From the NCBI RefSeq assembly GCF_022818495.1, contig NZ_CP089291.1, positions 4,047,501-4,111,500 on the forward strand: DNA of 64,000 bases. Direction: 5' to 3'. The notes under the pieces were generated by a model, which saw only the letters and a list, made by a program, of their open reading frames with translations, was not told where the DNA came from and searched no databases. The translations under genes were made by a program, and so were the position numbers. Shown here one piece after another: positions 1 through 64,000 of this stretch. The stretch is from Fodinisporobacter ferrooxydans. Lineage in GTDB: Bacteria > Bacillota > Bacilli > Tumebacillales > MYW30-H2. Within the stretch, counting starts at the first letter, position 1. The number at the start of each line of letters is the position of its first letter.

Positions 1-367
1 TCGTGAAATCCAGTTTGCCTACTACCTTGACGGCGTGAGACTTGGTTTGCGTTTGATGGAATTGGATGCCGCTTTCTTTTTCGTAACCTTCCACGCCATC
101 AAGGTTTTCAAGAAAATCAAAATGCCACCATGCCCGTCGAAATTCTCCGTCTGTCACGGCCTGCAGCCCAATCTCTTTTTGCTTTTCCACAATGCGACTG
201 ATCTCTTCGTTTTCGATCAATCGTAATTGTTCCGCCGAAATATCGCCTGCCGTTTTTTGCAACCGCGCCTTTTTAATCCGTTCCGATCTTAATAAGCTGC
301 CTACTTGATCCGCTCGAAACGGTGGTTCGTTACGATGCAGCAATTGATTGGAATTTTGCACCAACAT
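1..367 (-). CDS. MetE-like (YxjG/YxjH family) methyltransferase, 5' part
   Basis: The first 122 codons of a cobalamin-independent methionine synthase-like protein; the rest lies beyond the left edge. The family (C-terminal catalytic domain of MetE, B. subtilis YxjG/YxjH type) moves a methyl group to homocysteine or a related thiol in the cytoplasm. Seen directly: FRADQVGSLL at residues 17-26, the usual opening of this family, and TDGEFRR at 72-78 followed by an aromatic-rich WWHFDFL stretch. The ATG at 367 follows AAGGA. Only about 100 bases separate it from the next gene upstream, too little for an S-box, so none regulates it here. Family assignment is good; the exact substrate is not visible. 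Confidence 0.85.
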   Translation of the reverse strand, partial: MLVQNSNQLLHRNEPPFRADQVGSLLRSERIKKARLQKTAGDISAEQLRLIENEEISRIVEKQKEIGLQAVTDGEFRRAWWHFDFLENLDGVEGYEKESGIQFHQTQTKSHAVKVVGKLDFT

Positions 368-420
368 ACATTCCTTCTTTCTATGAGATACGCAATAGAT
401 ATGTAAAAACGTAACAAGTA

Positions 421-464
421 AAAACAACCTCCTTCCGCTTGGAAAACAGCAAAGAGGTTGTTTT
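421..464 (-). terminator. Hairpin terminator after the YdjO-like gene
   Basis: Arms AAAACAACCTC (421-431) and GAGGTTGTTTT (454-464) pair perfectly. The A/T ends of the arms supply the U-run on both strands. It lies just downstream of the YdjO-like gene on the minus strand. Confidence 0.75.
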
Positions 465-474
465 AACTTTACTT

Positions 475-651
475 CTATTCTATTCTAATGTTCTTTGTTT
501 CTTCAACCATTTTACTGCTGCACATCGGACACTTCGGCTCGTCAACCAATACAAACTCTTTCCTTGACCAACAATTGCAGGAAGTACATTGCCAAATAAC
601 TGTATCCTGATAGACGTATTCACTGACGGGACGTTTTGTATTATAAGCCAT
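475..651 (-). CDS. YdjO-like cold-inducible zinc-ribbon protein (58 aa)
   Basis: A 58-residue protein starting MAYNTKRP at the ATG at 651, behind AGGAGG. Two CxxC pairs (C22/C25 and C41/C44) form a probable zinc ribbon, with a WQCTSCNCW core followed by PKCPMC. The length and the Cys pattern match the YdjO family, which is small and reported as cold-inducible in B. subtilis; the molecular function is unknown. A longer reading frame from 695 in another phase overlaps this gene and lacks the zinc motif, so I reject that frame. Confidence 0.75.
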   Translation of the reverse strand: MAYNTKRPVSEYVYQDTVIWQCTSCNCWSRKEFVLVDEPKCPMCSSKMVEETKNIRIE

Positions 652-1413
652 TGGAATCCTCCTATTCGCAAGGTCTTCAGTTCATGACATTGCATATGCT
701 CAAAACAAAAAATTCACAAATAAAGAGCAACGATCAAGTTGAATCGATAGCTCTTTATACACTGGGAATTGCTGAATTTCATCTATACTGAAAGATTAAT
801 TATATCATAAATCATAATCAATAACCACATTTATGCCCATAACTAAACACATTTTAGTGCAGACACGTTTTCGGCTAAATACCTGTCCATTGTTTTTACC
901 GATCTCATGTATGGCATATTCAAGATCGCATTGTGTCCGATCCCGTAAATATTGCTTGGCACCGTTTCTCGCTAAGTTTCATTTCTCTTGCTATAAGTCG
1001 TGCATACTTTGCTACATTTTCAGAATGACAAGCAGTCCCCCCCTTTTCCCCCCTTTAGATTACGACGAAACCGTTTGTAGGTAAATAGTGAATTATGTCG
1101 AATTTTGTTTTGGAAATATATTTATAAATTGTCCAAAAATATCAAAAATTATTACCGATAATTACTACTCAAACATGTCACAAATTATTTTTCGTATAAT
1201 TCTAAAGGCAATCCGTCTGGGTCGCAAAAAAAGGTGAATTTCTTAAATGAAACCATTGAACATTTGCAAAATTCTTAATAATCATCCTCTAATTACTCTA
1301 AAATGGCTGACAACAGGAATACATAACTTTTTTGGTGTTTTTTTCGGATTGAAACACCGAAAAACAAGGAATAAACTGGCTACATCTGACTGACAAAATT
1401 GAGGTGAGTTGTT
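652..1413. other. Non-coding stretch with one gene relic
   Basis: No supported gene apart from the glyoxalase-family relic described separately. A low-complexity C/T tract at about 1038-1056 and a frame at 833-1084 carry no recognisable protein features. The stretch probably holds the promoters of the YdjO-like gene and of the EamA transporter, but I could not define them. Confidence 0.5.
1185..1256 (-). pseudogene. C-terminal relic of a glyoxalase/VOC-family gene
   Basis: The minus-strand frame ending at TAA 1185-1187 reads KFTFFCDPDGLPLELYEK, the typical C-terminal strand of vicinal-oxygen-chelate proteins, where the Glu of LPLEL is the last metal ligand. Nothing family-like precedes it, so only about 20 residues of the gene survive. 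Confidence 0.65.
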
Positions 1414-2310
1414 TTGCTCCTGAACTATGTAGGCATGTTGTTCTGTATCGTCGTTTGGGGTAGTAACTTTGTTGCAAGCAGTTGGCTTGTACAGCAATTT
1501 AGTCCACTTGCGCTGGCAGCGATTCGTTTATCGTTAACTTCGGTTTTTTTAGTAATCTCCGCATTGCTTATGCATAAATTTTCCGTTCTCTCAAAAAAAC
1601 ACCTTGTTTATTTGCTTCTTTCCGGATTTTTTGGAACGCTAATCAATCAGGTTTGTTTTTTTAAAGCCGTAACATATACATCTCCTACAGAATCGGCCTT
1701 GATTATGTCGTTAACACCTATTGCAACGTGTGCTTTTGCTTATTTTATTTTAAAAGAACAAATTACGCCACGCATGGTTATTGGCTCAATGATTGCCATA
1801 ATGGGCGTATATGTCCTGATTGCACGCGGCACGGGACTCATCCATCCGAGTCTTGGCGACGCCTATGCTTTTGGCGCCATGTTGAGTTTTTCATTCAATC
1901 AGGTAATTATCCGAAAACTCACACTATATCTTGATACATTTATTGTTACCGTTTATTGTACGATACTTGGAACAGGGATGTTTATTCCACTGGCCATGAT
2001 GACAACACCTTCTCCTTCGATCGGCCACACATTTATGGACTGGTTGATCCTGATATTGTCCGGCATTATGTCTCAAGGTGTCTGTGGATTGATATGGAAT
2101 CGCAATATGGCTCAGGTAGGGGCTTCGAAAGCATCGATACTTACTGATCTGCAACCGTTCGTTGCAATGGTGACAGGATATGTATTTTTAGGTTTGCCAA
2201 TTACTTTCATTCAACTTTTGGGCGGCTGTTTAATCATTCTAGGCGTTATTTTTTCCACTGTTCGGTTCAGGATAAGAAAAAAGAATCATACCGCATCGAT
2301 TGGAATTTGA
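1414..2310 (+). CDS. EamA/DMT-family transporter
   Basis: A 298-residue membrane protein with about ten hydrophobic segments in two EamA repeats (roughly residues 5-135 and 150-282). The first repeat carries FAYFILKEQIT and the second GYVFLGLPIT, both at the usual conserved position. The family exports or imports small metabolites across the inner membrane; the substrate is unknown. The TTG at 1414 is chosen because GAGGTG lies 7 bases upstream; the ATG at 1435 is an alternative. It appears monocistronic and converges on the CGNR gene. Confidence 0.85.
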   Translation: MLLNYVGMLFCIVVWGSNFVASSWLVQQFSPLALAAIRLSLTSVFLVISALLMHKFSVLSKKHLVYLLLSGFFGTLINQVCFFKAVTYTSPTESALIMSLTPIATCAFAYFILKEQITPRMVIGSMIAIMGVYVLIARGTGLIHPSLGDAYAFGAMLSFSFNQVIIRKLTLYLDTFIVTVYCTILGTGMFIPLAMMTTPSPSIGHTFMDWLILILSGIMSQGVCGLIWNRNMAQVGASKASILTDLQPFVAMVTGYVFLGLPITFIQLLGGCLIILGVIFSTVRFRIRKKNHTASIGI

Positions 2311-2412
2311 ACAGTAACCGCAAACCGTTCCGGCATCCTTGTTGCAGCGCAAAGATCAATTTTAACGTGCAAAAGATAATGCTTTAAAAATAATCTCTGA
2401 TTGTTATTATTT

Positions 2413-2979
2413 TTATTTTTTGGATTGATACCGGGCCACCTTCGTCCGATTTCCGCAAATCTTCATCGAACACCACTTCCGTCGTCCGCTGAAATCCATA
2501 AACATCAACACACAATCAGGGTTTGCACATCGATGAAGAGTGAGAAGATCACCAGTTGCAAGGAGACGAAGAGCATCGAAAGCGACCAAAGAGATCAGGG
2601 AATCTGCAGGACTGCCCATTGGAACAGGTATTAGGGCTTCGTCCCTTACTTTATAAGAAAATGGCGCCCTTTCAACCAACTCTTCCAAATGCACTCGCAA
2701 GCGATCCGTCGCTATATATCCGTCTGCGATCTTTTCGAATTCCTTTCGCAAAAAATCCCGCATTTTGCGTAAAGCATACAACGCTTCTGGCGAGTCATAT
2801 CCTTCTTGAAAAATGTCCGGAAAGAGGCTTCCAGCCTGTTCCATCGCTTCGATCCAATGAGTAAGATCCTCCGAATTTACCAGCAAATCATGGCGAACAC
2901 CCCGCCGTACAACTTCTGTATTGATAAGATCCAAGGACAGATGCCCAGATACAAGCGGAAAAGCATCATGTACTGCCAT
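2413..2979 (-). CDS. CGNR zinc-finger / ABATE-domain regulator
   Basis: A 188-residue protein of the CGNR family. Residues 8-130 resemble the ABATE stress-response domain (HLSLDLINTEV near the start), and the C-terminus has the CGNR zinc finger: C-x4-C, RRKWCS, then CGNRTKVARY. The CGNR finger is thought to bind DNA, so this is probably a transcription factor. It is divergent from the DJ-1/PfpI gene at 3125, with 145 bases between holding inverted TAACCATA-type repeats. This arrangement suggests that it controls itself and the DJ-1 gene; that link is inference. Confidence 0.85.
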   Translation of the reverse strand: MAVHDAFPLVSGHLSLDLINTEVVRRGVRHDLLVNSEDLTHWIEAMEQAGSLFPDIFQEGYDSPEALYALRKMRDFLRKEFEKIADGYIATDRLRVHLEELVERAPFSYKVRDEALIPVPMGSPADSLISLVAFDALRLLATGDLLTLHRCANPDCVLMFMDFSGRRKWCSMKICGNRTKVARYQSKK

Positions 2980-3021
2980 TTTTTATTCCTCCTGACACGA
3001 AACGAGCAATCAAACATAAAC

Positions 3022-3099
3022 TAACCATATCATAACCTATTGACAGGTTAAGCAAAACTCATTTATTATACTAACCATAATTACATATAAATATGGTTA
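3022..3099. promoter_or_regulatory. Candidate operators between CGNR and DJ-1 genes
   Basis: TAACCATA occurs at 3022-3029 and 3072-3079, and its complement TATGGTTA at 3092-3099, making an inverted pair with a 12-base spacer. A second inverted pair, TAACCT (3033-3038) and AGGTTA (3045-3050), lies between. Repeated, phased half-sites in a divergent promoter region are typical of a local regulator's sites. Confidence 0.55.
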
Positions 3100-3124
3100 C
3101 TTATGATGAAAAGGAGGGTTTTTC

Positions 3125-3793
3125 ATGTCAAACACACGTAATCAAGGGTTTCGATTGGGGATTTATATATTCAAAGATGCAGAAATTATAGACTTTTCTG
3201 CGCCTTATGGAGTGTTTTCCGTAGCAAGGCGTTTCGATCCCGAACTTGATGTTTTCTTCATCGCAGATTCCATGCGTCCTGTTCAAACACAGGCGGGATT
3301 CACTGTGCTGCCAAATTACAGCTTCAGTGATCAGCCAAGCATGAATGCTTTTTTAATACCTGGTGGATTCGGTACACGACAAGAAATGCACAATACCCGC
3401 CTGCATGATTACATCCGAAATCTGCCAGAGAATTGCTTATTGACGAGCGTTTGCACCGGTTCCTGGATTTATGGCAAGATGGGATTGCTTGATGGAATAG
3501 CGGCAACAAACCGCAAAGAACCGGATCGGCAAGAGGCTTCGAGTCATGGAAAAGTGCCCATTGATCGTTTGGCGGAAATTGCACCAGCCTGTAAAATCGA
3601 CCGCTCCCGAGTCGTCGACAGCGGCCGCATTGTGACTGCCGGCGGCATCAGTTCAGGAATGGAAATGGGATTTCATTTGCTAAGACGGGCCGGTTACGAT
3701 GATGTCTTTCTTTCCGAAGTTGCAAGAGTCATGGAATATAGCAAAGCATACGACATTTACAAAGGTGATGTTCTGACTTCTACTCCCCAATAA
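3125..3793 (+). CDS. DJ-1/PfpI-family protein
   Basis: A 222-residue protein of the DJ-1/PfpI (class I glutamine amidotransferase-like) superfamily, of the type also found as the N-terminal part of some AraC regulators and in isonitrile hydratases. The nucleophile elbow is seen as TSVCTGSWIYGKMGLLDG with the conserved Cys, preceded by FLIPGGFG. After LLDG, the usual ATTHW segment reads AATNRKEPDRQEASSHG, a polar stretch that departs from the family and may alter the active site. No DNA-binding domain is present. GGAGG precedes the ATG. Function is unproven. Confidence 0.8.
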   Translation: MSNTRNQGFRLGIYIFKDAEIIDFSAPYGVFSVARRFDPELDVFFIADSMRPVQTQAGFTVLPNYSFSDQPSMNAFLIPGGFGTRQEMHNTRLHDYIRNLPENCLLTSVCTGSWIYGKMGLLDGIAATNRKEPDRQEASSHGKVPIDRLAEIAPACKIDRSRVVDSGRIVTAGGISSGMEMGFHLLRRAGYDDVFLSEVARVMEYSKAYDIYKGDVLTSTPQ

Positions 3794-3929
3794 TGTTTCG
3801 TATTGTAAAATCAGCTTGCCAATACAAAAAAACGTTTGGAAAGAACGAGAGAGTCATGACTAGTTCTAACGGACTAACTGAAAATTACCCGTAATGCTCA
3901 TTCAATTCCTGCCGATATCCCCGATACTA

Positions 3930-4090
3930 AAAGTGCGTGTTCAAAAAGTGGTTAAGTAAGACACAAGGAGTGCGAAGCCGAAGCACGAAAAGGCGACGGA
4001 GTGTACGTGTCTGGTACATGAGTAAGCCTTTTGGGGATTCGAAAGCAATCCGCCGTGGAGTTTTGACTACTTTTTGAACATCCTCTAAAA
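3930..4090. repeat. Structured interspersed repeat with inverted ends
   Basis: About 160 bases that open with GTGTTCAAAAAGT and close with ACTTTTTGAACATCC, so the ends pair. Inside are further hairpins: GACAC/GTGTC, GTGC/GCAC and GGATT/AATCC. The base composition is richer in G and purines than its surroundings and no reading frame is present. One end (AGAGGATGTTCAAAA) recurs at 8835-8849. I recall similar elements as multi-copy repeats in Brevibacillus-like genomes; copy number cannot be checked here. Confidence 0.6.
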
Positions 4091-4135
4091 GTAGGAAGTG
4101 GAACAGCAATCTATTTTTATCAAGGGGCTGACGAC

Positions 4136-4354
4136 ATGATATTTCTACCTGTAGTTTTGGCAGTGGGGATTATCATCGGGATTGTTGTTGGAGTATTATT
4201 GGGAATCGGTGTAGGTTGGATCGCAGGAACGGTTCTCACTCTTATTTCCAATGAAGCAAGAATCGATTTGGGGATAGCTGTACTGGTTTTCATTGCTCTC
4301 TCCTACCTTGCTTATAGAGTCTTGCAGACACCAAAAACACATACTATAAAATAG
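4136..4354 (+). CDS. Small two-helix membrane protein (72 aa)
   Basis: An unrecognised 72-residue protein with two hydrophobic helices: residues 3-36, Gly/Val-rich (GVLLGIGVGWIAG), and 47-64. AAGGGG precedes the ATG, and a clear rho-independent terminator follows at 4422, which supports expression. No function can be assigned. Confidence 0.5.
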   Translation: MIFLPVVLAVGIIIGIVVGVLLGIGVGWIAGTVLTLISNEARIDLGIAVLVFIALSYLAYRVLQTPKTHTIK

Positions 4355-4421
4355 CTCAATTGGAACTTGCAATATCTATGCTTTTCTGTGCATTTTGTGC
4401 ATTGGGAATTCATTCTTTGAT

Positions 4422-4445
4422 AATGCTGCTTTTGCAGCATTTTTT
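4422..4445 (+). terminator. Rho-independent terminator
   Basis: AATGCTGC / GCAGCATT with a TTTT loop, followed by a T run on the plus strand. It ends the small membrane-protein transcript. Confidence 0.8.
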
Positions 4446-4487
4446 GTTGCTGTGCGGATAGATCCCACATATGCCGCCAAAAACTCG

Positions 4488-4958
4488 TCAATCGTCTCGG
4501 CCATACAATTGGTTTGCGGGTACAGTCTTTTCCATATGCCGCTCGGGTTCAACGATCCGAGTAAAGCCATATTTTTCGTACAGGCCGTGTGCGTCCCTCG
4601 TTACAAGTTGAAACTTCCGGAGACCTTGCAACAACGGATGTCCCATAATGCACTCCATCATCCACTTGGACAGCCCCTGTCCCCGATATGCCGGCAAAAC
4701 AAACACATCACCCAAATATGCAAATGTGGCAAAGTCAGAAATCACTCGTGCAAATCCAACCTGCTCTACCCCATGGTAAATTCCGAAACATAATGAGTTT
4801 TGAATCGACCGCTCTGCAACATCCCGTGGGATCCCTTTGCACCAGTACGCTTCATCGTGCAGATACTTGCATACCACATCCACATCCATGCGATTTCGAT
4901 CTGTCGATAGCACAAAATTATTTTGGCTAACTTCGTATTTGTCAGAAACCATTGTCAA
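4488..4958 (-). CDS. GNAT N-acetyltransferase
   Basis: A 156-residue GCN5-type acetyltransferase. Residues 77-110 carry the acetyl-CoA-binding region (LGDVFVLPAYRGQGLSKWM, with RGQGLS as the pyrophosphate loop), and LYEKYGFTRI closes the fold. The stop of the PaiB-like gene (TGA 4955-4957) overlaps the TTG start at 4958, which has AGGAGG 6 bases upstream; the ATG at 4952 is the alternative start. The overlap implies translational coupling, as in the B. subtilis paiA-paiB pair, but this protein is not closely PaiA-like and its substrate is unknown. Confidence 0.85.
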   Translation of the reverse strand: MTMVSDKYEVSQNNFVLSTDRNRMDVDVVCKYLHDEAYWCKGIPRDVAERSIQNSLCFGIYHGVEQVGFARVISDFATFAYLGDVFVLPAYRGQGLSKWMMECIMGHPLLQGLRKFQLVTRDAHGLYEKYGFTRIVEPERHMEKTVPANQLYGRDD

Positions 4959-5584
4959 TCACTCCCTCCTACAACATCAAGCTGAATCTGCATCAGCCTG
5001 GCAACCTCGCCAGCTTGACGGTCATTTGAGTTTCGAAGTCCATCGATCACAGCGCGAATAGTATCTGCAGACTTGTTTTGACTCAGCTTGGCCTTCCCCT
5101 CCATCGCCGCAACTTCGATTTCAAATCCTACCACTGCTTTCTCCAGCTTCACATAAAATTCTTCGTCCAAATGGTCCAAGAGCGATGAATTTGGCTCGTA
5201 AAAACGGACCGTCTCCATGAGTAGTGAGTGTAATTGCCGCTCATCCTGGATGATCCGACACTTGCCAGTCACATGAACAGCCACATAGTTCCATGTAGGA
5301 ACCGCTTGCTTCTCTACGTACCAAGAGGGCGAAATGTATGCGTGTGGTCCTTGAAAAACAATCAAAACTTCTGCCCCATCCAGCTTCCGCCAGTGCGGAT
5401 TTGCCTTTGCGAAATGGCCCAAAAGCGTTTGTTTCCGGGTAGCACCTTGCTCGATCAACAGCGGCAAATGCGTGGCAAAAGGGCGTTCGTTCACTTGTGA
5501 AAACAGAATGCCAAAACTGTTCTGTCGAATGAATTGAACCATCTCTTCGGTGTCGTGTATCTCAAAAGATGCTGGTATGTACAT
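4955..5584 (-). CDS. FMN-binding negative regulator, PaiB family
   Basis: 209 residues of the FMN-binding split-barrel PaiB family (MYIPASFEIHD at the N-terminus, THLPLLIE, HFAKANPHW, and GPHAYISPSWY at about 80-90, all family-typical). PaiB was described as a negative regulator of sporulation and degradative-enzyme genes, but the biochemical role of the fold is unclear. It is transcribed with the GNAT gene. Directly upstream on the other strand lies the stump of a MocR-type regulator that probably once controlled the pair. Confidence 0.85.
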   Translation of the reverse strand: MYIPASFEIHDTEEMVQFIRQNSFGILFSQVNERPFATHLPLLIEQGATRKQTLLGHFAKANPHWRKLDGAEVLIVFQGPHAYISPSWYVEKQAVPTWNYVAVHVTGKCRIIQDERQLHSLLMETVRFYEPNSSLLDHLDEEFYVKLEKAVVGFEIEVAAMEGKAKLSQNKSADTIRAVIDGLRNSNDRQAGEVARLMQIQLDVVGGSD

Positions 5585-5717
5585 GATATTGCCTCCTCGT
5601 AAAAATACTGTTCATTTTCTCTTTGTTATCCTATCGCCACTTCTCCTAGTTGTCTCCAGCCAATTGGTGATTTTCTTGCCCAGCTAATTCCTGTATCATG
5701 GACATGAGGTGGTACTC

Positions 5718-5834
5718 ATGACTTGGAAGCCTGATTGGAACATCGACGAACCTGTATTCCGTCAAATTGCGAGACATTATGAAGAACTTATTATCAGCGG
5801 TGAACTATCACCAATTTGCCCAAAATCTAATTGA
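5718..5834 (+). pseudogene. Truncated GntR/MocR-type regulator (N-terminus only)
   Basis: An ATG with GAGGTGG upstream opens a frame reading MTWKPDWNIDEPVFRQI, then YEELIISGELSP, the standard first helix of MocR regulators. Family similarity stops abruptly at about 5812 and a TGA follows at 5832. From that point the DNA belongs to a different, opposite-strand gene, so a deletion or recombination joined the two. Confidence 0.75.
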
Positions 5835-6093
5835 CCATGACTGATGGATAAAGTGTCAAAAGTAATTTCATCAATCCTTTTTCGAAACGAACGTTGCTTC
5901 CCACCAACTCCATACATTACAACTATTTCATCATGAAGTTCTGGTTTTATATCTATTTTTCTGCTGCATCGATAGAAATAATGGTTCGAGAAGCTCCTGT
6001 ATCAATAATCACATTTTCGATAATTGTTGATTTTCCTCTGTGTGTAAGTACTAAAGAAGTAAATAATAATCCATCGACAAGATTAATTTTCAT
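5809..6093 (-). pseudogene. Retropepsin-like aspartic protease, frameshifted and 3'-truncated
   Basis: The start ATG at 6093 overlaps the upstream gene. The frame shows a conserved VIIDTGASRTIIS motif (the DTG catalytic triad) up to a stop at about 5950. Shifting one base restores the family sequence (KIDIKPELHDEIVVMYGVGG, then FRKRIDEITFDTLSI). The shift lies in an A-run (GAAAAATAG), consistent with one missing A. The gene then ends at the junction with the MocR stump near 5812. Intact relatives are small bacterial aspartyl proteases of unknown target. Confidence 0.7.
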
Positions 6094-6334
6094 AGGCACT
6101 TCTCTTAATTGCCGGCTTTACCAGAACCTCCATAACAATCCGATCTTTTGAAGTATGGTATATAAATCGATCCCCTTTGCACTCACGAAGCACTTTTAAT
6201 GTTTCGTCATCAGATACAGGGCGGATTACTGCAACTTCTTCAACATATACTTTATTCCCTTCATAGTGTGATTTGATCTCCTCCACCAAAACAAATTGCT
6301 CGGGATATAATTGACGTACTTCTGTCCATAGCAT
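6083..6334 (-). CDS. Conserved hypothetical protein next to retropepsin-like gene (83 aa)
   Basis: An 83-residue soluble protein starting MLWTEVRQLYPEQFVLVEE, with VAVIRPVSD in the middle and GDRFIYHTSKD near the end. I recall such proteins paired with small retropepsin-like proteases in Bacillales, and here too its 3' end overlaps the start of that gene by 11 bases. Its function is not known; a partner or substrate role for the protease is speculation. The gene looks intact although its partner is broken. Confidence 0.7.
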   Translation of the reverse strand: MLWTEVRQLYPEQFVLVEEIKSHYEGNKVYVEEVAVIRPVSDDETLKVLRECKGDRFIYHTSKDRIVMEVLVKPAIKRSAYEN

Positions 6335-6388
6335 ACGTTATCACTGCTTTCCCTTTTTTCTTTTATAATACCATGCAAATAATAATAA

Positions 6389-6410
6389 AAGGAGTCCATA
6401 AGGACTCCTT
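6389..6410 (-). terminator. Rho-independent terminator
   Basis: AAGGAGTCC / GGACTCCTT with an ATAA loop. On the minus strand TTTTATTATTATT follows, so it terminates the gene region at 6414-6841. Confidence 0.8.
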
Positions 6411-6530
6411 ACATCAAACCAATACACCCAGCACATAAGCTGCGATAACAATTTTAAAGTATATGCAGTATTGCATAGTTTTAGACTTAAGTCCTTTATT
6501 TTCATCGGTTATAGAATACTCATCATTTTC

Positions 6531-6841
6531 CTAGTTCTTTTTATAAGCAATCAAATTAAAATGACTTATATGGATATGAACTGGCTTTGATAAATACGTT
6601 TTAGCGTCAGTGTCTGTTAAAACGACCGTTAAGATTTCGTTTGGTCCCCTTCCCGTACCATAATTAATTTTGAATTGCTGTCCTGTTTTATTATGGTATA
6701 ACCTTGTTCATTTAAAATTCTATTCCTAAGTTGTCCCTGTGTTGGGAATATGGAAAATAACAGGATAGTTAAACAAACTATACAGGCGATCAGAAATAGG
6801 ATCTTCGTCTTTGTTATACGGAGCATAAAAAATTCCTCCAT
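6531..6841 (-). pseudogene. Small membrane-anchored protein, frameshifted
   Basis: The N-terminus (MLRITKTKILFLIACIVCL) is a membrane anchor or signal segment, followed by LRNRILNEQGYTIIKQDSNS. After LIMVRE the frame ends, but the adjacent frame continues sensibly (NEILTVVLTDTDAKTYLS, then HIHISHFNLIAYKKN) to TAG at 6531. One missing G in the GGGG run near 6645 explains the break. After that TAG the same frame runs on as ENDEYSITDEN plus a hydrophobic segment to TGA 6414, directly before the terminator. This tail could be a second small gene or part of the same one. Confidence 0.55.
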
Positions 6842-6975
6842 ACTTTGGTTTCAAAATTAATCTTCACTCTTATTTCTATGTTATTCCATATAATCCGACT
6901 AATCCCTTTTGTATGTAGTTCAACTTATCCCGTTACATATCGCTACATTGCTAGACTATCCCTGCCCGTTTGAAC

Positions 6976-7001
6976 AAAAAAACGGCTACCCAAGCAACCG
7001 T
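6976..7001 (-). terminator. Terminator of the XRE-cupin gene
   Basis: On the minus strand ACGGTT and AGCCGT pair across an 8-base loop and are followed by TTTTTTT. It lies 24 bases after the regulator's stop codon. Confidence 0.7.
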
Positions 7002-7024
7002 CACCCGCATCTACCTTTGATCCC

Positions 7025-7597
7025 CTATTGATCAACACGATGGTATACAAGCAACACAAGAAATTCACAGTCTTCATCATGTTCATTTATGTAGATATGA
7101 CTCACATCAGCCACAAAATGTATCGAATCACCTGCTTCGAGAACATACGCTTGATCCTTTATTCGTAACGTTAAACATCCTTTCTTGACCCAAATGCCTT
7201 CTGTGACATTTGCTCCATGCGCTTCCGCTTCATGAAAGCATTCCGGCAGCAGTCGCGTCTGAAACAGTTCAACCGATCGGGGATGCCGGATCGTCAAGAC
7301 ATTCCGTACAACGTAATGACCATTATTATCTTGAACGATCGGCTGTTCAGACTGCCTCACCACTATAGCATGCGGTTGTTCAAAATCTTTGAGGAATACC
7401 GAAAAGGGAACCTGTAATCCCCCGGCAATCTTCCACAATGTTACGACCGTTGGATTCGATTCACCCCGTTCAATTTGACCCAGCATGGGTTTGCTTACCT
7501 CAGTCACATCAGCAAGTTGATCAAGCGTCCACCCGCGTTCCTTACGGAGACGGCGCAGTGTTTGACCGATGTGTTGTGTTAAATAATCGATTTCCAT
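7025..7597 (-). CDS. XRE-family regulator with C-terminal cupin
   Basis: 190 residues. An N-terminal helix-turn-helix of the Cro/C1 type (about 12-66; RRLRKERGWTLDQLADVTEVSK) is joined to a cupin sensor domain (about 105-188; VLEAGDSIHFVADVSHIYIN). Such proteins sense small metabolites and usually repress a neighbouring transporter or amino-acid gene. It is divergent from azlD-azlC, and a 14-bp palindrome lies between them, so it very likely controls that operon. The ligand is unknown. Confidence 0.9.
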   Translation of the reverse strand: MEIDYLTQHIGQTLRRLRKERGWTLDQLADVTEVSKPMLGQIERGESNPTVVTLWKIAGGLQVPFSVFLKDFEQPHAIVVRQSEQPIVQDNNGHYVVRNVLTIRHPRSVELFQTRLLPECFHEAEAHGANVTEGIWVKKGCLTLRIKDQAYVLEAGDSIHFVADVSHIYINEHDEDCEFLVLLVYHRVDQ

Positions 7598-7613
7598 TCC
7601 AGCTCACCTCTTT

Positions 7614-7647
7614 TATACTATAACATACACAGATATGTTATAGTATA
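7614..7647. promoter_or_regulatory. Perfect palindromic operator between XRE-cupin and azlDC
   Basis: TACTATAACATA (7616-7627) and TATGTTATAGTA (7634-7645) are exact reverse complements with spacer CACAGA, and two more bases pair on each side. It lies between the divergent starts at 7597 and 7684, the expected place for the XRE-cupin protein's binding site. Confidence 0.75.
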
Positions 7648-7683
7648 TTTAATGAACTCTTCAAATAAGGAGTGTGTTCAATC

Positions 7684-8001
7684 ATGCACGTTTTAATTGA
7701 GACTCTGATTATCGGTGCAGGCACTTTTCTAATCCGTGCCATTTCACTGAGTTGGGGAAGCCGGGTCATTTGGCCAGCATGGGGTCAAAAATGGTTGTCT
7801 TTTGTAACACCTGCAGTTTTGGGGGCACTCCTTGGACCATTGCTTTTTCTTCCGGACAACCATTTGGTGCCTATTGTCCATAATACTACGCTCCTTGCGG
7901 CGATTCCCACTGCCATAGTCGGCTGGTTTACCCGCCACCTTTTTTGGACAGTCGCCGCCGGTGTGGCGTGTTTTGCTATCGTGACACACTTGATTTGGTG
8001 A
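7684..8001 (+). CDS. azlD: AzlD-family branched-chain amino-acid export subunit
   Basis: 105 residues with four hydrophobic helices (IIGAGTFLIRAISL at the start, then LSFVTPAVLGALLGPLLFLP). AzlD is the small partner of AzlC in LIV-E family exporters of branched-chain amino acids and analogues. AAGGAG lies 11 bases upstream of the ATG at 7684; the GTG at 7672 overlaps that ribosome site and is rejected. azlC follows 14 bases after the stop. Order and pairing fit B. subtilis azlCD in reversed order. Confidence 0.85.
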   Translation: MHVLIETLIIGAGTFLIRAISLSWGSRVIWPAWGQKWLSFVTPAVLGALLGPLLFLPDNHLVPIVHNTTLLAAIPTAIVGWFTRHLFWTVAAGVACFAIVTHLIW

Positions 8002-8015
8002 AGAGGTGATTGAAA

Positions 8016-8720
8016 ATGAATAACCGCCGACTGATTGCAAAAGGGATCCGAGATGCTGTGCCGATCATACTCGCGTATTTCCCCATAGCAATGACTTTTG
8101 GAGTGATCTCTACAGGAAACGGTATACCTTGGCTCGTTACCATTCTAATTTCTGTATGGGTGTATGCTGGGGGTGCTCAATTTATGTTAGTGAGCTTGGC
8201 TTTGGCCGGTTCTTCCGTGATTTCCACTGTCGCCACTGTGCTTCTGGTAAACCTGCGACATTTTCTTTACGGTACATCCCTCGGTCCCGCCTTCATCCAT
8301 TGGTCCGAACCGAAAAAATGGTTGTCAGCTTTTGGGTTGACTGACGAAGTGTTTGTGGTCGCCAGCAATCGTTATTTGCAGGAACCGCCTTTTCCTCGAT
8401 ACCACTTAGCCTTCGTATTCGCTTGTTATGGTTCTTGGCTTGCCGGTACATTGGTTGGAGCAAGCATCGGTCAGACGGTTCCCGCAGCAGTCTCTCAAAT
8501 CCTTGGCTTTGCTCTCCCGGCATTATTTTTGGCATTGCTGTTAAGCTCCAAGCGTTCCGGGGCACACATTGCCGCCGCAATATTTGGTGCGATTCTGGCT
8601 GTTGCAGCACATTTGTTGCAGTTAGGAAATGTTGGCCTGGTTGTTGGGGCCGTTATCGGCGCAACGTTAGGCTTGATTTGTCAGAACTTTGTAGAAAGCT
8701 GCAAACAAACGAATTTGTAA
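8016..8720 (+). CDS. azlC: AzlC-family branched-chain amino-acid exporter
   Basis: 234 residues, about seven hydrophobic segments. The family signature is seen in PIILAYFPIAMTFG near the N-terminus, YAGGAQFMLVSL, and VNLRHFLYGTSL with its conserved Arg-His pair. With AzlD it exports branched-chain amino acids (4-azaleucine resistance in B. subtilis). The ATG at 8016 is preferred over an in-frame TTG at 8010 because GAGGTG sits about 8 bases upstream. A hairpin terminator follows. Confidence 0.9.
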   Translation: MNNRRLIAKGIRDAVPIILAYFPIAMTFGVISTGNGIPWLVTILISVWVYAGGAQFMLVSLALAGSSVISTVATVLLVNLRHFLYGTSLGPAFIHWSEPKKWLSAFGLTDEVFVVASNRYLQEPPFPRYHLAFVFACYGSWLAGTLVGASIGQTVPAAVSQILGFALPALFLALLLSSKRSGAHIAAAIFGAILAVAAHLLQLGNVGLVVGAVIGATLGLICQNFVESCKQTNL

Positions 8721-8783
8721 AAATAGAATCCCATCGATGATCAGTCAAATGTCAATTGAATTTTTACATAACGCCGATCATCC

Positions 8784-8819
8784 AAACTGAAGGGTGGATC
8801 GATACTTCCCCTTCAGTTT
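8784..8819 (+). terminator. Terminator after azlC
   Basis: AAACTGAAGGG and CCCTTCAGTTT form an 11-bp stem. A short T run (GATTTTT) follows a few bases later. Confidence 0.65.
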
Positions 8820-8988
8820 CTCAATGATTTTTAAAGAGGATGTTCAAAACCAACATGGCCTTATGGCCACCACATGATATGAAAATGTTATTTTCGTATA
8901 AAAAGTATCCATATTGGGTATGAAAAATAAAAAATGTACCTATATAGTTGTCGTTGGTAGCTAAACTGACAGATTACTTAGTTTGCAG
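8820..8988. repeat. Non-coding stretch with repeat-end fragment
   Basis: AGAGGATGTTCAAAA at 8835-8849 matches, inverted, the closing end of the structured repeat at 3930-4090, so this is probably the stub of a second copy. AAAATGTACCTATAT at about 8931-8945 resembles motifs at 18778 and 18807. No gene is seen. Confidence 0.4.
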
Positions 8989-10014
8989 TTACCGTTTCTC
9001 TGCTTGCAGTGCCGTGACGCACACCATATCTACAATATCTTCGGCACTGCATCCTCTTGATAGATCGTTGATGGGTTTTGCGAATCCTGACAGAATTACC
9101 CCTAACGCCTTCGCATTAGCTAGTCTTTCTACTAGCTTGTAACCAATATTCCCTGCGTTCAGATCGGGGAAAATCAAAACATTTGCTTGTCCGCGAACCA
9201 AACTTTGTGGCGCTTTACGATTTGCTATATCAGGAATCAATGCAGCATCCGCCTGCAACTCTCCGTCTACAATAAGGTTTGGTTGTCGTTGCCTGATGAT
9301 CTCAACAGATTTTCGAATTTTATCCAAAACAAGATGCTCGGCACTGCCCTTTGTCGAAAATGACAGAAATGCTACGACAGGTGAAAGACCAGCCACGATT
9401 TGCGCCAGTTTTGAAGCGTCCAAAGCGATGGCGGATAACTGCTCGCTATTGGGATCCGGGACCACCGCACAGTCCGCAAATACGAGCATGTCCTGTCCTC
9501 CAGGCAGAGAATGTGGCAACATCATGATAAACGCCCCAGACACCAGTTTGGACTCTTGATGCAACCCAACCACCTCAAGTCCGGCCTTCAGAACATGCCC
9601 AGTAGGTATGCTTGAGCCACCGACCATCCCTTCCGCCTGTCCGATCGCAACCAACGCAGCTCCGAAGTATTCTGCCCTGGACATCCTCTTCACTGCCTCA
9701 TCAAGACTGGGTACAAGTTTCCCGCGACGAAAGCACCTCTCTCGATAAAGTTCAGCGAACTGGGTCAATTCTGGATCTTGGATTGGATCTCGGACTGTCA
9801 CCGATACAGGTAATGAATGCAATCGACGGTGAATTCGAGTCTCATCCCCTAGAAGTATGAAGTGAAGAGAACAAGTCTCTCGTCCGCTGGAAATTTTCTC
9901 AATGGCATTCAATGCACGTTCATCGTCACCATCCGTGATCACAATACGATGCTCTAACCGAAACGCCTGTTGACGGAGCTGTTCCAATTTCGGTGTCCAA
10001 TGTTGATTCTGCAC
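8989..10014 (-). CDS. pta: Phosphate acetyltransferase (Pta)
   Basis: 341 residues of the phosphotransacetylase family, which converts acetyl phosphate plus CoA to acetyl-CoA. Family motifs: VGGSSIPTGHVLKAGLEVVG mid-protein, SGAFIMMLP, MLVFADCAVVPDPNSEQL and VAFLSFSTKGSAEH. The GTG start at 10014 follows AAGGG at about 8 bases. It is the last gene of an operon with xsc and an iron-type dehydrogenase; in sulfonate degraders Pta takes up the acetyl phosphate made by Xsc, so here it is probably pathway-specific rather than general overflow metabolism. Confidence 0.9.
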   Translation of the reverse strand: MQNQHWTPKLEQLRQQAFRLEHRIVITDGDDERALNAIEKISSGRETCSLHFILLGDETRIHRRLHSLPVSVTVRDPIQDPELTQFAELYRERCFRRGKLVPSLDEAVKRMSRAEYFGAALVAIGQAEGMVGGSSIPTGHVLKAGLEVVGLHQESKLVSGAFIMMLPHSLPGGQDMLVFADCAVVPDPNSEQLSAIALDASKLAQIVAGLSPVVAFLSFSTKGSAEHLVLDKIRKSVEIIRQRQPNLIVDGELQADAALIPDIANRKAPQSLVRGQANVLIFPDLNAGNIGYKLVERLANAKALGVILSGFAKPINDLSRGCSAEDIVDMVCVTALQAEKR

Positions 10015-10112
10015 TTGGTATCCCTTCTTTTGAATGTAGTTATACCGTTCGACCTGCTTCTCACATTTGACGGGAAAATTCGATTTTATGGACGTTTAGG
10101 AAAGCAAGGAGC

Positions 10113-10131
10113 AAAAGGCATTCCGCCTTTT
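10113..10131 (-). terminator. Intercistronic hairpin between xsc and pta
   Basis: AAAAGGC / GCCTTTT, a perfect 7-bp stem with a 5-base loop in the 143-base gap. It may attenuate pta or protect the upstream message. Confidence 0.45.
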
Positions 10132-10157
10132 ACCCCTTCCCAGCATGATTGATCTTG

Positions 10158-11927
10158 TTACCAGTTTTTATGATCCAGATGAGCATATTTAGATAAAAAA
10201 CGGGTTGGCATTTTTAACGCATCTTTACGGAATGGTGGAGCCAATTGAGTTCCATCCACTTGTATATCGAGTACGGTTGGTTTATCAGACTCCATTGCAT
10301 TGAGGAGGGCTTCTCTTAGGTCTTCCGGATTGTCAACGCGGATACCGTTTGCTCCCATGACTTTGGCTAATTCAGCAAAATCAGGATTATTAATGTCCGC
10401 ACCCACGAAACGGTTGTTATAGTAATCCACTTGATTCTTCTTTTCTGCACACCAAGCCCCATTATTGAATACACAAGCGATAACCGGAATGTTTTGATCA
10501 ACCGCCGTGCTCACTTCATGCAAGCTCATCCCCCATGCCCCATCACCGACAATGGCGAATACGGGGCAATTGGGATTTCCTAATTTGGCCCCAAGTGCCG
10601 CGGGATAGGCAAAACCTGTATTGCCGAATGTTAAAGCAGCGATATGTTTTCGTGGTTGCGTGAACTTCAGGTAACCGTTCGCCGTCGAAGAGACATTGCC
10701 AATGTCAGAAGAAACAATCGCATCTTCCGGTAGCAACTTGGTAAGTTCCAACAATGCCCTTCTCGGATTCATCGGATTGCCATCTACCATGGCAAGTTCC
10801 ACGAGTTCTGCTTCCCATTCCTGATTGACCGCTGCAATTTCCGCGAGGCGTTTGCTATTTGGCTTACGGTTGACATCTTTGGCTTGCAGGCGTTTCAAAA
10901 GTTCGCTGCTTGCTTCCCGAGCGTCACCAATAATACCAACCTCGACAGGATGTGTGCGTGCAATATTACGCGGATTGATATCGATTTGGATAATCTTCGC
11001 ATGCTTCGGCCAATAATCAATGTCGTAACAAGGCAATGTACCAAACACGGAAAGTCTTGTGCCAATCGCTAAAATCACATCTGCTTTCGCCAATGTTTTC
11101 ATCGCTGCTTTTGAACCCATATAGCCAATCGGTCCGACCGCCAAAGGATGGTTAGCCGGGAAAGCGTCATTATGCATATAAGAAGTGGCTGTCTGTGCAG
11201 TCAAATAGTCCGCAATGCCAATCACAGGTTCCCAGCCATCAGCATCCACGGTTCCGCGACCAGAGATGATCACCGGATACTTTGCCGATGCCAACAGTTC
11301 GGCAGCTTTGTCCAGCGATTCCATCGAACCACAGCCTCTTGCATCCACACGATACTGGTGAGGTTCAAGGATTCGATCTTCCAATTCACCATAGAATAAA
11401 TCACGTGGAATATCAAATAGTACCGGCCCCCGTTCCGCATAGGCAATACGAAAAGCGGTTCGTAAACAATCCGCAACCCTGCTGACATGTGGGACTTGAA
11501 CGGTCGCTTTGGTGATGGCATCAAATACGGATACTTGATCACATTCTTGAAATCCATCCCAACCAACTGTCGGTGTTCCGGCAGATGGAGAGATGACAAC
11601 CATTGGTGTGTGTGCCTGATAAGCAGCAGCCACGGAAGTAACCATATTGGTAATTCCGGGACCGTTTTGTCCAACGACTACTCCTGCTATCCCCGATACA
11701 CGTGTATAAGCATCCGCCATGTGCGCGGCTGATTGTTCATGGCGTACTGGGATAAAGCGGATTCCTGCAGTTGGAAGCAAATCCAACATATCCATAAAAG
11801 CAGAGCCCAGAATCCCCGTGATATGTGTCACACCTTCCGCCACTAAAGTCTCAACAATCGCTTCACTCGGTGTCATTTTTACTTTCGTGCCTGTTAAATT
11901 TTTAGTTTCAATTTCTGTCATAGCCAT
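10158..11927 (-). CDS. xsc: Sulfoacetaldehyde acetyltransferase
   Basis: 589 residues, a thiamine-diphosphate enzyme of the acetolactate-synthase superfamily. Xsc cleaves sulfoacetaldehyde with phosphate to sulfite and acetyl phosphate in the cytoplasm, the key desulfonation step for taurine, isethionate and sulfoacetate. Seen: catalytic Glu in [14 protein letters not shown] (E64), the ThDP-binding [12 protein letters not shown] to FNN segment, and full length with no gaps. Close resemblance to known Xsc ([34 protein letters not shown]) separates it from acetolactate synthase. GGAGG precedes the ATG by 8-9 bases. It lies 47 bases after the dehydrogenase gene and upstream of pta. Confidence 0.93.
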
Positions 11928-11974
11928 AATTCAAATCCTCCTAAGTTTAATGAATGAATTTTAAAAGATAATTA

Positions 11975-13147
11975 TTATTGAACAATTAGTTTCTCAGCAA
12001 GCATTTCATATATTGCTGATACATCTTTGCTTGTTGGTATTCTTACGTTAGTTAATATTCCATTTCCAGACATAGCATCATCGACGAGAATAGGGATAGA
12101 ATCTCTTAATTTTTGAACATCAATATATTTTCTGCCATCGTCCCATATCCCAAATTTCTCATTGTAGCTTTCTATTATTTTCAAAGAAATGTTAGCTAAC
12201 TGATCAGTATTTAGTGATGGATCAGAGCCCAAAGCTATTGCGATATTTGCATAGCGTTCTTTGGCTGCTTCAAGCCCGAAAAGCATCACAAAGGGTAGCA
12301 GAAGAGATACACTTAAACCATGCTGAATGTGAAAGCGTGTACCTAAAGGGCGACCTGCTGCATGGGCTAAATTCGTAGAGGAATTAGAGAAAGCAATCCC
12401 TGCATAACAGCTAGCTAACATCATTTTTTCTCTAGAGTCATTGTCTGCTCCATCCTCCCATATTCGAGGCAAAGCGGTTCCAATTATACGAATAGATTCT
12501 AATGCATATAGGTCGGTCATTTTTGTAGCCCGATTAGATACATACGCCTCTATTGCATGTGTTAACGCATCAAGTCCTGTATAAGCTGTAAGATGACGTG
12601 GTAGGCTAATGGATAGTTTTGGATCTAAGACAGCGGTATCCGGTATTAAATTAGGATGACCAGGATTCATCTTGAAATTAGTTTCGGTATTCGTTATAAC
12701 CATGACTTTTGTAGCTTCTGAACCAGTTCCCGACGTAGTCGGAACCGCGATGAGTGGGAGGCGGTTTAAATAGGGCTGTTTCGTTATGTCAGTCCATTTT
12801 AAATCATGATTGATAGCAAATAACGAAACAGCTTTTCCCAAATCGATTGCACTTCCTCCACCAATTGATATGATACAATCCGCCTTAAAATCTTTTAAAA
12901 CTTCTAGTGCTGCCTCAACGTGTAAGGTTGTAGGCTCACCAGCATAATCACTAAAAAATCTACTTTCAAAATTTCCCTTCCTTAAAATTTCTTCCACTTT
13001 GTAATGCAGATTGATGGGGGGATTGGCTAAGAAAGAATCCATTACTACAAAAGCTCTACTACCACGATTTTCAATTACAAATTCATCCAATGAATTTAAA
13101 TACCCATTCCCTATATAAATATGGCATGGTAAATCTAGTTTAGGCAT
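11975..13147 (-). CDS. Iron-type alcohol dehydrogenase, probable isethionate/sulfoacetaldehyde oxidoreductase
   Basis: 390 residues of the group III (iron-containing) alcohol dehydrogenase family. NAD-binding GGGSAIDLGKAVSLF and the SGTGSEAT loop are intact, and the metal-ligand region reads GLDALTHAIEAYVS then FHIQHGLSV. As first gene of an operon with xsc and pta, it most likely interconverts isethionate and sulfoacetaldehyde; iron-type SarD enzymes catalyse the reverse reaction in anaerobes. Direction and substrate are inferred from context. A sigma-54 promoter lies about 180 bases upstream, so expression should depend on the adjacent activator. Confidence 0.85.
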   Translation of the reverse strand: MPKLDLPCHIYIGNGYLNSLDEFVIENRGSRAFVVMDSFLANPPINLHYKVEEILRKGNFESRFFSDYAGEPTTLHVEAALEVLKDFKADCIISIGGGSAIDLGKAVSLFAINHDLKWTDITKQPYLNRLPLIAVPTTSGTGSEATKVMVITNTETNFKMNPGHPNLIPDTAVLDPKLSISLPRHLTAYTGLDALTHAIEAYVSNRATKMTDLYALESIRIIGTALPRIWEDGADNDSREKMMLASCYAGIAFSNSSTNLAHAAGRPLGTRFHIQHGLSVSLLLPFVMLFGLEAAKERYANIAIALGSDPSLNTDQLANISLKIIESYNEKFGIWDDGRKYIDVQKLRDSIPILVDDAMSGNGILTNVRIPTSKDVSAIYEMLAEKLIVQ

Positions 13148-13327
13148 ATTGTTCCCCCATTTTAACTGAAATAGTTCATATATTTTCCGGATCCAAAGTA
13201 CTAGTATTTTGATCTCAAAATAAATAGAAATTGTTCACCCCCAATTCTTACTGGTTATGTAACTTACAATTCACCACCTTTGTATTAAGAATTAGGTTTA
13301 AAAATTATATTTTATATGTGAGATATA

Positions 13328-13345
13328 CAGCAAAAATCATGCCAA
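13328..13345 (-). promoter_or_regulatory. Sigma-54 (-24/-12) promoter of the dehydrogenase-xsc-pta operon
   Basis: Minus-strand TTGGCATGATTTTTGCTG matches the consensus TTGGCAC-N4-TTGCW with the exact GG-N10-GC spacing (GG at 13343-13342, GC at 13331-13330). It points at the dehydrogenase start, 181 bases downstream. Confidence 0.85.
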
Positions 13346-13479
13346 TCAGAAAATGTTGTATATGTATAATTATTCTGATAGTTTATGGTGTACAATAAAA
13401 TTACTATGGTGACAATTTGCTTCCATGATGGTGCTCTAAAAACACCGTCCAATTTTAAAATTAGGAGTGGGAGGAAATA

Positions 13480-14994
13480 ATGGACTGTCTATTCGATGAT
13501 CATGTCGATAAAGAAAAATTGTTATCAGAAATTACACAGCTCCAATCTATCAGTGAACAGTTTCGGGCAATTTTTGATTCTTCAACCGACGGTCTTTTTG
13601 TTGTCGATTCTGGAGGGATTGTATTAGAAATTAATAAAGCATATGAACAAATGACCAGTATTTTACGTGAGGAAGTGGTAGGGAGAAACTTAACTGATCT
13701 AGTATTATCTGAATATTTTGATAAATCAGCATCCCTTTTGGCTTTACAATCTAAGAAGACGACAACAATCATACAACAAATAAAAAAACAAAAATTCTTT
13801 GTTGTAACGGCCAATCCTGTATTTGGTACAGAGCCAGAGATTAAAATGGTTGTCACCAGTGTCAGAGACGTTACATTTTTACACCATTTACAACAACAGC
13901 TTCGGCAAGTAGAACAGATTAACGAAAGACTCTCCTATCAAATACCGACTGCTAAAGAAACACAGAAAAGTTTCTCTGCCATTTATGGAAGCTCTAAAAT
14001 GCAAAAGCTTTTAGAAAAAATAAAACAAATTTCTTCGTTCCCAACACCTGTATTAATTACTGGTCCCTCAGGTACAGGTAAAGAAGTGTTGGCAAACATG
14101 ATTTATCAGTTAAGTTCCACAGAGAATAGACCATTTATTAAAGTCAATTGTGCAGCAATTCCACCCGAACTATTCGAATCCGAATTGTTCGGTTATGTAG
14201 GGGGATCATTTACTGGTGCGCATAAAGATGGAAAACCTGGATTGATTGAATTGTCAAATAAAGGAGTTTTACTATTAGATGAAATCGGTGAAATGCCTTT
14301 ACCTTTACAAGCCAAATTACTGCGTGTGTTACAAGATAAAACGATAACCCGTCTTGGAGATACAAAACCCAAACAACTTTCCTTTCGCTTGATTTGTTCA
14401 ACAAATCAAGATCTAAAACAATTAGTTAAAGAGAAAAAATTCCGTGAGGATCTATGGTATCGAATTAATGTAGTTCACCTTGAAATTCCACCGTTACGTG
14501 AACGCAAATCAGATATTCGTCCTCTCACGAAACAGTTTTTAGATGAATTTTGTTCTCAATATGGTTTACAAAAGCAGATAAAGCCAGAAGCTATGTTGTC
14601 TTTAGAAGAATATTCATGGCCAGGAAATGTACGTGAGCTTAAAAACATTGTGGAGTTTCTTGTTGTCTCGACAACTGATAATAATATTTCACTGGATGAT
14701 CTTCCAGAGCATGTCAGGAATAATTGGGATTTCGTGAATGTGTCATACGAAGGAGAGCTATCTCAGACAAACGAAGATACTCAAATAACAATATCTGATA
14801 ATAGAACTTTGAAGCAATTACTTGATCAATTTGAAGCAAAGCAAATATTACGAGCATTAAACTCCACTAAAAGTATGCGTTCAGCTGCTGCCTTACTAGG
14901 CATAGACCACGCTAGTTTAATTCGTAAAATGAAGAGACTCGAAATTTATAAAAAGTCAAGCTATCGTAGCTTATCGTCCACAGACACGAAATGA
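13480..14994 (+). CDS. Sigma-54-dependent activator with PAS sensor
   Basis: 504 residues: a PAS domain (about 28-130), a short linker, an AAA+ ATPase (about 165-395) with Walker A GPSGTGKE (195-202) and Walker B LLLDEIGEM, and a Fis-type helix-turn-helix (about 465-492, RSAAALLGIDHASLIRKMK). It hydrolyses ATP to open sigma-54 RNA polymerase at -24/-12 promoters. The contact loop reads GSFTGA (242-247) instead of GAFTGA. It is divergent from the dehydrogenase-xsc-pta operon, and both nearby -24/-12 promoters are likely targets, with the PAS domain sensing a pathway compound. GGGAGG precedes the ATG. Confidence 0.93.
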   Translation: MDCLFDDHVDKEKLLSEITQLQSISEQFRAIFDSSTDGLFVVDSGGIVLEINKAYEQMTSILREEVVGRNLTDLVLSEYFDKSASLLALQSKKTTTIIQQIKKQKFFVVTANPVFGTEPEIKMVVTSVRDVTFLHHLQQQLRQVEQINERLSYQIPTAKETQKSFSAIYGSSKMQKLLEKIKQISSFPTPVLITGPSGTGKEVLANMIYQLSSTENRPFIKVNCAAIPPELFESELFGYVGGSFTGAHKDGKPGLIELSNKGVLLLDEIGEMPLPLQAKLLRVLQDKTITRLGDTKPKQLSFRLICSTNQDLKQLVKEKKFREDLWYRINVVHLEIPPLRERKSDIRPLTKQFLDEFCSQYGLQKQIKPEAMLSLEEYSWPGNVRELKNIVEFLVVSTTDNNISLDDLPEHVRNNWDFVNVSYEGELSQTNEDTQITISDNRTLKQLLDQFEAKQILRALNSTKSMRSAAALLGIDHASLIRKMKRLEIYKKSSYRSLSSTDTK

Positions 14995-15205
14995 TGGAGC
15001 ATTCTGTCTTACATCAAATCTTTAAACTGTGGAAATTTGGATACGTGAGTTATCTCTTCTATTACATATACCAAATAACTATACACAGCAATAATGGTGA
15101 TAGATTGACACTAAAAGTCAGAATATCGGTGTTCAACCATCACCAAAGTTGGACTATATATTTTTAAAATACTTAGAAATGCGGTAAATACAAAACTTAA
15201 TAAAA

Positions 15206-15223
15206 GTGGCACAGTTTTTGCAT
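15206..15223 (+). promoter_or_regulatory. Sigma-54 (-24/-12) promoter pointing at the transporter
   Basis: GTGGCACAGTTTTTGCAT fits TGGCAC-N5-TTGC with exact GG-N10-GC spacing (GG 15208-15209, GC 15220-15221). Downstream lies a short frame after AAAGGAG (15252), then the IS110-family element and, beyond it, the MHS transporter at 17304. Originally this promoter probably drove the transporter. Confidence 0.8.
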
Positions 15224-15424
15224 TGTTATTTAGTGACATTGCATTTCTGGAAAGGAGAGGATACGCCCTTGTTTGTAAGCGGATTCATTTTGTATTACTA
15301 CATGCTTAAATCGCCTTGAGTTTTAATTGCACCATAGAATAAACAGTGGTAAATATTAAAAAAATTCATTTAAACGCCGTAACGATGTTGGGAATCATTA
15401 CGAGGAGCAATTCCTGTAATGAAG
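15224..15424 (+). other. Leader downstream of the sigma-54 promoter
   Basis: AAAGGAGAGG at 15252 is followed by a TTG-started 16-codon frame (FVSGFILYYYMLKSP). It may be a leader peptide, a truncated gene start, or chance. The rest up to the IS left end is A/T-rich and shows no gene. Confidence 0.3.
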
Positions 15425-15514
15425 TAATTTAAGCTTTGAACGAAAAAAGCACCTCTTGTATACTAGGAAACGTTCGACGCAGAACAATACCTACATACGA
15501 AAAGAGGCGCTCAC

Positions 15515-16813
15515 ATGAAGTATAAGACGAAGCAGAAACAGAATCAACGGATTACAAGAATTACCGAGAACACATTGGTGGTTGGAGCTGACATCGCAAA
15601 GAAGATACACGTAGCTCGAGCTGTGGATTTCCGTGGAATTGAGCTTGGGAAGGACTGTGTGTTTCACAACGACCAGGAAGGGCTGACGAAGCTGGCAGCG
15701 TGGATGAAGGAGCTTGGCCGAATTCATGAGAAAACAGACATTATATTCGGCATTGAACCGACTGGACACTACTGGTTCCCGTTAGCGGCGTTTTTGAAGG
15801 AGCAAGGCATTCAGGTTGTTGTTGTCAATCCGCATCATGTGAACAAGAGCAAGGAGCTCGAGGACAACTCACAGACCAAAAGCGACTACAAGGATGCAAA
15901 AGTCATTGCCGACCTCATTCGGAATGGAAAGTACTCAGAACCTAACTTACCGACCAAGGAATACGCAGAATTACGCATTCTGATGAATCTTCGCGAGAAG
16001 GTCATGGTGAGCTTGATTCAAGTGAAAACACGGATCACAAACTGGTTTGACCGCTACTTTCCAGAGTATCCACAGGTATTTAAGGACTGGGAAGGGAAAG
16101 CGTCCCTCATGACCATGCGTCAGTTTCCAACTCCAGAGGAGATTGTCTCCGTAGGCGCCAGAGGCGTTCTCTCACATTGGAAGACGGAAATCAAGCGTGG
16201 GGTGGGCATTAAGAGAGCGGAGCAGCTCTATGCGACCGCAACGGCTTCCATCGGGCTTACCGAGGGACTGGCAGCGGCTCGAATCGAGCTGACTATCTTG
16301 CTGCAGCAGTACGATCTGTATGGCAAGCAGGAAGAAACCATTATGGCGCAAGTCTTGCAGATTCTTGAGAAGATCCCCGGAACTCGGCAGATGCTGAGCA
16401 TCCCAGGGGTTGGTGTTCTGACCGTCGCCGGTTTCCTAGCGGAGGTTGGCGATCTCAACAACTATGATCACGGACAGCAAATCATCCGCTTGGCTGGACT
16501 GAATTTGACTGAGAATAGTTCTGGAAAACGGAAGGGGAAAACGGGGATCAGCAAGCGGGGTCGTTCTCGATTAAGAGGCATCTTGTTTCGCGCCATGCTA
16601 CCGATGGTGGCCAAAAACGAAGAATTTAAAGAGCTGCACAAGTATTACACGACACGTAGTCAGAATCCGTTAAAAAAGAAGCAGTCGATCATCGCCTTAT
16701 GTGGAAAACTGGTTCGCGTACTTTATACATTGGGGACAAAGCAGAAAGAGTATAACGCAAACGATGTACTGGGGCCAGTCCGACAAGCCCAGCTACAACA
16801 AAGTGCAGCATAA
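15515..16813 (+). CDS. IS110-family (RNA-guided type) transposase
   Basis: 432 residues. The N-terminal RuvC-like DEDD domain has its acidic residues at D26 (VVGADIAKK), E81 (FGIEPTGHYW), D124 and D127 (KSDYKDAKVIADL). The C-terminal Transposase_20 domain contains IPGVGVLTVAGFLAEVGD and the serine-containing NLTENSSGKRKG. Family knowledge: IS110/IS1111 recombinases use an element-encoded bridge or seeker RNA to choose the target. The frame is complete and probably active. Codon use is more G/C-rich than in the flanking sulfonate genes, consistent with recent arrival. Confidence 0.92.
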   Translation: MKYKTKQKQNQRITRITENTLVVGADIAKKIHVARAVDFRGIELGKDCVFHNDQEGLTKLAAWMKELGRIHEKTDIIFGIEPTGHYWFPLAAFLKEQGIQVVVVNPHHVNKSKELEDNSQTKSDYKDAKVIADLIRNGKYSEPNLPTKEYAELRILMNLREKVMVSLIQVKTRITNWFDRYFPEYPQVFKDWEGKASLMTMRQFPTPEEIVSVGARGVLSHWKTEIKRGVGIKRAEQLYATATASIGLTEGLAAARIELTILLQQYDLYGKQEETIMAQVLQILEKIPGTRQMLSIPGVGVLTVAGFLAEVGDLNNYDHGQQIIRLAGLNLTENSSGKRKGKTGISKRGRSRLRGILFRAMLPMVAKNEEFKELHKYYTTRSQNPLKKKQSIIALCGKLVRVLYTLGTKQKEYNANDVLGPVRQAQLQQSAA

Positions 16814-16929
16814 AATAAAAAATAGAACACGTATCAACAGCTTAGTATCTGGTTTTTAATAAATGAAATATCCACAACTGGATATTTCACAAATTCAACA
16901 TTATCAACAAACTGAAAACTCGATTATTC

Positions 16930-17130
16930 AGATGTGCACAACTTTGACAACGGAAGCACCGGAGAAGCCGAAGGATTTTATCCATAAGGGCAACGACCCA
17001 GTCGAGGAGCAAGAATCGGCCTCCACCCCTTGAGAGGTAGAACGAAGGAATGTAAGGGCATAGACCCAGCGTGACATGGGAGGGTAAACCCCGAGGGAGA
17101 ACGTGGAGATCCACTGTGCGATCATACCAT
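16930..17130 (+). ncRNA. Candidate bridge/seeker RNA of the IS110-family element
   Basis: The tail after the transposase contains about 200 bases with much higher G/C than both flanks, no reading frame, and several short hairpins (GGAT/ATCC, GGG-CAACGA-CCC, CCTC/GAGG, GGG/CCC, GGGTAAACCCC). IS1111-group elements encode their guide RNA in this 3' position. The assignment is by location and structure only. Confidence 0.4.
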
Positions 17131-17303
17131 TTTATCCACAGTTTGGAAAACAATGATTTCAAGCTTATTCCTGCCACCGGCCTTTACAGAAAAATATGGG
17201 TTCTATGCAATCTTTCACCAACACTCTCTAGGTGTCAAAGTTGTAAAACTAAGAATGAGCGAGAAAACAGGAGAAAACATTACTTTATAGTGGGAGGGTT
17301 AAT

Positions 17304-18641
17304 ATGATTGTTAATGATAGAAGGATGTTAAGACAAGTCGTAGGTTCTAGTCTAGTGGGTTCGACGATAGAATGGTATGACTTCTTTCTTTACGGTGTTA
17401 TAGCTGGTATTGTATTGAACAAACTATATTTTCCGGTCAATGATCCCCTGATCTCGATACTTCTGGCGTATGCAACATTTGCAGTTGGTTTTATTACTCG
17501 TCCATTAGGCGGAATCATTTTTGGTCATTTCGGAGACCGCATAGGAAGAAAAAGTATGCTCATTATTACTTTATCTCTTATGGGGATTGCTACAGCACTA
17601 ATCTCTGTAATACCGACGTACCAACAAATCGGTGTCTGGGCGCCGATAATATTGTTGCTGCTACGTGTTATTCAAGGTATCGGCCTAGGCGGCGAATGGG
17701 GTGGTGCGGTGCTAATGACTTTTGAGCATGCGAAACCTTCTAGCCGTGGTTTATATGCTAGTTTACCACAAATTGGACTTTCAATTGGATTGCTATTATC
17801 TTCTGGAATTGTTGGAGCATTATCGTCTTTGTTAACAAACAGTCAGTTTATGTCTTGGGGGTGGAGAGTTGCCTTTGCCATTAGTACCATAATGATTTTC
17901 ATAGGCTTATGGATTCGAATAAAAGTCTCTGAGTCACCAGAATTTGCAGAAATCAAAAAATACAATAGAGAGTCTCGTGTACCGTTCAAAGAAATGTGGC
18001 GTGGACATACTGGAAATATACTCGCTGGAATGGGAGCTCGATATATTGACGGTGTCTTCTTTAATGTTATGGGCGTATTCTCAATTACTTATCTTACAAA
18101 TAATATCCACATTTCCCGAACTACAGCATTATTGGGTGTCTCGGCCGCTTCGTTTGTCATGTGCTTTTTCATTCCTCTATTTGGATATCTATCGGATCGT
18201 ATCGGGAGAGCCCGTGTATACGGATATGCTAGCATTATAACGGGTTGCTCATCACTTCCAGCCTTCTGGTTAATGTCCTCCAGTGGAAGTAATGTTCTAT
18301 TAATCTGGCTATCTATCATTATCCCATTCGGAATTTTCTATGCTGCTGTTTACGGTCCTGAAGCCGCATTGTTCGCTGAATTGTTTGATACACGAGTTCG
18401 CTACACCGGAATGTCTTTTGTTTATCAATTTTCTGGAATATTTGCGAGTGGAATTACACCTATCATTGCTACGGCATTAATTAAACTCGATGGTGGATCA
18501 TACATCTATATGACTTTGTATGTCATATTAACCGGTATTGTTAGTGCTCTATCAGCTTGGTGGATATACTCTCGTCAAACTCAATCAATGCAACGATCAT
18601 ACAAAGAAGATTTTGTAATAACCGAATCCTCCAAATTATAA
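17304..18641 (+). CDS. MHS-family (MFS) organic-acid/sulfonate transporter
   Basis: 445 residues, 12 predicted membrane helices. Metabolite:H+ symporter signatures: SLVGSTIEWYDFFLYG at the start, GHFGDRIGRKSMLI in loop 2-3, and RVIQGIGLGGEWGGAVLM. Members import carboxylates, betaines and aromatic acids. Its position near the xsc operon and behind a -24/-12 promoter makes isethionate or another C2 sulfonate the most likely substrate (inference). The gene has its own GGGAGG site. The IS110 element now lies between promoter and gene, so its present control is uncertain. Confidence 0.85.
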   Translation: MIVNDRRMLRQVVGSSLVGSTIEWYDFFLYGVIAGIVLNKLYFPVNDPLISILLAYATFAVGFITRPLGGIIFGHFGDRIGRKSMLIITLSLMGIATALISVIPTYQQIGVWAPIILLLLRVIQGIGLGGEWGGAVLMTFEHAKPSSRGLYASLPQIGLSIGLLLSSGIVGALSSLLTNSQFMSWGWRVAFAISTIMIFIGLWIRIKVSESPEFAEIKKYNRESRVPFKEMWRGHTGNILAGMGARYIDGVFFNVMGVFSITYLTNNIHISRTTALLGVSAASFVMCFFIPLFGYLSDRIGRARVYGYASIITGCSSLPAFWLMSSSGSNVLLIWLSIIIPFGIFYAAVYGPEAALFAELFDTRVRYTGMSFVYQFSGIFASGITPIIATALIKLDGGSYIYMTLYVILTGIVSALSAWWIYSRQTQSMQRSYKEDFVITESSKL

Positions 18642-19000
18642 ATTTACAATAAAGCGTTTTTCCACAAGGATTAAAAAGGTGAAGTATATTACTAAAAATA
18701 GTTGATTTTATAATTAAGATCCCAAATTGGACAGAGTATACAGCCCACTACAAGAGAGTTGCTTATAGAGCTCGTCTAAAATGTACCTCATATGGATATA
18801 AAAATAAAGATGCACCTATGCAAAATAGGGTAAAATGGAAGTATCGACACAACCAAAATTACCTATTTGTGAGGTGCATTTTTCCTACGCCATTTCGTAC
18901 CAAAGTCAGTACAAAATTATTGTACGCCATCTTGGTCGGCCTGATTGCGCAAGCCTTGAAATTCAAAAACTTCCTTCATCCGATGCTGGCGGATATCTAC
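18642..19000. other. Non-coding stretch with inverted-repeat motif
   Basis: AAAATGTACCTCA (18778-18790) and TGAGGTGCATTTT (18870-18882) are near-perfect inverted copies about 80 bases apart, with a third related copy at 18806-18820. This resembles the end of an insertion element or a MITE. The short frames inside match nothing I recognise. Confidence 0.4.
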
Positions 19001-19370
19001 TCAAGGCTGATTTTGTCCCCCGTCAACTACTGAAAATCCTTTCTTCCATGGCCCCGTAAATGGCGAATGGTGAAATCCTGTGAGTATGCCGGAACCAATG
19101 GCAACCACAGCCAATTGAATGGTTGTCAAAGCACCTGAGTTCATTGTTTTCCCGTCCGTCAGCTTTTTTGCCACCGACATTTGAATCGCCCGACAAAGAG
19201 CCGCTCCCAGAATCAAAAAATCGCCGATGTTGATGTAATACCCATGCAATGTCAATAGAGAAGATCGCGAAAAGAAGAACACCGAAAACAATTCCGCTGA
19301 TCCATGTATGTACATCTGCTTTTCGGATCTCGTGAAAAGTCAGTGGCAATACCCTGATCGTCAGATTAGC
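19001..19370 (-). pseudogene. Relic of a second EamA-type transporter
   Basis: Two frames together give parts of one protein: LPLTFHEIRKADVHTWISG and VFGVLLFAIFSID in one, then LLTLHGYYINIGDFLILGAA and SVAKKLTDGKTMNSGALT in another. They correspond to the middle of an EamA transporter with an internal deletion, a frame change and both ends lost. Confidence 0.65.
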
Positions 19371-19405
19371 ATTCTATTTCACTCTACCATGCTATATTTA
19401 GCTCT

Positions 19406-19645
19406 TTAATCAAATACCCATTTCACAGAACTCTGTTTGTTCTCGTTTACGGCAAGCTGAAATATATCCGGACGGGCGTAACTGCCAACAGGATCAAAGT
19501 CGAAACGACTCTGCACAATCAAATCAAGATCCAAATTCCCGATAAGAATCTCCTCTCGCCCGTAAACAGGTTCAACGATATAATCACCAAGCGGGCCTAC
19601 AATTGCGCTGCCTCCTGTGCACATGACTTCCGGTTGTGAGGACAA
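19406..19645 (-). pseudogene. C-terminal fragment of a nitrilase
   Basis: About 75 residues: MCTGGSAIVGPLGDYIVEPV, REEILIGNLDLDLI, and DFDPVGSYARPDIFQL, the C-terminal part of nitrilase-superfamily aminohydrolases. The catalytic Glu-Lys-Cys region is missing, so it is inactive. The break at its 5' end coincides with the A/T-rich spacer next to the EamA gene. Confidence 0.7.
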
Positions 19646-19693
19646 CTCCCACTATAAATGAATCGTTTCTCTTAATTTCAAGCAACACTATTT

Positions 19694-20671
19694 TTAGTCA
19701 TTGCTTTTTTTGTACATCCTCCCACGAAACTTTTGAAGTTCAAGAACAGCGACAGTCAAGAATACAAGAAAACAACCTGCCCATTGAACCAATTCCAGCC
19801 GCTCTCCCAAAAACAATGTTCCGAGTAAAATTGTGATCACAGGGCCCAACATCGAAAGGATGGATGCACGTTCCGCACCAATCCGCTTGATCCCTTCCAG
19901 GATCAACACAAAGGAAACGACCGTCGAAACTACCGCAATGACAAAATATAGTTCATACACGGAAAGGCTATATCGAAAAAGATTCATCGAATTCCCTGAC
20001 ACTGATTTTATCACCAGGTAGACAACCATCGCCAAACTGGCGCTGGCCATCCCGTATGCATTCATCCGGATCCCGCCAATTTTGTGTACCAGTTGGCTGG
20101 AAAGCACCAGATAGCCGGCATAGACCACGGATGACAAGAGGATAAATATCGCTCCTGTCAAATTCGCTTTGAGCAGGCCTGTATTCCACCCGCCAATCGA
20201 CAAATAAATCCCTGCGTAAATGACGACAATTGCGATCAGGTTTTGGATGGAAATCATCCGTTTCTGCATAAAGGCCGACAGAATCATCACAAACACCGGA
20301 TAGCTAATGAGCAGCATTCGTTCAACAATGGCAGACACATGGTGCAGCCCTATAAAATCAAGCAACGGAGACAGAAAAAAACTCAACAGGCCGGCGAAGC
20401 ATGCTTTCACGCTGTCTCCCCTCTGCCGTATGGCGGGGATTTTGGGCCGATTGATCAGGAAAAGGATCCAAAACAATGGGGTGGCAATCAGTTGTCTTGC
20501 GAATAAAGTCGCTTCGGGAGATGCGCCTTTTTCGTAGGCCAGCTTGATAAAAATCGCTTTTGCCGCAAAACAGACGGTTCCCAAAATTACTAACATCATC
20601 CCCGTTGTAACCCGACGGTTGACCTGTGACTGAAACATCTGCTCACCTTTGCCAAACTCAGCTTTGCTCAT
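19694..20671 (-). CDS. EamA-family transporter under T-box control, candidate tryptophan transporter
   Basis: 325 residues with ten hydrophobic helices in two EamA repeats (first GTVCFAAKAIFIKLAYEKGA, second from about 180, ending ILLGTLFLGERL). An AGGTGA site precedes the ATG. The 5' leader is a T-box riboswitch whose specifier triplet reads UGG (Trp), so expression should rise when tRNA-Trp is uncharged. That points to tryptophan or a precursor as substrate; the family assignment alone does not give it. The leader between T-box and start carries an 8-bp tandem repeat. Confidence 0.85.
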   Translation of the reverse strand: MSKAEFGKGEQMFQSQVNRRVTTGMMLVILGTVCFAAKAIFIKLAYEKGASPEATLFARQLIATPLFWILFLINRPKIPAIRQRGDSVKACFAGLLSFFLSPLLDFIGLHHVSAIVERMLLISYPVFVMILSAFMQKRMISIQNLIAIVVIYAGIYLSIGGWNTGLLKANLTGAIFILLSSVVYAGYLVLSSQLVHKIGGIRMNAYGMASASLAMVVYLVIKSVSGNSMNLFRYSLSVYELYFVIAVVSTVVSFVLILEGIKRIGAERASILSMLGPVITILLGTLFLGERLELVQWAGCFLVFLTVAVLELQKFRGRMYKKSND

Positions 20672-20750
20672 CTCAACTCACCTTTCCTTTTCTGCTTGCT
20701 CGACTCGATGCCGATGGCCAGATCATCCTCCATCGCCTGGGAAAATGACG

Positions 20751-20790
20751 TGTTCATGTGTTCATGTGTTCATGTGTTCATGTGTTCATT
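20751..20790. repeat. Five tandem copies of an 8-bp unit
   Basis: TGTTCATG is repeated four times, followed by TGTTCATT, without interruption. It lies in the leader between the T-box terminator and the EamA start. On the message strand the unit reads CATGAACA, so ATG AAC ACA TGA mini-frames overlap one another. Copy number could vary by slippage. Confidence 0.85.
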
Positions 20791-20811
20791 CATTCGGTCC
20801 TGCAAAAAATA

Positions 20812-21120
20812 AAGAAAGGCCCCACATCCGCAATAGGGACGTGGGACCGTGGTGCCACCCTAATTAGCCTGTCAGTCATTTGGCTCACTTTAAGGGTACG
20901 GATCATAGTATACACCACGTCGATACCCGTCTCTTGGTAACGGAGAGACAATCCCGGCTTTGCCTACTGCCATGCTGCACAGGTTCAGCAAAGCAACTCA
21001 AAAGTCCATTCGGCATTCGATGTGTATCGGCTTGCACCACCCGCCGACTCTCTGAAACAACATCTATGAATGCGTGCTACTCTTCATCATCGTTTTTTCC
21101 GTTTCACACGTTTAATCTTG
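20812..21120 (-). promoter_or_regulatory. T-box riboswitch, predicted tRNA-Trp specific
   Basis: Reading the minus strand, TTAGGGTGGCACCACGG (20862-20846) is the conserved T-box that pairs with the tRNA acceptor end. It is followed by the terminator hairpin GGTCCCAC...GTGGGGCC and a T run (to about 20812). Stem I lies upstream, with GGTGGTGCAAGCCGATAC and then CCGAATGGACTTTTGAG. By analogy with other T-boxes the specifier after GAA is UGG (21008-21006), the Trp codon. The T-box itself is certain; the specifier call is by pattern. Confidence 0.85.
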
Positions 21121-21250
21121 GTAAATAATGTATCAAAGATGAACGGTATCGTCAATACGTTTTTTACTTAATGTATATTGAGTTGCCAACTGCAGCATGC
21201 AATAATGAAGGCGAACAAGAGATTGTTGCTGATGCCCCTTGGCGGGTATG

Positions 21251-21281
21251 TGTCCCGAAGAGTCGTCACCTCATCGGGACA
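21251..21281 (+). terminator. Hairpin terminator
   Basis: TGTCCCGA / TCGGGACA, followed by TTCTTATTTT on the plus strand. No plus-strand gene is recognised just upstream. Confidence 0.5.
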
Positions 21282-21294
21282 TTCTTATTTTAAA

Positions 21295-21399
21295 CTACGA
21301 GTGTAGCCGAATCAGTTGTACGATCAATGTCAGGAAAGCAACCATAAACATGAGCCAACGAAACGTTTTTTCATCTGCTTGAATAACAATCGTATCCAT
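21295..21399 (-). CDS. Small membrane protein (34 aa)
   Basis: A minus-strand ATG at 21399 opens MDTIVIQADEKTFRWLMFMV, then AFLTLIVQLIRLHS and stop. A single hydrophobic helix (about 15-29) follows a short polar head. It begins 11 bases after the AhpD-like gene, so it may be co-transcribed. The ribosome site is weak (AAAGAAAT). No family recognised. Confidence 0.4.
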   Translation of the reverse strand: MDTIVIQADEKTFRWLMFMVAFLTLIVQLIRLHS

Positions 21400-21410
21400 A
21401 TTTCTTTATA

Positions 21411-21869
21411 CTATTTCTTCGCCGGTTGATACTCTCCGGGAATGGCATTTGTGGCGATCGACAAGCGGTTCCAGCTATTGATCGTGTTGATTGCCATGAT
21501 CAATTGGACGTATTGTTTGTCATTAAAATGTTTCCGTACACGCTGATACAATTCATCTGGAACACGGTTCGTAGCCACCAATGTGACTGCCTCGGTCAAT
21601 TCAAGCGCCGCACGTTCTTCTTCCGTATAAAAAGGGGCTTCCCGCCATGCGTTCAGGGCGTAAATCCGCTGCTCCGTTTCACCGATGGCACGAGCATCTT
21701 TGGTGTGCATGTCCAGGCAGTATGCACAGCCATTGATTTGGGATGCGCGGATCTTGATGAGTTCCAGGAGTTTCGGTTCCAGTCCCGAGTTCTTTACATA
21801 TTGCTCAAGCTGCATCATAGCTTTCAAACTATCAGGCTCAGTTGTTGCGTAGTTCAGACGCGGTTCCAT
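21411..21869 (-). CDS. AhpD-like carboxymuconolactone decarboxylase-family protein
   Basis: 152 residues with the CMD/AhpD fold. The redox motif CAYCLDMH (CxxC plus nearby His) lies in a helix after ELIKIRASQINGC, the pattern of AhpD-like peroxidase-associated proteins rather than true decarboxylases. A function in peroxide defence is likely by family. AGGAGG precedes the ATG. Confidence 0.85.
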   Translation of the reverse strand: MEPRLNYATTEPDSLKAMMQLEQYVKNSGLEPKLLELIKIRASQINGCAYCLDMHTKDARAIGETEQRIYALNAWREAPFYTEEERAALELTEAVTLVATNRVPDELYQRVRKHFNDKQYVQLIMAINTINSWNRLSIATNAIPGEYQPAKK

Positions 21870-22059
21870 ATGTATCCTCCTCTATTGACACGTATTTGAC
21901 CAGACACATGTAAAAGATGTAATAGTGTGTGGCAAAATCGATTACAATTCAAATGTTAGCACTCGCATATATTGGAATCAACCGTTAAACACAGCCGCTC
22001 CCAAATGACCATGAACAAACTCTCTAGAGATCTTTGTCAAATAGATTCATTCCACAACA

Positions 22060-22505
22060 TCATTTTTGCAACGCCTGCTGCGCCATGCTTTTCAATTGCA
22101 GGAGTTCCTTATCCGGCGGATATTGATTCTTCATTGCAAGCCCTTTTTCGATCATGGGAAGAGCCTGTTTATATTCGCCGGCATACACATATGCATATGA
22201 CAAGCCATATGCCACCATTCGGTAAGGCGGCTGTCCATTTTGCAACAGTGATTCATAATACGGTATAACCGATTGTTTGAAAAACCGGGGATAACGGTCA
22301 TTCGAGTCGATCTTAAATTGTTGCGCGGATGTGTCCCAATGATAGATTTGATACTTGAACAACGGCCCGGTTTCTTTGATCCACGCCGCAATTTCAAGCA
22401 ACTTATCGCCGTTTAGATCGGCAATCGTGAATTTGTTTGCGATGGTTTGAAATGTACTCTCGATTTTCCCGTTTTCCGGCCGCAATATCGTCAGGTTCCA
22501 GAAAA
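22060..22505 (-). pseudogene. 5'-truncated protein with VCBS-like N-terminus
   Basis: From about 22505 the frame reads WNLTILRPENGKI, then FTIADLNGDKLLEIAAW (a calcium-loop-like DLNGD motif of FG-GAP/VCBS repeats), then an alpha-helical tail with TPR-like SYAYVYAGEYKQALPMIEKG. A TGA lies just upstream in frame and no good start is present, so the N-terminal part was lost. Function unknown. Confidence 0.5.
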
Positions 22506-22603
22506 TTCAGTTCCCCTTTGAATATTCTTTTGTTCAGACAAGACATTTTAAGAATCGAAAGGGAATCATCCGGATACAATAATTTGGAAAATGGAATGAA
22601 GAG

Positions 22604-24223
22604 GTGTTTGTTACGATTCAATTTTTGAAAAGACTGGTAAGAAAAAGGCAATACAAACAGATTTCGTCAAACATGAACTCATCCTCGACATATTCATCCG
22701 AGGAAACCGTGAATCTGAATACGATACACATCCATACATCTTTGGAAGAAAATTTGCAACAAATTAAAACTGCCCTTGGCAACAGAGATGATTTGGTTGT
22801 GCGAACCGTTGTTCTTTTACCGGAAACTCTCCGGAAAAAATGTGCCTTGCTTTTTTTGAACGGAATGGTTGACTTGGATTTTTTACATACGAACGTACTG
22901 GAACAACTGCTAAAAATCAGGCAAGTACTCGAGCCATCCATTCTCGATCAATGTGTCCTTGATGTATTGAGTGCGACAAGTGTATGTGTTGAATCGGATA
23001 TTCACGCACTCATCCATCAGTTAACTCGTGGGTATGCTTTGATTTTCATTGATGGCGAGGCAAGATATATATGTATTGAATCATCGAAATATAACACGAG
23101 AGCAGTAAGCGAACCATCTACGGAAACAGTGGTAAAGGGGCCAAGAGAGGGATTTATAGAGGACTTGGATATTAATTTATCGCTCTTGCGAAGAAAAATT
23201 CGCAGCCACAATTTACAAATTGAGCGGTTGATTATTGGCAAACAAACCAGAACGAGTGTATGTATCTCCTATATACGAGGACTCGTAAAGGATGAAATTG
23301 TATCGGAATTACGCAGGAGACTCAAACAAATTGAGATTGATGGGGTATTTGAAGTAGGGTATATCGAACAATTGATTGAAGATCATCGCTATTCCGTGTT
23401 TCCGACTTGCATCACGACAGAACGGCCGGATACAACTGCCGCAAAACTTCTTGAAGGACGCGTCGCAATCTTAGTGGACGGAACACCGAATGTAATGCTA
23501 TGCCCTGCACTATTTGTCGAATTTTTTCAGAACTCCGAGGATTATTACATAAAGCCTTACTATGCAAGTTTTGCCCGCATCTTGCGTTACTTGGCATTCT
23601 TTATGTCCACGTTTTCACCCTCTTTATATATTGCTTTTGAAAGCTTTGAGAAAGAATTGATACCGACATCATTAATCAACAGTTTTAGTGAGGCTCGCGA
23701 AGGTGTGCCATTTCCATTAACAATTGAAGTATTTCTAATGGTCATCGTATTTGAGTGGCTGCGCGAGGCCGGTGTGCGCATGCCCCGGCCAATCGGTCAA
23801 GCTGTCAGCATCGTCGGAGCTCTCGTGATTGGACAAGCGGCTGTGTCAGCCGGCATTATCGGCGCACCCACGGTTATCGTCATTGCAGGCGCAGGAATCA
23901 CTTCGTTTGTTGTTCCCATGCTATTTGACGTAATGACTTTGTTTCGGATTCTCTCAATACTTGTAGTCGGTTTCTTGGGATTGTACGGGGAGTTTTTGCT
24001 TTGGTATGGCATGCTTATCTATTTGTCCGGCATTCGCTCCTTTGGCATACCTTATTTGTCTCCACTCGCTCCTCTCCTATGGCGGGAGTGGGGAGATGCA
24101 TTTATACGCCTTCCTTTGAATTGGTTGAGACAACGTCCGCAATCTTTGGAAATGGTAGATCAGGTGCGCATGCAGCCTGATTCCTTAGAGAAACAGGATA
24201 AGGAGGATAACGAAACTACGTGA
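22604..24223 (+). CDS. Spore germination protein, GerA family (A subunit)
   Basis: 539 residues: a large cytosolic N-terminal domain (to about 310) and a C-terminal part with five or six membrane helices. Typical GerAA segments: VRTVVLLPETLRKKCALLFL, EGRVAILVDGTPNVMLCPALF, REGVPFPLTIEVFLM and WYGMLIYLSGIRSFGIPYLSP. GerA proteins form oligomeric nutrient-gated channels in the spore inner membrane. The GTG at 22604 is used as start, but ATG 22673 remains possible. The stop overlaps the start of the C-subunit gene (GTGA). Confidence 0.92.
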   Translation: MFVTIQFLKRLVRKRQYKQISSNMNSSSTYSSEETVNLNTIHIHTSLEENLQQIKTALGNRDDLVVRTVVLLPETLRKKCALLFLNGMVDLDFLHTNVLEQLLKIRQVLEPSILDQCVLDVLSATSVCVESDIHALIHQLTRGYALIFIDGEARYICIESSKYNTRAVSEPSTETVVKGPREGFIEDLDINLSLLRRKIRSHNLQIERLIIGKQTRTSVCISYIRGLVKDEIVSELRRRLKQIEIDGVFEVGYIEQLIEDHRYSVFPTCITTERPDTTAAKLLEGRVAILVDGTPNVMLCPALFVEFFQNSEDYYIKPYYASFARILRYLAFFMSTFSPSLYIAFESFEKELIPTSLINSFSEAREGVPFPLTIEVFLMVIVFEWLREAGVRMPRPIGQAVSIVGALVIGQAAVSAGIIGAPTVIVIAGAGITSFVVPMLFDVMTLFRILSILVVGFLGLYGEFLLWYGMLIYLSGIRSFGIPYLSPLAPLLWREWGDAFIRLPLNWLRQRPQSLEMVDQVRMQPDSLEKQDKEDNETT

Positions 24224-25422
24224 GACGAGATAGCGTTGCGTATTTTCATACCATTTTCAAATGTTCGGCTTGGGCCATGATCATTTTTTTGTCCATATTG
24301 CTAACAGGATGTTGGAATAATATTGATTTGAATGAAACACGACTCGTCTCTGTAGTCGGAGTTGACATCGGACCGCAAGGACAATATCGTCTTACCGCAA
24401 GAATCTATAATCCTAGTGCCGCCAAAAAAGAAAGCCAAGGACAATCGGGCCAACCATCAAAAGTGGTAGGTCAAATTGTGCAAGCGGACGGCAATACCAT
24501 ATTTGATGCAATACGCAATCTGATCTCGTATACAGGTTTCAAGTTGAATTTTCAACATATAAAATACATCGTAATTGGAGATGAACTGGCTAAAAAAACG
24601 CTTCTTCCCATTCTGGATTTTTTCTTGCGCGATCACGAACCGAGGCTCCGTACCTGGGTCTTGATCAGCAACCAACAAAATGCGGAACGTATTTTAAAGT
24701 CGTACCCGATTGTGCATTCCAACCAAGCAACAGAAATGGACGAAAAAATGAAAGCAAGCAAAAGCATCGGCAAATATCCGGCGGTTCCAATGATCGAACT
24801 GGCGCGTATGCTGGCACATAAAAATCAAACGGCTGAGCTCCCGCTTGTGGAGTCAAAAACGGTTCAAAAGGTGCCTGTGAATTATGTTCTTGGAACAGCT
24901 CTGATTAACCATGGGAAAATGATTGCTACATTAGGGCCGAAACAAACAAGAGGAATGCTATTTGTCAAGAATCAAATCACCAGTTCAATCCTTGATGTTC
25001 CGATGGATATAAAAAAACATGAGTATATCGCGTTAGAGGTAATGGATGCAAAAACGCAAAACATTCCGGAATTGAAAAAAAATGAACTGACGATGTATAT
25101 ACAGGTTCATGTCACAGCGAATATCGGTTCCATCGAAATTCCCGCTGAAGCAAATAAAGATCTATATCGTACTTTGGAACAAAAATCAAGTCAAATCATT
25201 CAGGATGAAATCCAGCGTGCGATGGTCAGTATACAAAAAAACAAAGCCGATGTGTTTGGGTTTGGAGATCTGGTGCAACGGAAATATCCACACGAATGGA
25301 ATACTGTTAAAAATTCTTGGCCAATTATGTTTGCGAATTCCAAGATCCGCGTAAACGTACATGTGCATATAAAACACAACGGATTACAATTTAATACATT
25401 AAAATGGAATAAGGGGGACTAA
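24220..25422 (+). CDS. Spore germination lipoprotein, Ger(x)C family (C subunit)
   Basis: 400 residues. The signal peptide ends in a lipobox (IFLSILLTGCWNNIDLNE, Cys31), so it should be anchored to the outer face of the spore inner membrane. WNNIDLNE and VVGVDIGPQGQYRLT are standard for GerC proteins, needed for assembly and stability of germinant receptors. It overlaps the A-subunit gene by four bases and is followed after 6 bases by the B subunit. Confidence 0.93.
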   Translation: MRRDSVAYFHTIFKCSAWAMIIFLSILLTGCWNNIDLNETRLVSVVGVDIGPQGQYRLTARIYNPSAAKKESQGQSGQPSKVVGQIVQADGNTIFDAIRNLISYTGFKLNFQHIKYIVIGDELAKKTLLPILDFFLRDHEPRLRTWVLISNQQNAERILKSYPIVHSNQATEMDEKMKASKSIGKYPAVPMIELARMLAHKNQTAELPLVESKTVQKVPVNYVLGTALINHGKMIATLGPKQTRGMLFVKNQITSSILDVPMDIKKHEYIALEVMDAKTQNIPELKKNELTMYIQVHVTANIGSIEIPAEANKDLYRTLEQKSSQIIQDEIQRAMVSIQKNKADVFGFGDLVQRKYPHEWNTVKNSWPIMFANSKIRVNVHVHIKHNGLQFNTLKWNKGD

Positions 25423-25428
25423 ATATCC

Positions 25429-26529
25429 GTGTCAAAACAGTTGCTATCACGAGGACAATGGATTTCCATTGAATCTGTCAGCTTGCCGATGCTTGGGCAT
25501 TTTTTTCTTGTCGGAATCTTGATTCGTTTGTCCGGTCGAGATGCATGGATCGCGGCATTGGCGAGCATATTTCCAGGGCTGTTATTCGCATGGATAATCG
25601 CAAAATGTAAGCACAGGTTTCCAAACATTTTGCTTTTCGAAAGTACAAAACATGCTCTCGGACGATCGATGGGATCCATTGTAAACGTGATTTATATGTT
25701 TTATTTCATGTTTTCTGCAGGATTGACATTCTGTGGTCTGGAGCAATTCATTGCTACAATATTTATGCCGGAGACTCCTTATTGGGCAATCGGGGGCAGT
25801 TTTTCCCTGTTGATTATCTTGTCGCTGTACTGTGGAATTGAAGCAATTGGCCGTACAGCCGTTGTATTTTTTATCACAATTTTAGTAACGGGAACATTTG
25901 TCGGTATCAACTTGATACCGGAAAAGGACTATTCGAGATTGTTGCCCTTGCTTACTACGAATTGGCACGAAGTTGGGCGCGGTGTATTGATTCTTATGTC
26001 AACATGGTCAGAACTCCTATTGGTGTTGTTCATTCAAAATAAAACGTCGACTTGGAAATCGATTCGAAATGGTGTCATATTCATTGTAATACTCAATGGT
26101 TTGTTATATACGATGATGATGGCTTCTGATATTGCGGTATTTGGGGAAGATTTGGCAAAAACAATGGATTGGCCTGTGCAGAAAGAGGTTCGTTTGCTTC
26201 AATTCAGTTTTTTGGATCGTCTGGATATTTACGGTCTTTTTACGGTAACCGCCGGTTGTATGATTCGGATTGCCATATTTTTATATGGCACATGCAAAGC
26301 ATTGTCATCATTCCTACAAAAGGTTCCATATCAAGCATGGATTATACCTGTTGTATGTTTGATTTTCGGTTTTAGCTTATTGCCATTTTGGAATCACGCA
26401 CGTTTTGAACAAGTGCTTGAAACATTTTATTTTTATAGCTCTATCCTGATGCTTTTTCCTTTCATGGTGTTGGCGGTCTCTTATTTCCGGCATCCTAAAA
26501 ACCGGCTGAAACAGAATTCCAATACATAG
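25429..26529 (+). CDS. Spore germination permease, GerB family (B subunit)
   Basis: 366 residues, ten membrane helices, of the GerAB/amino-acid-permease-like endospore germination family. This subunit binds the germinant. Visible: QLLSRGQWISIESVSLPM at the N-terminus and FFLVGILIRLSGRDAWIAAL in helix 1. The GTG start follows AAGGGGG. The A-C-B order differs from B. subtilis gerA (A-B-C) but is common. The germinant is not predictable. Confidence 0.92.
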   Translation: MSKQLLSRGQWISIESVSLPMLGHFFLVGILIRLSGRDAWIAALASIFPGLLFAWIIAKCKHRFPNILLFESTKHALGRSMGSIVNVIYMFYFMFSAGLTFCGLEQFIATIFMPETPYWAIGGSFSLLIILSLYCGIEAIGRTAVVFFITILVTGTFVGINLIPEKDYSRLLPLLTTNWHEVGRGVLILMSTWSELLLVLFIQNKTSTWKSIRNGVIFIVILNGLLYTMMMASDIAVFGEDLAKTMDWPVQKEVRLLQFSFLDRLDIYGLFTVTAGCMIRIAIFLYGTCKALSSFLQKVPYQAWIIPVVCLIFGFSLLPFWNHARFEQVLETFYFYSSILMLFPFMVLAVSYFRHPKNRLKQNSNT

Positions 26530-27258
26530 TCAAGATTTTTTGGTGCGTTCGAATAACGTGGGAAATGCCCGCAATTTTAATATGTCACCGGATATTCCAA
26601 ATGCAACTTCTCCGCCGCGTCCCATCAAAACATCTTCAACTTGAATGATTTGGATGATTAATAATGCTCCGACCAATTGGTCCAAATGATGCAAAAAGCG
26701 GTTCATTCGTGGCAAAGTGAATTTACTTGGGAGTGTGCGCGGTTCTCTTTGAATTTCTGTACCTGTTGTATCAAATGCAATTTTGCCTGCGGAATACCGT
26801 ACGCCGGTCAAAACAAACGAAATATTTCGCGAAAAAAGTGCAAGTCCAACCACGAGATTAAAAATGGCGCGGATGATTTTTGTGTTTAAAATGTTTGTTT
26901 GTCGGGTTAAATCGAAGATTTGTTTACATGTACTAAATTGAAACCACTTGGATGTGACGCTGAAAACGATGGCGGACGCAACCATATTAAACGCGTAGAT
27001 TTGCGCCTCACCCGTCAACAATAAGTAAGCGATAAACGCTTCCAGCGACATATACGCATCGGCAGACAAGCCTGTGCCAGGGCTGTGGAGATATGGCGGC
27101 AATCCGGAAGTAAGCCGCCAAAAGACAGGTCCGCGCAATCCGAATGTAAGTCTTCCGTTTCCGATTCGGATGGAGCCGATATTTACGTAACCAAGAATCA
27201 AAAGAAAGCTTGCGATAATCTCCAAGTCTCTGTCCAGACGCAGGCGAATTGGCTTCAT
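26530..27258 (-). CDS. Unknown membrane-associated protein (242 aa), convergent with ger operon
   Basis: Not recognised. It begins MKPIRLRLDRDLEIIASFLL and has about three or four hydrophobic stretches (14-28, 65-82, 85-100, 128-150) and a basic C-terminal half. The stop codon abuts that of the germination permease. It is the last of three tightly spaced minus-strand genes (start at 27258, 4 bases after the previous stop). Proximity to a germination operon may be coincidence. Confidence 0.6.
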   Translation of the reverse strand: MKPIRLRLDRDLEIIASFLLILGYVNIGSIRIGNGRLTFGLRGPVFWRLTSGLPPYLHSPGTGLSADAYMSLEAFIAYLLLTGEAQIYAFNMVASAIVFSVTSKWFQFSTCKQIFDLTRQTNILNTKIIRAIFNLVVGLALFSRNISFVLTGVRYSAGKIAFDTTGTEIQREPRTLPSKFTLPRMNRFLHHLDQLVGALLIIQIIQVEDVLMGRGGEVAFGISGDILKLRAFPTLFERTKKS

Positions 27259-27261
27259 GTA

Positions 27262-27459
27262 TTAAATCCCATTTCTGTTCGGATTACCCATCTCCAAATC
27301 TTCTATCGTTTTCTCATGGACTGATGAAAGATTGGTTATTGCAAATCCTGTCAGCAATGCAACACCAAGTACGGAAGCCATGCCTGAGATTTCCCGAAGT
27401 CGAACAAACCATTCTGCCCACTTTTTTTCTTCTTGTTTTGTGAAATCTGCCATTGCCAT
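27262..27459 (-). CDS. Small membrane protein (65 aa)
   Basis: MAMADFTKQEEKKWAEWFVR then a hydrophobic helix (about 22-42, ISGMASVLGVALLTGFAI) and a polar tail. AAAGGGAGAG precedes the ATG. It lies 9 bases after the 36-residue gene and 3 bases before the 242-residue gene, so all three should form one transcript. No family recognised. Confidence 0.55.
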   Translation of the reverse strand: MAMADFTKQEEKKWAEWFVRLREISGMASVLGVALLTGFAITNLSSVHEKTIEDLEMGNPNRNGI

Positions 27460-27468
27460 TCTCTCCCT

Positions 27469-27579
27469 TTAAGTCGGCATAAAAAAGAAAAATACAAACA
27501 AAGCCAGTGCTGTCACAAGCAAAATCGTATCATGAAGCAAATCCTTTTTTTTTAAAGAATGGGTTTGATTGGATTCCAT
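27469..27579 (-). CDS. Small single-helix membrane protein (36 aa)
   Basis: The ATG at 27579 with GAGGTGA about 6 bases upstream encodes MESNQTHSLKKKDLLHD and a C-terminal helix (TILLVTALALFVFFFFMPT). It is first in the small three-gene operon. A longer frame starting at 27657 exists but lacks a ribosome site. Function unknown. Confidence 0.55.
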   Translation of the reverse strand: MESNQTHSLKKKDLLHDTILLVTALALFVFFFFMPT

Positions 27580-28300
27580 TGGAGTCACCTCAATAAAAGA
27601 AGTAAAAAGCGGTTTATTTGATGATATTGTCAATGATCCCCATGCGCCCATATCCAAAATTCATGCCGTTTTGTCCAATCGCAATCCGATATGATCACGA
27701 TGGCAGCAAATCTGCTTCATCATATGCGAATCCATGGCGCCTTGACTCGACAAAGACCCCAATTAATTATAATTTGCCAAGTAACTCACTTTTTTGCCAA
27801 ATGATCTTCGTTCGAGCCTGACCATTTGTCGGCATACAATTCCCTTTCATCCTAATCAATAGACATTCCCATCCAGGAGAATCGTTGATTCAATTGAAAA
27901 TCGGCTTGAGTTCCATCGATTGGATGCGGTAACTGCCGCCCTTTGCCGCGAAAACAACCGTACAATCATACTGCTTTTTTGCACCCGTACTCGCCGTTGT
28001 CGTCACGATGACTGTTTGCGGTTTTCCGCCGGTTGCCTTTCATGTGATTTCATATGCATACATATCTTCATTTGTTTCCATTCATGTGTAACATCCTGAT
28101 CATCGCGAACGTCTATTCTATAGAAAATTCTTTAAGCAAAGAAGGTGATGTTAATAAAAAAAGCCAACTGCTTTGGCTTCAGTCGTATTCTTGGGGATAT
28201 TACTTGTCAGATGCAGTTCGAACATGGAGAAAATACATCGTTAAAAACATATCCGGATTTTCTCAAGACAAGAGGAAAAGATGTGAAAGGAGTTTTTACT
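27580..28300. other. Mostly non-coding stretch with gene relics
   Basis: Apart from the C-terminal relic at 27890-28041, one piece (about 28158-28230, plus strand) reads KKPTALASVVFLGILLVRCS, a lipoprotein-like signal that soon meets a stop. Two short minus-strand frames at about 27603-27740 show no recognisable features. This looks like decaying DNA. Confidence 0.4.
27890..28041 (-). pseudogene. C-terminal fragment of an unknown protein
   Basis: The minus frame reads KATGGKPQTVIVTTTAS, GAKKQYDCTVVFAAKGGSYR, then IQSMELKPIFN and stop. It has beta-rich, regular codon use like a real protein end, but no start. Family not identified. Confidence 0.4.
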
Positions 28301-28510
28301 TTGTCTAAGAAAAATGAAGCACATGAATATACAATAAAAGGAATTTCAATCTCATGCCCAATTTGCAAACACGATAAATTTTGGGAAGGAAAGGCACAAT
28401 TAAACACCGCAGCCGCAACATTTTTCGATTTTGATTGGTTAAATAAACAAGTGCTGACGTTATCATGCGATCAATGCAGCCATATTTTATGGTTTGACCA
28501 AGAACGATAA
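28301..28510 (+). CDS. Small zinc-ribbon protein (69 aa)
   Basis: The TTG at 28301 has AAAGGAG 7 bases upstream. The product has two CxxC knuckles (ISCPICKHDKFW and LSCDQCSHILWF), about 40 residues apart, around a hydrophobic middle (TFFDFDWLNKQVL). The pattern suggests a nucleic-acid-binding zinc ribbon; similar small proteins are common hypothetical entries in Bacillales. The frame is open upstream to 28145 but without features. Confidence 0.6.
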   Translation: MSKKNEAHEYTIKGISISCPICKHDKFWEGKAQLNTAAATFFDFDWLNKQVLTLSCDQCSHILWFDQER

Positions 28511-28627
28511 ATCATAGAATTGCTGCCCCAGCCCCCCTCCTCACCATGAGAAGGGGGAAAAGCAAAATGTTTTGTATTCATCTAACGCAATATACCATCG
28601 CCTTGATTCAGAATCGATACTGACTCG

Positions 28628-28918
28628 TCAACGAATGGAAAAAAATACAATTAACGCGGAAAGTATGCTGGGAAGTCCAACAAGAAAGCAATTGGTAGCC
28701 CATCTAAACCGCCTTTGCCGCCCTTCAGAGTCCTCCATAAAATAGTTTGCCCGCATACGGTCACCACTAAGAAACACTCCTGAAAAGATTCCGGCTAACC
28801 CCCATAATACAACACCGAACACTAAGGAGATGTCGATATCATATTTCCAATTTCGAGTTGCTGCTGCTATCAACAAACCAACAATTGCAATACCAAAGCC
28901 TATAGCAAGAGATTTCAT
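28628..28918 (-). CDS. DUF5316-family membrane protein
   Basis: 96 residues with three hydrophobic helices (2-20, 31-50, 75-95) and a basic loop (DSEGRQRRFRWATNC) before the last. Length and topology match DUF5316, found in Bacilli; function unknown. Its ATG overlaps the stop of a 31-codon frame (ATGA), so it may be translationally coupled to it. Confidence 0.65.
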   Translation of the reverse strand: MKSLAIGFGIAIVGLLIAAATRNWKYDIDISLVFGVVLWGLAGIFSGVFLSGDRMRANYFMEDSEGRQRRFRWATNCFLVGLPSILSALIVFFSIR

Positions 28919-29010
28919 ACAGGTCTCTTCACCGCTTGAATGACAGCGGAAACGATGTAATCTTCCATTTGCCCCAGGTATCCAATCCTAATAGAAATTG
29001 TCTGTCTCAT
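28915..29010 (-). CDS. Possible small protein (31 aa) coupled to DUF5316 gene
   Basis: The ATG at 29010 encodes MRQTISIRIGYLGQMEDYIV, then SAVIQAVKRPV, and stops at a TGA overlapping the next start. GAGGG lies about 14 bases upstream, rather far. It could be real or the remnant of a longer gene. Confidence 0.35.
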   Translation of the reverse strand: MRQTISIRIGYLGQMEDYIVSAVIQAVKRPV

Positions 29011-29148
29011 GATCCACAATCGCCCTCTTCGTAAATTATTTTTGAAGAATATCATAGTCATAAAGTCGAAGAAAGACTCATTTGAACTATTTCATGTGAA
29101 AGCGGTGTCAATACTGTTATTTTTTGTTTATTCAATTTCTCAATTTCA

Positions 29149-29214
29149 TTGACACTAATAGGGGGTATATGTGTATAATTATGTAGAATAAATCATACAT
29201 GCAGGGGGTATGGG
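29149..29214 (+). promoter_or_regulatory. Promoter with CsoR-type G-tract operators
   Basis: TTGACA (29149-29154) and TATAAT (29174-29179), 19 bases apart. AATAGGGGGTATATG overlaps the spacer, and a second G-tract, GCAGGGGGTATGGG, lies at 29201-29214. G-tracts flanked by A/T are typical of CsoR-family operators. The family regulator is encoded downstream at 31498. Confidence 0.6.
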
Positions 29215-29260
29215 TGTTGGAATAATTCACTTTTTATCAACCGAAAGGCGGTGATTCTTT

Positions 29261-31468
29261 ATGAGTAAACTCCATCTCAAGGTGGGAGGCATGCACTGCT
29301 CACTATGCACTCAATCCGTTCAGCGTGCACTTGTCCGATTGGACGGCGTTTCGGATGCGCAAGTCAGTCTCGCACACCAGGAAGTTCTCATTGACTACGA
29401 TCCAGGTCGAGTACGAATCGATACGATGACACAAACGTTATATCAGCTCGGGTACACATCGAGAGAGCCGAATCGTGCGGATGTTTTCGCGGTGGAAAAG
29501 CAGGAACTAAACAATGCCCGGCGTACCGCCATTCACGTTGGTATTCTGGTTGCCCTTGCCACGATATGGATGGTTCTGCGCTTTTGGCTAGGACATTCCA
29601 TGATATTTGATGTTGGGCAGGCGGCTTTCGCCATCATCTCTACATTGGGGCCCGCATCTTTTGTCTTCCGTAATGCTTTTCAATCGGTCCGCCGTGGGAT
29701 CGTAAACCAAGACGTTTTGGCGGCAGCGGCAGCAGCGGCCGGACTCGTCGGTGGTGCTCTCGGATTGATTTGGCCGGCCTTCCCGTCGTCAGCTTTCTTT
29801 GGGGCTACGACGTTTGTGCTCGCCTTCCACGGTGTGGGTGGTTTTGCATCGGTTCTGGTTCATGTGCGTGCATCACAATCCGTTCAAAAACTCTTGTCGC
29901 TCCAACCGGCAACAGCAACTCGACTGGATCCAACCGGTTGTGAAGAAATGGTTCCGGTGGACAGCCTGGCGCTTGCTGACCACGTTCGGGTTCGACCTGG
30001 TGAACGCATTCCTGTCGACGGGAAAATCGTCCAAGGTGTGTCATCGGTGGATCAACAGCTTGTCACAGGCGAGCCCTTGCCAGTAGATACTCAGCCTGGC
30101 GACGAAGTGATTGGAGGATCCTTGAATGGAAACGGAAGCCTCATCATCGAGGTTACCCGGATTGGCGAAGATTCATTTCTCCAGCGAGTGGCAAACCAAG
30201 TTACAGAAGCGCGTGTGATGAAACCGGGAATCCTCCGGCTCGTGGACAGAATCTTGAATATCTATGTTCCGACCGTATTGATACTGGCACTTATCGGTGG
30301 GCTTTTATGGGTTGTCGCCAGTTGGGTATTCGAAGGTCACCCACTCTGGGTGCGAGCGGGTTTTACAGTCCTCAGCGTGCTTGTCATGGGTTATCCATGT
30401 GCGCTTGGCATGGCAACACCCTTGGCGATCATTCGGGCAAGTGGTGAGGCGGCGGAACGAGGAATCCTGATGCGCTCCGGGGAAGCCTTCCAAGTCTTCC
30501 GGCTCGTGGACACGATCGTATTCGATAAGACTGGTACGTTAACGGAAGGGAAACCACAACTGGCATCCGTATGGACATTAAATGGCGATGAGGATACTGT
30601 ACTTAGCTTGGCGGCTTCTGCCGATTGGGCATCCGAACATCCCGTTGCAAAGGCGATTGTTTCAGCGGCAAAGGAACAGGGATTACCCATTCAGTCAATG
30701 AATCACTTCCATGCTCTTCCGGGTCGAGGCATCGAAGCCCGAATAGAAGATCAGGAAGTGCTGATTGGCACGGAGCGGCTGATGACAGAGCGCGGGCTGA
30801 ATGATTTGAAAGAGGCTCGGGAGTGGATAGCAGAACAGCAGTGGCATGGTCGCACGATCGTATTTGTAGCATATAACGGGAAGGTTGCCGGTGCGATCTC
30901 CGTTTCGGATCGCATAAAACCGGATGCAAAATCAGTTCTTGCTTCGTTGAAGAAATTAAAAATTTCAGCTATCCTAGCAACTGGCGATCACCAGCAAGCA
31001 GCCAGTGCAGTTGCAGAGGAACTCGGTATTACGGATGTTCATGCACAGTTGCTTCCGGAAGATAAGCTCTCGTTCGTTCGACAACTGCAAAGAGAAGGCC
31101 GCCGAGTCGCTTTCATCGGCGACGGGATCAACGACGCCCCCTCTCTGATGCAGGCCGATGTGGGAATTGCCATTGGCACTGGGACAGATATTGCCATCGA
31201 TGCTGCCGACGTTGTACTTCCGGGACAGCGACTCAAAGCTGTGTTGGAAGCACATATCTTGGCACGAACCAGCTACGCCATGACGGTTCGTAATGTATTA
31301 CTCGCATTGTCAGTGAACGGAATTGGCGTTGTAGCCTCATTGTCAGGTTTCGTTCACCCTTTATGGGCCATGTTGGCGATGGCTTTCTCGCTGGTTGTGG
31401 TACTTGGCCACACGTTGTTCAGCCGATTCGCTCTGGGAGAACCACAAAACCCTGCCAATCTTTCTTGA
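29261..31468 (+). CDS. Heavy-metal P1B-type ATPase with atypical YPC motif
   Basis: 735 residues. N-terminal HMA domain with GGMHCSLC (C13/C16), then eight membrane helices, phosphorylation site DKTGTLT (D422), SEHPVAKAIV and GDGINDAP. It couples ATP hydrolysis to metal export. The metal-binding motif in helix 6 is Y378-P379-C380 instead of CPC. In the last two helices the copper-type YN and MSSxS are replaced (ALSVNGIGV, MAFSLVVVLGH). So copper should not be assumed. It forms an operon with a CsoR-family repressor and an HMA protein with in-frame UGA. Confidence 0.9.
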   Translation: MSKLHLKVGGMHCSLCTQSVQRALVRLDGVSDAQVSLAHQEVLIDYDPGRVRIDTMTQTLYQLGYTSREPNRADVFAVEKQELNNARRTAIHVGILVALATIWMVLRFWLGHSMIFDVGQAAFAIISTLGPASFVFRNAFQSVRRGIVNQDVLAAAAAAAGLVGGALGLIWPAFPSSAFFGATTFVLAFHGVGGFASVLVHVRASQSVQKLLSLQPATATRLDPTGCEEMVPVDSLALADHVRVRPGERIPVDGKIVQGVSSVDQQLVTGEPLPVDTQPGDEVIGGSLNGNGSLIIEVTRIGEDSFLQRVANQVTEARVMKPGILRLVDRILNIYVPTVLILALIGGLLWVVASWVFEGHPLWVRAGFTVLSVLVMGYPCALGMATPLAIIRASGEAAERGILMRSGEAFQVFRLVDTIVFDKTGTLTEGKPQLASVWTLNGDEDTVLSLAASADWASEHPVAKAIVSAAKEQGLPIQSMNHFHALPGRGIEARIEDQEVLIGTERLMTERGLNDLKEAREWIAEQQWHGRTIVFVAYNGKVAGAISVSDRIKPDAKSVLASLKKLKISAILATGDHQQAASAVAEELGITDVHAQLLPEDKLSFVRQLQREGRRVAFIGDGINDAPSLMQADVGIAIGTGTDIAIDAADVVLPGQRLKAVLEAHILARTSYAMTVRNVLLALSVNGIGVVASLSGFVHPLWAMLAMAFSLVVVLGHTLFSRFALGEPQNPANLS

Positions 31469-31497
31469 CACACTAAAAAACGATAGGAGTTGTGAAC

Positions 31498-31794
31498 ATG
31501 CAAGAACTGCCAATGATGGATGATTTCGAGCGCAAGGAACGGATCGAAAAATGCGCTCGCAGACTGTCCGTGATCGAAGGGCAAGTACGGGGCGTCAAAC
31601 GGATGATTGAAGAAGATACATCGAACTGCGTCGCTATACTCACGCAGATTTCCAGTATCCACGAAGCACTGCGAAGTGTCGGAAAAGAGGTCATGCGCAA
31701 GTACCTGCAAACATGTGCCACGAATGCTATAAAAAACGGATCGGATGAAGTGTACGATGATCTGATGGATGTCATTTATAAATACGCAAAGTGA
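31498..31794 (+). CDS. CsoR-family repressor lacking the His ligand
   Basis: 98 residues, all-helical CsoR/RcnR family (RRLSVIEGQVRGVKRMIEED is the signature). CsoR binds Cu(I) with Cys-His-Cys at fixed spacing; here the positions are C44, Y69 and C73. Both Cys are kept (29 apart) but the His is Tyr. Two Cys without His is the arrangement of CstR, a persulfide sensor, so the inducer may be a sulfur or selenium species or another metal. AGGAG precedes the ATG at 31498. It probably represses this operon through the G-tract sites at 29156-29214. Confidence 0.88.
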   Translation: MQELPMMDDFERKERIEKCARRLSVIEGQVRGVKRMIEEDTSNCVAILTQISSIHEALRSVGKEVMRKYLQTCATNAIKNGSDEVYDDLMDVIYKYAK

Positions 31795-31804
31795 GGGGAT
31801 TCTT

Positions 31805-32116
31805 ATGGGATTTTTTGATCGATTGTTCAAAAAAGAAAGCCAGAAAGCAATGCACGAAATGACAGTTCCGGAAGGGATGGAAAGTGTTCTTCTCAAAGGA
31901 ATCGGCATGCATTGAATGCATGCGTGTAAGCCCTCGGTCGAGGGTGCGCTAAAGAAAATATCCGGCGTCTATCGCTTTCAGGTCGAGATTCCGCCAAAGG
32001 ATCATGCCTGGGTTATCTTTGACCCACAAAAAGCAACCATTGATGATATGAAATCAGCAATTGAAAAAGCCGGATACCACGTTCAGGATGTGATACCCGA
32101 TTATCGGCCTGAATGA
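31805..32116 (+). CDS. HMA-domain metal-binding protein with in-frame UGA (candidate selenoprotein)
   Basis: GAGGGG precedes ATG 31805. The frame reads MGFFDRLFKKESQKAMHEMT, VLLKGIGMH, UGA (codon 37, 31913-31915), MHACKPSVEGALKKISGV, then FDPQKATIDDMKSAIEKAGY to TGA 32114. The UGA stands where HMA/CopZ proteins have the first Cys of GMHCxxC; the second is C41. Both sides belong to one HMA protein (103 residues). A GG-loop hairpin at 31931-31944 is compatible with a bacterial SECIS. Alternatives: a nonsense mutation, or restart at ATG 31916. UxxxC spacing differs by one from the usual CxxC. Confidence 0.65.
31931..31944 (+). promoter_or_regulatory. Candidate SECIS hairpin in the HMA gene
   Basis: CCCTC-GGTC-GAGGG begins 15 bases after the UGA; the loop begins 20 bases after it. 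The loop GGUC is the same core as in the E. coli fdhF SECIS apical loop, and the distance lies within the range accepted for bacterial SECIS elements (about 16-37 bases). It is a short stem, so this is suggestive only. Confidence 0.5.
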
Positions 32117-32129
32117 TAAGGAGGAATAT

Positions 32130-33035
32130 GTGGTGCCTAATGTTCGTTCGCAAAGTGATCCAAGAATCCGCCTTCTTTGGGTTCTCTCGGCAGCGACCTT
32201 CCTGATCTTCTTTCAGGCTTTCATGGTCGCTCCACTCATCCCACATCTTGCGAGTTTTTTCAATGTTTCGGTTGGAACCATCGGGTTGATCGTTCCAGCT
32301 TACTTACTCCCATATGGAGCGACAACACTCGTTTACGGTCCACTTTCCGATCGTTTGGGGCGACGTACTATTATTCTCGCATCGTTTGCCGGATTCATTT
32401 TATTTACCGGGTTCACGGCACTCGCCGATTCTGCAGCTGCTTTATTCTGGCTGCGTCTGATTACGGGACTTGTTGCCAGTGGTGTAGTGCCGATTGCGTT
32501 GGCTCTTGTCGGCGACCACTTTGACTACAAAGAACGTGGGCGTGCGCTCGGGTGGCTGTTCGGAGCAATGGCTGGCGGGATGGCGTTTGGTTCAACACTG
32601 GGAGCCGTTCTTGAACCTTTCCTTACATGGCAAGGGCTCTTTCTCGGTGTCGCTGTATTGTCGATCCTGGTTTTCATCACATTGATACCGTTCCAAACAA
32701 TGTTGGATCAACGTGTGACGGTCAACGTTCCATCCACCCTTCGTCAGGTAGGAATGGGGCTGCTTATGTTACTGAAATCCAAACGTGGTGCTCGAACTTA
32801 TACGTACGTTTTGTTTAACGGCATATTTCATTCGGGGGTCTTTACATGGCTCGGGTACTATTTTGCTAAGCGGTATGGTTTAGGTGATGTGGGCGTCGGA
32901 CTTGCACTACTCGGTTATGGAATTCCCGGTTTTCTTTTCGGACCAGTCATTGGCCGCTTGGCCGATCGTATGGGAAGAAGTCATTTCATTCCAATCGGCT
33001 TCGTGATCGCAGGACTTTCAACCGCCAAAAAATAA
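32130..33035 (+). CDS. MFS transporter, 3'-shortened
   Basis: 301 residues of a drug-efflux-like MFS protein with signature GPLSDRLGRRTIIL in loop 2-3, RLITGLVASGVVPIALALVG, and a second-half copy GRLADRMGRSHFIP. It stops right after helix 9 (IAGLSTAKK), roughly 90-100 residues short of the usual 12-helix length. A strong hairpin at 33035-33066 follows at once. It is probably a truncated, non-functional last gene of the metal operon. AAGGAGG lies 5 bases before GTG 32130. Confidence 0.75.
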   Translation: MVPNVRSQSDPRIRLLWVLSAATFLIFFQAFMVAPLIPHLASFFNVSVGTIGLIVPAYLLPYGATTLVYGPLSDRLGRRTIILASFAGFILFTGFTALADSAAALFWLRLITGLVASGVVPIALALVGDHFDYKERGRALGWLFGAMAGGMAFGSTLGAVLEPFLTWQGLFLGVAVLSILVFITLIPFQTMLDQRVTVNVPSTLRQVGMGLLMLLKSKRGARTYTYVLFNGIFHSGVFTWLGYYFAKRYGLGDVGVGLALLGYGIPGFLFGPVIGRLADRMGRSHFIPIGFVIAGLSTAKK

Positions 33036-33066
33036 GGACTATGTAGACATAATTCTACATAGTCCT
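33035..33066. terminator. Hairpin after the shortened MFS gene
   Basis: AGGACTATGTAG / CTACATAGTCCT, a perfect 12-bp stem with an 8-base loop that starts inside the MFS stop codon. There is no strong T run, so it may be a repeat end or the site of the truncation rather than a simple terminator. Confidence 0.5.
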
Positions 33067-33123
33067 CCATTCATTTCGCCTAAAACCTAAAATTAAACGT
33101 TTCATATAATTTTTCTTGACATA

Positions 33124-33414
33124 TTAGCAACAACCCGTATTTCCTAACCAAACCAATCCAGCCCCAGTTCTTGTTTTCTGGTAATCAAGCACTAAAGATT
33201 CTGTAAAACTTACAACATTTTCAGCAATTGCTATCCGGACTCCATTGATTATATTCACAACATCCGTTTTATTGGGCTCTGCCAGAGCCACTCCCAGTTT
33301 AGGCTTCCCTCAACTGATGCCTGATGCATAGATGCGGATCACTTTTCCTTCATTCGCCTTTATAACACCTTGCAAATACTCTTTTGCCGCATCGGTAATA
33401 TTCAATATGCACAC
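33124..33414 (-). CDS. HesB/IscA-like protein with in-frame UGA (candidate selenoprotein)
   Basis: The minus frame from GTG 33414 (AAGGA 5 bases upstream) reads NITDAAKEYLQGVIKANEGK, VIRIYASGIS, UGA (codon 35, 33312-33310), GKPKLGVALAEP, then INGVRIAIAENVVSFTESLV and GLVWLGNTGCC to TAA 33124. HesB-like proteins have a conserved Cys in GxGCGGPxLGLALDEP at exactly this site, and HesB-like selenoproteins with Sec there are known. The rest of the 96-residue frame is undamaged. A GG-loop hairpin follows the UGA. It lies downstream of the second arsA and may be the last ars-operon gene; it may handle iron-sulfur or metalloid chemistry. Confidence 0.7.
33275..33289 (-). promoter_or_regulatory. Candidate SECIS hairpin in the HesB-like gene
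   Basis: On the message strand GGCTCT-GGC-AGAGCC forms a perfect 6-bp stem whose loop begins with GG, 26 bases after the UGA. This fits the usual distance and loop rule for bacterial SECIS elements. Confidence 0.5.
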
Positions 33415-33486
33415 CTCGTTCCTTAAAAATTAAGAAGTGTCGTCTAAAAATTAAATCAGACGCTTTTGCTCACTTTTTTTATAAGA

Positions 33487-34398
33487 TCATTTCCGGATCA
33501 ACAAATGCGAACACTCCAGCAATGCTTTTGCACCGATGATTTCATCCTCTTGATATTCAGCAACGGCTATCGCTTGCTGCGGATGATTCTGTTTCAACGC
33601 ATGATAATGTTGCAATTGAATGTTCCGTCGTTTTCCGAATAATGGGCTGGTTTGAGCTTCTTCCGGCAATACCTGATTGACGATGACCGCCTGTGTCGGA
33701 ATCTCCGCTGCTGCCAAATCCCCCATCGCCCGCTCCATCTCGGTAATCGGCGTAGTTTCCGCTAATGTGACAAACATCATGCTGGTTTTTACCGGATCTT
33801 GGAGCGTGCGAATCGCCTGTTGCATGCGAGCCATTTGCGCCTGATCAAGCGCTGCCGTTTCCGCAGTAAACGAGTCTTTGTTTTTCAGTTCCGTTTCGTA
33901 ATCGAACGACAATGTCAGCAAACGGATCGTATGACCGGTCGGAGCCGTATCGAACACAACCACCTCATACGAATCATCGAGCAGAAAATCAAGGAATTCC
34001 TGAAATACCGCTACTTCCTCCGTACAGGGAGAATTGAGTTCTTCATTGACACGTTCCCATGTATCGCCAGTGCCAAACTGCTCTTGCACCTGTTTCAATA
34101 CTCGCTCTTTATACTGCCAAAATGCCTGTTTTGGATCAATCCGCGCCAACCATAAATTGCTTTGTTGAAAACGTATAGGTTTCGCTGTTACTTCCACACC
34201 CAACACATTTCCTGTATGGGCTGCCGGATCAGTAGTTATCAGCAATGTACGCCGTCCTTGCTCTGTAGCGTATACGGCGATGGCACTGGACATGGTGGTT
34301 TTGCCTACGCCGCCTTTTCCAGCCAAAAAAATTCGTTTCGTCCGGCCAGCTTCAGGAAGGATTAAATCTTGAGGAAATTTTTCAAATGACAAAGACAT
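33487..34398 (-). CDS. arsA: ArsA-type anion-pump ATPase, second copy
   Basis: About 303 residues from ATG 34398, which has GGGAGGG about 9 bases upstream and overlaps the end of the first arsA by 17 bases. Deviant Walker A GKGGVGKTT, switch II DTAPTGHT and the metalloid-ligand segment NSPCTEE are present. ArsA energises ArsB for arsenite export. Together with the preceding gene it provides the two halves that are fused in E. coli ArsA. The frame is open further upstream to 34434, but without a ribosome site. Confidence 0.9.
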   Translation of the reverse strand: MSLSFEKFPQDLILPEAGRTKRIFLAGKGGVGKTTMSSAIAVYATEQGRRTLLITTDPAAHTGNVLGVEVTAKPIRFQQSNLWLARIDPKQAFWQYKERVLKQVQEQFGTGDTWERVNEELNSPCTEEVAVFQEFLDFLLDDSYEVVVFDTAPTGHTIRLLTLSFDYETELKNKDSFTAETAALDQAQMARMQQAIRTLQDPVKTSMMFVTLAETTPITEMERAMGDLAAAEIPTQAVIVNQVLPEEAQTSPLFGKRRNIQLQHYHALKQNHPQQAIAVAEYQEDEIIGAKALLECSHLLIRK

Positions 34399-35266
34399 CT
34401 TGTAAATCCCTCCCAACGGTACGAAGCATCTCAATCCCTTTCACTTCATCCGCATACAAAGGCATAAGTCCAACCGGACCATGAAACATTTGCTTTGCTT
34501 GTTCGATATGCGGCAGTTGCTTTTGCCATCTGCGGGCAGAATACGGATGATTGCGCTCTTCTTCCGGAATGACGCCATTGATAATCGCAACTTGATGCTT
34601 GATGTTCATATTTTGCAATTCTGAAGAAGAGCGGATCATTTCTTGAATTGGCATGGCAGATGCTTGTGTCACGAATACAAATGTTGTAAGCGTCCGATCT
34701 GTTAGCAGAAGGATGGCAGTATCATACTGTTCTTTCGAGGATGCCAATGCATCAACTCCGCCGATGCATGTCTGACCGCTGCCTTTCGCACTTTCCTCAA
34801 TATGCGCACTCCAACTTCCCGGCAGTTCCAGTAAACGAAGCGTATGGCCCGTCGGCGCCGTATCAAAAATCACATACTCATACTGCGGTTTATGCATACA
34901 AGCGATAAATTGATCAAATGTAGCGATTTCCTCGGTACAAGGGCCACTCATTTTTTCCTCGATGGAACGCAACATATCTTCCGGAAAAACATCCCGCAAT
35001 GGCGAAAGTGCCCGCTCCTTGTATTGACGCAACGATTCTTGCGGGCTGATTTCTTGCACGTGTAAATGTTCAACGCCATCGACCGCCCGTACATCCAATC
35101 CAAAGTCTTGCCCAAATACGTCGCCCAGGTTCGATGCCGGATCGGTCGTAACCAGCAAAGTCTCAAATCCACGGCTCGCCAGCAGCACTGCAGTTGCTGA
35201 GGAAAGAGAGGTTTTCCCAACCCCTCCCTTTCCGGAAAAGAAAATAAACTTTGTCATGTTATTCAC
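34382..35266 (-). CDS. arsA: ArsA-type anion-pump ATPase, first copy
   Basis: 294 residues. GKGGVGKTS near the N-terminus, DTAPTGHTLRLL, and GPCTEEIATF with the conserved Cys. It belongs to the half-size ArsA group. It overlaps the arsD stop by four bases and the second arsA start, so the three genes are translationally coupled. ArsD delivers As(III) to ArsA, consistent with this order. Confidence 0.92.
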   Translation of the reverse strand: MNNMTKFIFFSGKGGVGKTSLSSATAVLLASRGFETLLVTTDPASNLGDVFGQDFGLDVRAVDGVEHLHVQEISPQESLRQYKERALSPLRDVFPEDMLRSIEEKMSGPCTEEIATFDQFIACMHKPQYEYVIFDTAPTGHTLRLLELPGSWSAHIEESAKGSGQTCIGGVDALASSKEQYDTAILLLTDRTLTTFVFVTQASAMPIQEMIRSSSELQNMNIKHQVAIINGVIPEEERNHPYSARRWQKQLPHIEQAKQMFHGPVGLMPLYADEVKGIEMLRTVGRDLQDVFVI

Positions 35267-35559
35267 TCCTCGGGAAGCTCAAAATCACGGAGTTCCGGAT
35301 ATTTGCCGGCCAGCCGCACTTCCCCTTCGACAACAAGGATCGGCAACGCTTTGGGGCCGTCTTTTAGCAATGTTTGGTATACTTTCGGATTTGCACTGAA
35401 TGCCTGCGGATTTCGGCTTAACATATAACGTTGCACCGAGTGTCCTTGGTTTTTTAACGTTTCCACCAATTCTCCCACACGGATCAGTTCCGGATCTGGA
35501 GAGGGCCCGCAAATCCCGGTGGAGCAACACATTTCCGGATCAAAAATTTCAATTTCCAT
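35263..35559 (-). CDS. arsD: Arsenic metallochaperone ArsD
   Basis: 98 residues from ATG 35559 (GGGAGG upstream). ArsD signature: IEIFDPEMCCSTGICGPSPD, with C11, C12 and C17 as the As(III) site, and LLKDGPKALPILVVEGEV in the thioredoxin-like core. It transfers arsenite to ArsA and can act as a weak repressor. Coupled to the first arsA by a 4-base overlap. Confidence 0.93.
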   Translation of the reverse strand: MEIEIFDPEMCCSTGICGPSPDPELIRVGELVETLKNQGHSVQRYMLSRNPQAFSANPKVYQTLLKDGPKALPILVVEGEVRLAGKYPELRDFELPEE

Positions 35560-35657
35560 GAAGATCTGCCTCCCTGTATTGACATGCAAGCTCTGATGGT
35601 CAAACCTATTTGCGATTCAATCTGTGACTGGCAAACGAAATATTTCTCACGAAAGAA

Positions 35658-35933
35658 TTAACAGCAGCCATCCGGCCCACAGCAACATGCCCCATCGCCA
35701 GAAGCTAAAACGTTCAATTCCACTTGTTTCTCCTTGATCAATTCCTCTGCCATTGCATCCACTTGCAATGCCGCGGATAATTTTTGTGTACGGACGATTG
35801 AAAAAATTTGTTGAAACTCCTCTTCTGTCACACCATTCTGTTTCGCCTCGCGAATGCTGGTTTCCAAAGATGCCGGATGTTGCAGCGCAAGTGCAACGGC
35901 AACTTTCAACATGTGTGTGGTTGTATTCTCCAT
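35658..35933 (-). CDS. Unknown ars-operon protein with Cys-rich tail (91 aa)
   Basis: A soluble, helical protein (KVAVALALQHPASLETSIRE, GVTEEEFQQIFSIVRTQKLS) with a C-terminal tail ACCCGPDGCC: five Cys in the last eight residues. The helical part distantly recalls the CMD/AhpD-type fold without its CxxC. The tail could bind As(III) or deliver it to ArsD. It lies between arsC and arsD, with no recognised family. Confidence 0.75.
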   Translation of the reverse strand: MENTTTHMLKVAVALALQHPASLETSIREAKQNGVTEEEFQQIFSIVRTQKLSAALQVDAMAEELIKEKQVELNVLASGDGACCCGPDGCC

Positions 35934-36047
35934 ATTGAACCTTCCTCTCCCATATATTTTGTTATCACACGCCTTGATTGAACGATAGCACCGTAGTCAT
36001 GCATATAGTTCTTTTCGAAAATCGTTCTTTTCGAAAACCGGATCCCG

Positions 36048-36479
36048 TTACATGTCCTTTTGTTCCTCAGCAAATTGCTTGATGCGGTCTTCGATTTGAT
36101 CACGCACCCGTTGAAAGACCGCCCACTTTTCTTCGTCCGTTCCCGTCGCTTTTGCCGGATCGTCAAATCCCCAATGGAAACGGGTCACATGCGGCGGTGT
36201 AATCGGGCATCTGTCATTCGCATCGCCGCACAGTGTGATCACATACTTGGCTTGATCTAACAATTCCGGATCAATGATTTCGGATGTTTGCTTGGAAATG
36301 TCAATGCCTTTCTCTGCCATTGCTTTCACGGCATTCGGATTTAATCCGTGTGCCTCAATACCTGCGCTGTATACATGAAACTGATCTCCCAGAAATTTTT
36401 TTCCAAATCCTTCTGCCATCTGGCTGCGGCACGAATTTCCCGTACATAGAAAGTAGATAATCGGTTTGTTCGTTGTCAT
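36048..36479 (-). CDS. arsC: Arsenate reductase (thioredoxin-coupled)
   Basis: 143 residues of the low-molecular-weight phosphatase-like ArsC class. Catalytic P-loop LCTGNSCRS (C12), and redox pair C84 and C91 in [12 protein letters not shown]. It reduces arsenate to arsenite with thioredoxin. Full length. It follows arsB and precedes the Cys-tail protein. Confidence 0.95.
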
Positions 36480-36591
36480 ATTTTAGCCCCCACTGTTTCA
36501 TTCAGAATTTAATTGAATACTCGAGATAAGATCTAAAGGTTGACTGCGTTACTTTAAAAGCAGAACATGGATCACTCGTGTGCACACTGAG

Positions 36592-37893
36592 TTAATACAA
36601 TACGTGGAACCATACATACAGACCCGTCAACGTAATCAACAAAGTGGGAACCGTCAGCAGGATCCCTGTTTTAAAATAATATCCCCACGTAATTTTGACA
36701 TCTTTTTTTGCCAAAACGTGTAGCCATAACAGAGTCGCCAAGGAACCGATGGGAGTGATCTTCGGCCCCAAATCGCTGCCGATCACATTCGCATATACCA
36801 AGGCATTTTGAATCGCCCCTGTCATCAGGGTTCCTTTGATTGCCAATGCGTCAATCATGACGGTCGGCATATTGTTCATGACGGATGACAAAATGGCAGC
36901 CAGAAATCCCATCCCGACCGTTGCGGCAAATTGTCCCTGCTGGCTCATCCATGTGATCAGTTGGCCGAGAAGATCGGTTAAACCGACATTTTTCAACCCA
37001 TAGACGACCACATACATGCCGATGGAAAAGATCACGACTGTCCATGGAGCTTCTTTTACCACTCGTCGGGTGTGAATTGCGGGGCTTTTGCGGGCAGCGA
37101 GCAGAAATACGACGGCAGCAAGACCGGCGATGATCGACACCGGGATATGCAAGAATTGGCTGATCAAATATCCAACGAGAAGCACCAAGAGTATCAGCCA
37201 AGATAAGCGAAACAATCGGATATCCCGAATGGCTTCACGCGGTTGTTTGAGCTGCTTCGGATCAAATTTTTCCGGAATCGAGCGGCGATAATACAGATAC
37301 AAAACAAGCAAACTCGCACCTAATGAGAATAGATCCGGTACGATCATATGCTTGGCATATTCCACAAACCCGATGCCGAAATAATCGGCAGATACAATGT
37401 TCACGAGGTTGCTGACGATCAACGGCAACGACGTCGTATCCGCAATGAAGCCGCTGGCCATGACGAACGGCAAGATCCGCTTGTCGTCGAATTTTAGCGC
37501 TCGTACTTGTGCCAACACGATCGGCGTAATGATGAGCGCTGCGCCGTCATTCGCAAAAAATGCGGCTACGACTGTTCCAAGCAACACGATATACACAAAC
37601 ATCAGGTGGCCGCTTCCCCGTGCAAGGCGTGCCATATGTAAGGCAGACCATTCAAAAAAACCGGCTTCATCCAGGATGATAGAGATCAGAATAATCGCTA
37701 CAAATGCCAGCGTCGCATCCCAGACGATTTTTGTAACGGTCCACACATCACCGATGTGTACCACTCCAACCAACAGTGCGAGGATCGCGCCAATCGTTGC
37801 CGGCCAGCCAATGGACAAACCGCGCGGTTGCCAAATCACTACGATCAATGTCAAGATAAATACGAGAATCGCCAATAATGTAAGGCTTGTCAT
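36592..37893 (-). CDS. arsB: Arsenite efflux pump ArsB
   Basis: 433 residues, about 12 membrane helices, of the ArsB/NhaD (ion transporter) superfamily. Typical segments: [39 protein letters not shown] and [17 protein letters not shown]. It exports As(III), alone or with ArsA as ATP-driven subunit. It starts 20 bases after the arsR stop. Confidence 0.93.
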
Positions 37894-37913
37894 TGTTGTA
37901 GAATCACCTCCTT

Positions 37914-38237
37914 TCAGTCACAGTTGACCAACAGTCCACGAGCTTTCAGTGATTCCAATTCTTCCGACAAATCCGGCAGCGATTGCAACGCTGTACCGAT
38001 GGAAGCGAGCTTTTCCTGATTGAGCGAGTAGAAGACCCACTGTCCCCGCCGCATTTCTCGAACAAAGCCGGAAACCTTTAAACGGTTTAGATGTTTGGAG
38101 ATGGCAGGCTGTGAAATGCCGAAGATGGGAACCAACTCGCAAACGCAAAAATCACGCAATTTCAAAAGCGCAACAATCTTCAAACGAGTAGGATCCGCAA
38201 GAGCTTTTAGATCATTTGCCAATGTTTCAAATACCAT
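37914..38237 (-). CDS. arsR: ArsR-family arsenic-responsive repressor
   Basis: 107 residues from ATG 38237 (AAGGAGGGG upstream). Winged helix with the metal site DFCVCEL (C31, C33) in the alpha-3 helix, the classical As(III) sensor of plasmid R773-type ArsR, and [14 protein letters not shown] as recognition helix. First gene of the operon; it should repress the A/T-rich promoter at 38240-38300 and release on arsenite. Confidence 0.93.
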
Positions 38238-38475
38238 AACGCCCCTCCTTGTTACTATATTATATTTATATATGTATATAACCATATCATTATTTTATTG
38301 TCAAATAAAAACAAGCATCAACTCAACAATCGCAATCGTTACATTTATTTCGCCGGGAACCTCCTCCATACCAAAAGTTGGAGGCATATGAAAACAATCG
38401 CAGGATTTGATTCCGTGCAACAAAATTGCATGTCAATTCGTCAAATTGTATATAGCATAAAAAAGGCGTGATGAT

Positions 38476-39735
38476 ATGAGATTTTTGCGAAGAATCGGAA
38501 TTGGCGTTGCCGCAATTGTATTGGCTTTTTTTGCTTCCGGTTGCGGGTCACAAAGATCAGAAAACTCCTCAACTCTCGAATGGAACGGCGTTCGTGCAAC
38601 GATTCGGCCGTTATCAAAAGGCGTGAACCGAAATGTCTTGTGGTCCCCCTCCGGCAATCGTTTTTGTTACTTCAGTCCGGAAACACAGTCATTTCAGATC
38701 GGAACTGTGAAACCTTTTTCCATTGAATCGGTTCGATTGCCCAATCAACGGCATATTGTCGCATTGACGGATGAGTCGGCCATTGTGGCCTCAAACGAGG
38801 ATGACCGGAATTGGATCTATCCCTTGACAAAAACGGGGATCGGCAAACCGACGGCATGGAGAGCGGCAACCGATCCATGGCAGGAATGGGCAGATACTCA
38901 ACAGGGTCCGGGGGGAATACTAGTCGGAGGCTATTCACCCAAATCACTGGAACTTGAATTGGATAACGGGGAGCATATACCTCTAAATGGCGAAGATGCG
39001 ATTCTATCCATGGATCGAAAATATGGAGCTGTGGTGTCCTCCCATCGTCTAAGACGACCGGTGCATTCAAGCGGTGACACCATGATGCCGGCCGAACACC
39101 AGCCATTTGATCCTTTGAAACCGATCGTCGTGTGGAATTTTTCCGCAACAGGCGGTCCGAGGAAACAAACGGTCTTACAGCTTCCCAAAATTGACCTGCC
39201 GAATCTTGCCGGACAGCGAAAAGAAGTTCCTGGCGGCATCGGCATCTCCTTCTCTCCCGACGACAAGCATGTTTTCGTCAGTGTCAATACGGGCGGCAAT
39301 GGGTCAAAATTAACCGGCGAATCGTTCCTTTTTGATGCATCTACCGGGCATTTGATGAGCAAAATCCCGTATGGAAATGGAATGCAATGGTCGGCGGATG
39401 GGACAAGTATCTGGGTCAATGCAGATCAACCGCAAGGTACAGGCGAGGACAAATTGGTGACACTTGATGGCCGAATGGTCAATACTTGGAAAGATGTTTA
39501 CGGCCGTCCGGCATGGGTTTTGAAAAATGCTACATTTTTGATGTCGAATGCCAATAGGCAGCTTGGATTCACCGGTTGGGATCATTCCTTCCATCCGTTT
39601 CCGAATCTTCAGGCATTCGGTTATGCCAACGATCCTGTTGTCCCTTCACCAAATGGCCATTCCGGTTTGCTATTTTTGTATAACAATACCCCACAAATCG
39701 ATTACGGGGCTGTTTTGGTGGAAATGATTCAGTAA
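38476..39735 (+). CDS. Lipoprotein with beta-propeller-like body
   Basis: 419 residues. Lipobox at FFASGCGSQ (Cys24), so lipid-anchored outside the membrane. The body is beta-rich with repeated propeller-like blade ends (NVLWSPSGNRFCYFSP, GISFSPDDKHVFVSVNT, GMQWSADGTSIWVNADQ), as in WD40/TolB-like domains. Function unknown. Monocistronic. Confidence 0.7.
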   Translation: MRFLRRIGIGVAAIVLAFFASGCGSQRSENSSTLEWNGVRATIRPLSKGVNRNVLWSPSGNRFCYFSPETQSFQIGTVKPFSIESVRLPNQRHIVALTDESAIVASNEDDRNWIYPLTKTGIGKPTAWRAATDPWQEWADTQQGPGGILVGGYSPKSLELELDNGEHIPLNGEDAILSMDRKYGAVVSSHRLRRPVHSSGDTMMPAEHQPFDPLKPIVVWNFSATGGPRKQTVLQLPKIDLPNLAGQRKEVPGGIGISFSPDDKHVFVSVNTGGNGSKLTGESFLFDASTGHLMSKIPYGNGMQWSADGTSIWVNADQPQGTGEDKLVTLDGRMVNTWKDVYGRPAWVLKNATFLMSNANRQLGFTGWDHSFHPFPNLQAFGYANDPVVPSPNGHSGLLFLYNNTPQIDYGAVLVEMIQ

Positions 39736-39810
39736 AGATGGGGCATTAGATTCCAGCTTGCCAAGAAAAAAATAGAGCCGACAACTAACATTGTGAAATA
39801 AAAGCGGCAC

Positions 39811-40029
39811 TCATTCCGTTCCCATCTTTCCGAACCCCTTGCCAAATTTTATGGAGTGAAGTGTACCGTCTGTAGCCCAATTTTCTCTTTCGTATTCATC
39901 GAAAACTACTGTAACCCATTCTTCTTTGACGTTTAGTATTTGCCCTGCAACTTTTGTTATTGCTTCAACGAACTGCTGTTTTTGTTCCACAGTTCGTCCT
40001 TTCGCAATCTTCACGTTAATAAAAGGCAT
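39811..40029 (-). CDS. 4-oxalocrotonate tautomerase-family protein
   Basis: 72 residues. MPFINVKIAKGRTVEQKQQF shows the catalytic N-terminal Pro exposed after Met removal, which fixes the start at 40029 rather than the ATG one codon upstream. It resembles small DmpI/4-OT tautomerases. Substrate unknown. Confidence 0.85.
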   Translation of the reverse strand: MPFINVKIAKGRTVEQKQQFVEAITKVAGQILNVKEEWVTVVFDEYERENWATDGTLHSIKFGKGFGKMGTE

Positions 40030-40154
40030 CAAACATCCCCTCCCAAGTTTTAAATCGTTGCATGTTCATATCGTGTATGCCTTGCTTCAGTTATACTTGG
40101 AAATCATTGTATCACAATAAAGATTGAGCGCAATAGCTTAATGCCTTGCCTCCG

Positions 40155-40454
40155 TTATCGCAATGATGGCAATCGAATGGCATAGAGCCCGCATCCCAGC
40201 AAGAGCCAAAACACCCCTGTCAGAATGCCTGACCCTCCCACCGGTATCAACAATCCCAAAAGAATCTCAAGGATCGCCGCCAATACAAATGAGATCATAA
40301 CGGCCGGACCCGCTTTCCCGACTGCCACTCCACTCAACACGAAGATCCCTGCCCCGACCATGGCACCGATACCAAGAGCAGTTGCTTCTTTCCAACCCAG
40401 CCTTCGTTTCAGCTCCGTCATGCCACTCTTTCGATACGCGTCTTTGTATTCCAT
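40155..40454 (-). pseudogene. Amino-acid permease (APC) with large internal deletion
   Basis: The N-terminus (ELKRRLGWKEATALGIGAMV, GAGIFVLSGVAVGKAGPAV) is that of an amino-acid/polyamine permease through helix 2. It is followed directly by LLIPVGGSGILTGVFWLLLG, which looks like the last helices. About 350 residues are missing, but the frame is kept. The gene is divergent from a MocR regulator, which may once have controlled it. Confidence 0.65.
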
Positions 40455-40585
40455 ATCAATCAAGTCCTCCCTTTTCGCAAATTCACTTGCAATATCCTGG
40501 GATTTACAATACCATTGCAAATGGATCTGCTGTAGTGCCAGTTATAATTGATTTTGACAGTACCACTTTTCGAGGTGATGATCGG

Positions 40586-41980
40586 ATGCTCTGGTTGCCT
40601 ATTGACAGAAGTTCCAACCTGCCATTGTTTCGCCAAGTATATAACGAAATACGAACAAAAATTTTACGTGGCGAGCTTTATGGAGGAGAACGTCTGCCAA
40701 GCACCCGGGAATTGGCATCGGAACTTCAGGTATCGAGAAATGTCATGTTGGAAGCCTTCGATTTGCTTTTTGCAGAAGGGTTTATTGAGTCGAGACAGGG
40801 ATCAGGAACTTTCGTCACACACGGCGCACAACTCAATCAACAACATATACACGAACCATTGGCGGAACCTATGAAACTAAAACCAACGCGTGAACCGGAT
40901 ATCATTGATTTCCGTTCCGGTGTTCCTGCATTTGACTTCTTTCCACGCAAGCTGTGGGGACAACTTGCGTCCAAGGTCTGTGCGGAATTGCCCGAGACTG
41001 CCATGTGTTACGACAAACCGGAAGGTCGTCCGGAATTGAGACATGCATTAAGCAAGTACCTTCGCCGCATGAGAGGCGTTGTCTGTCATCCTGACCAAAT
41101 CGTGATTACCGCTGGAACTACACAGGCGTTATCAATCGTTGCAAAACTGCTTTCCACCGAAAAGCAAGAAGTGATCGCGGAAGATCCGATTACGCATGAA
41201 GTGCAAACCATTTTTTCTTCACATGGCTGTCACTTGCAACCAATATCTGTGGATGCAGACGGGATGCAGACGGAACAAATCCATTCTGCAAGCAAACCGG
41301 CCTTCGTTTATGTCACGCCATCACATCAATTTCCACTTGGCGGGACGCTTCCCGTCAAACGACGGATCGACCTGATCCGATTCGCAAGATCGGCAAATTG
41401 TTGTATCGTGGAGGACGACTATGACAGTGAATACCGCTATGAAGGGCCACCCATCAGTTCCCTGCAAGGCCTGGATCCGGAACGTGTGGTATACCTTGGC
41501 ACTTTCAGTAAAACCGTGCTTCCCTCTCTTCGCATCGGATTTATGGTTTTGCCTTGGGATTTCATCGAGCAAGTTCGGAATTTAAAATGGTTGGCCGATC
41601 TTCATACGCCGTCCATTGACCAACTGATCCTGGCCCGATTTATTGAAGAAGGTCATTTGGAACGTCATATCTTCAAAATGAAAAAGATATATCGCAAACG
41701 CCGGAATTTCTTGATCGACTCCTTGAATCGGCACTTCTCTGACAAGGTACACATTCTGGGACACTCCACCGGTCTTCATCTGATCGCTGAATTTTCGGAT
41801 GTGGAATTCACGCCACAAATGCTGGAAAAAATCGAACAAAGCGGTACTCGGGTGTACCCGGTTGAAACACATGCGATCCAGAAAGGGCGTCACAAAAACC
41901 AGGTGATTTTGGGGTACGGGAATTTGACAGAAGAAAAGATTGAGGAAGGGATTCAAAGGCTGCATGAGAGAATCCCTTAA
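40586..41980 (+). CDS. MocR/PdxR-family regulator (GntR HTH plus aminotransferase domain)
   Basis: 464 residues. Winged helix (about 10-75; LYGGERLPSTRELASELQVS and FIESRQGSGTFV) fused to a fold-type I aminotransferase domain (EVIAEDPITHEVQTIF, FVYVTPSHQFPLGGTLP, CCIVEDDYDSEYRYEG, YLGTFSKTVLPSLRIG with the PLP lysine). Such regulators sense PLP or amino-donor ligands. GAGGTG precedes ATG 40586; the frame is open to 40382 but the family starts here. The target is probably the divergent gene, now a deleted permease. Confidence 0.9.
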   Translation: MLWLPIDRSSNLPLFRQVYNEIRTKILRGELYGGERLPSTRELASELQVSRNVMLEAFDLLFAEGFIESRQGSGTFVTHGAQLNQQHIHEPLAEPMKLKPTREPDIIDFRSGVPAFDFFPRKLWGQLASKVCAELPETAMCYDKPEGRPELRHALSKYLRRMRGVVCHPDQIVITAGTTQALSIVAKLLSTEKQEVIAEDPITHEVQTIFSSHGCHLQPISVDADGMQTEQIHSASKPAFVYVTPSHQFPLGGTLPVKRRIDLIRFARSANCCIVEDDYDSEYRYEGPPISSLQGLDPERVVYLGTFSKTVLPSLRIGFMVLPWDFIEQVRNLKWLADLHTPSIDQLILARFIEEGHLERHIFKMKKIYRKRRNFLIDSLNRHFSDKVHILGHSTGLHLIAEFSDVEFTPQMLEKIEQSGTRVYPVETHAIQKGRHKNQVILGYGNLTEEKIEEGIQRLHERIP

Positions 41981-42008
41981 ACGAAATGGAAACCACGCGA
42001 ATGCGGTT

Positions 42009-42596
42009 TTAATCCAAGACCACAGTCTGGTCCAAAATCCGTTCCGGAGGGCGAGGATAATGGGGGACCGCATATGGCACAAGTTGAAATTTGTAGGGCG
42101 CCAAGTCATCCGGAAGTCGCGGACTGACCATATAAGCAAGGGAAGTCTGGTTTGTGTGCCCTTGCGAACGGTGAAATTGGATTTGCCTACCTTCAGTGGG
42201 TTCGACACTCAATAGCAACTGGACGTTTAACTCTAATGATTCGGACTCTTCGCTCGTGTAAATCTCCACGTAAACCAAACTGAAATCTGCGTACTGTTCC
42301 ATATGTGTCATGTGGTAGGTGAAGCCATCCACACTGATCTTTTTCATCACCGGGATGATATCGAGCAAGTTTTGAGGCGATGCAGGATGACGAGGGGGGC
42401 GGCGCGGGTTATTCATTGCTGCAAACACAGACGAAATGACATTTCTATCGATGCTATATTCCTCACACCAACGATCGAATTGCTCCTTTGTCGGATACCC
42501 GTTTGTTCCCTTGCTTATGTGCAACCGTTCAGCAATGAGTTTCACCAATTTTTCGTCAATCGGTTCCAAACGGTGATCATATGGCACTCTCATCAT
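42009..42596 (-). CDS. Hypothetical protein (about 195 aa)
   Basis: Not recognised with certainty. Residues 3-60 (MRVPYDHRLEPIDEKLVKLI, AERLHISKGTNGYPTK) resemble the helical start of chorismate-mutase-like proteins, and the rest is beta-rich (DFSLVYVEIYTSEESESLEL). ATG 42596 is a reasonable start; TTG 42602 and an upstream in-frame start at 42638 are alternatives. Confidence 0.55.
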   Translation of the reverse strand: MMRVPYDHRLEPIDEKLVKLIAERLHISKGTNGYPTKEQFDRWCEEYSIDRNVISSVFAAMNNPRRPPRHPASPQNLLDIIPVMKKISVDGFTYHMTHMEQYADFSLVYVEIYTSEESESLELNVQLLLSVEPTEGRQIQFHRSQGHTNQTSLAYMVSPRLPDDLAPYKFQLVPYAVPHYPRPPERILDQTVVLD

Positions 42597-42814
42597 GATG
42601 CTCAACCCCAATTCCTTATATGATTGTCGCACTCTCACTTATTGTACCAAATTTTAGTCCATCATTAAAATCTTTTTCGGACGCAACCAAATTTGCATTG
42701 CAATTTTCCCGCCGAGAAAGGATGGAAGATTGGAAATAGATTGGAAATGGAGTTGCAACAAACGCATCCTCCTGTTACTGTCTTAATAAAGATAGTACAA
42801 AATGAGGTGGATGT

Positions 42815-43342
42815 ATGGATCATAAGATTAAAGGTTTCAAACACTTTGCGAATACACATGTCAAAGAACACGACGAACAACGAATGAACCGAATTGTCGA
42901 AGAGTACTCGAAACGGGTATTATTACATTTGGATGAAGAGTACAACAAGCAAACCAAATGGGGAGATCGTTTGGCAGATAAGATCGCACAGTTTGGCGGC
43001 AGTTGGAAATTTATTACGTATTTTGCTTCGATTCTTGTGGTATGGATGGTGTTTAACCTTTTGCCATTCACGAAACAATTCCATTTTGATGAACCTCCAT
43101 TTATTTTGCTCAACTTGGTGTTATCCTTTTTGGCTGGATTCCAAGCACCGTTTATCATGATGAGCCAAAATCGTCAAGCCGCAAGAGATAAGCGAGAAGC
43201 AATTATCGACTTTGCGATTAACTATAAAGCGGAACAAGAAGTGGATGATACACAAGCACAGATTCACGAAATGAATCACCGTTTGGAACGAATTGAGAAG
43301 TTGCTCTTAGAGCAAAGAAGTTCCGGAAAAGATTTCTTCTAA
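42815..43342 (+). CDS. DUF1003-family membrane protein
   Basis: 175 residues. DUF1003 pattern: GDRLADKIAQFGGSWKFITY, two membrane helices (about 60-80 and 95-115; PFILLNLVLSFLAGFQAPFI), then MMSQNRQAARDKREAIIDFA, and a C-terminal coiled coil (about 135-170). Function unknown. A GAGGTG site precedes the ATG. Confidence 0.85.
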   Translation: MDHKIKGFKHFANTHVKEHDEQRMNRIVEEYSKRVLLHLDEEYNKQTKWGDRLADKIAQFGGSWKFITYFASILVVWMVFNLLPFTKQFHFDEPPFILLNLVLSFLAGFQAPFIMMSQNRQAARDKREAIIDFAINYKAEQEVDDTQAQIHEMNHRLERIEKLLLEQRSSGKDFF

Positions 43343-43482
43343 TGCCTTCACAATAAAGCCAACTGATCGATACTTACGTCTCAGATGGCTTTCCTTTGTC
43401 TTTCAATTACGATTTGGCGCATTCGAGTGCGGAAGATTTGGTTAGATGAATCACCTCGGATTTCTGTCCGTTCTACCTTTAT

Positions 43483-44274
43483 CTAACGCATGAATCCACC
43501 TTCCGAGTGTATGACTTGCCCGGTAATCCATTCTGCGTCATCACTGGCTAAAAATGCAATGAGCCGAGCCGCATCTCGTGGCTGACCTACTCTTCCCATT
43601 GGAAAACGCGGCAATAGTTTTTGTTGAATTTCATCAGTCATCCATCCAGTATCCGTAGGCCCAGGATTTACAGCATTAACAGTAATTCCTTTATGGGCAA
43701 CTTCAGCAGAAAGCGTCAAAGTCAGAGCGTCTACCGCACCTTTCGTTGTTGCATATGCGATCTCTCCAACCATGGCACCTTTTGATTGTCCGGATGTTAC
43801 GTTTATAATCCTACCGCCAAACCCCTTAGAAAAACGGCGAACAAATTCAACACTTAGCAACGTGGTTGCACGAACATTTATGACGTAATGGTTATCAAGA
43901 GATATATAGTCAAGAGCCTTGTATCCATCATTTACAGAATGACATGCATTATTTACTAGAATAAAAGGTTCTCCAAGTGTTTTTTCAACTTCATTCAAAA
44001 CCTCAACTGGTGAGTTTGGATTTGATAGGTCAATTTCCATACATTCACATCGCACGCCTAAATCTTGTATTTCTTTTTGTAATCTAAACGGTTCTTTCCT
44101 ATCTGCTCCCCAGGGCATTTGTTTGTCGTAGTCCGTCCAATATGTAAAGAAAATATCAGCACCCTCTCCGGCAAGTGCCGTACATATAGAAGCGCCTATA
44201 CCTTTCAGACGACTTACCCCTGTCACTATAGCAATTCTCCCATTCAGTTTTTCTCCGTTACTATTTTCTTTCAT
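43483..44274 (-). CDS. Short-chain dehydrogenase/reductase
   Basis: 263 residues, classical SDR. Cofactor loop TGVSRLKGIGASICTAL, VNNACHS, INVTSGQS and catalytic YATTK. The 3-ketoacyl-reductase-like C-terminus NPGPTDTGWM and ITGQVIHSEGG is complete. Similar proteins are annotated as 3-oxoacyl-ACP reductase-like; the substrate is unknown. Confidence 0.85.
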   Translation of the reverse strand: MKENSNGEKLNGRIAIVTGVSRLKGIGASICTALAGEGADIFFTYWTDYDKQMPWGADRKEPFRLQKEIQDLGVRCECMEIDLSNPNSPVEVLNEVEKTLGEPFILVNNACHSVNDGYKALDYISLDNHYVINVRATTLLSVEFVRRFSKGFGGRIINVTSGQSKGAMVGEIAYATTKGAVDALTLTLSAEVAHKGITVNAVNPGPTDTGWMTDEIQQKLLPRFPMGRVGQPRDAARLIAFLASDDAEWITGQVIHSEGGFMR

Positions 44275-44417
44275 AAATTCTCCCCCTCTCTTTTTAATAC
44301 AATCGTACTTTCATGTATAACGAGCATATCATATGGAGCGTTAATTGCGAAAACTATAATACCTGTAAATTCCAGAAACAAAGGCTGGTCAATAAACAAT
44401 GAGCTGCATAAAAACTA

Positions 44418-44448
44418 AAATCCTGACGAATTCTAGCCGTCAGGATTT
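44418..44448 (-). terminator. Rho-independent terminator
   Basis: AAATCCTGACG / CGTCAGGATTT, an 11-bp stem, with TTTTAGTTTTT following on the minus strand. It ends the Gln-rich protein gene. Confidence 0.8.
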
Positions 44449-44454
44449 ATACGT

Positions 44455-44673
44455 TTATTTCGTTTGTTGTGCAGATTGGGTTTGCATAGCAGATTGTACT
44501 TGGCTGATTGTTGTTTGTGCTTGGGCAATCTCATTTGAACATTGTTTTAGTGCTTCTTGTGCGACTTGTTGATTGGAAGCGGATTGTTGAATGGCTTGGC
44601 TAACGAGTTCTTTTGCCAGAGTAATGGCTGCTTCCGCTTGCTTTAATTGATCTGTGTTAATCTGTTGTGGCAT
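44455..44673 (-). CDS. Gln/Ala-rich coiled-coil small protein (72 aa)
   Basis: MPQQINTDQLKQAEAAITLA, then a helical Gln/Ala/Ser-rich body with heptad-like spacing and one Cys (LKQCSNEIAQAQ). GGAGG lies 9 bases before ATG 44673; TTG 44679 is too close. Similar small proteins occur in spore formers, but function is unknown. Confidence 0.65.
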   Translation of the reverse strand: MPQQINTDQLKQAEAAITLAKELVSQAIQQSASNQQVAQEALKQCSNEIAQAQTTISQVQSAMQTQSAQQTK

Positions 44674-44940
44674 TTGCAATATCCTCCTGTATTATATTGG
44701 TTCCAACGATAGACTTCCCAACCATATCCGTTTTTATTGCGCTAATTTTTGGAACTAAAATTCAACGCTCAAGCCGCAACCTAAAAAATCAGGAAATATC
44801 TAACATAAAACGGATGAACTACTCGAGCATATTTTCCACATTTTTTACATAATCACGCCAAAATTTCTCAAAAACCTAATGATACTATGTAAATGTATTA
44901 TTTAATACGCTTTGAAATCACAAATTTAGGAGTGATTCAA

Positions 44941-45102
44941 ATGCAATACGTTGCCAAATTGAACATCAACGGAACATCACGTGAAATAACAAGCAAACAT
45001 ATGCCTGAGTGGATGGCTAAAAAACATATAGTATCTATTGTAAAGGAACTTACCAGACTGGGAAAACAGGTCAAATTGATAAGTTTTCGACCAAAAAAAT
45101 GA
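44941..45102 (+). CDS. Small basic hypothetical protein (53 aa)
   Basis: MQYVAKLNINGTSREITSKH then MAKKHIVSIVKELTRLGKQV. AGGAG lies about 8 bases before the ATG. Alternating strand-helix pattern and many Lys; no family recognised. An upstream in-frame ATG (44893) lacks a ribosome site. Confidence 0.5.
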   Translation: MQYVAKLNINGTSREITSKHMPEWMAKKHIVSIVKELTRLGKQVKLISFRPKK

Positions 45103-45197
45103 ATATAACATCTTCAAATCATTTCCAAAGACCCATATTAACCTATTATGGGAAAAGGATATTGGGAGCGGCATATCCGAAAAATGAGAAACATCTA

Positions 45198-45977
45198 TCA
45201 CCGCTTCACCCCGTGTAGCAAGGAACATTTGAGGCAAAACGATATTGGTTTCTGCTCTTCATCGATTTCAACACGAAAGGCTTGCTTACATGGGAATGAG
45301 GCAGTTCTCAAAAATTCAATTAATTGGAACCGTACGTCTTGTGGGGTTCGTGCTCGCCTAACCCAGTTTTCAAATTCGATCGGGAGATCCCACATTAGTT
45401 TCTCTTGAAACGACAGACCATTTTCTACAAACCAGGCACGGTACTCCGAAAGCCTATATTCCCGCACATGAGACGGATCTCTCAAACGATCGAGGTCATT
45501 TACAAAGGTATCCAGATCTGGATTTTCTGGGGCATAGTGATCCACCAGCAAAAATATTCCACCTGGTTTAAGTACCCGTGAGATTTCTCGTATTGCACGC
45601 TTTGCATTTGGAAAATGGTGAGCAGCAAACCGACATGTGACCAAATCGAAAGTTTCATCAGAAAAAGTAAGGTTTTCAGCATCACCTACACAAAACTCGA
45701 TATTCTTGACTCCCCGATCTTTTGCAAATTTTGCTGCAACCTCAACCATTTCTTCGGTCAAGTCGATTCCAATACTTTTTTTCACAAATGGAGAAAAGGC
45801 AAGTGCCGTGTGTCCAGCACCGGTACCGATATCAAGAACTCGTTCCGTCCCTGAAAGAACAACGGATTCAACCATGTAACGTAAATCTTCTCCTGCAGCG
45901 AACAACGGTTCATCACGATAATCCCCAGCATTGTTTTGAAATTGTTTCCGAACCGCATCTTTCATACTGTTCTTCAT
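45198..45977 (-). CDS. SAM-dependent methyltransferase, UbiE/MenG-like
   Basis: 259 residues. Class I methyltransferase motifs: VLDIGTGAGHTALAF (motif I), SIGIDLTEEMVEVA, VGDAENLTFSDETFDLVTCR, and LKPGGIFLLVDHYAPE. The overall pattern resembles UbiE/methyltransf_11 proteins. Substrate unknown. ATG 45977 is preferred (GGTG nearby); GTG 45986 is the alternative. Confidence 0.85.
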   Translation of the reverse strand: MKNSMKDAVRKQFQNNAGDYRDEPLFAAGEDLRYMVESVVLSGTERVLDIGTGAGHTALAFSPFVKKSIGIDLTEEMVEVAAKFAKDRGVKNIEFCVGDAENLTFSDETFDLVTCRFAAHHFPNAKRAIREISRVLKPGGIFLLVDHYAPENPDLDTFVNDLDRLRDPSHVREYRLSEYRAWFVENGLSFQEKLMWDLPIEFENWVRRARTPQDVRFQLIEFLRTASFPCKQAFRVEIDEEQKPISFCLKCSLLHGVKR

Positions 45978-46310
45978 GAAATACACCTCGCATCTATGGA
46001 AAAAGCTTTGATAATCCGATCATACTGATAAAACTGCCATAGGTCTAAGATAAAAAATTTATAGAAACCATAGATTTATCCTATAGATGCGATGATTTGG
46101 TGGAATCAAATTATGGGCTGATTATACGCCAAAAAATTCCTCCGTTGTGATATCATGATTTTAACATGGAAAAAACACTGGGGGCCATTCAATGTTTATA
46201 GTGTTGATGCCGTGCATTCCAAGCGGACGTATTACACCGTTTGATAAATGCCGATGATAAATCCATTACAGGCATATGCGCATTTCAAAATATAAGGAGC
46301 GAATACAATC
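45978..46310. other. Intergenic region
   Basis: 333 bases between two divergent genes. An imperfect inverted region around 46035-46090 (CATAGGTCTAAG and CCATAGATTTATCCTATAG) might be regulatory. No gene seen. Confidence 0.3.
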
Positions 46311-46757
46311 ATGCATCGGTTGGCTGTCGATAACGATATACCTGCACTTGTAACTCTGAAATACAAAATGTTTGAGGAAATAGACATGGCACACCTATTG
46401 GTTGACGATTTCATCAGCGAAGTGACCGAGGATTATCGCAAACTTTATTCACTTGGCATGGCACAACATTTTGTTATCGAACACGATGGCAGGATTACTG
46501 CATGTGCCGGAGCATTCATAAAGGACGACATTCCTTATCGTTATTTCAAGGAACGTCAGTACGGTTTCATCGGTGATGTCTATGTGCATCCGGAGTTCAG
46601 AAAACGAGGGTATGCCCGAACTTTGACCAACGCTGCTTTACATTGGTTCGCTGAGCGTGATGTGAAAACAATCCGATTGCTTGCGAGCCAAAATGCCCGC
46701 CCTCTCTATGCGTCTTTGGGCTTCATAGGAACAGATGAAATGGTGTTACACAGATAG
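46311..46757 (+). CDS. GNAT N-acetyltransferase
   Basis: 148 residues. Acetyl-CoA loop at IGDVYVHPEFRKRGYARTLT, and RLLASQNARPLYASLGFIGT completes the fold. AAGGAG is 12 bases upstream of the only ATG in frame, a slightly long spacing. Substrate unknown. Confidence 0.85.
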   Translation: MHRLAVDNDIPALVTLKYKMFEEIDMAHLLVDDFISEVTEDYRKLYSLGMAQHFVIEHDGRITACAGAFIKDDIPYRYFKERQYGFIGDVYVHPEFRKRGYARTLTNAALHWFAERDVKTIRLLASQNARPLYASLGFIGTDEMVLHR

Positions 46758-47306
46758 GTTTCAGCAATGTCTGCCCGCAAACGTTCCATTGAATGTTCAA
46801 TAACTGATATAATCAATCTAAAACGATGCTCCGGATGTTACTTTGAAACTATCTAATATGAAGCATTTCAATGAATATGGCGAATCCAGTCAATCGTAAG
46901 AGCCACAAATCCTAACAAAAATCCACCAACTGAAGACCAACCAGAAAAAATGTGTCTAGTATCTTAAAAGTACCTCACTAGAATCATTGGAAAATCCTCC
47001 ATTTCCGATAACCCTCAAATTAGGGAAGTTCTTAGGTATGAGGAGCCGGGATTCTATATACCCGAATAAAGGGAACACTACGGTTTATTTCTTTCCGTCG
47101 TGATGATTTGGAAACTTTGTAAACATATGTTTTCCAGGATTACTTGAGTCAATTTTGCGGGCATATGCTTCGTCCAACCATGGCATAAGATGAAGCATTC
47201 CTGCAAAAATGGTACAATTGGATAGAAAGTGATAATCACTTTGCTAAAGACCAAGTTCGGTTAAGCTCTACATTGTACATGGCAACTAACAGGAGGAAAC
47301 CGCCGA
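46758..47306. other. Stretch with two short minus-strand relics
   Basis: Minus frame ending at TGA 46868 reads HIFSGWSSVGGFLLGFVALT then IDWIRHIH, like the last membrane helix of a protein. Minus frame ending at TAA 47085 reads LMPWLDEAYARKIDSSNPGK then HMFTKFPNHHDGKK. Neither has a convincing start or ribosome site, and neither is recognised. The rest is empty. Confidence 0.35.
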
Positions 47307-47723
47307 ATGTTTCGATTACGTGGCCATCATCTCTTATGTCTGCTTGGGTATCGTGGTATGGGTTACTCTCGCGAATACGTGGAAAACATGACTCAACTGC
47401 ACCATACCTTGCGAACAGCACCGGAAACGGAGGTTCTCCTCGTGGCCGGAGCTGATGATTTATGCGAAAAATTCCCTGAGTTCCAGACATGCCACTGTGA
47501 CGATCGAAACATCCATGAGCGGGATGCCGCGGTTCTTAAGAGGCTAAATCTACAGATTGGGCAAAAAATGCGATGGGAAGACATGCTGCAGCGCATCGGG
47601 AATAACATTCTATCAAAGGACATTGGGACGTTGTGCAACACCTGTTCATGGCGATCCTATGGAGTTTGCGAAGAGGGCATTAAAGACATCAAGGCAGGCA
47701 AAGGTCTACGGATTATTGGATAA
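47307..47723 (+). CDS. DUF1284-family Cys-rich protein
   Basis: 138 residues. MFRLRGHHLLCLLGYRGMGY is the DUF1284 opening. Eight Cys in patterns such as CHC and CNTC-x7-C suggest an iron-sulfur or metal site. AGGAGG lies about 9 bases upstream. Function unknown. Confidence 0.85.
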   Translation: MFRLRGHHLLCLLGYRGMGYSREYVENMTQLHHTLRTAPETEVLLVAGADDLCEKFPEFQTCHCDDRNIHERDAAVLKRLNLQIGQKMRWEDMLQRIGNNILSKDIGTLCNTCSWRSYGVCEEGIKDIKAGKGLRIIG

Positions 47724-47854
47724 ATGATTAATGCCGCCACCGGACCATCTGCGTAATATCGTTCCGCATCGGGTACCAATTCATCATCCTTCATGGCGAT
47801 CCCGTGATAAACGATTCGCACGGCATCAAGTAGCCAAACTTCCGATCCCATCAT
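47724..47854 (-). pseudogene. N-terminal stump of an unknown gene
   Basis: AAGGA precedes ATG 47854; the frame reads MMGSEVWLLDAVRIVYHGIA then MKDDELVPDAERYYADGP, after which it runs into the complement of the DUF1284 3' end. It looks like the first 40 or so codons of a gene cut off by rearrangement. An 11-bp hairpin (ACGATACAAAG / CTTTGTATCGT, 47902-47931) lies upstream. Confidence 0.4.
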
Positions 47855-48032
47855 ACGAATTTCCTTTGTTGCGCCTGCTCAGCCTCTCCTGCACTGGCAC
47901 CACGATACAAAGTTTCACACCTTTGTATCGTTTCAAAGATTGCATTCGTGATGAATGACTTCCCCGCCGCCAAGATACTTGCTTATAAAACGGCTGCAGG
48001 CAAGCAATCTTTGCGATTTTCACAGATGCGCC

Positions 48033-48344
48033 CTATAACCGCTTCTCCGATATGGCAACAGGTTTGAAGCCCATTTTTGTATCGAACAAATGATCATGAT
48101 CGAAAAAGATGAAGTCGGTTGTTGTCATGGCGTTTCCTTTTTTGTACGACTCCCGACTGTCCTGGATCATTTGCTTAAGTTTTTTGTCCGATTTTACTTC
48201 CACATCGATCGATTGAAAATCTTCTTCTTGAAGTACAATGGTGAACTTTCCTTTACCCGGAATCAGTACTTGGCAAACAGAATTATCCCTGTTCATTTTT
48301 TCGATTTTATCCATTAATTCTTCCGGAGACTGAATCTGCTCCAT
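48033..48344 (-). CDS. Hypothetical protein (103 aa), duplicated in the window
   Basis: MEQIQSPEELMDKIEKMNRD, then VCQVLIPGKGKFTIVLQEED and KLKQMIQDSRESYKKGNAMT. Soluble, acidic-helical; no family recognised. A closely similar truncated copy lies at 53018-53152 on the same strand, so the gene was duplicated. Confidence 0.65.
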   Translation of the reverse strand: MEQIQSPEELMDKIEKMNRDNSVCQVLIPGKGKFTIVLQEEDFQSIDVEVKSDKKLKQMIQDSRESYKKGNAMTTTDFIFFDHDHLFDTKMGFKPVAISEKRL

Positions 48345-48388
48345 TCGTATTCACCACCCAAATTGGTGCTGCTATTTCGTGATTATAA

Positions 48389-48615
48389 TTATACCGTCTC
48401 TGAATGATTCATCATTTGATGAGGTACCCCTGGTGGAACTTCGACTCCTTGATGAGCTGTTAAGGTTTCCAATTGCCCGTCCACCTCAAGTGTAGCCATC
48501 CCCGAGAGAACAAAAAAGAATTGTCGAGACCTCTCGTGGTAGTGCCGTACTTCTTTACCGCCTGGTGGCATCTTTTCATGAATGACGCTGAGGTCTTCGC
48601 CATTGACCAGATGCC
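48389..48615 (-). pseudogene. Cupin-domain protein, truncated at both ends
   Basis: The frame from about 48615 reads NGWHLVNGEDLSVIHEKMPP, GGKEVRHYHERSRQFFFVLS, GMATLEVDGQLETL, VEVPPGVPHQMMNHSETV and stop. Small cupins of this kind usually begin some 15-20 residues earlier and extend about 15 further. The metal-binding HxH of RHYHERS and the PHQ are kept. The 5' end meets the end of the reductase gene, indicating a deletion. Confidence 0.65.
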
Positions 48616-48625
48616 AACCATTTCT

Positions 48626-49252
48626 TCACATTCTATTGGATCCAACCGTTTGTGTCCAAGGAATTCCTGAATGATTTAGCCCGTATCGAGCCTGACGGTA
48701 TACATGTGCTAACCATTTTCTTCGTCTGCTTTCCGTACTACGCTTTACCCCAGTAAACATGAAGCGCTTCACTGGTCGTAAGCCACAGAATCTGAGCGTG
48801 GCATATCCGACTGCAATCCACTCGGTACTTCGCCGGAACAACCTCGCATACCACCCTGGAGAATCAATAGTATAGAAAACCCATGCCGATTTCCCTCGCA
48901 GCAGTCCTTTCGGAACTAGTCCTTCGTAGGTAAATGCAAAACCGGACGCTAGAACCCTATCAAAGAATCCTTTCAGAATCGCCGGAGTTCCGTACCACCA
49001 CACGGGGTAGATGAAGATCAGGTGTTCTGCACGCAGTATCAGCTCACGGTAGCGGGCAGTTACCGGGTCATCCTTCATATCCCTGCGTCTTATCTGATCG
49101 TTGTAAATTAGTACCGGATTGAAGTTGTCCTTGTAGAGATCGACGATGGCCATTGTGTGACCAGCTTCTTTGAGTCCACGTTCCACTTGCTCCAAGACCG
49201 CTGCATTAAAGCTTTTCGGGTTTGGATGGGCATAAATCACGAGTACATTCAT
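48626..49252 (-). CDS. NAD(P)H-dependent oxidoreductase (flavodoxin-like fold)
   Basis: About 208 residues from ATG 49252 (GGGAGTGG upstream). MNVLVIYAHPNPKSFNAAVL and FIYPVWWYGTPAILKGFFDR are typical of the quinone-reductase/MdaB family, which use flavin and NAD(P)H to reduce quinones or nitro compounds. The last residues (HSGIPWTQTVGSNRM) look non-native and abut the truncated cupin gene. The TetR gene upstream probably controls it. Confidence 0.85.
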   Translation of the reverse strand: MNVLVIYAHPNPKSFNAAVLEQVERGLKEAGHTMAIVDLYKDNFNPVLIYNDQIRRRDMKDDPVTARYRELILRAEHLIFIYPVWWYGTPAILKGFFDRVLASGFAFTYEGLVPKGLLRGKSAWVFYTIDSPGWYARLFRRSTEWIAVGYATLRFCGLRPVKRFMFTGVKRSTESRRRKWLAHVYRQARYGLNHSGIPWTQTVGSNRM

Positions 49253-49447
49253 ATATAAAGCCACTCCCCGTTCTTAATAGGGTAAGGCAACCAACACCAC
49301 GGCTAAAAGAAGCATGATTTTAAGAGGAACTCAACCCTTACGGTGCATAGCATTTTGTTCGGCACTTCCAACGGCAGTTACGCCATAAATACGCTCCTAC
49401 ACTCAGTGTCAACACGAAGAATCTTTCGACTCGGAGCAAGGCCCTGT

Positions 49448-50044
49448 TCATTCCGCTTCCACTCTCTCCTTGTGTGATTTTAAGTACCTTATGCTCATCT
49501 CTCTCAAAACACGATAGGCTCCTTCGAGGTTAAACTTGGGGTCGATCAGCGATTGCAAGGCTAAGCCATCAAAACAAGCCAGCAAAATTGCAGACATGTT
49601 CGCTGCATTCGGCAAAGACTGCCCTGCTACCGCCTCTATCGCCTGTTCGACACCTTCTTTCCCTCGCATCAAAAGTTCCCGGACCTCAGGCTGAATCGTG
49701 GGATTCCGAAGGCCAAGTACAAACAGCTCGTATCGCAATCGATACCAGTCTGAATGCGCGCGTACCCGCTTCATCGACTCCGTGAAGGCAGAATCGGCAA
49801 GTTCGTCCCCACTCACGGATTGACGTAAATAATCCATACGAGCACAATACTCATCAGTGGCTTCCCGAACCACGGCTGCCAATAGATCCTCTTTGCTGTC
49901 AAAGTAATAATGAACCAGTCCCGGAGATAGTCCTGCTTCTCGAGCAATATCCTTGATCGATGTCTTCTCGTATCCGTTCGCTGCTAATACCCGGTATGCA
50001 GCTTCAATGAGTTGCGTTCGTGCGTTCCCATCTTTTGATTTCAT
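49448..50044 (-). CDS. TetR-family repressor
   Basis: 198 residues. N-terminal HTH (RTQLIEAAYRVLAANGYEKT, SIKDIAREAGLSPGLVHYYF) and an all-helical ligand domain. It lies upstream of, and in the same direction as, the reductase. A palindrome in its own promoter (50059-50078) is the likely operator. Confidence 0.9.
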   Translation of the reverse strand: MKSKDGNARTQLIEAAYRVLAANGYEKTSIKDIAREAGLSPGLVHYYFDSKEDLLAAVVREATDEYCARMDYLRQSVSGDELADSAFTESMKRVRAHSDWYRLRYELFVLGLRNPTIQPEVRELLMRGKEGVEQAIEAVAGQSLPNAANMSAILLACFDGLALQSLIDPKFNLEGAYRVLREMSIRYLKSHKERVEAE

Positions 50045-50058
50045 ATTCTCACCTTATT

Positions 50059-50078
50059 TTGGTTGGTCACACAACCAA
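50059..50078. promoter_or_regulatory. Palindromic operator before the TetR gene
   Basis: TTGGTTG-GTCACA-CAACCAA, 7-bp perfect arms, 15 bases upstream of the tetR start. The position fits autorepression. Confidence 0.7.
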
Positions 50079-50159
50079 TATATCGACGAGGCAAAACATT
50101 GTCAAGATATTCCTATCGCATCTACACATAGCACTCCGTCCTCCGGTTTGGAGTAGAAC

Positions 50160-51062
50160 CTAGTTATCACCAATCAAACTTTGCCACAAATAATACGTTG
50201 CATAGCTCCGCCACGGTGCCCATGCTTCTGCCAACTGTCGCACCTTATCCTCTTTAGGACGCTGGGACAGACCATACAGCTTTTGAACAGCATTTTGAAC
50301 ACCGATGTCCGCCGCAGGCAGCACGTCCGGCTTTCCCATGCCGAAGAGAAGGAAGCATTCCACCGTCCATCGTCCGATTCCACGAAGAGCTGTTAATTCC
50401 TCCAAAATCTGTTGGTCCGACATATGCCACAAGCGTTCAAGGTCAATCTTCCCGCTGACAATCGTTCGGGCAAAATCTATGACATACTCGGCTTTTCGCT
50501 GGCTGAATGACTGTGCCCGAAGCTGTTCATACGACCAACTGGCGACCTGTTCCGCGGAAGGGAAAACTGGCAAAAAGCCGTTATTCCAATTCATAGTCTC
50601 CTCACCCAGATCCACCAGCCGTTCGACCAAGGTTGCGGCAAATTGGACATTGAGCTGCTGTCCGATAATCACCTTGACCATCGACTCAAAAAGGTTTATA
50701 TCCTGGATCGGGCGTAATCCATACTGTCGTTCGATAAGGGACGCCCACCTTGGATCTTGAGACATCGTTGCATAAAAATCTGTCAGATCCTGCTCGATGG
50801 AAAACATCCTTCGAGTACGATTCCGAATTTCTACCCGTTCCTGTTCCGACAAATCATCCGGATAGGACAGACTGAGTACCGGAACGTCAACAGTGCCTCC
50901 TCCGGAAACCGTTATAGGGACGACTTTAGCTTTTAACCTCAGGGCCCTTGTATAGGATGCCGCCTCCAGATCAATCACAGTCACCTTTGAGGGACGTGAC
51001 AGAGGCCGTTGCAGCATCCTCTGAAAGTCGAAGGGTGCAGCAGGAACCAAGTATTCAACCAT
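50160..51062 (-). CDS. alkA: DNA-3-methyladenine glycosylase II
   Basis: 300 residues of the HhH-GPD superfamily. Helix-hairpin-helix and catalytic region: LTALRGIGRWTVECFLLFGM, then KPDVLPAADIGVQNAVQKLY with the catalytic Asp. IGQQLNVQFAATLVERLVD is the AlkA-type central helix. It removes alkylated bases. It is divergent from adaA-adaB, the partner genes of the adaptive response in B. subtilis. Confidence 0.9.
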   Translation of the reverse strand: MVEYLVPAAPFDFQRMLQRPLSRPSKVTVIDLEAASYTRALRLKAKVVPITVSGGGTVDVPVLSLSYPDDLSEQERVEIRNRTRRMFSIEQDLTDFYATMSQDPRWASLIERQYGLRPIQDINLFESMVKVIIGQQLNVQFAATLVERLVDLGEETMNWNNGFLPVFPSAEQVASWSYEQLRAQSFSQRKAEYVIDFARTIVSGKIDLERLWHMSDQQILEELTALRGIGRWTVECFLLFGMGKPDVLPAADIGVQNAVQKLYGLSQRPKEDKVRQLAEAWAPWRSYATYYLWQSLIGDN

Positions 51063-51462
51063 GACTATTTCCCCTTTCCAAATCGACCTGGTGCTGTTTA
51101 ACCGCTTTATTCGTCTAAACCTTTAGTTTTCCCATTTTAACAACCCGGCCCACCACTTTATGTTTGGCGTTTTGTACGAATTTCAGAAATTTTTTTAAGA
51201 ACGAGTGTCGCTAATTAGCTTCAAGTTCAACTATTGCATGACTGGCTGGAATTTCGGTGAATTTGAAACCACCGAGAGTGGCACTCGTGCAATTCTGGTA
51301 ACGACTTTCAGTGAGACAGTTGCCAACAACCCAAACCTAGACACCCAAGATACAACCTCTTTTTACCACCTTTTGAAAGACTTAGGCTTGCGTTTTCTTG
51401 CGGTCATATTTTCAAGCTGTGACAATGCAGGGGTACACGATGTATATTTGAATGGGTGGGTG

Positions 51463-52047
51463 ATGATTGTGGACAAAGCACTCTGGAGAGCCATAATAAA
51501 TTGTGACACGACCTTCGACGGCGAATACTACTACGCTGTAAAAACGACAGGCATCTTTTGCCGCCCTTCGTGCCGTTCCCGCACGCCGAGGCCTGAGAAT
51601 GTACTCATATTCAACAGCGTGAATGAGGCAAAAGCAGCTGGCTTTAGACCATGCAAACGGTGCCGACCGGATGAAAGTCCGCTTGGACCTGATGCAACGC
51701 TTGTCGAACATGCCAAATCCATCATTGAGCTGCGGTATCACGAGCCACTTACACTTAATACACTAGCACAGAATCTGAAAATAAGCCCCTATCATCTACA
51801 CCGGGTCTTCAAACGATTGACGGGGTTTACCTTGGCGGAATGTATCTTTCAGAGACGAATCCATGCAGCGGAAGAGGCATTACGAACCGAGCCATTCCGT
51901 ACAGTCACGGAAATTGCTTTAGCAGTCGGGTTTCGAAGCTTATCTCATTTCTCGACTGTCTTTCGGAAGACATTGATGCAGAGTCCGAGCGACTATCGGA
52001 CTCTGCACATGACGGGGCAAGAGCCTGCAAAGGAGGCAAAGCAATGA
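51463..52047 (+). CDS. adaA: AdaA-type methylphosphotriester sensor/AraC activator
   Basis: 194 residues from ATG 51463. The zinc site is C33, C37, C64 and C67 (TTGIFCRPSCRSRTPRPENV, GFRPCKRCRPDES); C33 is the methyl acceptor. An AraC-type DNA-binding domain follows (about 90-185). Once methylated from phosphotriesters it activates the repair genes. The frame is open upstream to 51205 but only the part from 51463 is family-like. It overlaps adaB by ATGA. Confidence 0.92.
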   Translation: MIVDKALWRAIINCDTTFDGEYYYAVKTTGIFCRPSCRSRTPRPENVLIFNSVNEAKAAGFRPCKRCRPDESPLGPDATLVEHAKSIIELRYHEPLTLNTLAQNLKISPYHLHRVFKRLTGFTLAECIFQRRIHAAEEALRTEPFRTVTEIALAVGFRSLSHFSTVFRKTLMQSPSDYRTLHMTGQEPAKEAKQ

Positions 52048-52556
52048 CACCTTCACCGGTAAATATCTATTGGAGCTTGTACAAACATGACGAGTGGAGA
52101 TTTTATCTGGCGGCAACAGATAGCGGACTGTGCTGCATGACTCTGCCCAATGAATCCTTTGAGACATTGGAACTGTGGGTAAAAAAACACATTGTCGGCG
52201 CAGTCATGCTGTACGATAAGAGCAAGCTGGAGCCATATGTCCGACAGCTCGCGGAGTATTTTGGTGGCAACCGTCGGGAATTCACCTGCCCACTGGATCT
52301 AAGAGGGACTCCATTTCAAGTTCGAGTCTGGCATGAATTGCTTCTGATTCCGTTTGGGAAAATCAAAAGCTATTCCGAAATCGCTGCGGGCATTGGCCAT
52401 TCCACCGCTGTCAGAGCAGTGGGGGCCGCAAATGGGGCAAATCCGATTCCGATTGTCGTTCCCTGCCACCGAGTCATAGGCAAAGATGGTAGGCTCAACG
52501 GATATCGTGGCGGTATAGATATGAAGGCAGATTTGCTGGCGCTGGAAGGTCTTTGA
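52044..52556 (+). CDS. adaB: O6-methylguanine-DNA methyltransferase
   Basis: 170 residues. Active site IVVPCHRVIG (C141) and RAVGAANGANP, GYRGG near the C-terminus. It repairs O6-methylguanine by suicide transfer to C141. Overlap with adaA (ATGA) implies coupled translation, as in B. subtilis adaAB. Confidence 0.93.
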   Translation: MTPSPVNIYWSLYKHDEWRFYLAATDSGLCCMTLPNESFETLELWVKKHIVGAVMLYDKSKLEPYVRQLAEYFGGNRREFTCPLDLRGTPFQVRVWHELLLIPFGKIKSYSEIAAGIGHSTAVRAVGAANGANPIPIVVPCHRVIGKDGRLNGYRGGIDMKADLLALEGL

Positions 52557-53017
52557 GAACATACATATCGCACCGAATCATTTCAGAAGGTACATGATCG
52601 TCAAAGATATATCGATGTATTTGTGGATGAATCGTTTTTTCACGGAAGCCCTATAAATGGTAGATCGCTGTTGAATTAAGGCCTCTTTTTAACGGCAGAT
52701 CACAAGGAACGATTGTTTTGTGTTCAAGTTGTCCAATTGGATATCGCAACACATCCATGCTTACCCCTCCATCTCCCTCTTCACTCTAGTACATATTGCA
52801 CATTCCCACTCCAATCCTGTAAAAAACACCTCAAACCATCTCCACATATAGTCTGTGACCAACCGCCGCGAATTCACCGCTTATCGTACAAACGTATACG
52901 CCCGTTCCTCAGGAGGAAAATGTCTGCCATGAAAGGAAAAATGCTTTTCTCTGACGGGCACTGGTCAAACCACTCTATTTGTTTTCACTAGGCAAAATCC
53001 TTTGGTGAAAGAGATTT
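52557..53017. other. Non-coding stretch
   Basis: No gene supported. AGGAGGAAAATG at 52912 begins a 23-codon frame (MSAMKGKMLFSDGHWSNHSI) that is probably a relic or chance. Confidence 0.4.
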
Positions 53018-53152
53018 GATGAAGTCAGTCGTTGTCATAGCGTTTCCTTTTTTGTACGATTCCCGGCTGTCCTGAATCATTTGCTTAAGTTTTTTGTCCG
53101 ATTCTACATCCCCAGCGATAGATTGAAAATCTTCTTCTTGAAGAACAATACC
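53018..53152 (-). pseudogene. Truncated second copy of the 48033 gene
   Basis: These bases match 48112-48238 closely (for example TTTTTTGTACGA, CTTAAGTTTTTTGTCCGA and GAAAATCTTCTTCTTGAAG in the same order), with scattered substitutions. Both ends are missing and there is no start. It is a decayed duplicate. Confidence 0.75.
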
Positions 53153-53199
53153 TGAATCCGTGAGGATTCAGGTAAATACTTTATCTATAGGAGAATAAG

Positions 53200-53943
53200 C
53201 TACTCTGTCTTGACTTGATTCCGATCAACATAAATATGCACAGTATAATCCAATTCATCCCCTTCATCGGTGACAAGTTGCATAAGGATACCTTCCTTTA
53301 TATTGTTTGGGTGAATATCTTCATTTTTCACTGTAATTAATTGTAAGCCATTTCGTTTCGGCTGTGCAACAAGAATGAGTTGATTTCCTTTCGTAAGTAC
53401 CTTTTTTACATCCGCTTGCATAACGACAATCAAGGTTTTTTCAAACACGTGGTTCTCTCTAAATGCTGCATTGTCATGAACTTTGACAAACTCTTCATCA
53501 ATCCCCACATCATGCAGAAAATCATACATAATTGAACCGGTTTTATAACTGGCAAACAGCCTATGCAGAGAATAATGCAGGCGGTTTGGCACATAACTCC
53601 AACGTCCACCACCGACTGAACTATGCCAATACGATTTATACGCCGGTCTTTCCCAATTTGGGTCGTTACACCCGATTTGATATACGATTTTTTTTCCGTT
53701 TTTAATGATTTCAGGGATTGGATTCAATACTGTCGGATAAGGTGTTTGAGTGAATGATGTGACTTTTATGTCTATAGGATTTTTTGGTTCCAATCTTTTG
53801 ATACGCTGTGATAACTGTTCATTCTCCTTTTGCAATTCTCTGATTTTATTTCCTGAATATTCTGAATTATTTTGAGCTGTTACAACAATTGGTGAACAGG
53901 TAAGAACAAAAATAGAGAAAACCATAACCAATACTTTTCTCAT
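53200..53943 (-). CDS. Secreted protein with N-terminal coiled coil (247 aa)
   Basis: Signal peptide MRKVLVMVFSIFVLTCSPIV with cleavage near TAQNN (no lipobox in usual position). A short coiled coil follows (about 32-50, IRELQKENEQLSQRIKRLEP), then a mixed domain with HDNAAFRENHVFEKTLIVVM. Not recognised. A promoter-proximal GAGGTGATAC ribosome site is present. Confidence 0.65.
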   Translation of the reverse strand: MRKVLVMVFSIFVLTCSPIVVTAQNNSEYSGNKIRELQKENEQLSQRIKRLEPKNPIDIKVTSFTQTPYPTVLNPIPEIIKNGKKIVYQIGCNDPNWERPAYKSYWHSSVGGGRWSYVPNRLHYSLHRLFASYKTGSIMYDFLHDVGIDEEFVKVHDNAAFRENHVFEKTLIVVMQADVKKVLTKGNQLILVAQPKRNGLQLITVKNEDIHPNNIKEGILMQLVTDEGDELDYTVHIYVDRNQVKTE

Positions 53944-54072
53944 AGTATCACCTCTAGGTTATGGTTTCTCCCTTCCTCATTCACTATACTGATCCGCAAA
54001 ACATCCCCATAGAATTGCGCCACACTTCCGCAAAAAAAGACGACAATTGAGTTGTCACTACCGTGCGTTTAT

Positions 54073-54573
54073 TTATTGACCGGGTTTTGCGGTAGGTATC
54101 GATAAATAAACAGTCTGTAATATGTTTTCACCTACAGATTGATCCGTGACATCAAATTTCATTATGAATCCACCCCCGCCTGAACCTTGAAATGGTGGTT
54201 TAGGAACATGGAAAATTCCCTTAAATGTGCCATCTGCATTGACAGGAATCGTAGTCTTTGCGATTAAAACACCTTTTGCTAAATCCGCTGTACTCGAACC
54301 AGGTGTTTGAAATAGCAAAACACTTATATTCGAAACTTTGGACGATCTATGTATCGATCCTGATACTGGAATACTCTCTCCCGCTTGAAATGTTTGTCGC
54401 GGTTTCGGTGTGTCAATTGCAAGTACGGTATTGTTAGGTACAAGATTACCAAGCGACGATTTTGAAGGATCAGATGGTGGACCATTTCCTAATCCTGCAT
54501 TTGAACTGCAACCAACAAGTAACATTCCCATTATTGAAGCGGCTGTCATAACCGATACCATTGATTTTTTCAT
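54073..54573 (-). CDS. Lipoprotein with Ig-like/BsuPI-type body (166 aa)
   Basis: MKKSMVSVMTAASIMGMLLV then GCSSNAG: a lipobox with Cys22 in the order L-V-G-C. The body is beta-rich (TPKPRQTFQAGESIPVSGSI, DGTFKGIFHVPKPPF, MKFDVTDQSVGENILQTVYL), resembling Gmad2/Ig-like spore-lipoprotein domains. Start ATG 54573 behind GAGGTGG. Role unknown. Confidence 0.7.
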   Translation of the reverse strand: MKKSMVSVMTAASIMGMLLVGCSSNAGLGNGPPSDPSKSSLGNLVPNNTVLAIDTPKPRQTFQAGESIPVSGSIHRSSKVSNISVLLFQTPGSSTADLAKGVLIAKTTIPVNADGTFKGIFHVPKPPFQGSGGGGFIMKFDVTDQSVGENILQTVYLSIPTAKPGQ

Positions 54574-54764
54574 TGTCAAGCCACCTCTTACCACCGATTA
54601 TACAGCGGTAACAGTTTCAACCGCATTAACCAAATACCGGTAAATCACCGCAAGGATTGCGATACGAATGTTCGACCGATAAAGATAATATCCTTCAACT
54701 CTATATGCTGTTCTCTTCTGATCACCTCGCTCATCTCCTTTAATCTCAGCTAAGAACAAATGCT

Positions 54765-54911
54765 TCAACTAAAATAATGAATCCCCATGGCTTCCCTAAC
54801 TTCCTGCATCGTCTGTTCCGCAATTCGTTTTGCCACTTTCGCCTTGCATTCCATGCAGCCGATTTTCCCGTCTCGACAGGCATCAGCGATTTCAGGAATC
54901 ATGGATTGAAC
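54765..54911 (-). pseudogene. C-terminal fragment resembling tryptophanyl-tRNA synthetase
   Basis: The minus frame reads IPEIADACRDGKIGCMECKA then KVAKRIAEQTMQEVREAMGI to TGA 54765. CRxxxIGCxECK occurs near the end of one TrpRS subgroup, and the following helix fits. It is preceded at once by a stop codon. Call is by pattern, not certain. Confidence 0.45.
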
Positions 54912-55021
54912 AAAAATCTACTTTTGGCGTCTGGTATCCCTCTTCAGAGATGAATAAACTTTCCGCTGCATCTTGTGGAATGTCCAGCTATTCGTTTATA
55001 TGGCACATCTCCGATGTCCAA

Positions 55022-55816
55022 TCACATGCATCTAATGCTTTGCCCACCATCGACCGGTAGGCATACACCCGTAATAAAACTCGATTCATCTGAGGCAAGG
55101 AACACTGCTGCATTCGCTACGTCCCAAGCTGTACCCATGTGCCCCATTGGACACTGTGCGTTGCGTGATGCCACCATCTCTTCTACACTACTGTATTCGC
55201 CCGATATCTGACGGTAAATAAGCGGTGTATCGAGCAGACCTGGCAGAATTGCATTGACGCGAATGCCATAGGGAGCATACTGGAGAGCTATTACTGATGT
55301 CAGGTGGTTAACCGCTGCTTTTGTCGCGCTGTAAACTGGATATGGATAACCTGTGTAGCGTATACCAGCTAACGATGAGATATTTATGATAGATCCACTT
55401 CTTCGTTCGACCATATGTGGCAATATGTATTTCATGGTGAGAAACACACTGTTCAGATTGACGTTTATCGCCTTGTTCCAATCAGTCTCAGAAATTTCTA
55501 TTGGGTCTCCCATTTTTACAATGCCAACATTATTGTGGAGTATGTCAATTTTTCCAAACATTTCGAGGGTTTCGGCCACAACCTCTGCAATCTCTTTTGA
55601 ACTTGTAACATCTGCGGACCGCGCCTCGCAAATTCTTTTTTCATTTAAAATAACGTCTCTTGTTTGTTCTGCTGCCTGTAAATTCACATCAACAGCCATA
55701 ACACTCGCTCCTTCGCGTGCATAGGCAACTGCCGCAGCCTTATCGTTTCCCCATCCATCCCCAGTGGATCCTGCACCGAAGACGATTGCAACTTTATTGG
55801 CTAAACGATTGCTCAT
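55022..55816 (-). CDS. Short-chain dehydrogenase/reductase
   Basis: 264 residues. Unusual but valid cofactor loop FGAGSTGDGWGNDKAAAVAY, HNNVGI, ISSLAGIRYTGYPYPVYSAT with catalytic Tyr-x3-Lys, and ITGVCLPVDGG at the C-terminus. The extended glycine loop (GSTGDGWGN) is shared with a subgroup of SDRs of unknown substrate. It is 67 bases downstream of the BASS transporter gene and may act on its substrate. Confidence 0.87.
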   Translation of the reverse strand: MSNRLANKVAIVFGAGSTGDGWGNDKAAAVAYAREGASVMAVDVNLQAAEQTRDVILNEKRICEARSADVTSSKEIAEVVAETLEMFGKIDILHNNVGIVKMGDPIEISETDWNKAINVNLNSVFLTMKYILPHMVERRSGSIINISSLAGIRYTGYPYPVYSATKAAVNHLTSVIALQYAPYGIRVNAILPGLLDTPLIYRQISGEYSSVEEMVASRNAQCPMGHMGTAWDVANAAVFLASDESSFITGVCLPVDGGQSIRCM

Positions 55817-55883
55817 ATTGTGGCCTCCTGATTTTATTCATAAGAATGGAAGAGTGAATATCATGTGTTTTGAGAATGCTTTT

Positions 55884-56681
55884 TCAGGATATTTCGACTT
55901 CCGTTACCGTGCTCGAATTCTCGTATCCTTCGTGCCTGGAATTTGCAGTCCGCTTCATGTATGATGCAACGAATCCGCCCAAAGTGAGATTACATACCAT
56001 ATTTAAGATTGCTGCAACAGCAGCTAGTGGTCCAAAGACATCGTTCGACAACACAGCCGCAAGGGCGGAATTACAAATCCCTATTTCAAATACCAGAGAA
56101 CGGCAACTACTTTTGTCAATTCTAAGTGCTTTACCATAAAGAAAACCTATTACCATCTGTGCTCCAACCTGAAAAATGACGGCAATCCCAACGAGCAATA
56201 AAATCCCCGAATTTCGGTACAAAACATCTGATGCGTCCGAGACGACTCCGAGCACGATTCCATATAATGCGAGCGAGGAAAGGATTGGGGCGAATGATTT
56301 CAAAAATATCCTTGCCAAAGGGAATATGGATTGAATGATGATTCCTGTTAGTAACGGCAAGAACACGATCCGGAGCATTTTCCATACAAATGGGAAGTAC
56401 GCAATGTGTACCCCAGTACCAACGAAGAGTTTTGCAAGCAGTGGTGTGAGGATCGGCCCAATAAATGTATCTACAGCTGACATGGTTACACTATATGCAA
56501 CGTCTCCGCCGCCTATCAATGAATTTAGATTCGCTGATGTTCCACTTGGAACTATCCCTGACATCACAATGCCGTTGGCCAATGAGGAATGAATTCCAAA
56601 AAAGAGAACAGCTACAAGTACACCAATGATTGGAGCAATTAACCACTTCTTTTTAACCGCCTTCATGACAATATAGAACAT
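55884..56681 (-). CDS. BASS-family transporter, probably N-terminally truncated
   Basis: 265 residues of the bile acid:sodium symporter family. GIVPSGTSANLNSLIGGGDV, VTMSAVDTFIGPILTPLLAK and EIGICNSALAAVLSNDVFGP are the typical helix-4 to helix-9 motifs. The first two or three helices (about 50 residues) are absent, and an in-frame TAG lies 13 bases upstream of the ATG. It is either a shortened paralogue or a broken gene. Family members carry organic anions. Confidence 0.7.
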   Translation of the reverse strand: MFYIVMKAVKKKWLIAPIIGVLVAVLFFGIHSSLANGIVMSGIVPSGTSANLNSLIGGGDVAYSVTMSAVDTFIGPILTPLLAKLFVGTGVHIAYFPFVWKMLRIVFLPLLTGIIIQSIFPLARIFLKSFAPILSSLALYGIVLGVVSDASDVLYRNSGILLLVGIAVIFQVGAQMVIGFLYGKALRIDKSSCRSLVFEIGICNSALAAVLSNDVFGPLAAVAAILNMVCNLTLGGFVASYMKRTANSRHEGYENSSTVTEVEIS

Positions 56682-57039
56682 GACGCCAGCTAACTACACC
56701 TCACTGTGTATTCCCAAACTTTCAGTTTTTTCTCCAACTTAAGAATGGATTAATTAAACTTTCGCTGCCTCATTGATTAAATTGTATCAGTTCGTCCGTT
56801 CCCACTATTTTACTAAATGTGTTGATACACAGCACTCCACATGTAAGGTATTGTATATCGTGTTAATTATGGTGAATCGTTGTGAATACACTTCATTTGT
56901 ATGCAGCGGTTACAACATTTTGATAACGTGAGTTTATTTACAGTGAATTATGTGAATAGAGTGCGTGGTCATTGTGTGGTCATGTGGTCAATTTCATCCA
57001 ACCCTATATCCAATCACGTTCCCGCATACAGCATAAAAG

Positions 57040-57065
57040 TCCCAATGGCACATACACCATTGGGA
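57040..57065 (+). terminator. Rho-independent terminator
   Basis: TCCCAATGG / CCATTGGGA with an 8-base loop, followed by TAACATTTTTA. Confidence 0.6.
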
Positions 57066-57483
57066 TAACATTTTTATACAGTTCTCACATTTACAATATC
57101 GTTTCGGCGAAGGGCGTCGATACCTAGAAAGTACGTAAATAAATCTACGGCCTCTACCTCCCCAGGGGAGTGGGGCTTTTCTTATTTAATACTTTACATT
57201 GGGGAGATTGTTGATATACCAAGGGTTAATACTGCTTTATTTAGGATTAATTCTGATTAAAATATGCCACCAATGATGAAGTTTGCCCCCAAAATGCCCC
57301 CAATCCTTCCCTCAAAATGCCCTTCCAAATTAGTAAAGTCCTATGGAATGGAGTAAATTTTGCATCATGTTTAAAAGAAAGTCATTTGAGATTATATTAA
57401 TGAAAATATTTCTTGTAACGTCCTTGAAAAACCAATTTCGATTTTTCTGGGCGTGTTGTAGTTAATGTCAATAATTTAAAGCC

Positions 57484-57502
57484 AGCGGTTTTCAAGACCG
57501 CT
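57484..57502. other. tRNA anticodon-arm-like sequence, possible attachment-site core
   Basis: AGCGGT-TTTCAAG-ACCGCT has the geometry of an anticodon arm with a 7-base loop. Read on the plus strand the anticodon would be UCA (Sec); on the minus strand the loop is CTTGAAA with anticodon UGA (Ser). No acceptor, D or T arm is found, so it is not a tRNA gene. Integrases often target such arms. Confidence 0.4.
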
Positions 57503-57632
57503 AACTGGGTTCTCCTAAGCTTCTGTAACATCAAAAAATGGCTTAAAATCAAGGTTTTTATATTCACAACTCCATTAATTTTCTCTTAGCTTCTACCATT
57601 TGGGTAGAAGTTTTGGTAGAAGTTCTACCATC

Positions 57633-57657
57633 GCCGGGTAGCCACCCCGGCTTTTTT
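57633..57657 (+). terminator. Rho-independent terminator
   Basis: GCCGGG / CCCGGC with a 7-base loop, then TTTTTT. No gene directly upstream is recognised. Confidence 0.7.
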
Positions 57658-57968
57658 AATCTTAATTTAATATACGAAAGTGCAGGCCTTATTTTTTAAA
57701 AACAGACTTCATCAAAACGGACAACCTCACCAGATAAGCATACTAAACAAAAAGAAGCCATTACAGTTTTTTTAGAGTTCAAGAAGAGGCCACAGGTCTT
57801 GTTGAAATACCCGTTTGACCAGTTTTGTTTTTAACTTCATTATTTTGATTGGCATAGCTCAGAAATTGGCGCTGCCGGTGGTGTAAAGAATATCGATCCT
57901 GTCGTCGACTTCGTACCTCCAGTTATGAAAACACAGACCACTTATCGTGATCTGTTCTCCATAAGTTT

Positions 57969-58988
57969 TTAATGGAACTCACGCAATTCTTCGGCATATT
58001 TATAACTAATTGGTTGTTTTTCTTCTGTTTCTAACCATCCTATTTCATTATGTGCATATTCACTAATTTTCCGGGAACCATAATTTCTAAAGTGTGTTTC
58101 AATTTCTCGCATTGTTTCTAATTCATCTTCAGTAAAAATTGTTGAATCAAAGGGTTCAGAAGCTTTAACCATCATCATAGTCCAGCCTTCGTCATTCGTA
58201 TGTTCATCAACTTCAATCACATTCATATGTTGTAAATGAGCTAAAATTAAATCATGATTCTTTGGCACCGGACCATATGGATATTTAACATAAGTTGTCC
58301 CGGTTATTGATACCGTTTGTCGTTTGAAATACAAAAAGTCACTATACCACAATAATTTCATAAGCTTTGTTTTCAAAACACCATTTGTCGTAAAATATAA
58401 AATCATATTAATGAACTTTTCTAAGGAAAAATCACTATAGCCAGCCAAATCCGTTACCTTATAAGGTTTAAAAATGGATTCAATAATTTGATCGTCTGTT
58501 TGAAATGAGTCTTCTGCATTTGTCCAAGCATCAAGTGCTGTTTCGACCATTTTTAATTCCCTACTGGATAGTGAACCTTTATTTCTGTTGAAGAATTCTA
58601 AAATAACATGTGGATGTTGCTGCAACCGCTTATAAAGCTCCAAATGGCTCGCTTGCGGCAAACTTCCGGATTCGTATCTAGTTACACTCGCAGGCCCAAT
58701 ATTCAACAACTTAGCAAAGGGTCTTACGCCCAATTTATATTGTTTCCTGACGTTTTGAATCTCAAGTGACGTCATACCATAATTTTCAGCATAAATTCGC
58801 GCTACATTAGCCATTGTTTCATTTTCCAATTCTTCAACATCAATTCGTGAACCACAATTGTTACAAATAGCTATCCTCCGTTCAGGAAGCTCAATATCCT
58901 GCCCCCTAAATCTAAATACCTGAGGTTCTTTTTTTATGGTGTAAGTATGCTCTGCACGACAAGATTCGCAATAATTCATTCTGTTCAT
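57969..58988 (-). CDS. Antitoxin with MqsA-like zinc finger, HTH and Panacea (SocA-like) domain
   Basis: 339 residues. Zinc knuckles C7/C10 and C42/C45, an Xre/MqsA-type HTH (about 85-130; VRPFAKLLNIGPASVTRYES), and a C-terminal Panacea/DUF4065 domain (about 180-320; ILYFTTNGVLKTKLMKLLWY and SITGTTYVKYPYGPVPKNHD). Panacea domains neutralise diverse toxins. It lies 80 bases downstream of an MqsR-like toxin gene under one palindromic promoter, so the pair forms a type II toxin-antitoxin system in toxin-first order. It probably autorepresses. Confidence 0.88.
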   Translation of the reverse strand: MNRMNYCESCRAEHTYTIKKEPQVFRFRGQDIELPERRIAICNNCGSRIDVEELENETMANVARIYAENYGMTSLEIQNVRKQYKLGVRPFAKLLNIGPASVTRYESGSLPQASHLELYKRLQQHPHVILEFFNRNKGSLSSRELKMVETALDAWTNAEDSFQTDDQIIESIFKPYKVTDLAGYSDFSLEKFINMILYFTTNGVLKTKLMKLLWYSDFLYFKRQTVSITGTTYVKYPYGPVPKNHDLILAHLQHMNVIEVDEHTNDEGWTMMMVKASEPFDSTIFTEDELETMREIETHFRNYGSRKISEYAHNEIGWLETEEKQPISYKYAEELREFH

Positions 58989-59068
58989 TGCTATTTCCTC
59001 CTACCAAGGGTGGAATTTATATAAAGCAGGGGACAAGGCTTCCGAAAAACCTCGCCTTCCCTATGTAT

Positions 59069-59392
59069 TTAATTCTGTGTATATCCTTCAGGATGAAACG
59101 AGATGCAAATACACAAATTTTGATCTATGGTTAACTTTATGTATGCGATTTTTTCGTTAAGTTCTTTCCTAAAGAACCAGACCAACTCCCCGGACCCTCT
59201 ACGATCCAATTCAGGTGGCTTGTATTCGTCAGTAGGCTTTAACTTCATGATCTCCTGCCAAGCCCCTTTTCTGTCTTCAATTCCTAAATCAAAAATAGCT
59301 TGAACGGTATCATAATCGTTCCGCTTTGAAAAATAAGTACGTCCGTTAGAAATGAGTGCTTTTGCTTTCCGTAGAAATTCCGCTGTCGTCAT
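59069..59392 (-). CDS. MqsR-like toxin
   Basis: 107 residues. Length, the helix FLRKAKALISNGRTYFSKRN and the C-terminal strand pair VWFFRKELNEKIAYIKLTID then CICISFHPEGY resemble MqsR/RelE-fold mRNA interferases. It is encoded first, before the MqsA/Panacea antitoxin. A good AGGAGGTG ribosome site is present. Activity is inferred from fold resemblance and context. Confidence 0.7.
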   Translation of the reverse strand: MTTAEFLRKAKALISNGRTYFSKRNDYDTVQAIFDLGIEDRKGAWQEIMKLKPTDEYKPPELDRRGSGELVWFFRKELNEKIAYIKLTIDQNLCICISFHPEGYTQN

Positions 59393-59418
59393 CTATATGG
59401 TTCACCTCCTCTGACTAA

Positions 59419-59468
59419 ATTATACCATCTGCATCTAAAAAGTGCAATCAATTGATTGCACTTTTTAG
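59419..59468 (-). promoter_or_regulatory. Toxin-antitoxin promoter with perfect 34-bp palindromic operator
   Basis: CTAAAAAGTGCAATCAA (59435-59451) is followed directly by its exact reverse complement to 59468. Minus-strand -35 TTGCAC (59447-59442) lies inside it, with 17-base spacing to -10 TATAAT (59424-59419). Binding by the antitoxin HTH would block the promoter. Confidence 0.88.
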
Positions 59469-60043
59469 GACGCTGCATTTTAAGTAATCCGTACAATGAA
59501 TTCACCCTTAGAATGATATCGAAAAACCCATAAATCCACACATCATTGAAACACAACTGAGGACGAATTACACTTCACCAATCCGTCCCCAGCCCTCCTT
59601 AACCTCACGCTCAAACCATTTAGATCAAGAATCGCTCTCCATATGTAAATGTAGCAAAATAACAAGGTACTGGAATTGCAATATTAGTACGGTAAATTTT
59701 TAGCTTTTCCCCAAGCTTTGCTTTGATTTTACTCGCTTTCTGCAATTACCGACGGGGACAAAGTTTGAAACTTTTCATTGTCGCTCTACCTTTAAGATTC
59801 GAGAAGTTCTTCTAGTCTTATCATCTGATCCATCACGTGATTTAAGAATTGAAATTGTTCTTCGGTATTTTCGTTACCAAATTTTCCAATCATGAACATG
59901 ATGGGCTCTTGAATAACCAGAGATGTTTCTTTTTGCTCTAGAAGTTCATCTACGGTGGCCGTAATCAATATAGTTGTGTTACATTAAACCATATCAGCAG
60001 AGGATTATTGTAGCAAGATTTGGACTCCAATTGTGAATCGGGT
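59469..60043. other. Intergenic stretch with one short frame
   Basis: Apart from the 58-codon frame at 59792-59968 nothing is recognised. An imperfect inverted repeat (GAGGACGAATT / AATCCGTCCCC, about 59551-59581) may be a terminator. Confidence 0.4.
59792..59968 (-). CDS. Small acidic helical protein or gene tail (58 aa)
   Basis: From TTG 59968: ITATVDELLEQKETSLVIQE, PIMFMIGKFGNENTEEQFQF, then LNHVMDQMIRLEELLES. Regular amphipathic helices and good codon use suggest a real product, but no ribosome site is visible. It could be the C-terminal remnant of a longer gene. Confidence 0.4.
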   Translation of the reverse strand: MITATVDELLEQKETSLVIQEPIMFMIGKFGNENTEEQFQFLNHVMDQMIRLEELLES

Positions 60044-61009
60044 TCATGATATTCCTAGAAGGTGATTATTTATTTCAGCCATGGATGGCATTGAAGGTAT
60101 TCCTCCTTTCTTGGTAGTTGACAGCGCAGCCACGACATTAGCAAAACTAACATACTCTTTAATTCTTGTCCTACTTAATTGAGAGACATTGTTTAAAGTT
60201 ACATCATCGGATATTTTATGTAGGATAGCAGCGACAAATGCGTCTCCAGCTCCGGTAGTGTCGACTGTATTAACTTTTATTCCTGGCACTATAGCTGATT
60301 CACCATTCAGTCGATAAAAACACCCTTGCGCACCCAACGTCACAAGAATAAGGTTTAGTCCAAAGCTCTTTTGAAGAATGCGACTGCCTATTTCAACATC
60401 AGACTCTCGAGTTAAAAAAAATAGCTCCTCTTCGGAAACCTTTAAAATATCCGCATATGATAAAGCCGACACAATCACCGTTTTTGCTTCATCTGAGCTA
60501 CTCCATAGTGGAAGACGTAGATTTGGATCGTATGAAATTAACCCACCAAATTGTTTTGCAAATTCTACGGCTTTTAAAGTAGCCGCCCTTGCAGGTTCGT
60601 TTGTCATTGAAAGTGAGCCAAAATGGAATATACGAGCTTGGCGAATTAGGTCATATCGAACTTCATTTTCATTCAACGTCATATCAGCACCAGGATTCCG
60701 ATAAAAACTGAAGCTCCTATCTCCGGATTCATCGAGATGGACAAATGCAAGAGTGGTTTTCACATTGTCAGAAAACACTAATCCAGTAGTGTCTATTTCA
60801 TACGATTCCAGTGTTTCTTTGAGAGAAGTCCCAAACTTATCAAGTCCTACCTTTCCAATGAAAGCAGTTCTTCTACCCATTTTGGACAGTGCAACAAGAA
60901 CATTCGCGGGTGCCCCACCTGGGTTAGCTAGAAATAAGTTTTTATGAAGATCGCTACCTTCCGGCGCAAAATCGATAAGGAGTTCTCCAAGTGCTATAAC
61001 ATCGTACAT
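60044..61009 (-). CDS. PfkB-family carbohydrate kinase, probable fructokinase
   Basis: 321 residues from ATG 61009. PfkB signatures: NPGGAPANVLVALSKMGRRT and VNTVDTTGAGDAFVAAILHK with the catalytic Asp in GAGD. YDVIALGELLIDFAPEG is typical of fructokinases. It phosphorylates the sugar released by a GH32 sucrose hydrolase; the preceding gene is a GH32 fusion, ending at 61033. It forms a sucrose-utilisation unit, partly damaged. Confidence 0.88.
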   Translation of the reverse strand: MYDVIALGELLIDFAPEGSDLHKNLFLANPGGAPANVLVALSKMGRRTAFIGKVGLDKFGTSLKETLESYEIDTTGLVFSDNVKTTLAFVHLDESGDRSFSFYRNPGADMTLNENEVRYDLIRQARIFHFGSLSMTNEPARAATLKAVEFAKQFGGLISYDPNLRLPLWSSSDEAKTVIVSALSYADILKVSEEELFFLTRESDVEIGSRILQKSFGLNLILVTLGAQGCFYRLNGESAIVPGIKVNTVDTTGAGDAFVAAILHKISDDVTLNNVSQLSRTRIKEYVSFANVVAALSTTKKGGIPSMPSMAEINNHLLGIS

Positions 61010-61032
61010 GATAACACCACCAATCTTGTTTT

Positions 61033-62781
61033 TTACCAAATGGACCTTAGATTCCATGCATCAAGAGAAACTATGCGAATGTCACTGCCATTACAAAAGA
61101 ATTCGATTCCGTCAGCTTCGATACTCGGGTAAATATTATTTGACATAACTTGTTCACCGTCATTTACAAATACTTCGACGCAACACGTATCAACGAATAT
61201 GTGTAATTTCAATGACTGGTCCATCTGATTTATTTTCATTTTACATACGCCACTACTGAAACCATCTGAGTGTGTTCTATCAAAAATTAGTTCTTGTCGT
61301 GCGATGGTATATTCAAGAGTGGTCTTCTGTTCACCATCTGGGGAACAACGAAGTTGAAATCCAAAGCTATCTAACATTTCACTAGCCCATTGGATCTCAA
61401 CAAGAATCTCAATACTAGTACCACGTACGTGTACGGGTATCACAGATTGACAAGGGTGAACATTGAGATCTGTCAGTCGAAAATGATTCGTACGAAGCGA
61501 TTTCAATTCTTCTATTGAACTAAACAATAAATAACCATTGGAACCGAGACTAATTTGACGCGGAATAGACATAGCACCGCACCAATTATTTTCTGATGTC
61601 GGACCAAAGGATTGGAACCATGGCATCCAATCCCATGCATTGGACCAACCAATAATTATCCTCCTACCTTGTGGATCAACGAATGATTGCGGTGCATAAT
61701 ATTCAAACCCACAATCCACCTCTCCCATGCGATCCCATGTGAATCTTCCTATGTCATAGTTCATATCCCCAATAAGATAAATGGTTTTTTTCTCTCCCAT
61801 ACCCATTGGAGAAAACATCAGTACATGTTTATCTCCTAGCGAGAACAAATCCGGGCATTCCCACATGCTTCCTAAACTTCCGTCACTTTCCGCAAGAACA
61901 TTTATATATGACCAATTTCTTAAGTCCTCTGAGGAATATAGAAGGGCTTTTCCTTTACCATCTTTGCAAGAACCCACTACCATATACCACTTTCCATTAT
62001 GTCTCCATACCTTCGGATCACGAAAATCATTTGAACCCTCCGCGGGCGGTGCAGGTATCACAGGATTACGTTCATATTTTTTAAAAACAATCCCGTCGTC
62101 GCTCATTGCTAGACATTGTGATTGAATCACCTTGTCACCACGAATAATGGTTCCGGTATAAATAAGATATAGGACTCCATCATGCTCAACTGCACTCCCA
62201 GAGAAACAACCGCCGCACTCATCTAAGTCATATTCCTCACTCGGAGCCAATGCAACTGGGAGATGCTCCCATGACACCAAATCCTTACTACGTGCGTGCC
62301 CCCAATGCATCGAACCCCATGTTGATCCGTATGGGAAATGTTGATAAAAGAGATGGTAATAACCCTTGTAAAAAATCAGTCCATTGGGGTCATTTATCCA
62401 GTATGCCGGCGCCATGAAATGATATTTTAATCTAAGAAAAACTCCAGATGCACCAAAATGATTTAAAATAGCTACAACGAGAAACGATGTAAAAATCGAA
62501 CTTAATCGGCTAAAGCTAAAGGTAAAACCTACTCCTGTTGCACGAGCCCTTGTGGGAAATATTTCTGTTTGATACGTATGATACGTCGCAGAGAACATGT
62601 TGTTTAATAAAGTCAGTAGTATACCACACAAAACAATGAAAACTGGATTCTTTGTCACTGCAAAAAGAATCCCGACAACTGCAATGCCTGTAGTTTCAAA
62701 GGCAATCAAATATTTCCGTTCAAATTTTTCAATAACAGCCATTGCAAGTAATGGACCAAATGGATTAGCAATAGCCATCAA
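61033..62781 (-). pseudogene. In-frame chimera: sugar MFS transporter fragment fused to GH32 sucrose hydrolase
   Basis: Residues 1-115 match the C-terminal half of a sugar-porter MFS protein (FSATYHTYQTEIFPTRARAT, GVGFTFSFSRLSS); the frame is open further upstream to about 62875, where it meets the recombinase end. From residue 116 it is glycoside hydrolase family 32 (LKYHFMAPAYWINDPNGLIF with nucleophile D131, FRDPKVWR, SMWECPDLF with the acid/base Glu, and a C-terminal beta-sandwich). The junction lies near 62433. About 25-30 N-terminal residues of the hydrolase are lost. Whether the hydrolase part is made is uncertain. Confidence 0.8.
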
Positions 62782-62858
62782 GAAAGTATAGAATAATGTG
62801 TGAACAAGGGTAATAGGGTGTTTTTGCCCATCCCCCCGAAAAGGTGGAATAACGGAAA

Positions 62859-62898
62859 CAGCAACCTTTGTTCTAATCTAGCTTAACAAAGGTTGCTG
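62859..62898 (-). terminator. 14-bp inverted repeat at the recombinase 3' end
   Basis: CAGCAACCTTTGTT (62859-62872) and AACAAAGGTTGCTG (62885-62898) flank the recombinase stop codon (62878-62880). It works as a terminator hairpin or marks the element end. The MFS fragment begins immediately beyond. Confidence 0.6.
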
Positions 62899-63504
62899 AT
62901 TTATACTCAATTCGTATTCCCTTACCCTTCTGTAAAAAGTGTTGCTTTTCATACCTACTATTTTCATGGCTTCCACAGCCGTTATCTTATTTTGTTTCCA
63001 GTCATGATAAACAGATTTAAATTTTTCATCAATCTCAAATTTCTTTCTTCCGAATCTGACCCCGTTCTGAATAGCAACTCGTATCCCTTCTTCTTGCCTT
63101 TCCTTTATTCTTTTCCGTTCATCTTCTGCCATATAACTTAATAATTGCAGTATTAAATCGGAGATTAAGGATTCAATACCGTTCAAATCCTTATACTTCA
63201 TGGTATTAAGGAGTGGCATATCTAAAACAACGATATCAATTTTTTTTACCTTTATCAATTCCTGCCATTCTTCTAAGATCATTTGCTTATTTCGTCCCAG
63301 CCGATCCAGTGACTTAATATATAGAACGTCACCGTTCCTAAACATACGTTTCATTAATTGATATTCCGGTCTTTTAAAGTCTTTACCGCTTGCCTTTTCT
63401 ATAAATATATACTCTTCATCAATTCCGATCTCTTTAGCGACAGAAATTTGTCTCTCTAAAGACTGGTCTTTGCTGCTGACTCTTGCATAAAAAAAATTTC
63501 TCAT
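62878..63504 (-). CDS. Serine recombinase (resolvase/invertase family)
   Basis: 208 residues. N-terminal catalytic domain with MRNFFYARVSSKDQSLERQI (Arg8, Ser10), YIKSLDRLGRNKQMILEEWQ, and AEDERKRIKERQEEGIRVA; C-terminal HTH (about 160-195, KITAVEAMKIVGMKSNTFYR). Resolvase-like, as in Tn3-type transposons or plasmids. No transposase accompanies it here. It sits at the breakpoint of the truncated MFS gene. Confidence 0.9.
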   Translation of the reverse strand: MRNFFYARVSSKDQSLERQISVAKEIGIDEEYIFIEKASGKDFKRPEYQLMKRMFRNGDVLYIKSLDRLGRNKQMILEEWQELIKVKKIDIVVLDMPLLNTMKYKDLNGIESLISDLILQLLSYMAEDERKRIKERQEEGIRVAIQNGVRFGRKKFEIDEKFKSVYHDWKQNKITAVEAMKIVGMKSNTFYRRVREYELSINQQPLLS

Positions 63505-63553
63505 GGGTATCTCCTACGCTTTTGGATCTTCATTCATTTGCAATGATGAAGAT

Positions 63554-63952
63554 CTATAATTTGATGAGGGGAATGCCATACTCGGATTGGACAAAATTCA
63601 TGTCGTTATCACGAGATACTAAGGCGAGTTGATGTTCACGCGCACTAGCGATAATAATTGCATCTGGTGCTTTTAATTTTCGTCCATTCTGTTTTTGTTC
63701 TCTACGTATGTCACCCGCAGCACGAGCGATTTTAGAATCAATTCCAATGTATCGTTGATCATTGAGGAAACTAATTTCGTTGGAGACTTGTTCAATCTTT
63801 TGACCGCTGAAAATTTCACACTCAGTCATGGCAGATATATAGATATACATTCTGTCTCTGGCAGCCTACCTCAAAAAATCAACAACAGATTGGTCATTAC
63901 AAAACAGTCCGATGATAATATTGGTGTCAAGCAAATAGCCCTTATCATTCAT
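63554..63952 (-). pseudogene. vapC: VapC-type PIN-domain toxin with premature stop
   Basis: ATG 63952 opens MNDKGYLLDTNIIIGLFCND (first acidic residue of the PIN site), then QSVVDFLR, TAG (63868-63866), and AARDRMYIYISAMTECEIFS, GQKIEQVSNEISFL, KLKAPDAIIIASAREHQLAL and SRDNDMNF with the remaining acidic residues. One CAG-to-TAG change would restore a 132-residue VapC. It is inactive unless the stop is suppressed. Start overlaps the vapB stop. Confidence 0.75.
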
Positions 63953-64000
63953 CAATCCCAATCCTCTTCCCTGTTTTTATTGATTCTTTCCTGCAAATCT
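63952..64000 (-). CDS. vapB: VapB-type antitoxin, C-terminal end only
   Basis: The last residues (DLQERINKNREEDWD) before a TGA that overlaps the vapC ATG (TGATG). The rest lies beyond the right edge. The acidic, Trp-containing tail and the overlap are typical of toxin-antitoxin pairs. Confidence 0.6.
   Translation of the reverse strand, partial: DLQERINKNREEDWD

Follow-up and report, generated by a model that had tools for sequence, protein, structure and literature searches.

HesB-like proteins with selenocysteine (Sec) in place of a conserved Cys are an established group of selenoproteins. Table 1 of PMC1794560 contains 11 Sec members, and an excerpt of PMC2933860 gives the function of the HesB-like selenoprotein as 'Unknown (iron/sulfur cluster assembly?)'. 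HesB proteins are also linked to arsenic resistance: excerpts of PMC4562236 and PMC5481582 place a HesB-like orf7 in the ars1 operon of Bacillus sp. CDB3, and an excerpt of PMC8779447 reports ars-linked HesB in Exiguobacterium. The word selenoprotein has 0 occurrences in these three papers. For metal(loid) systems, excerpts of PMC13188914 name SaoC (with a Cys-Cys-COOH end), an arsenite methyltransferase and an arsenate reductase as selenoproteins, and they do not include a HesB-like protein among the selenoproteins tied to metal(loid) resistance. Excerpts of PMC7996765 and PMC12013277 draw no link between a HesB selenoprotein and an ars operon. An ars-operon HesB selenoprotein was not found in the open-access literature searched, as far as its excerpts go; others, such as the authors of HMM libraries, may well already know of one. 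Each part is already in print; the combination of a Sec HesB with an ars operon looks new.

Herein, we analysed a stretch of 64,000 nucleotides from Fodinisporobacter ferrooxydans (contig NZ_CP089291.1), referred to as the window, in which a hesB gene with an in-frame TGA lies at the end of an ars operon. A first-pass annotation had called it a candidate selenoprotein gene and had stated that HesB-like selenoproteins with Sec at this Cys are established; the latter is borne out by PMC1794560 and PMC13188914. As in the HesB-like selenoproteins of TIGR01911 and the excerpts of these two papers, the fold is IscA-type, Sec stands at the corresponding Cys and a candidate SECIS element follows just downstream. 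Unlike them, the window gene is in an ars operon, its product ends in Cys-Cys, and it scores 41.6 bits with TIGR01911 against a cut-off of 66.35. The motif also differs, being U-G-K-P and not the UxGP of the excerpted review (PMC13188914). Like CDB3 orf7 in the excerpted papers (PMC4562236, PMC5481582), the gene belongs to the HesB family and is distal in its operon; unlike its S-U-G-K-P, the ars-linked Cys forms mostly read G-C-C-G-P (the CDB3 orf7 sequence itself is not among them). With the A-type carriers IscA, SufA and ErpA it shares the fold and the position of the first active Cys, but has Sec for Cys and no C-x-C tail. As in SaoC, the arsenite methyltransferase and the arsenate reductase of PMC13188914 (in excerpt), which are other families, Sec would act in or be linked to metal(loid) handling. 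We consider it highly probable that hesB is a working selenoprotein gene, its UGA being decoded as Sec, and at the same time a member of the ars operon.

The hesB frame and the ars operon

The hesB gene occupies 33124..33405 on the minus strand, with a TTG start, a TAA stop and 93 codons plus stop. The first-pass annotation had given a 96-codon frame at 33124-33414; the coordinates were exact, and the strand, which it had left unstated, is minus. Its description of an otherwise clean frame ending in GCC also held, as there is a single internal TGA (33312-33310) before the TAA, and the protein ends in NTGCC. This TGA is codon 35 counted from GTG and residue 32 from TTG. Read with the TGA as U, the product is (V-C-I-)L-N-I-T-D-A-A-K-E-Y...GISUGKPKLGVALAEP...NTGCC, and its two C-terminal Cys codons lie at 33127..33132 (minus strand). 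The GTG at 33414 was replaced as start by the TTG at 33405 in the same frame, which is preferred because a Shine-Dalgarno-like GAGGTG (33412..33417, minus strand, from sequence) stands 6 nt before it and because the ortholog in genome G003 opens with the same TTG-AAT-ATT-ACC; the GTG falls inside GAGGTG.

If the UGA were a plain nonsense mutation, the ars-operon hesB would be a pseudogene. Against this, the frame is free of further stops and can be aligned from end to end with the G003 ortholog, at 47% identity. By codon position, 60/93, 67/93 and 34/93 bases are identical at positions 1, 2 and 3, so that position 3 is the most diverged, a pattern which we counted as support for selection at the protein level.

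Upstream of hesB lies a complete ars operon in the order arsR-B-C-CMD-D-A-A-hesB, with hesB last and all genes on the minus strand. It starts with an arsR-type repressor gene (37914..38285; NF033788, 95.9 bits, cut-off 55), followed by the arsenite efflux pump gene arsB (36592..37893; TIGR00935, 721.3 bits, cut-off 415) and arsC, encoding an arsenate reductase of the thioredoxin type (36048..36479; TIGR02691, 230.2 bits, cut-off 174.3). The next gene (35658..35933) encodes a CMD/AhpD-like protein of 91 aa (PF02627, 25.3 bits, gathering 23) without an NCBIfam match at E<=1e-5; its end, CCCGPDGCC, strikes us as reminiscent of the vicinal Cys pairs of ArsD. The arsenite metallochaperone gene arsD (35263..35589; NF033727, 114.6 bits, cut-off 90) and two genes for ArsA ATPase halves, arsA1 (34382..35266) and arsA2 (33487..34434), complete the cluster, the last being directly upstream of hesB.

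The hesB gene begins 81 nt after arsA2 on the same strand, and a scan for terminators and promoters made no call on the minus strand in this gap, which holds a weaker hairpin (z -1.67). The strongest terminator call of the scan lies just after hesB, at 33034..33067 (minus strand), with 14 pairs, the T-run tail ATTTTTTGGC and a fold z of -6.78; the same hairpin was also called on the plus strand with a poorer tail, CCATTCATTT. Five weaker minus-strand calls are inside arsB and arsA1. A promoter-like site at 38321-38292, just upstream of arsR, weighs little because six such sites occur in the region, below the shuffled mean of 10.0. Being co-directional, free of a terminator call in the gap and ars-linked elsewhere, hesB appears to belong to the ars operon.

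The frame of an MFS transporter on the plus strand (32130-33035) is short, covering 1-282 of the 347-position MFS_1 profile. It ends in STAKK at the 33034-33067 hairpin, as if the event that joined it to the ars operon had cost it its 3' end. A search for plasmid DNA nearly identical to 31800-39735 yielded nothing but stretches resembling arsB on two Paenibacillus plasmids, which cover 11% of the query.

Family assignment, relatives and Sec machinery

The window HesB barely passed the Pfam model Fe-S_biosyn (PF01521), with 26.4 bits against a gathering score of 26.3. A search of HesB-like selenoprotein families, which the first-pass annotation had suggested, gave a match to TIGR01911 (HesB_rel_seleno) at E 1.4e-10 with U scored as C, though below the cut-off as given above. 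NF038090, the model for IscA/HesB family proteins with Sec, gave 35.3 bits, below the cut-off of 85. Neither model names the hesB branch, because 7/7 Sec relatives or paralogs (L058, L059, L147, L153, L143, L070, and L071) were also below both cut-offs. All ten rows of one alignment (A1) matched NF038090 at E<=1e-3, and the window HesB is therefore a distant relative of that model. The branch gave weak profile matches to IscA/SufA/ErpA, and a profile from ten relatives searched against the PDB found AQ_1857, HI1723 and IscA-type chains, with five distinct sequences at E<=0.01. An AlphaFold2 model of two sequences had a mean pLDDT of 73.2 and a pTM of 0.64, with the last three residues <50. With this model, Foldseek ranked IscA 1r94 best (E 1.8e-05), then SufA 2d2a (1.3e-04), the IscA/SufA range extending to 1.5e-04. 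The predicted structure does not resolve the tail with its Cys-Cys end.

A search with the single protein matched 30/61 genomes, the window's own included, and a related-locus search with it confirmed 1/79 stretches (L027). The profile search, which also picks up SufA-type paralogs, matched, within the class, 126/398 genomes at E<=1e-8 and, within the order, 14/14 genomes at E<=1e-5. Flanked regions were fetched from part of the matched genomes (19 + 40, hand-chosen, mostly the best matches). Before alignment, rows under a score limit of 60 were dropped (L069, which is partial, L075, and L076); L070, L071 and L072, being paralogs or canonical forms, were retained despite the limit, and L074, from the same list, scored 60.1.

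In the 62 aligned rows, the site column holds U in 25 (window included), C in 32 and E in 2, and 3 are SufA outgroup rows. The TGA of the window sits at the active-Cys column, as the first-pass annotation had read from the family motif. Internal TGA codons occur in 26 rows, and 25 of them, again with the window, share this one column; 24 other rows with the same UGA column speak against a chance nonsense mutation in hesB. Sister pseudogenes with further lesions, which had been named as a result that would count against a selenoprotein, did not turn up, as the aligned Sec relatives are open-framed and agree in the UGA column. The one row with its TGA elsewhere is L139 (6432-6734, G368), an ars-linked Cys form with CC at the site and TGA at a column that is Arg in close relatives; SelA was searched in its genome without a match. 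The TGA of L139 has the look of an ordinary nonsense mutation, so that such lesions do exist in the family. By these features the window hesB is unlike the L139 type of case.

The residue after the site changes together with it. Sec rows read U-G in 24/25 and U-D in 1/25, and Cys rows read C-C in 31/32 and C-G in 1/32, indicating that the exchange from U-G to C-C is coupled, the second residue going with the Sec or Cys state. Protein ends were CC in 10, C in 12 and other in 2 of the 24 Sec rows besides the window, which itself ends in CC, and CC in 11, C in 18 and other in 3 of the 32 Cys rows. Two HesB relatives (L163 in G365 and L169 in G147) have Glu-Phe at the site, replacing U-G or C-C.

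In a tree rooted on SufA with the site columns excluded, the Sec rows are the earliest to branch off, the Cys rows being nested, with two state changes. The tree rests on 93 columns and carries a 'few columns' warning; 26/55 inner branches are starred and 13 are open, and L163, L169, L158b and L065 were dropped beforehand. The SufA-type rows form a separate starred branch (97/98). The end branch of the window protein is long (0.88), a point in favour of a pseudogene. The tree favours, but cannot settle, that Sec is the older state in the hesB branch, with one main conversion from Sec to Cys-Cys. As the Cys rows are approximately one clade, Sec and Cys rows are not independent and Fisher p-values overstate the evidence; the contrasts in a CTG codon, the hairpin and its covariation (below) therefore weigh more.

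The F. ferrooxydans genome, a single contig of 4,856,687 bases, has the full Sec machinery. SelA scored 598.7 bits against a cut-off of 267.9 and SelB 352.5 against 242.25, while tRNA-Sec reached 60.5 bits with a gathering score of 47. There are two SelD genes, both with an in-frame TGA of their own, which scored 412.9 and 364.9 bits against a cut-off of 125. An absence of Sec machinery, the other finding that had been named as adverse to a selenoprotein, is thus not the case, and a nonsense mutation is again the poorer account. In 14 control genomes, SelA exceeded the cut-off in 1, SelB in 2, SelD in 2 and tRNA-Sec in 5; with pass counts of 1 and 5, SelA is the most telling test and the tRNA-Sec model the laxest. 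SelA was searched in 44 genomes, leaving out the Sec-row genomes G043, G060, G010, G014 and G009. It exceeded the cut-off in 16/16 tested genomes with a Sec row, in 4/26 represented in the set by Cys rows but by no Sec row (G329, G321, G350, and G196) and in 0/2 with Glu-Phe at the site (G365 and G147). Genome G090, which contributes L156 (Sec) as well as L155 (Cys), was counted among the Sec genomes. Since four Cys-form genomes have SelA, a genome with the machinery need not have the Sec form. According to the proposed mechanism, SelA, SelB, SelD and tRNA-Sec of the same genome would read the UGA at 33312-33310 as selenocysteine.

The candidate SECIS hairpin

A candidate bSECIS hairpin, GGCUCU-GGC-AGAGCC, lies at 33275..33289 on the minus strand. 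The stem-loop with its GG loop 26 bases past the UGA, as the first-pass annotation had described it, was found at just this spacing. The limits in the excerpt of PMC13188914 are a loop of 3-9 nt with G in the first two positions, a stem of 4-16 bp, a spacing of 16-37 nt and an energy of at most -7.5 kcal/mol. The geometry of the window hairpin agrees with them (a GGC loop on a stem of 6 bp, at a spacing of 26). Its energy is -7.4 kcal/mol for the bare 15 nt, just short of -7.5, and -8.4 for a 39-nt fold.

Taken alone, the window hairpin was unexceptional against dinucleotide shuffles (z -0.43 for 39 nt and +0.57 for 58 nt), and synonymous-codon randomisation gave p = 0.037. Since the single sequence was not significant in shuffles, the comparative test was used, and the strong evidence tying hairpin and UGA together is comparative. 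A hairpin 25-26 nt past the UGA is common to the Sec forms; it is present in most Sec rows and, as such, missing from the Cys rows. The inner five pairs are complete in 20/25 Sec rows versus 0/32 Cys rows, and rows with Leu at the hairpin encode it by CTG in 24/24 Sec cases versus 1/24 Cys cases. Bases 29-33 from the U of the UGA read TGGAT in 17 of the 25 Sec rows, TGGAA in 4, TGGAG in 2 and TGGCA in 2. Synonymous randomisation with loops of 3-9 gave p<0.05 for 17/25 Sec rows versus 2/32 Cys rows. With loops of up to 12 nt allowed, 24/25 Sec rows have some hairpin, of -1.7 to -11.5 kcal/mol. By the criteria used L156 has none, the best one in L170 is elsewhere (spacing 31), and those of L073, L072 and L151 are weak.

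The 24 distinct Sec rows were further compared with 500 shuffles. The covariation score was 0.196 versus 0.111 shuffled (0/500 reached it), and paired cells amounted to 88.1% versus 83.4% shuffled (1/500 as high), while 'further pair types' were not above the shuffles (70/500). When the hairpin was slid, paired cells fell to 22.6-47.0% from the 88.1% in register; a slide of +3 exceeded the true register in pairs changed on both sides (4 vs 3) and in pair types (9 vs 8). In the proposed mechanism, this hairpin within the coding sequence, with its GG loop 26 nt downstream of the UGA, would be the decoding signal.

The hairpin common to the window and the Sec rows is a further point against a plain nonsense mutation. 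We rejected the pseudogene on the UGA column, the SECIS and the co-occurrence with SelA, and regard it as very improbable for hesB. The UGA at 33312-33310 is very probably read as selenocysteine. The first-pass call of a candidate selenoprotein is supported by the machinery, the UGA column, the shared covarying hairpin and the SelA co-occurrence; the ars setting and the paired change from U-G to C-C had escaped it.

The selD genes of the same genome were viewed by the same rules. One has a GGC loop 17 nt past its UGA; in the second, the loop of the best hairpin is CGUGC, 32 nt past the UGA. The sole Rfam match of the window at the gathering score was a T-box leader (RF00230) at 20832-21099 on the minus strand, with 118.6 bits.

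Possible roles, ars linkage and further UGA genes

The product would be a protein of 93 aa with the IscA/HesB fold, which has Sec at the active Cys and ends in Cys-Cys. Vicinal thiols are well known to bind As(III). From the ars context, the U-G/C-C exchange and the Cys-Cys end, we infer that Sec and the two terminal Cys act jointly as one soft-metal site, which may bind either As(III) itself or an Fe-S cluster to which As(III) has access. HesB might then hand As(III) to ArsA/ArsB or buffer it, and relatives, mostly without Sec machinery, would keep the site by changing U-G to a vicinal C-C. A role as As(III) ligand is conceivable, its likelihood falling somewhat short of even. With more reserve, we put forward that the ars-operon HesB proteins form an arsenite-handling family, in which Sec and the C-terminal Cys-Cys make a three-ligand As(III) site, lineages losing Sec decoding rebuilt the site with vicinal Cys-Cys, and selenium itself is a metalloid ligand.

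A selenoprotein could also be an A-type Fe-S carrier or repair factor that shields Fe-S enzymes from arsenite without being an As(III) ligand. The predicted IscA/SufA fold (with the Foldseek match to 1r94), the Pfam match and the weak IscA/SufA/ErpA profile matches point this way. The A-type carriers IscA, SufA and ErpA end in C-x-C ligands. The window HesB ends in G-C-C-stop without C-x-C, and the genome already has a separate Cys paralog of the SufA type (L018), both of which argue against it. We regard Fe-S carriage or protection as rather unlikely. A redox role, for instance as selenol/thiol donor to the thioredoxin-type ArsC with reduction by an operon-sharing thioredoxin reductase, would suit the ArsC of this operon and the clusters of two Cytobacillus plasmids and one Sporosarcina plasmid, in which trxB shares the ars cluster. 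However, the predicted HesB fold is IscA-like and not thioredoxin-like, and no trxB is present among the identified window genes from 33124 to 38285, making thiol/selenol redox chemistry improbable.

The ars linkage of relatives was assessed by phmmer comparison with the ars proteins of the window alone. It was found for 6/25 Sec rows, namely the window and L058, L059, L147, L149 and L153 (ars-cluster Sec forms beyond the window being in genomes G003, G021, G352, G103 and G254), and for 30/32 Cys rows, a count that includes L158b, judged by an ArsA match 1.8 kb before. The fetched stretches of 19/25 Sec rows contain no ars gene, and a link to arsenic is therefore not a general trait of Sec forms. 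Several stretches, L058, L060 and L072 among them, end at contig ends, where an absence of ars genes is weak evidence.

Plasmids matched in 16 records. In five of them, from Cytobacillus, no gene is listed under the match (the PLSDB gene table is incomplete); the two of these examined were both Sec forms. They are ars-cluster hesB genes (L172, NZ_CP097350.1 270480-270755; L173, NZ_CP107028.1 55996-56271), which annotation probably missed because of the UGA. The Sec form of the Cytobacillus firmus plasmid follows genes for an arsenic transporter, arsC, arsD, arsA, trxB and a phosphatase, and that of the C. pseudoceanisediminis plasmid follows listed arsC, arsD and trxB genes. In plasmid ars operons of Priestia and Sporosarcina, Cys forms are annotated as 'adhesin' and 'iron-sulfur cluster biosynthesis family protein'. 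The Sec reading would tie Sec decoding to an ars operon in Bacilli, offer a natural set of Sec and Cys-Cys forms for asking why Sec is kept, and point to genes that annotation tends to miss, such as the unlisted Cytobacillus forms. Arsenic and selenium are antagonists, and if Sec does bind arsenite, this antagonism gains a testable case at the protein level.

Two further HesB-like paralogs of the F. ferrooxydans genome have a UGA at the same column (L016/L070, G000:C1:3439004-3439270; L019/L071, G000:C1:362865-363092), and each carries a UGACUC...GAGUCA hairpin.

The other UGA gene, which was the first candidate of the first-pass annotation, lies 1.4 kb away as it had stated. It encodes an HMA-domain (CopZ-like) protein on the plus strand (31805-32116), with the TGA at 31913-31915 within GIGMHUMHAC, and is likely a second selenoprotein gene. 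It adjoins the genes for a heavy-metal P-type ATPase and a CsoR-family repressor. A hairpin with a GGUC loop lies 20 nt past the UGA, and the frame ends in TGA, directly followed by TAA.
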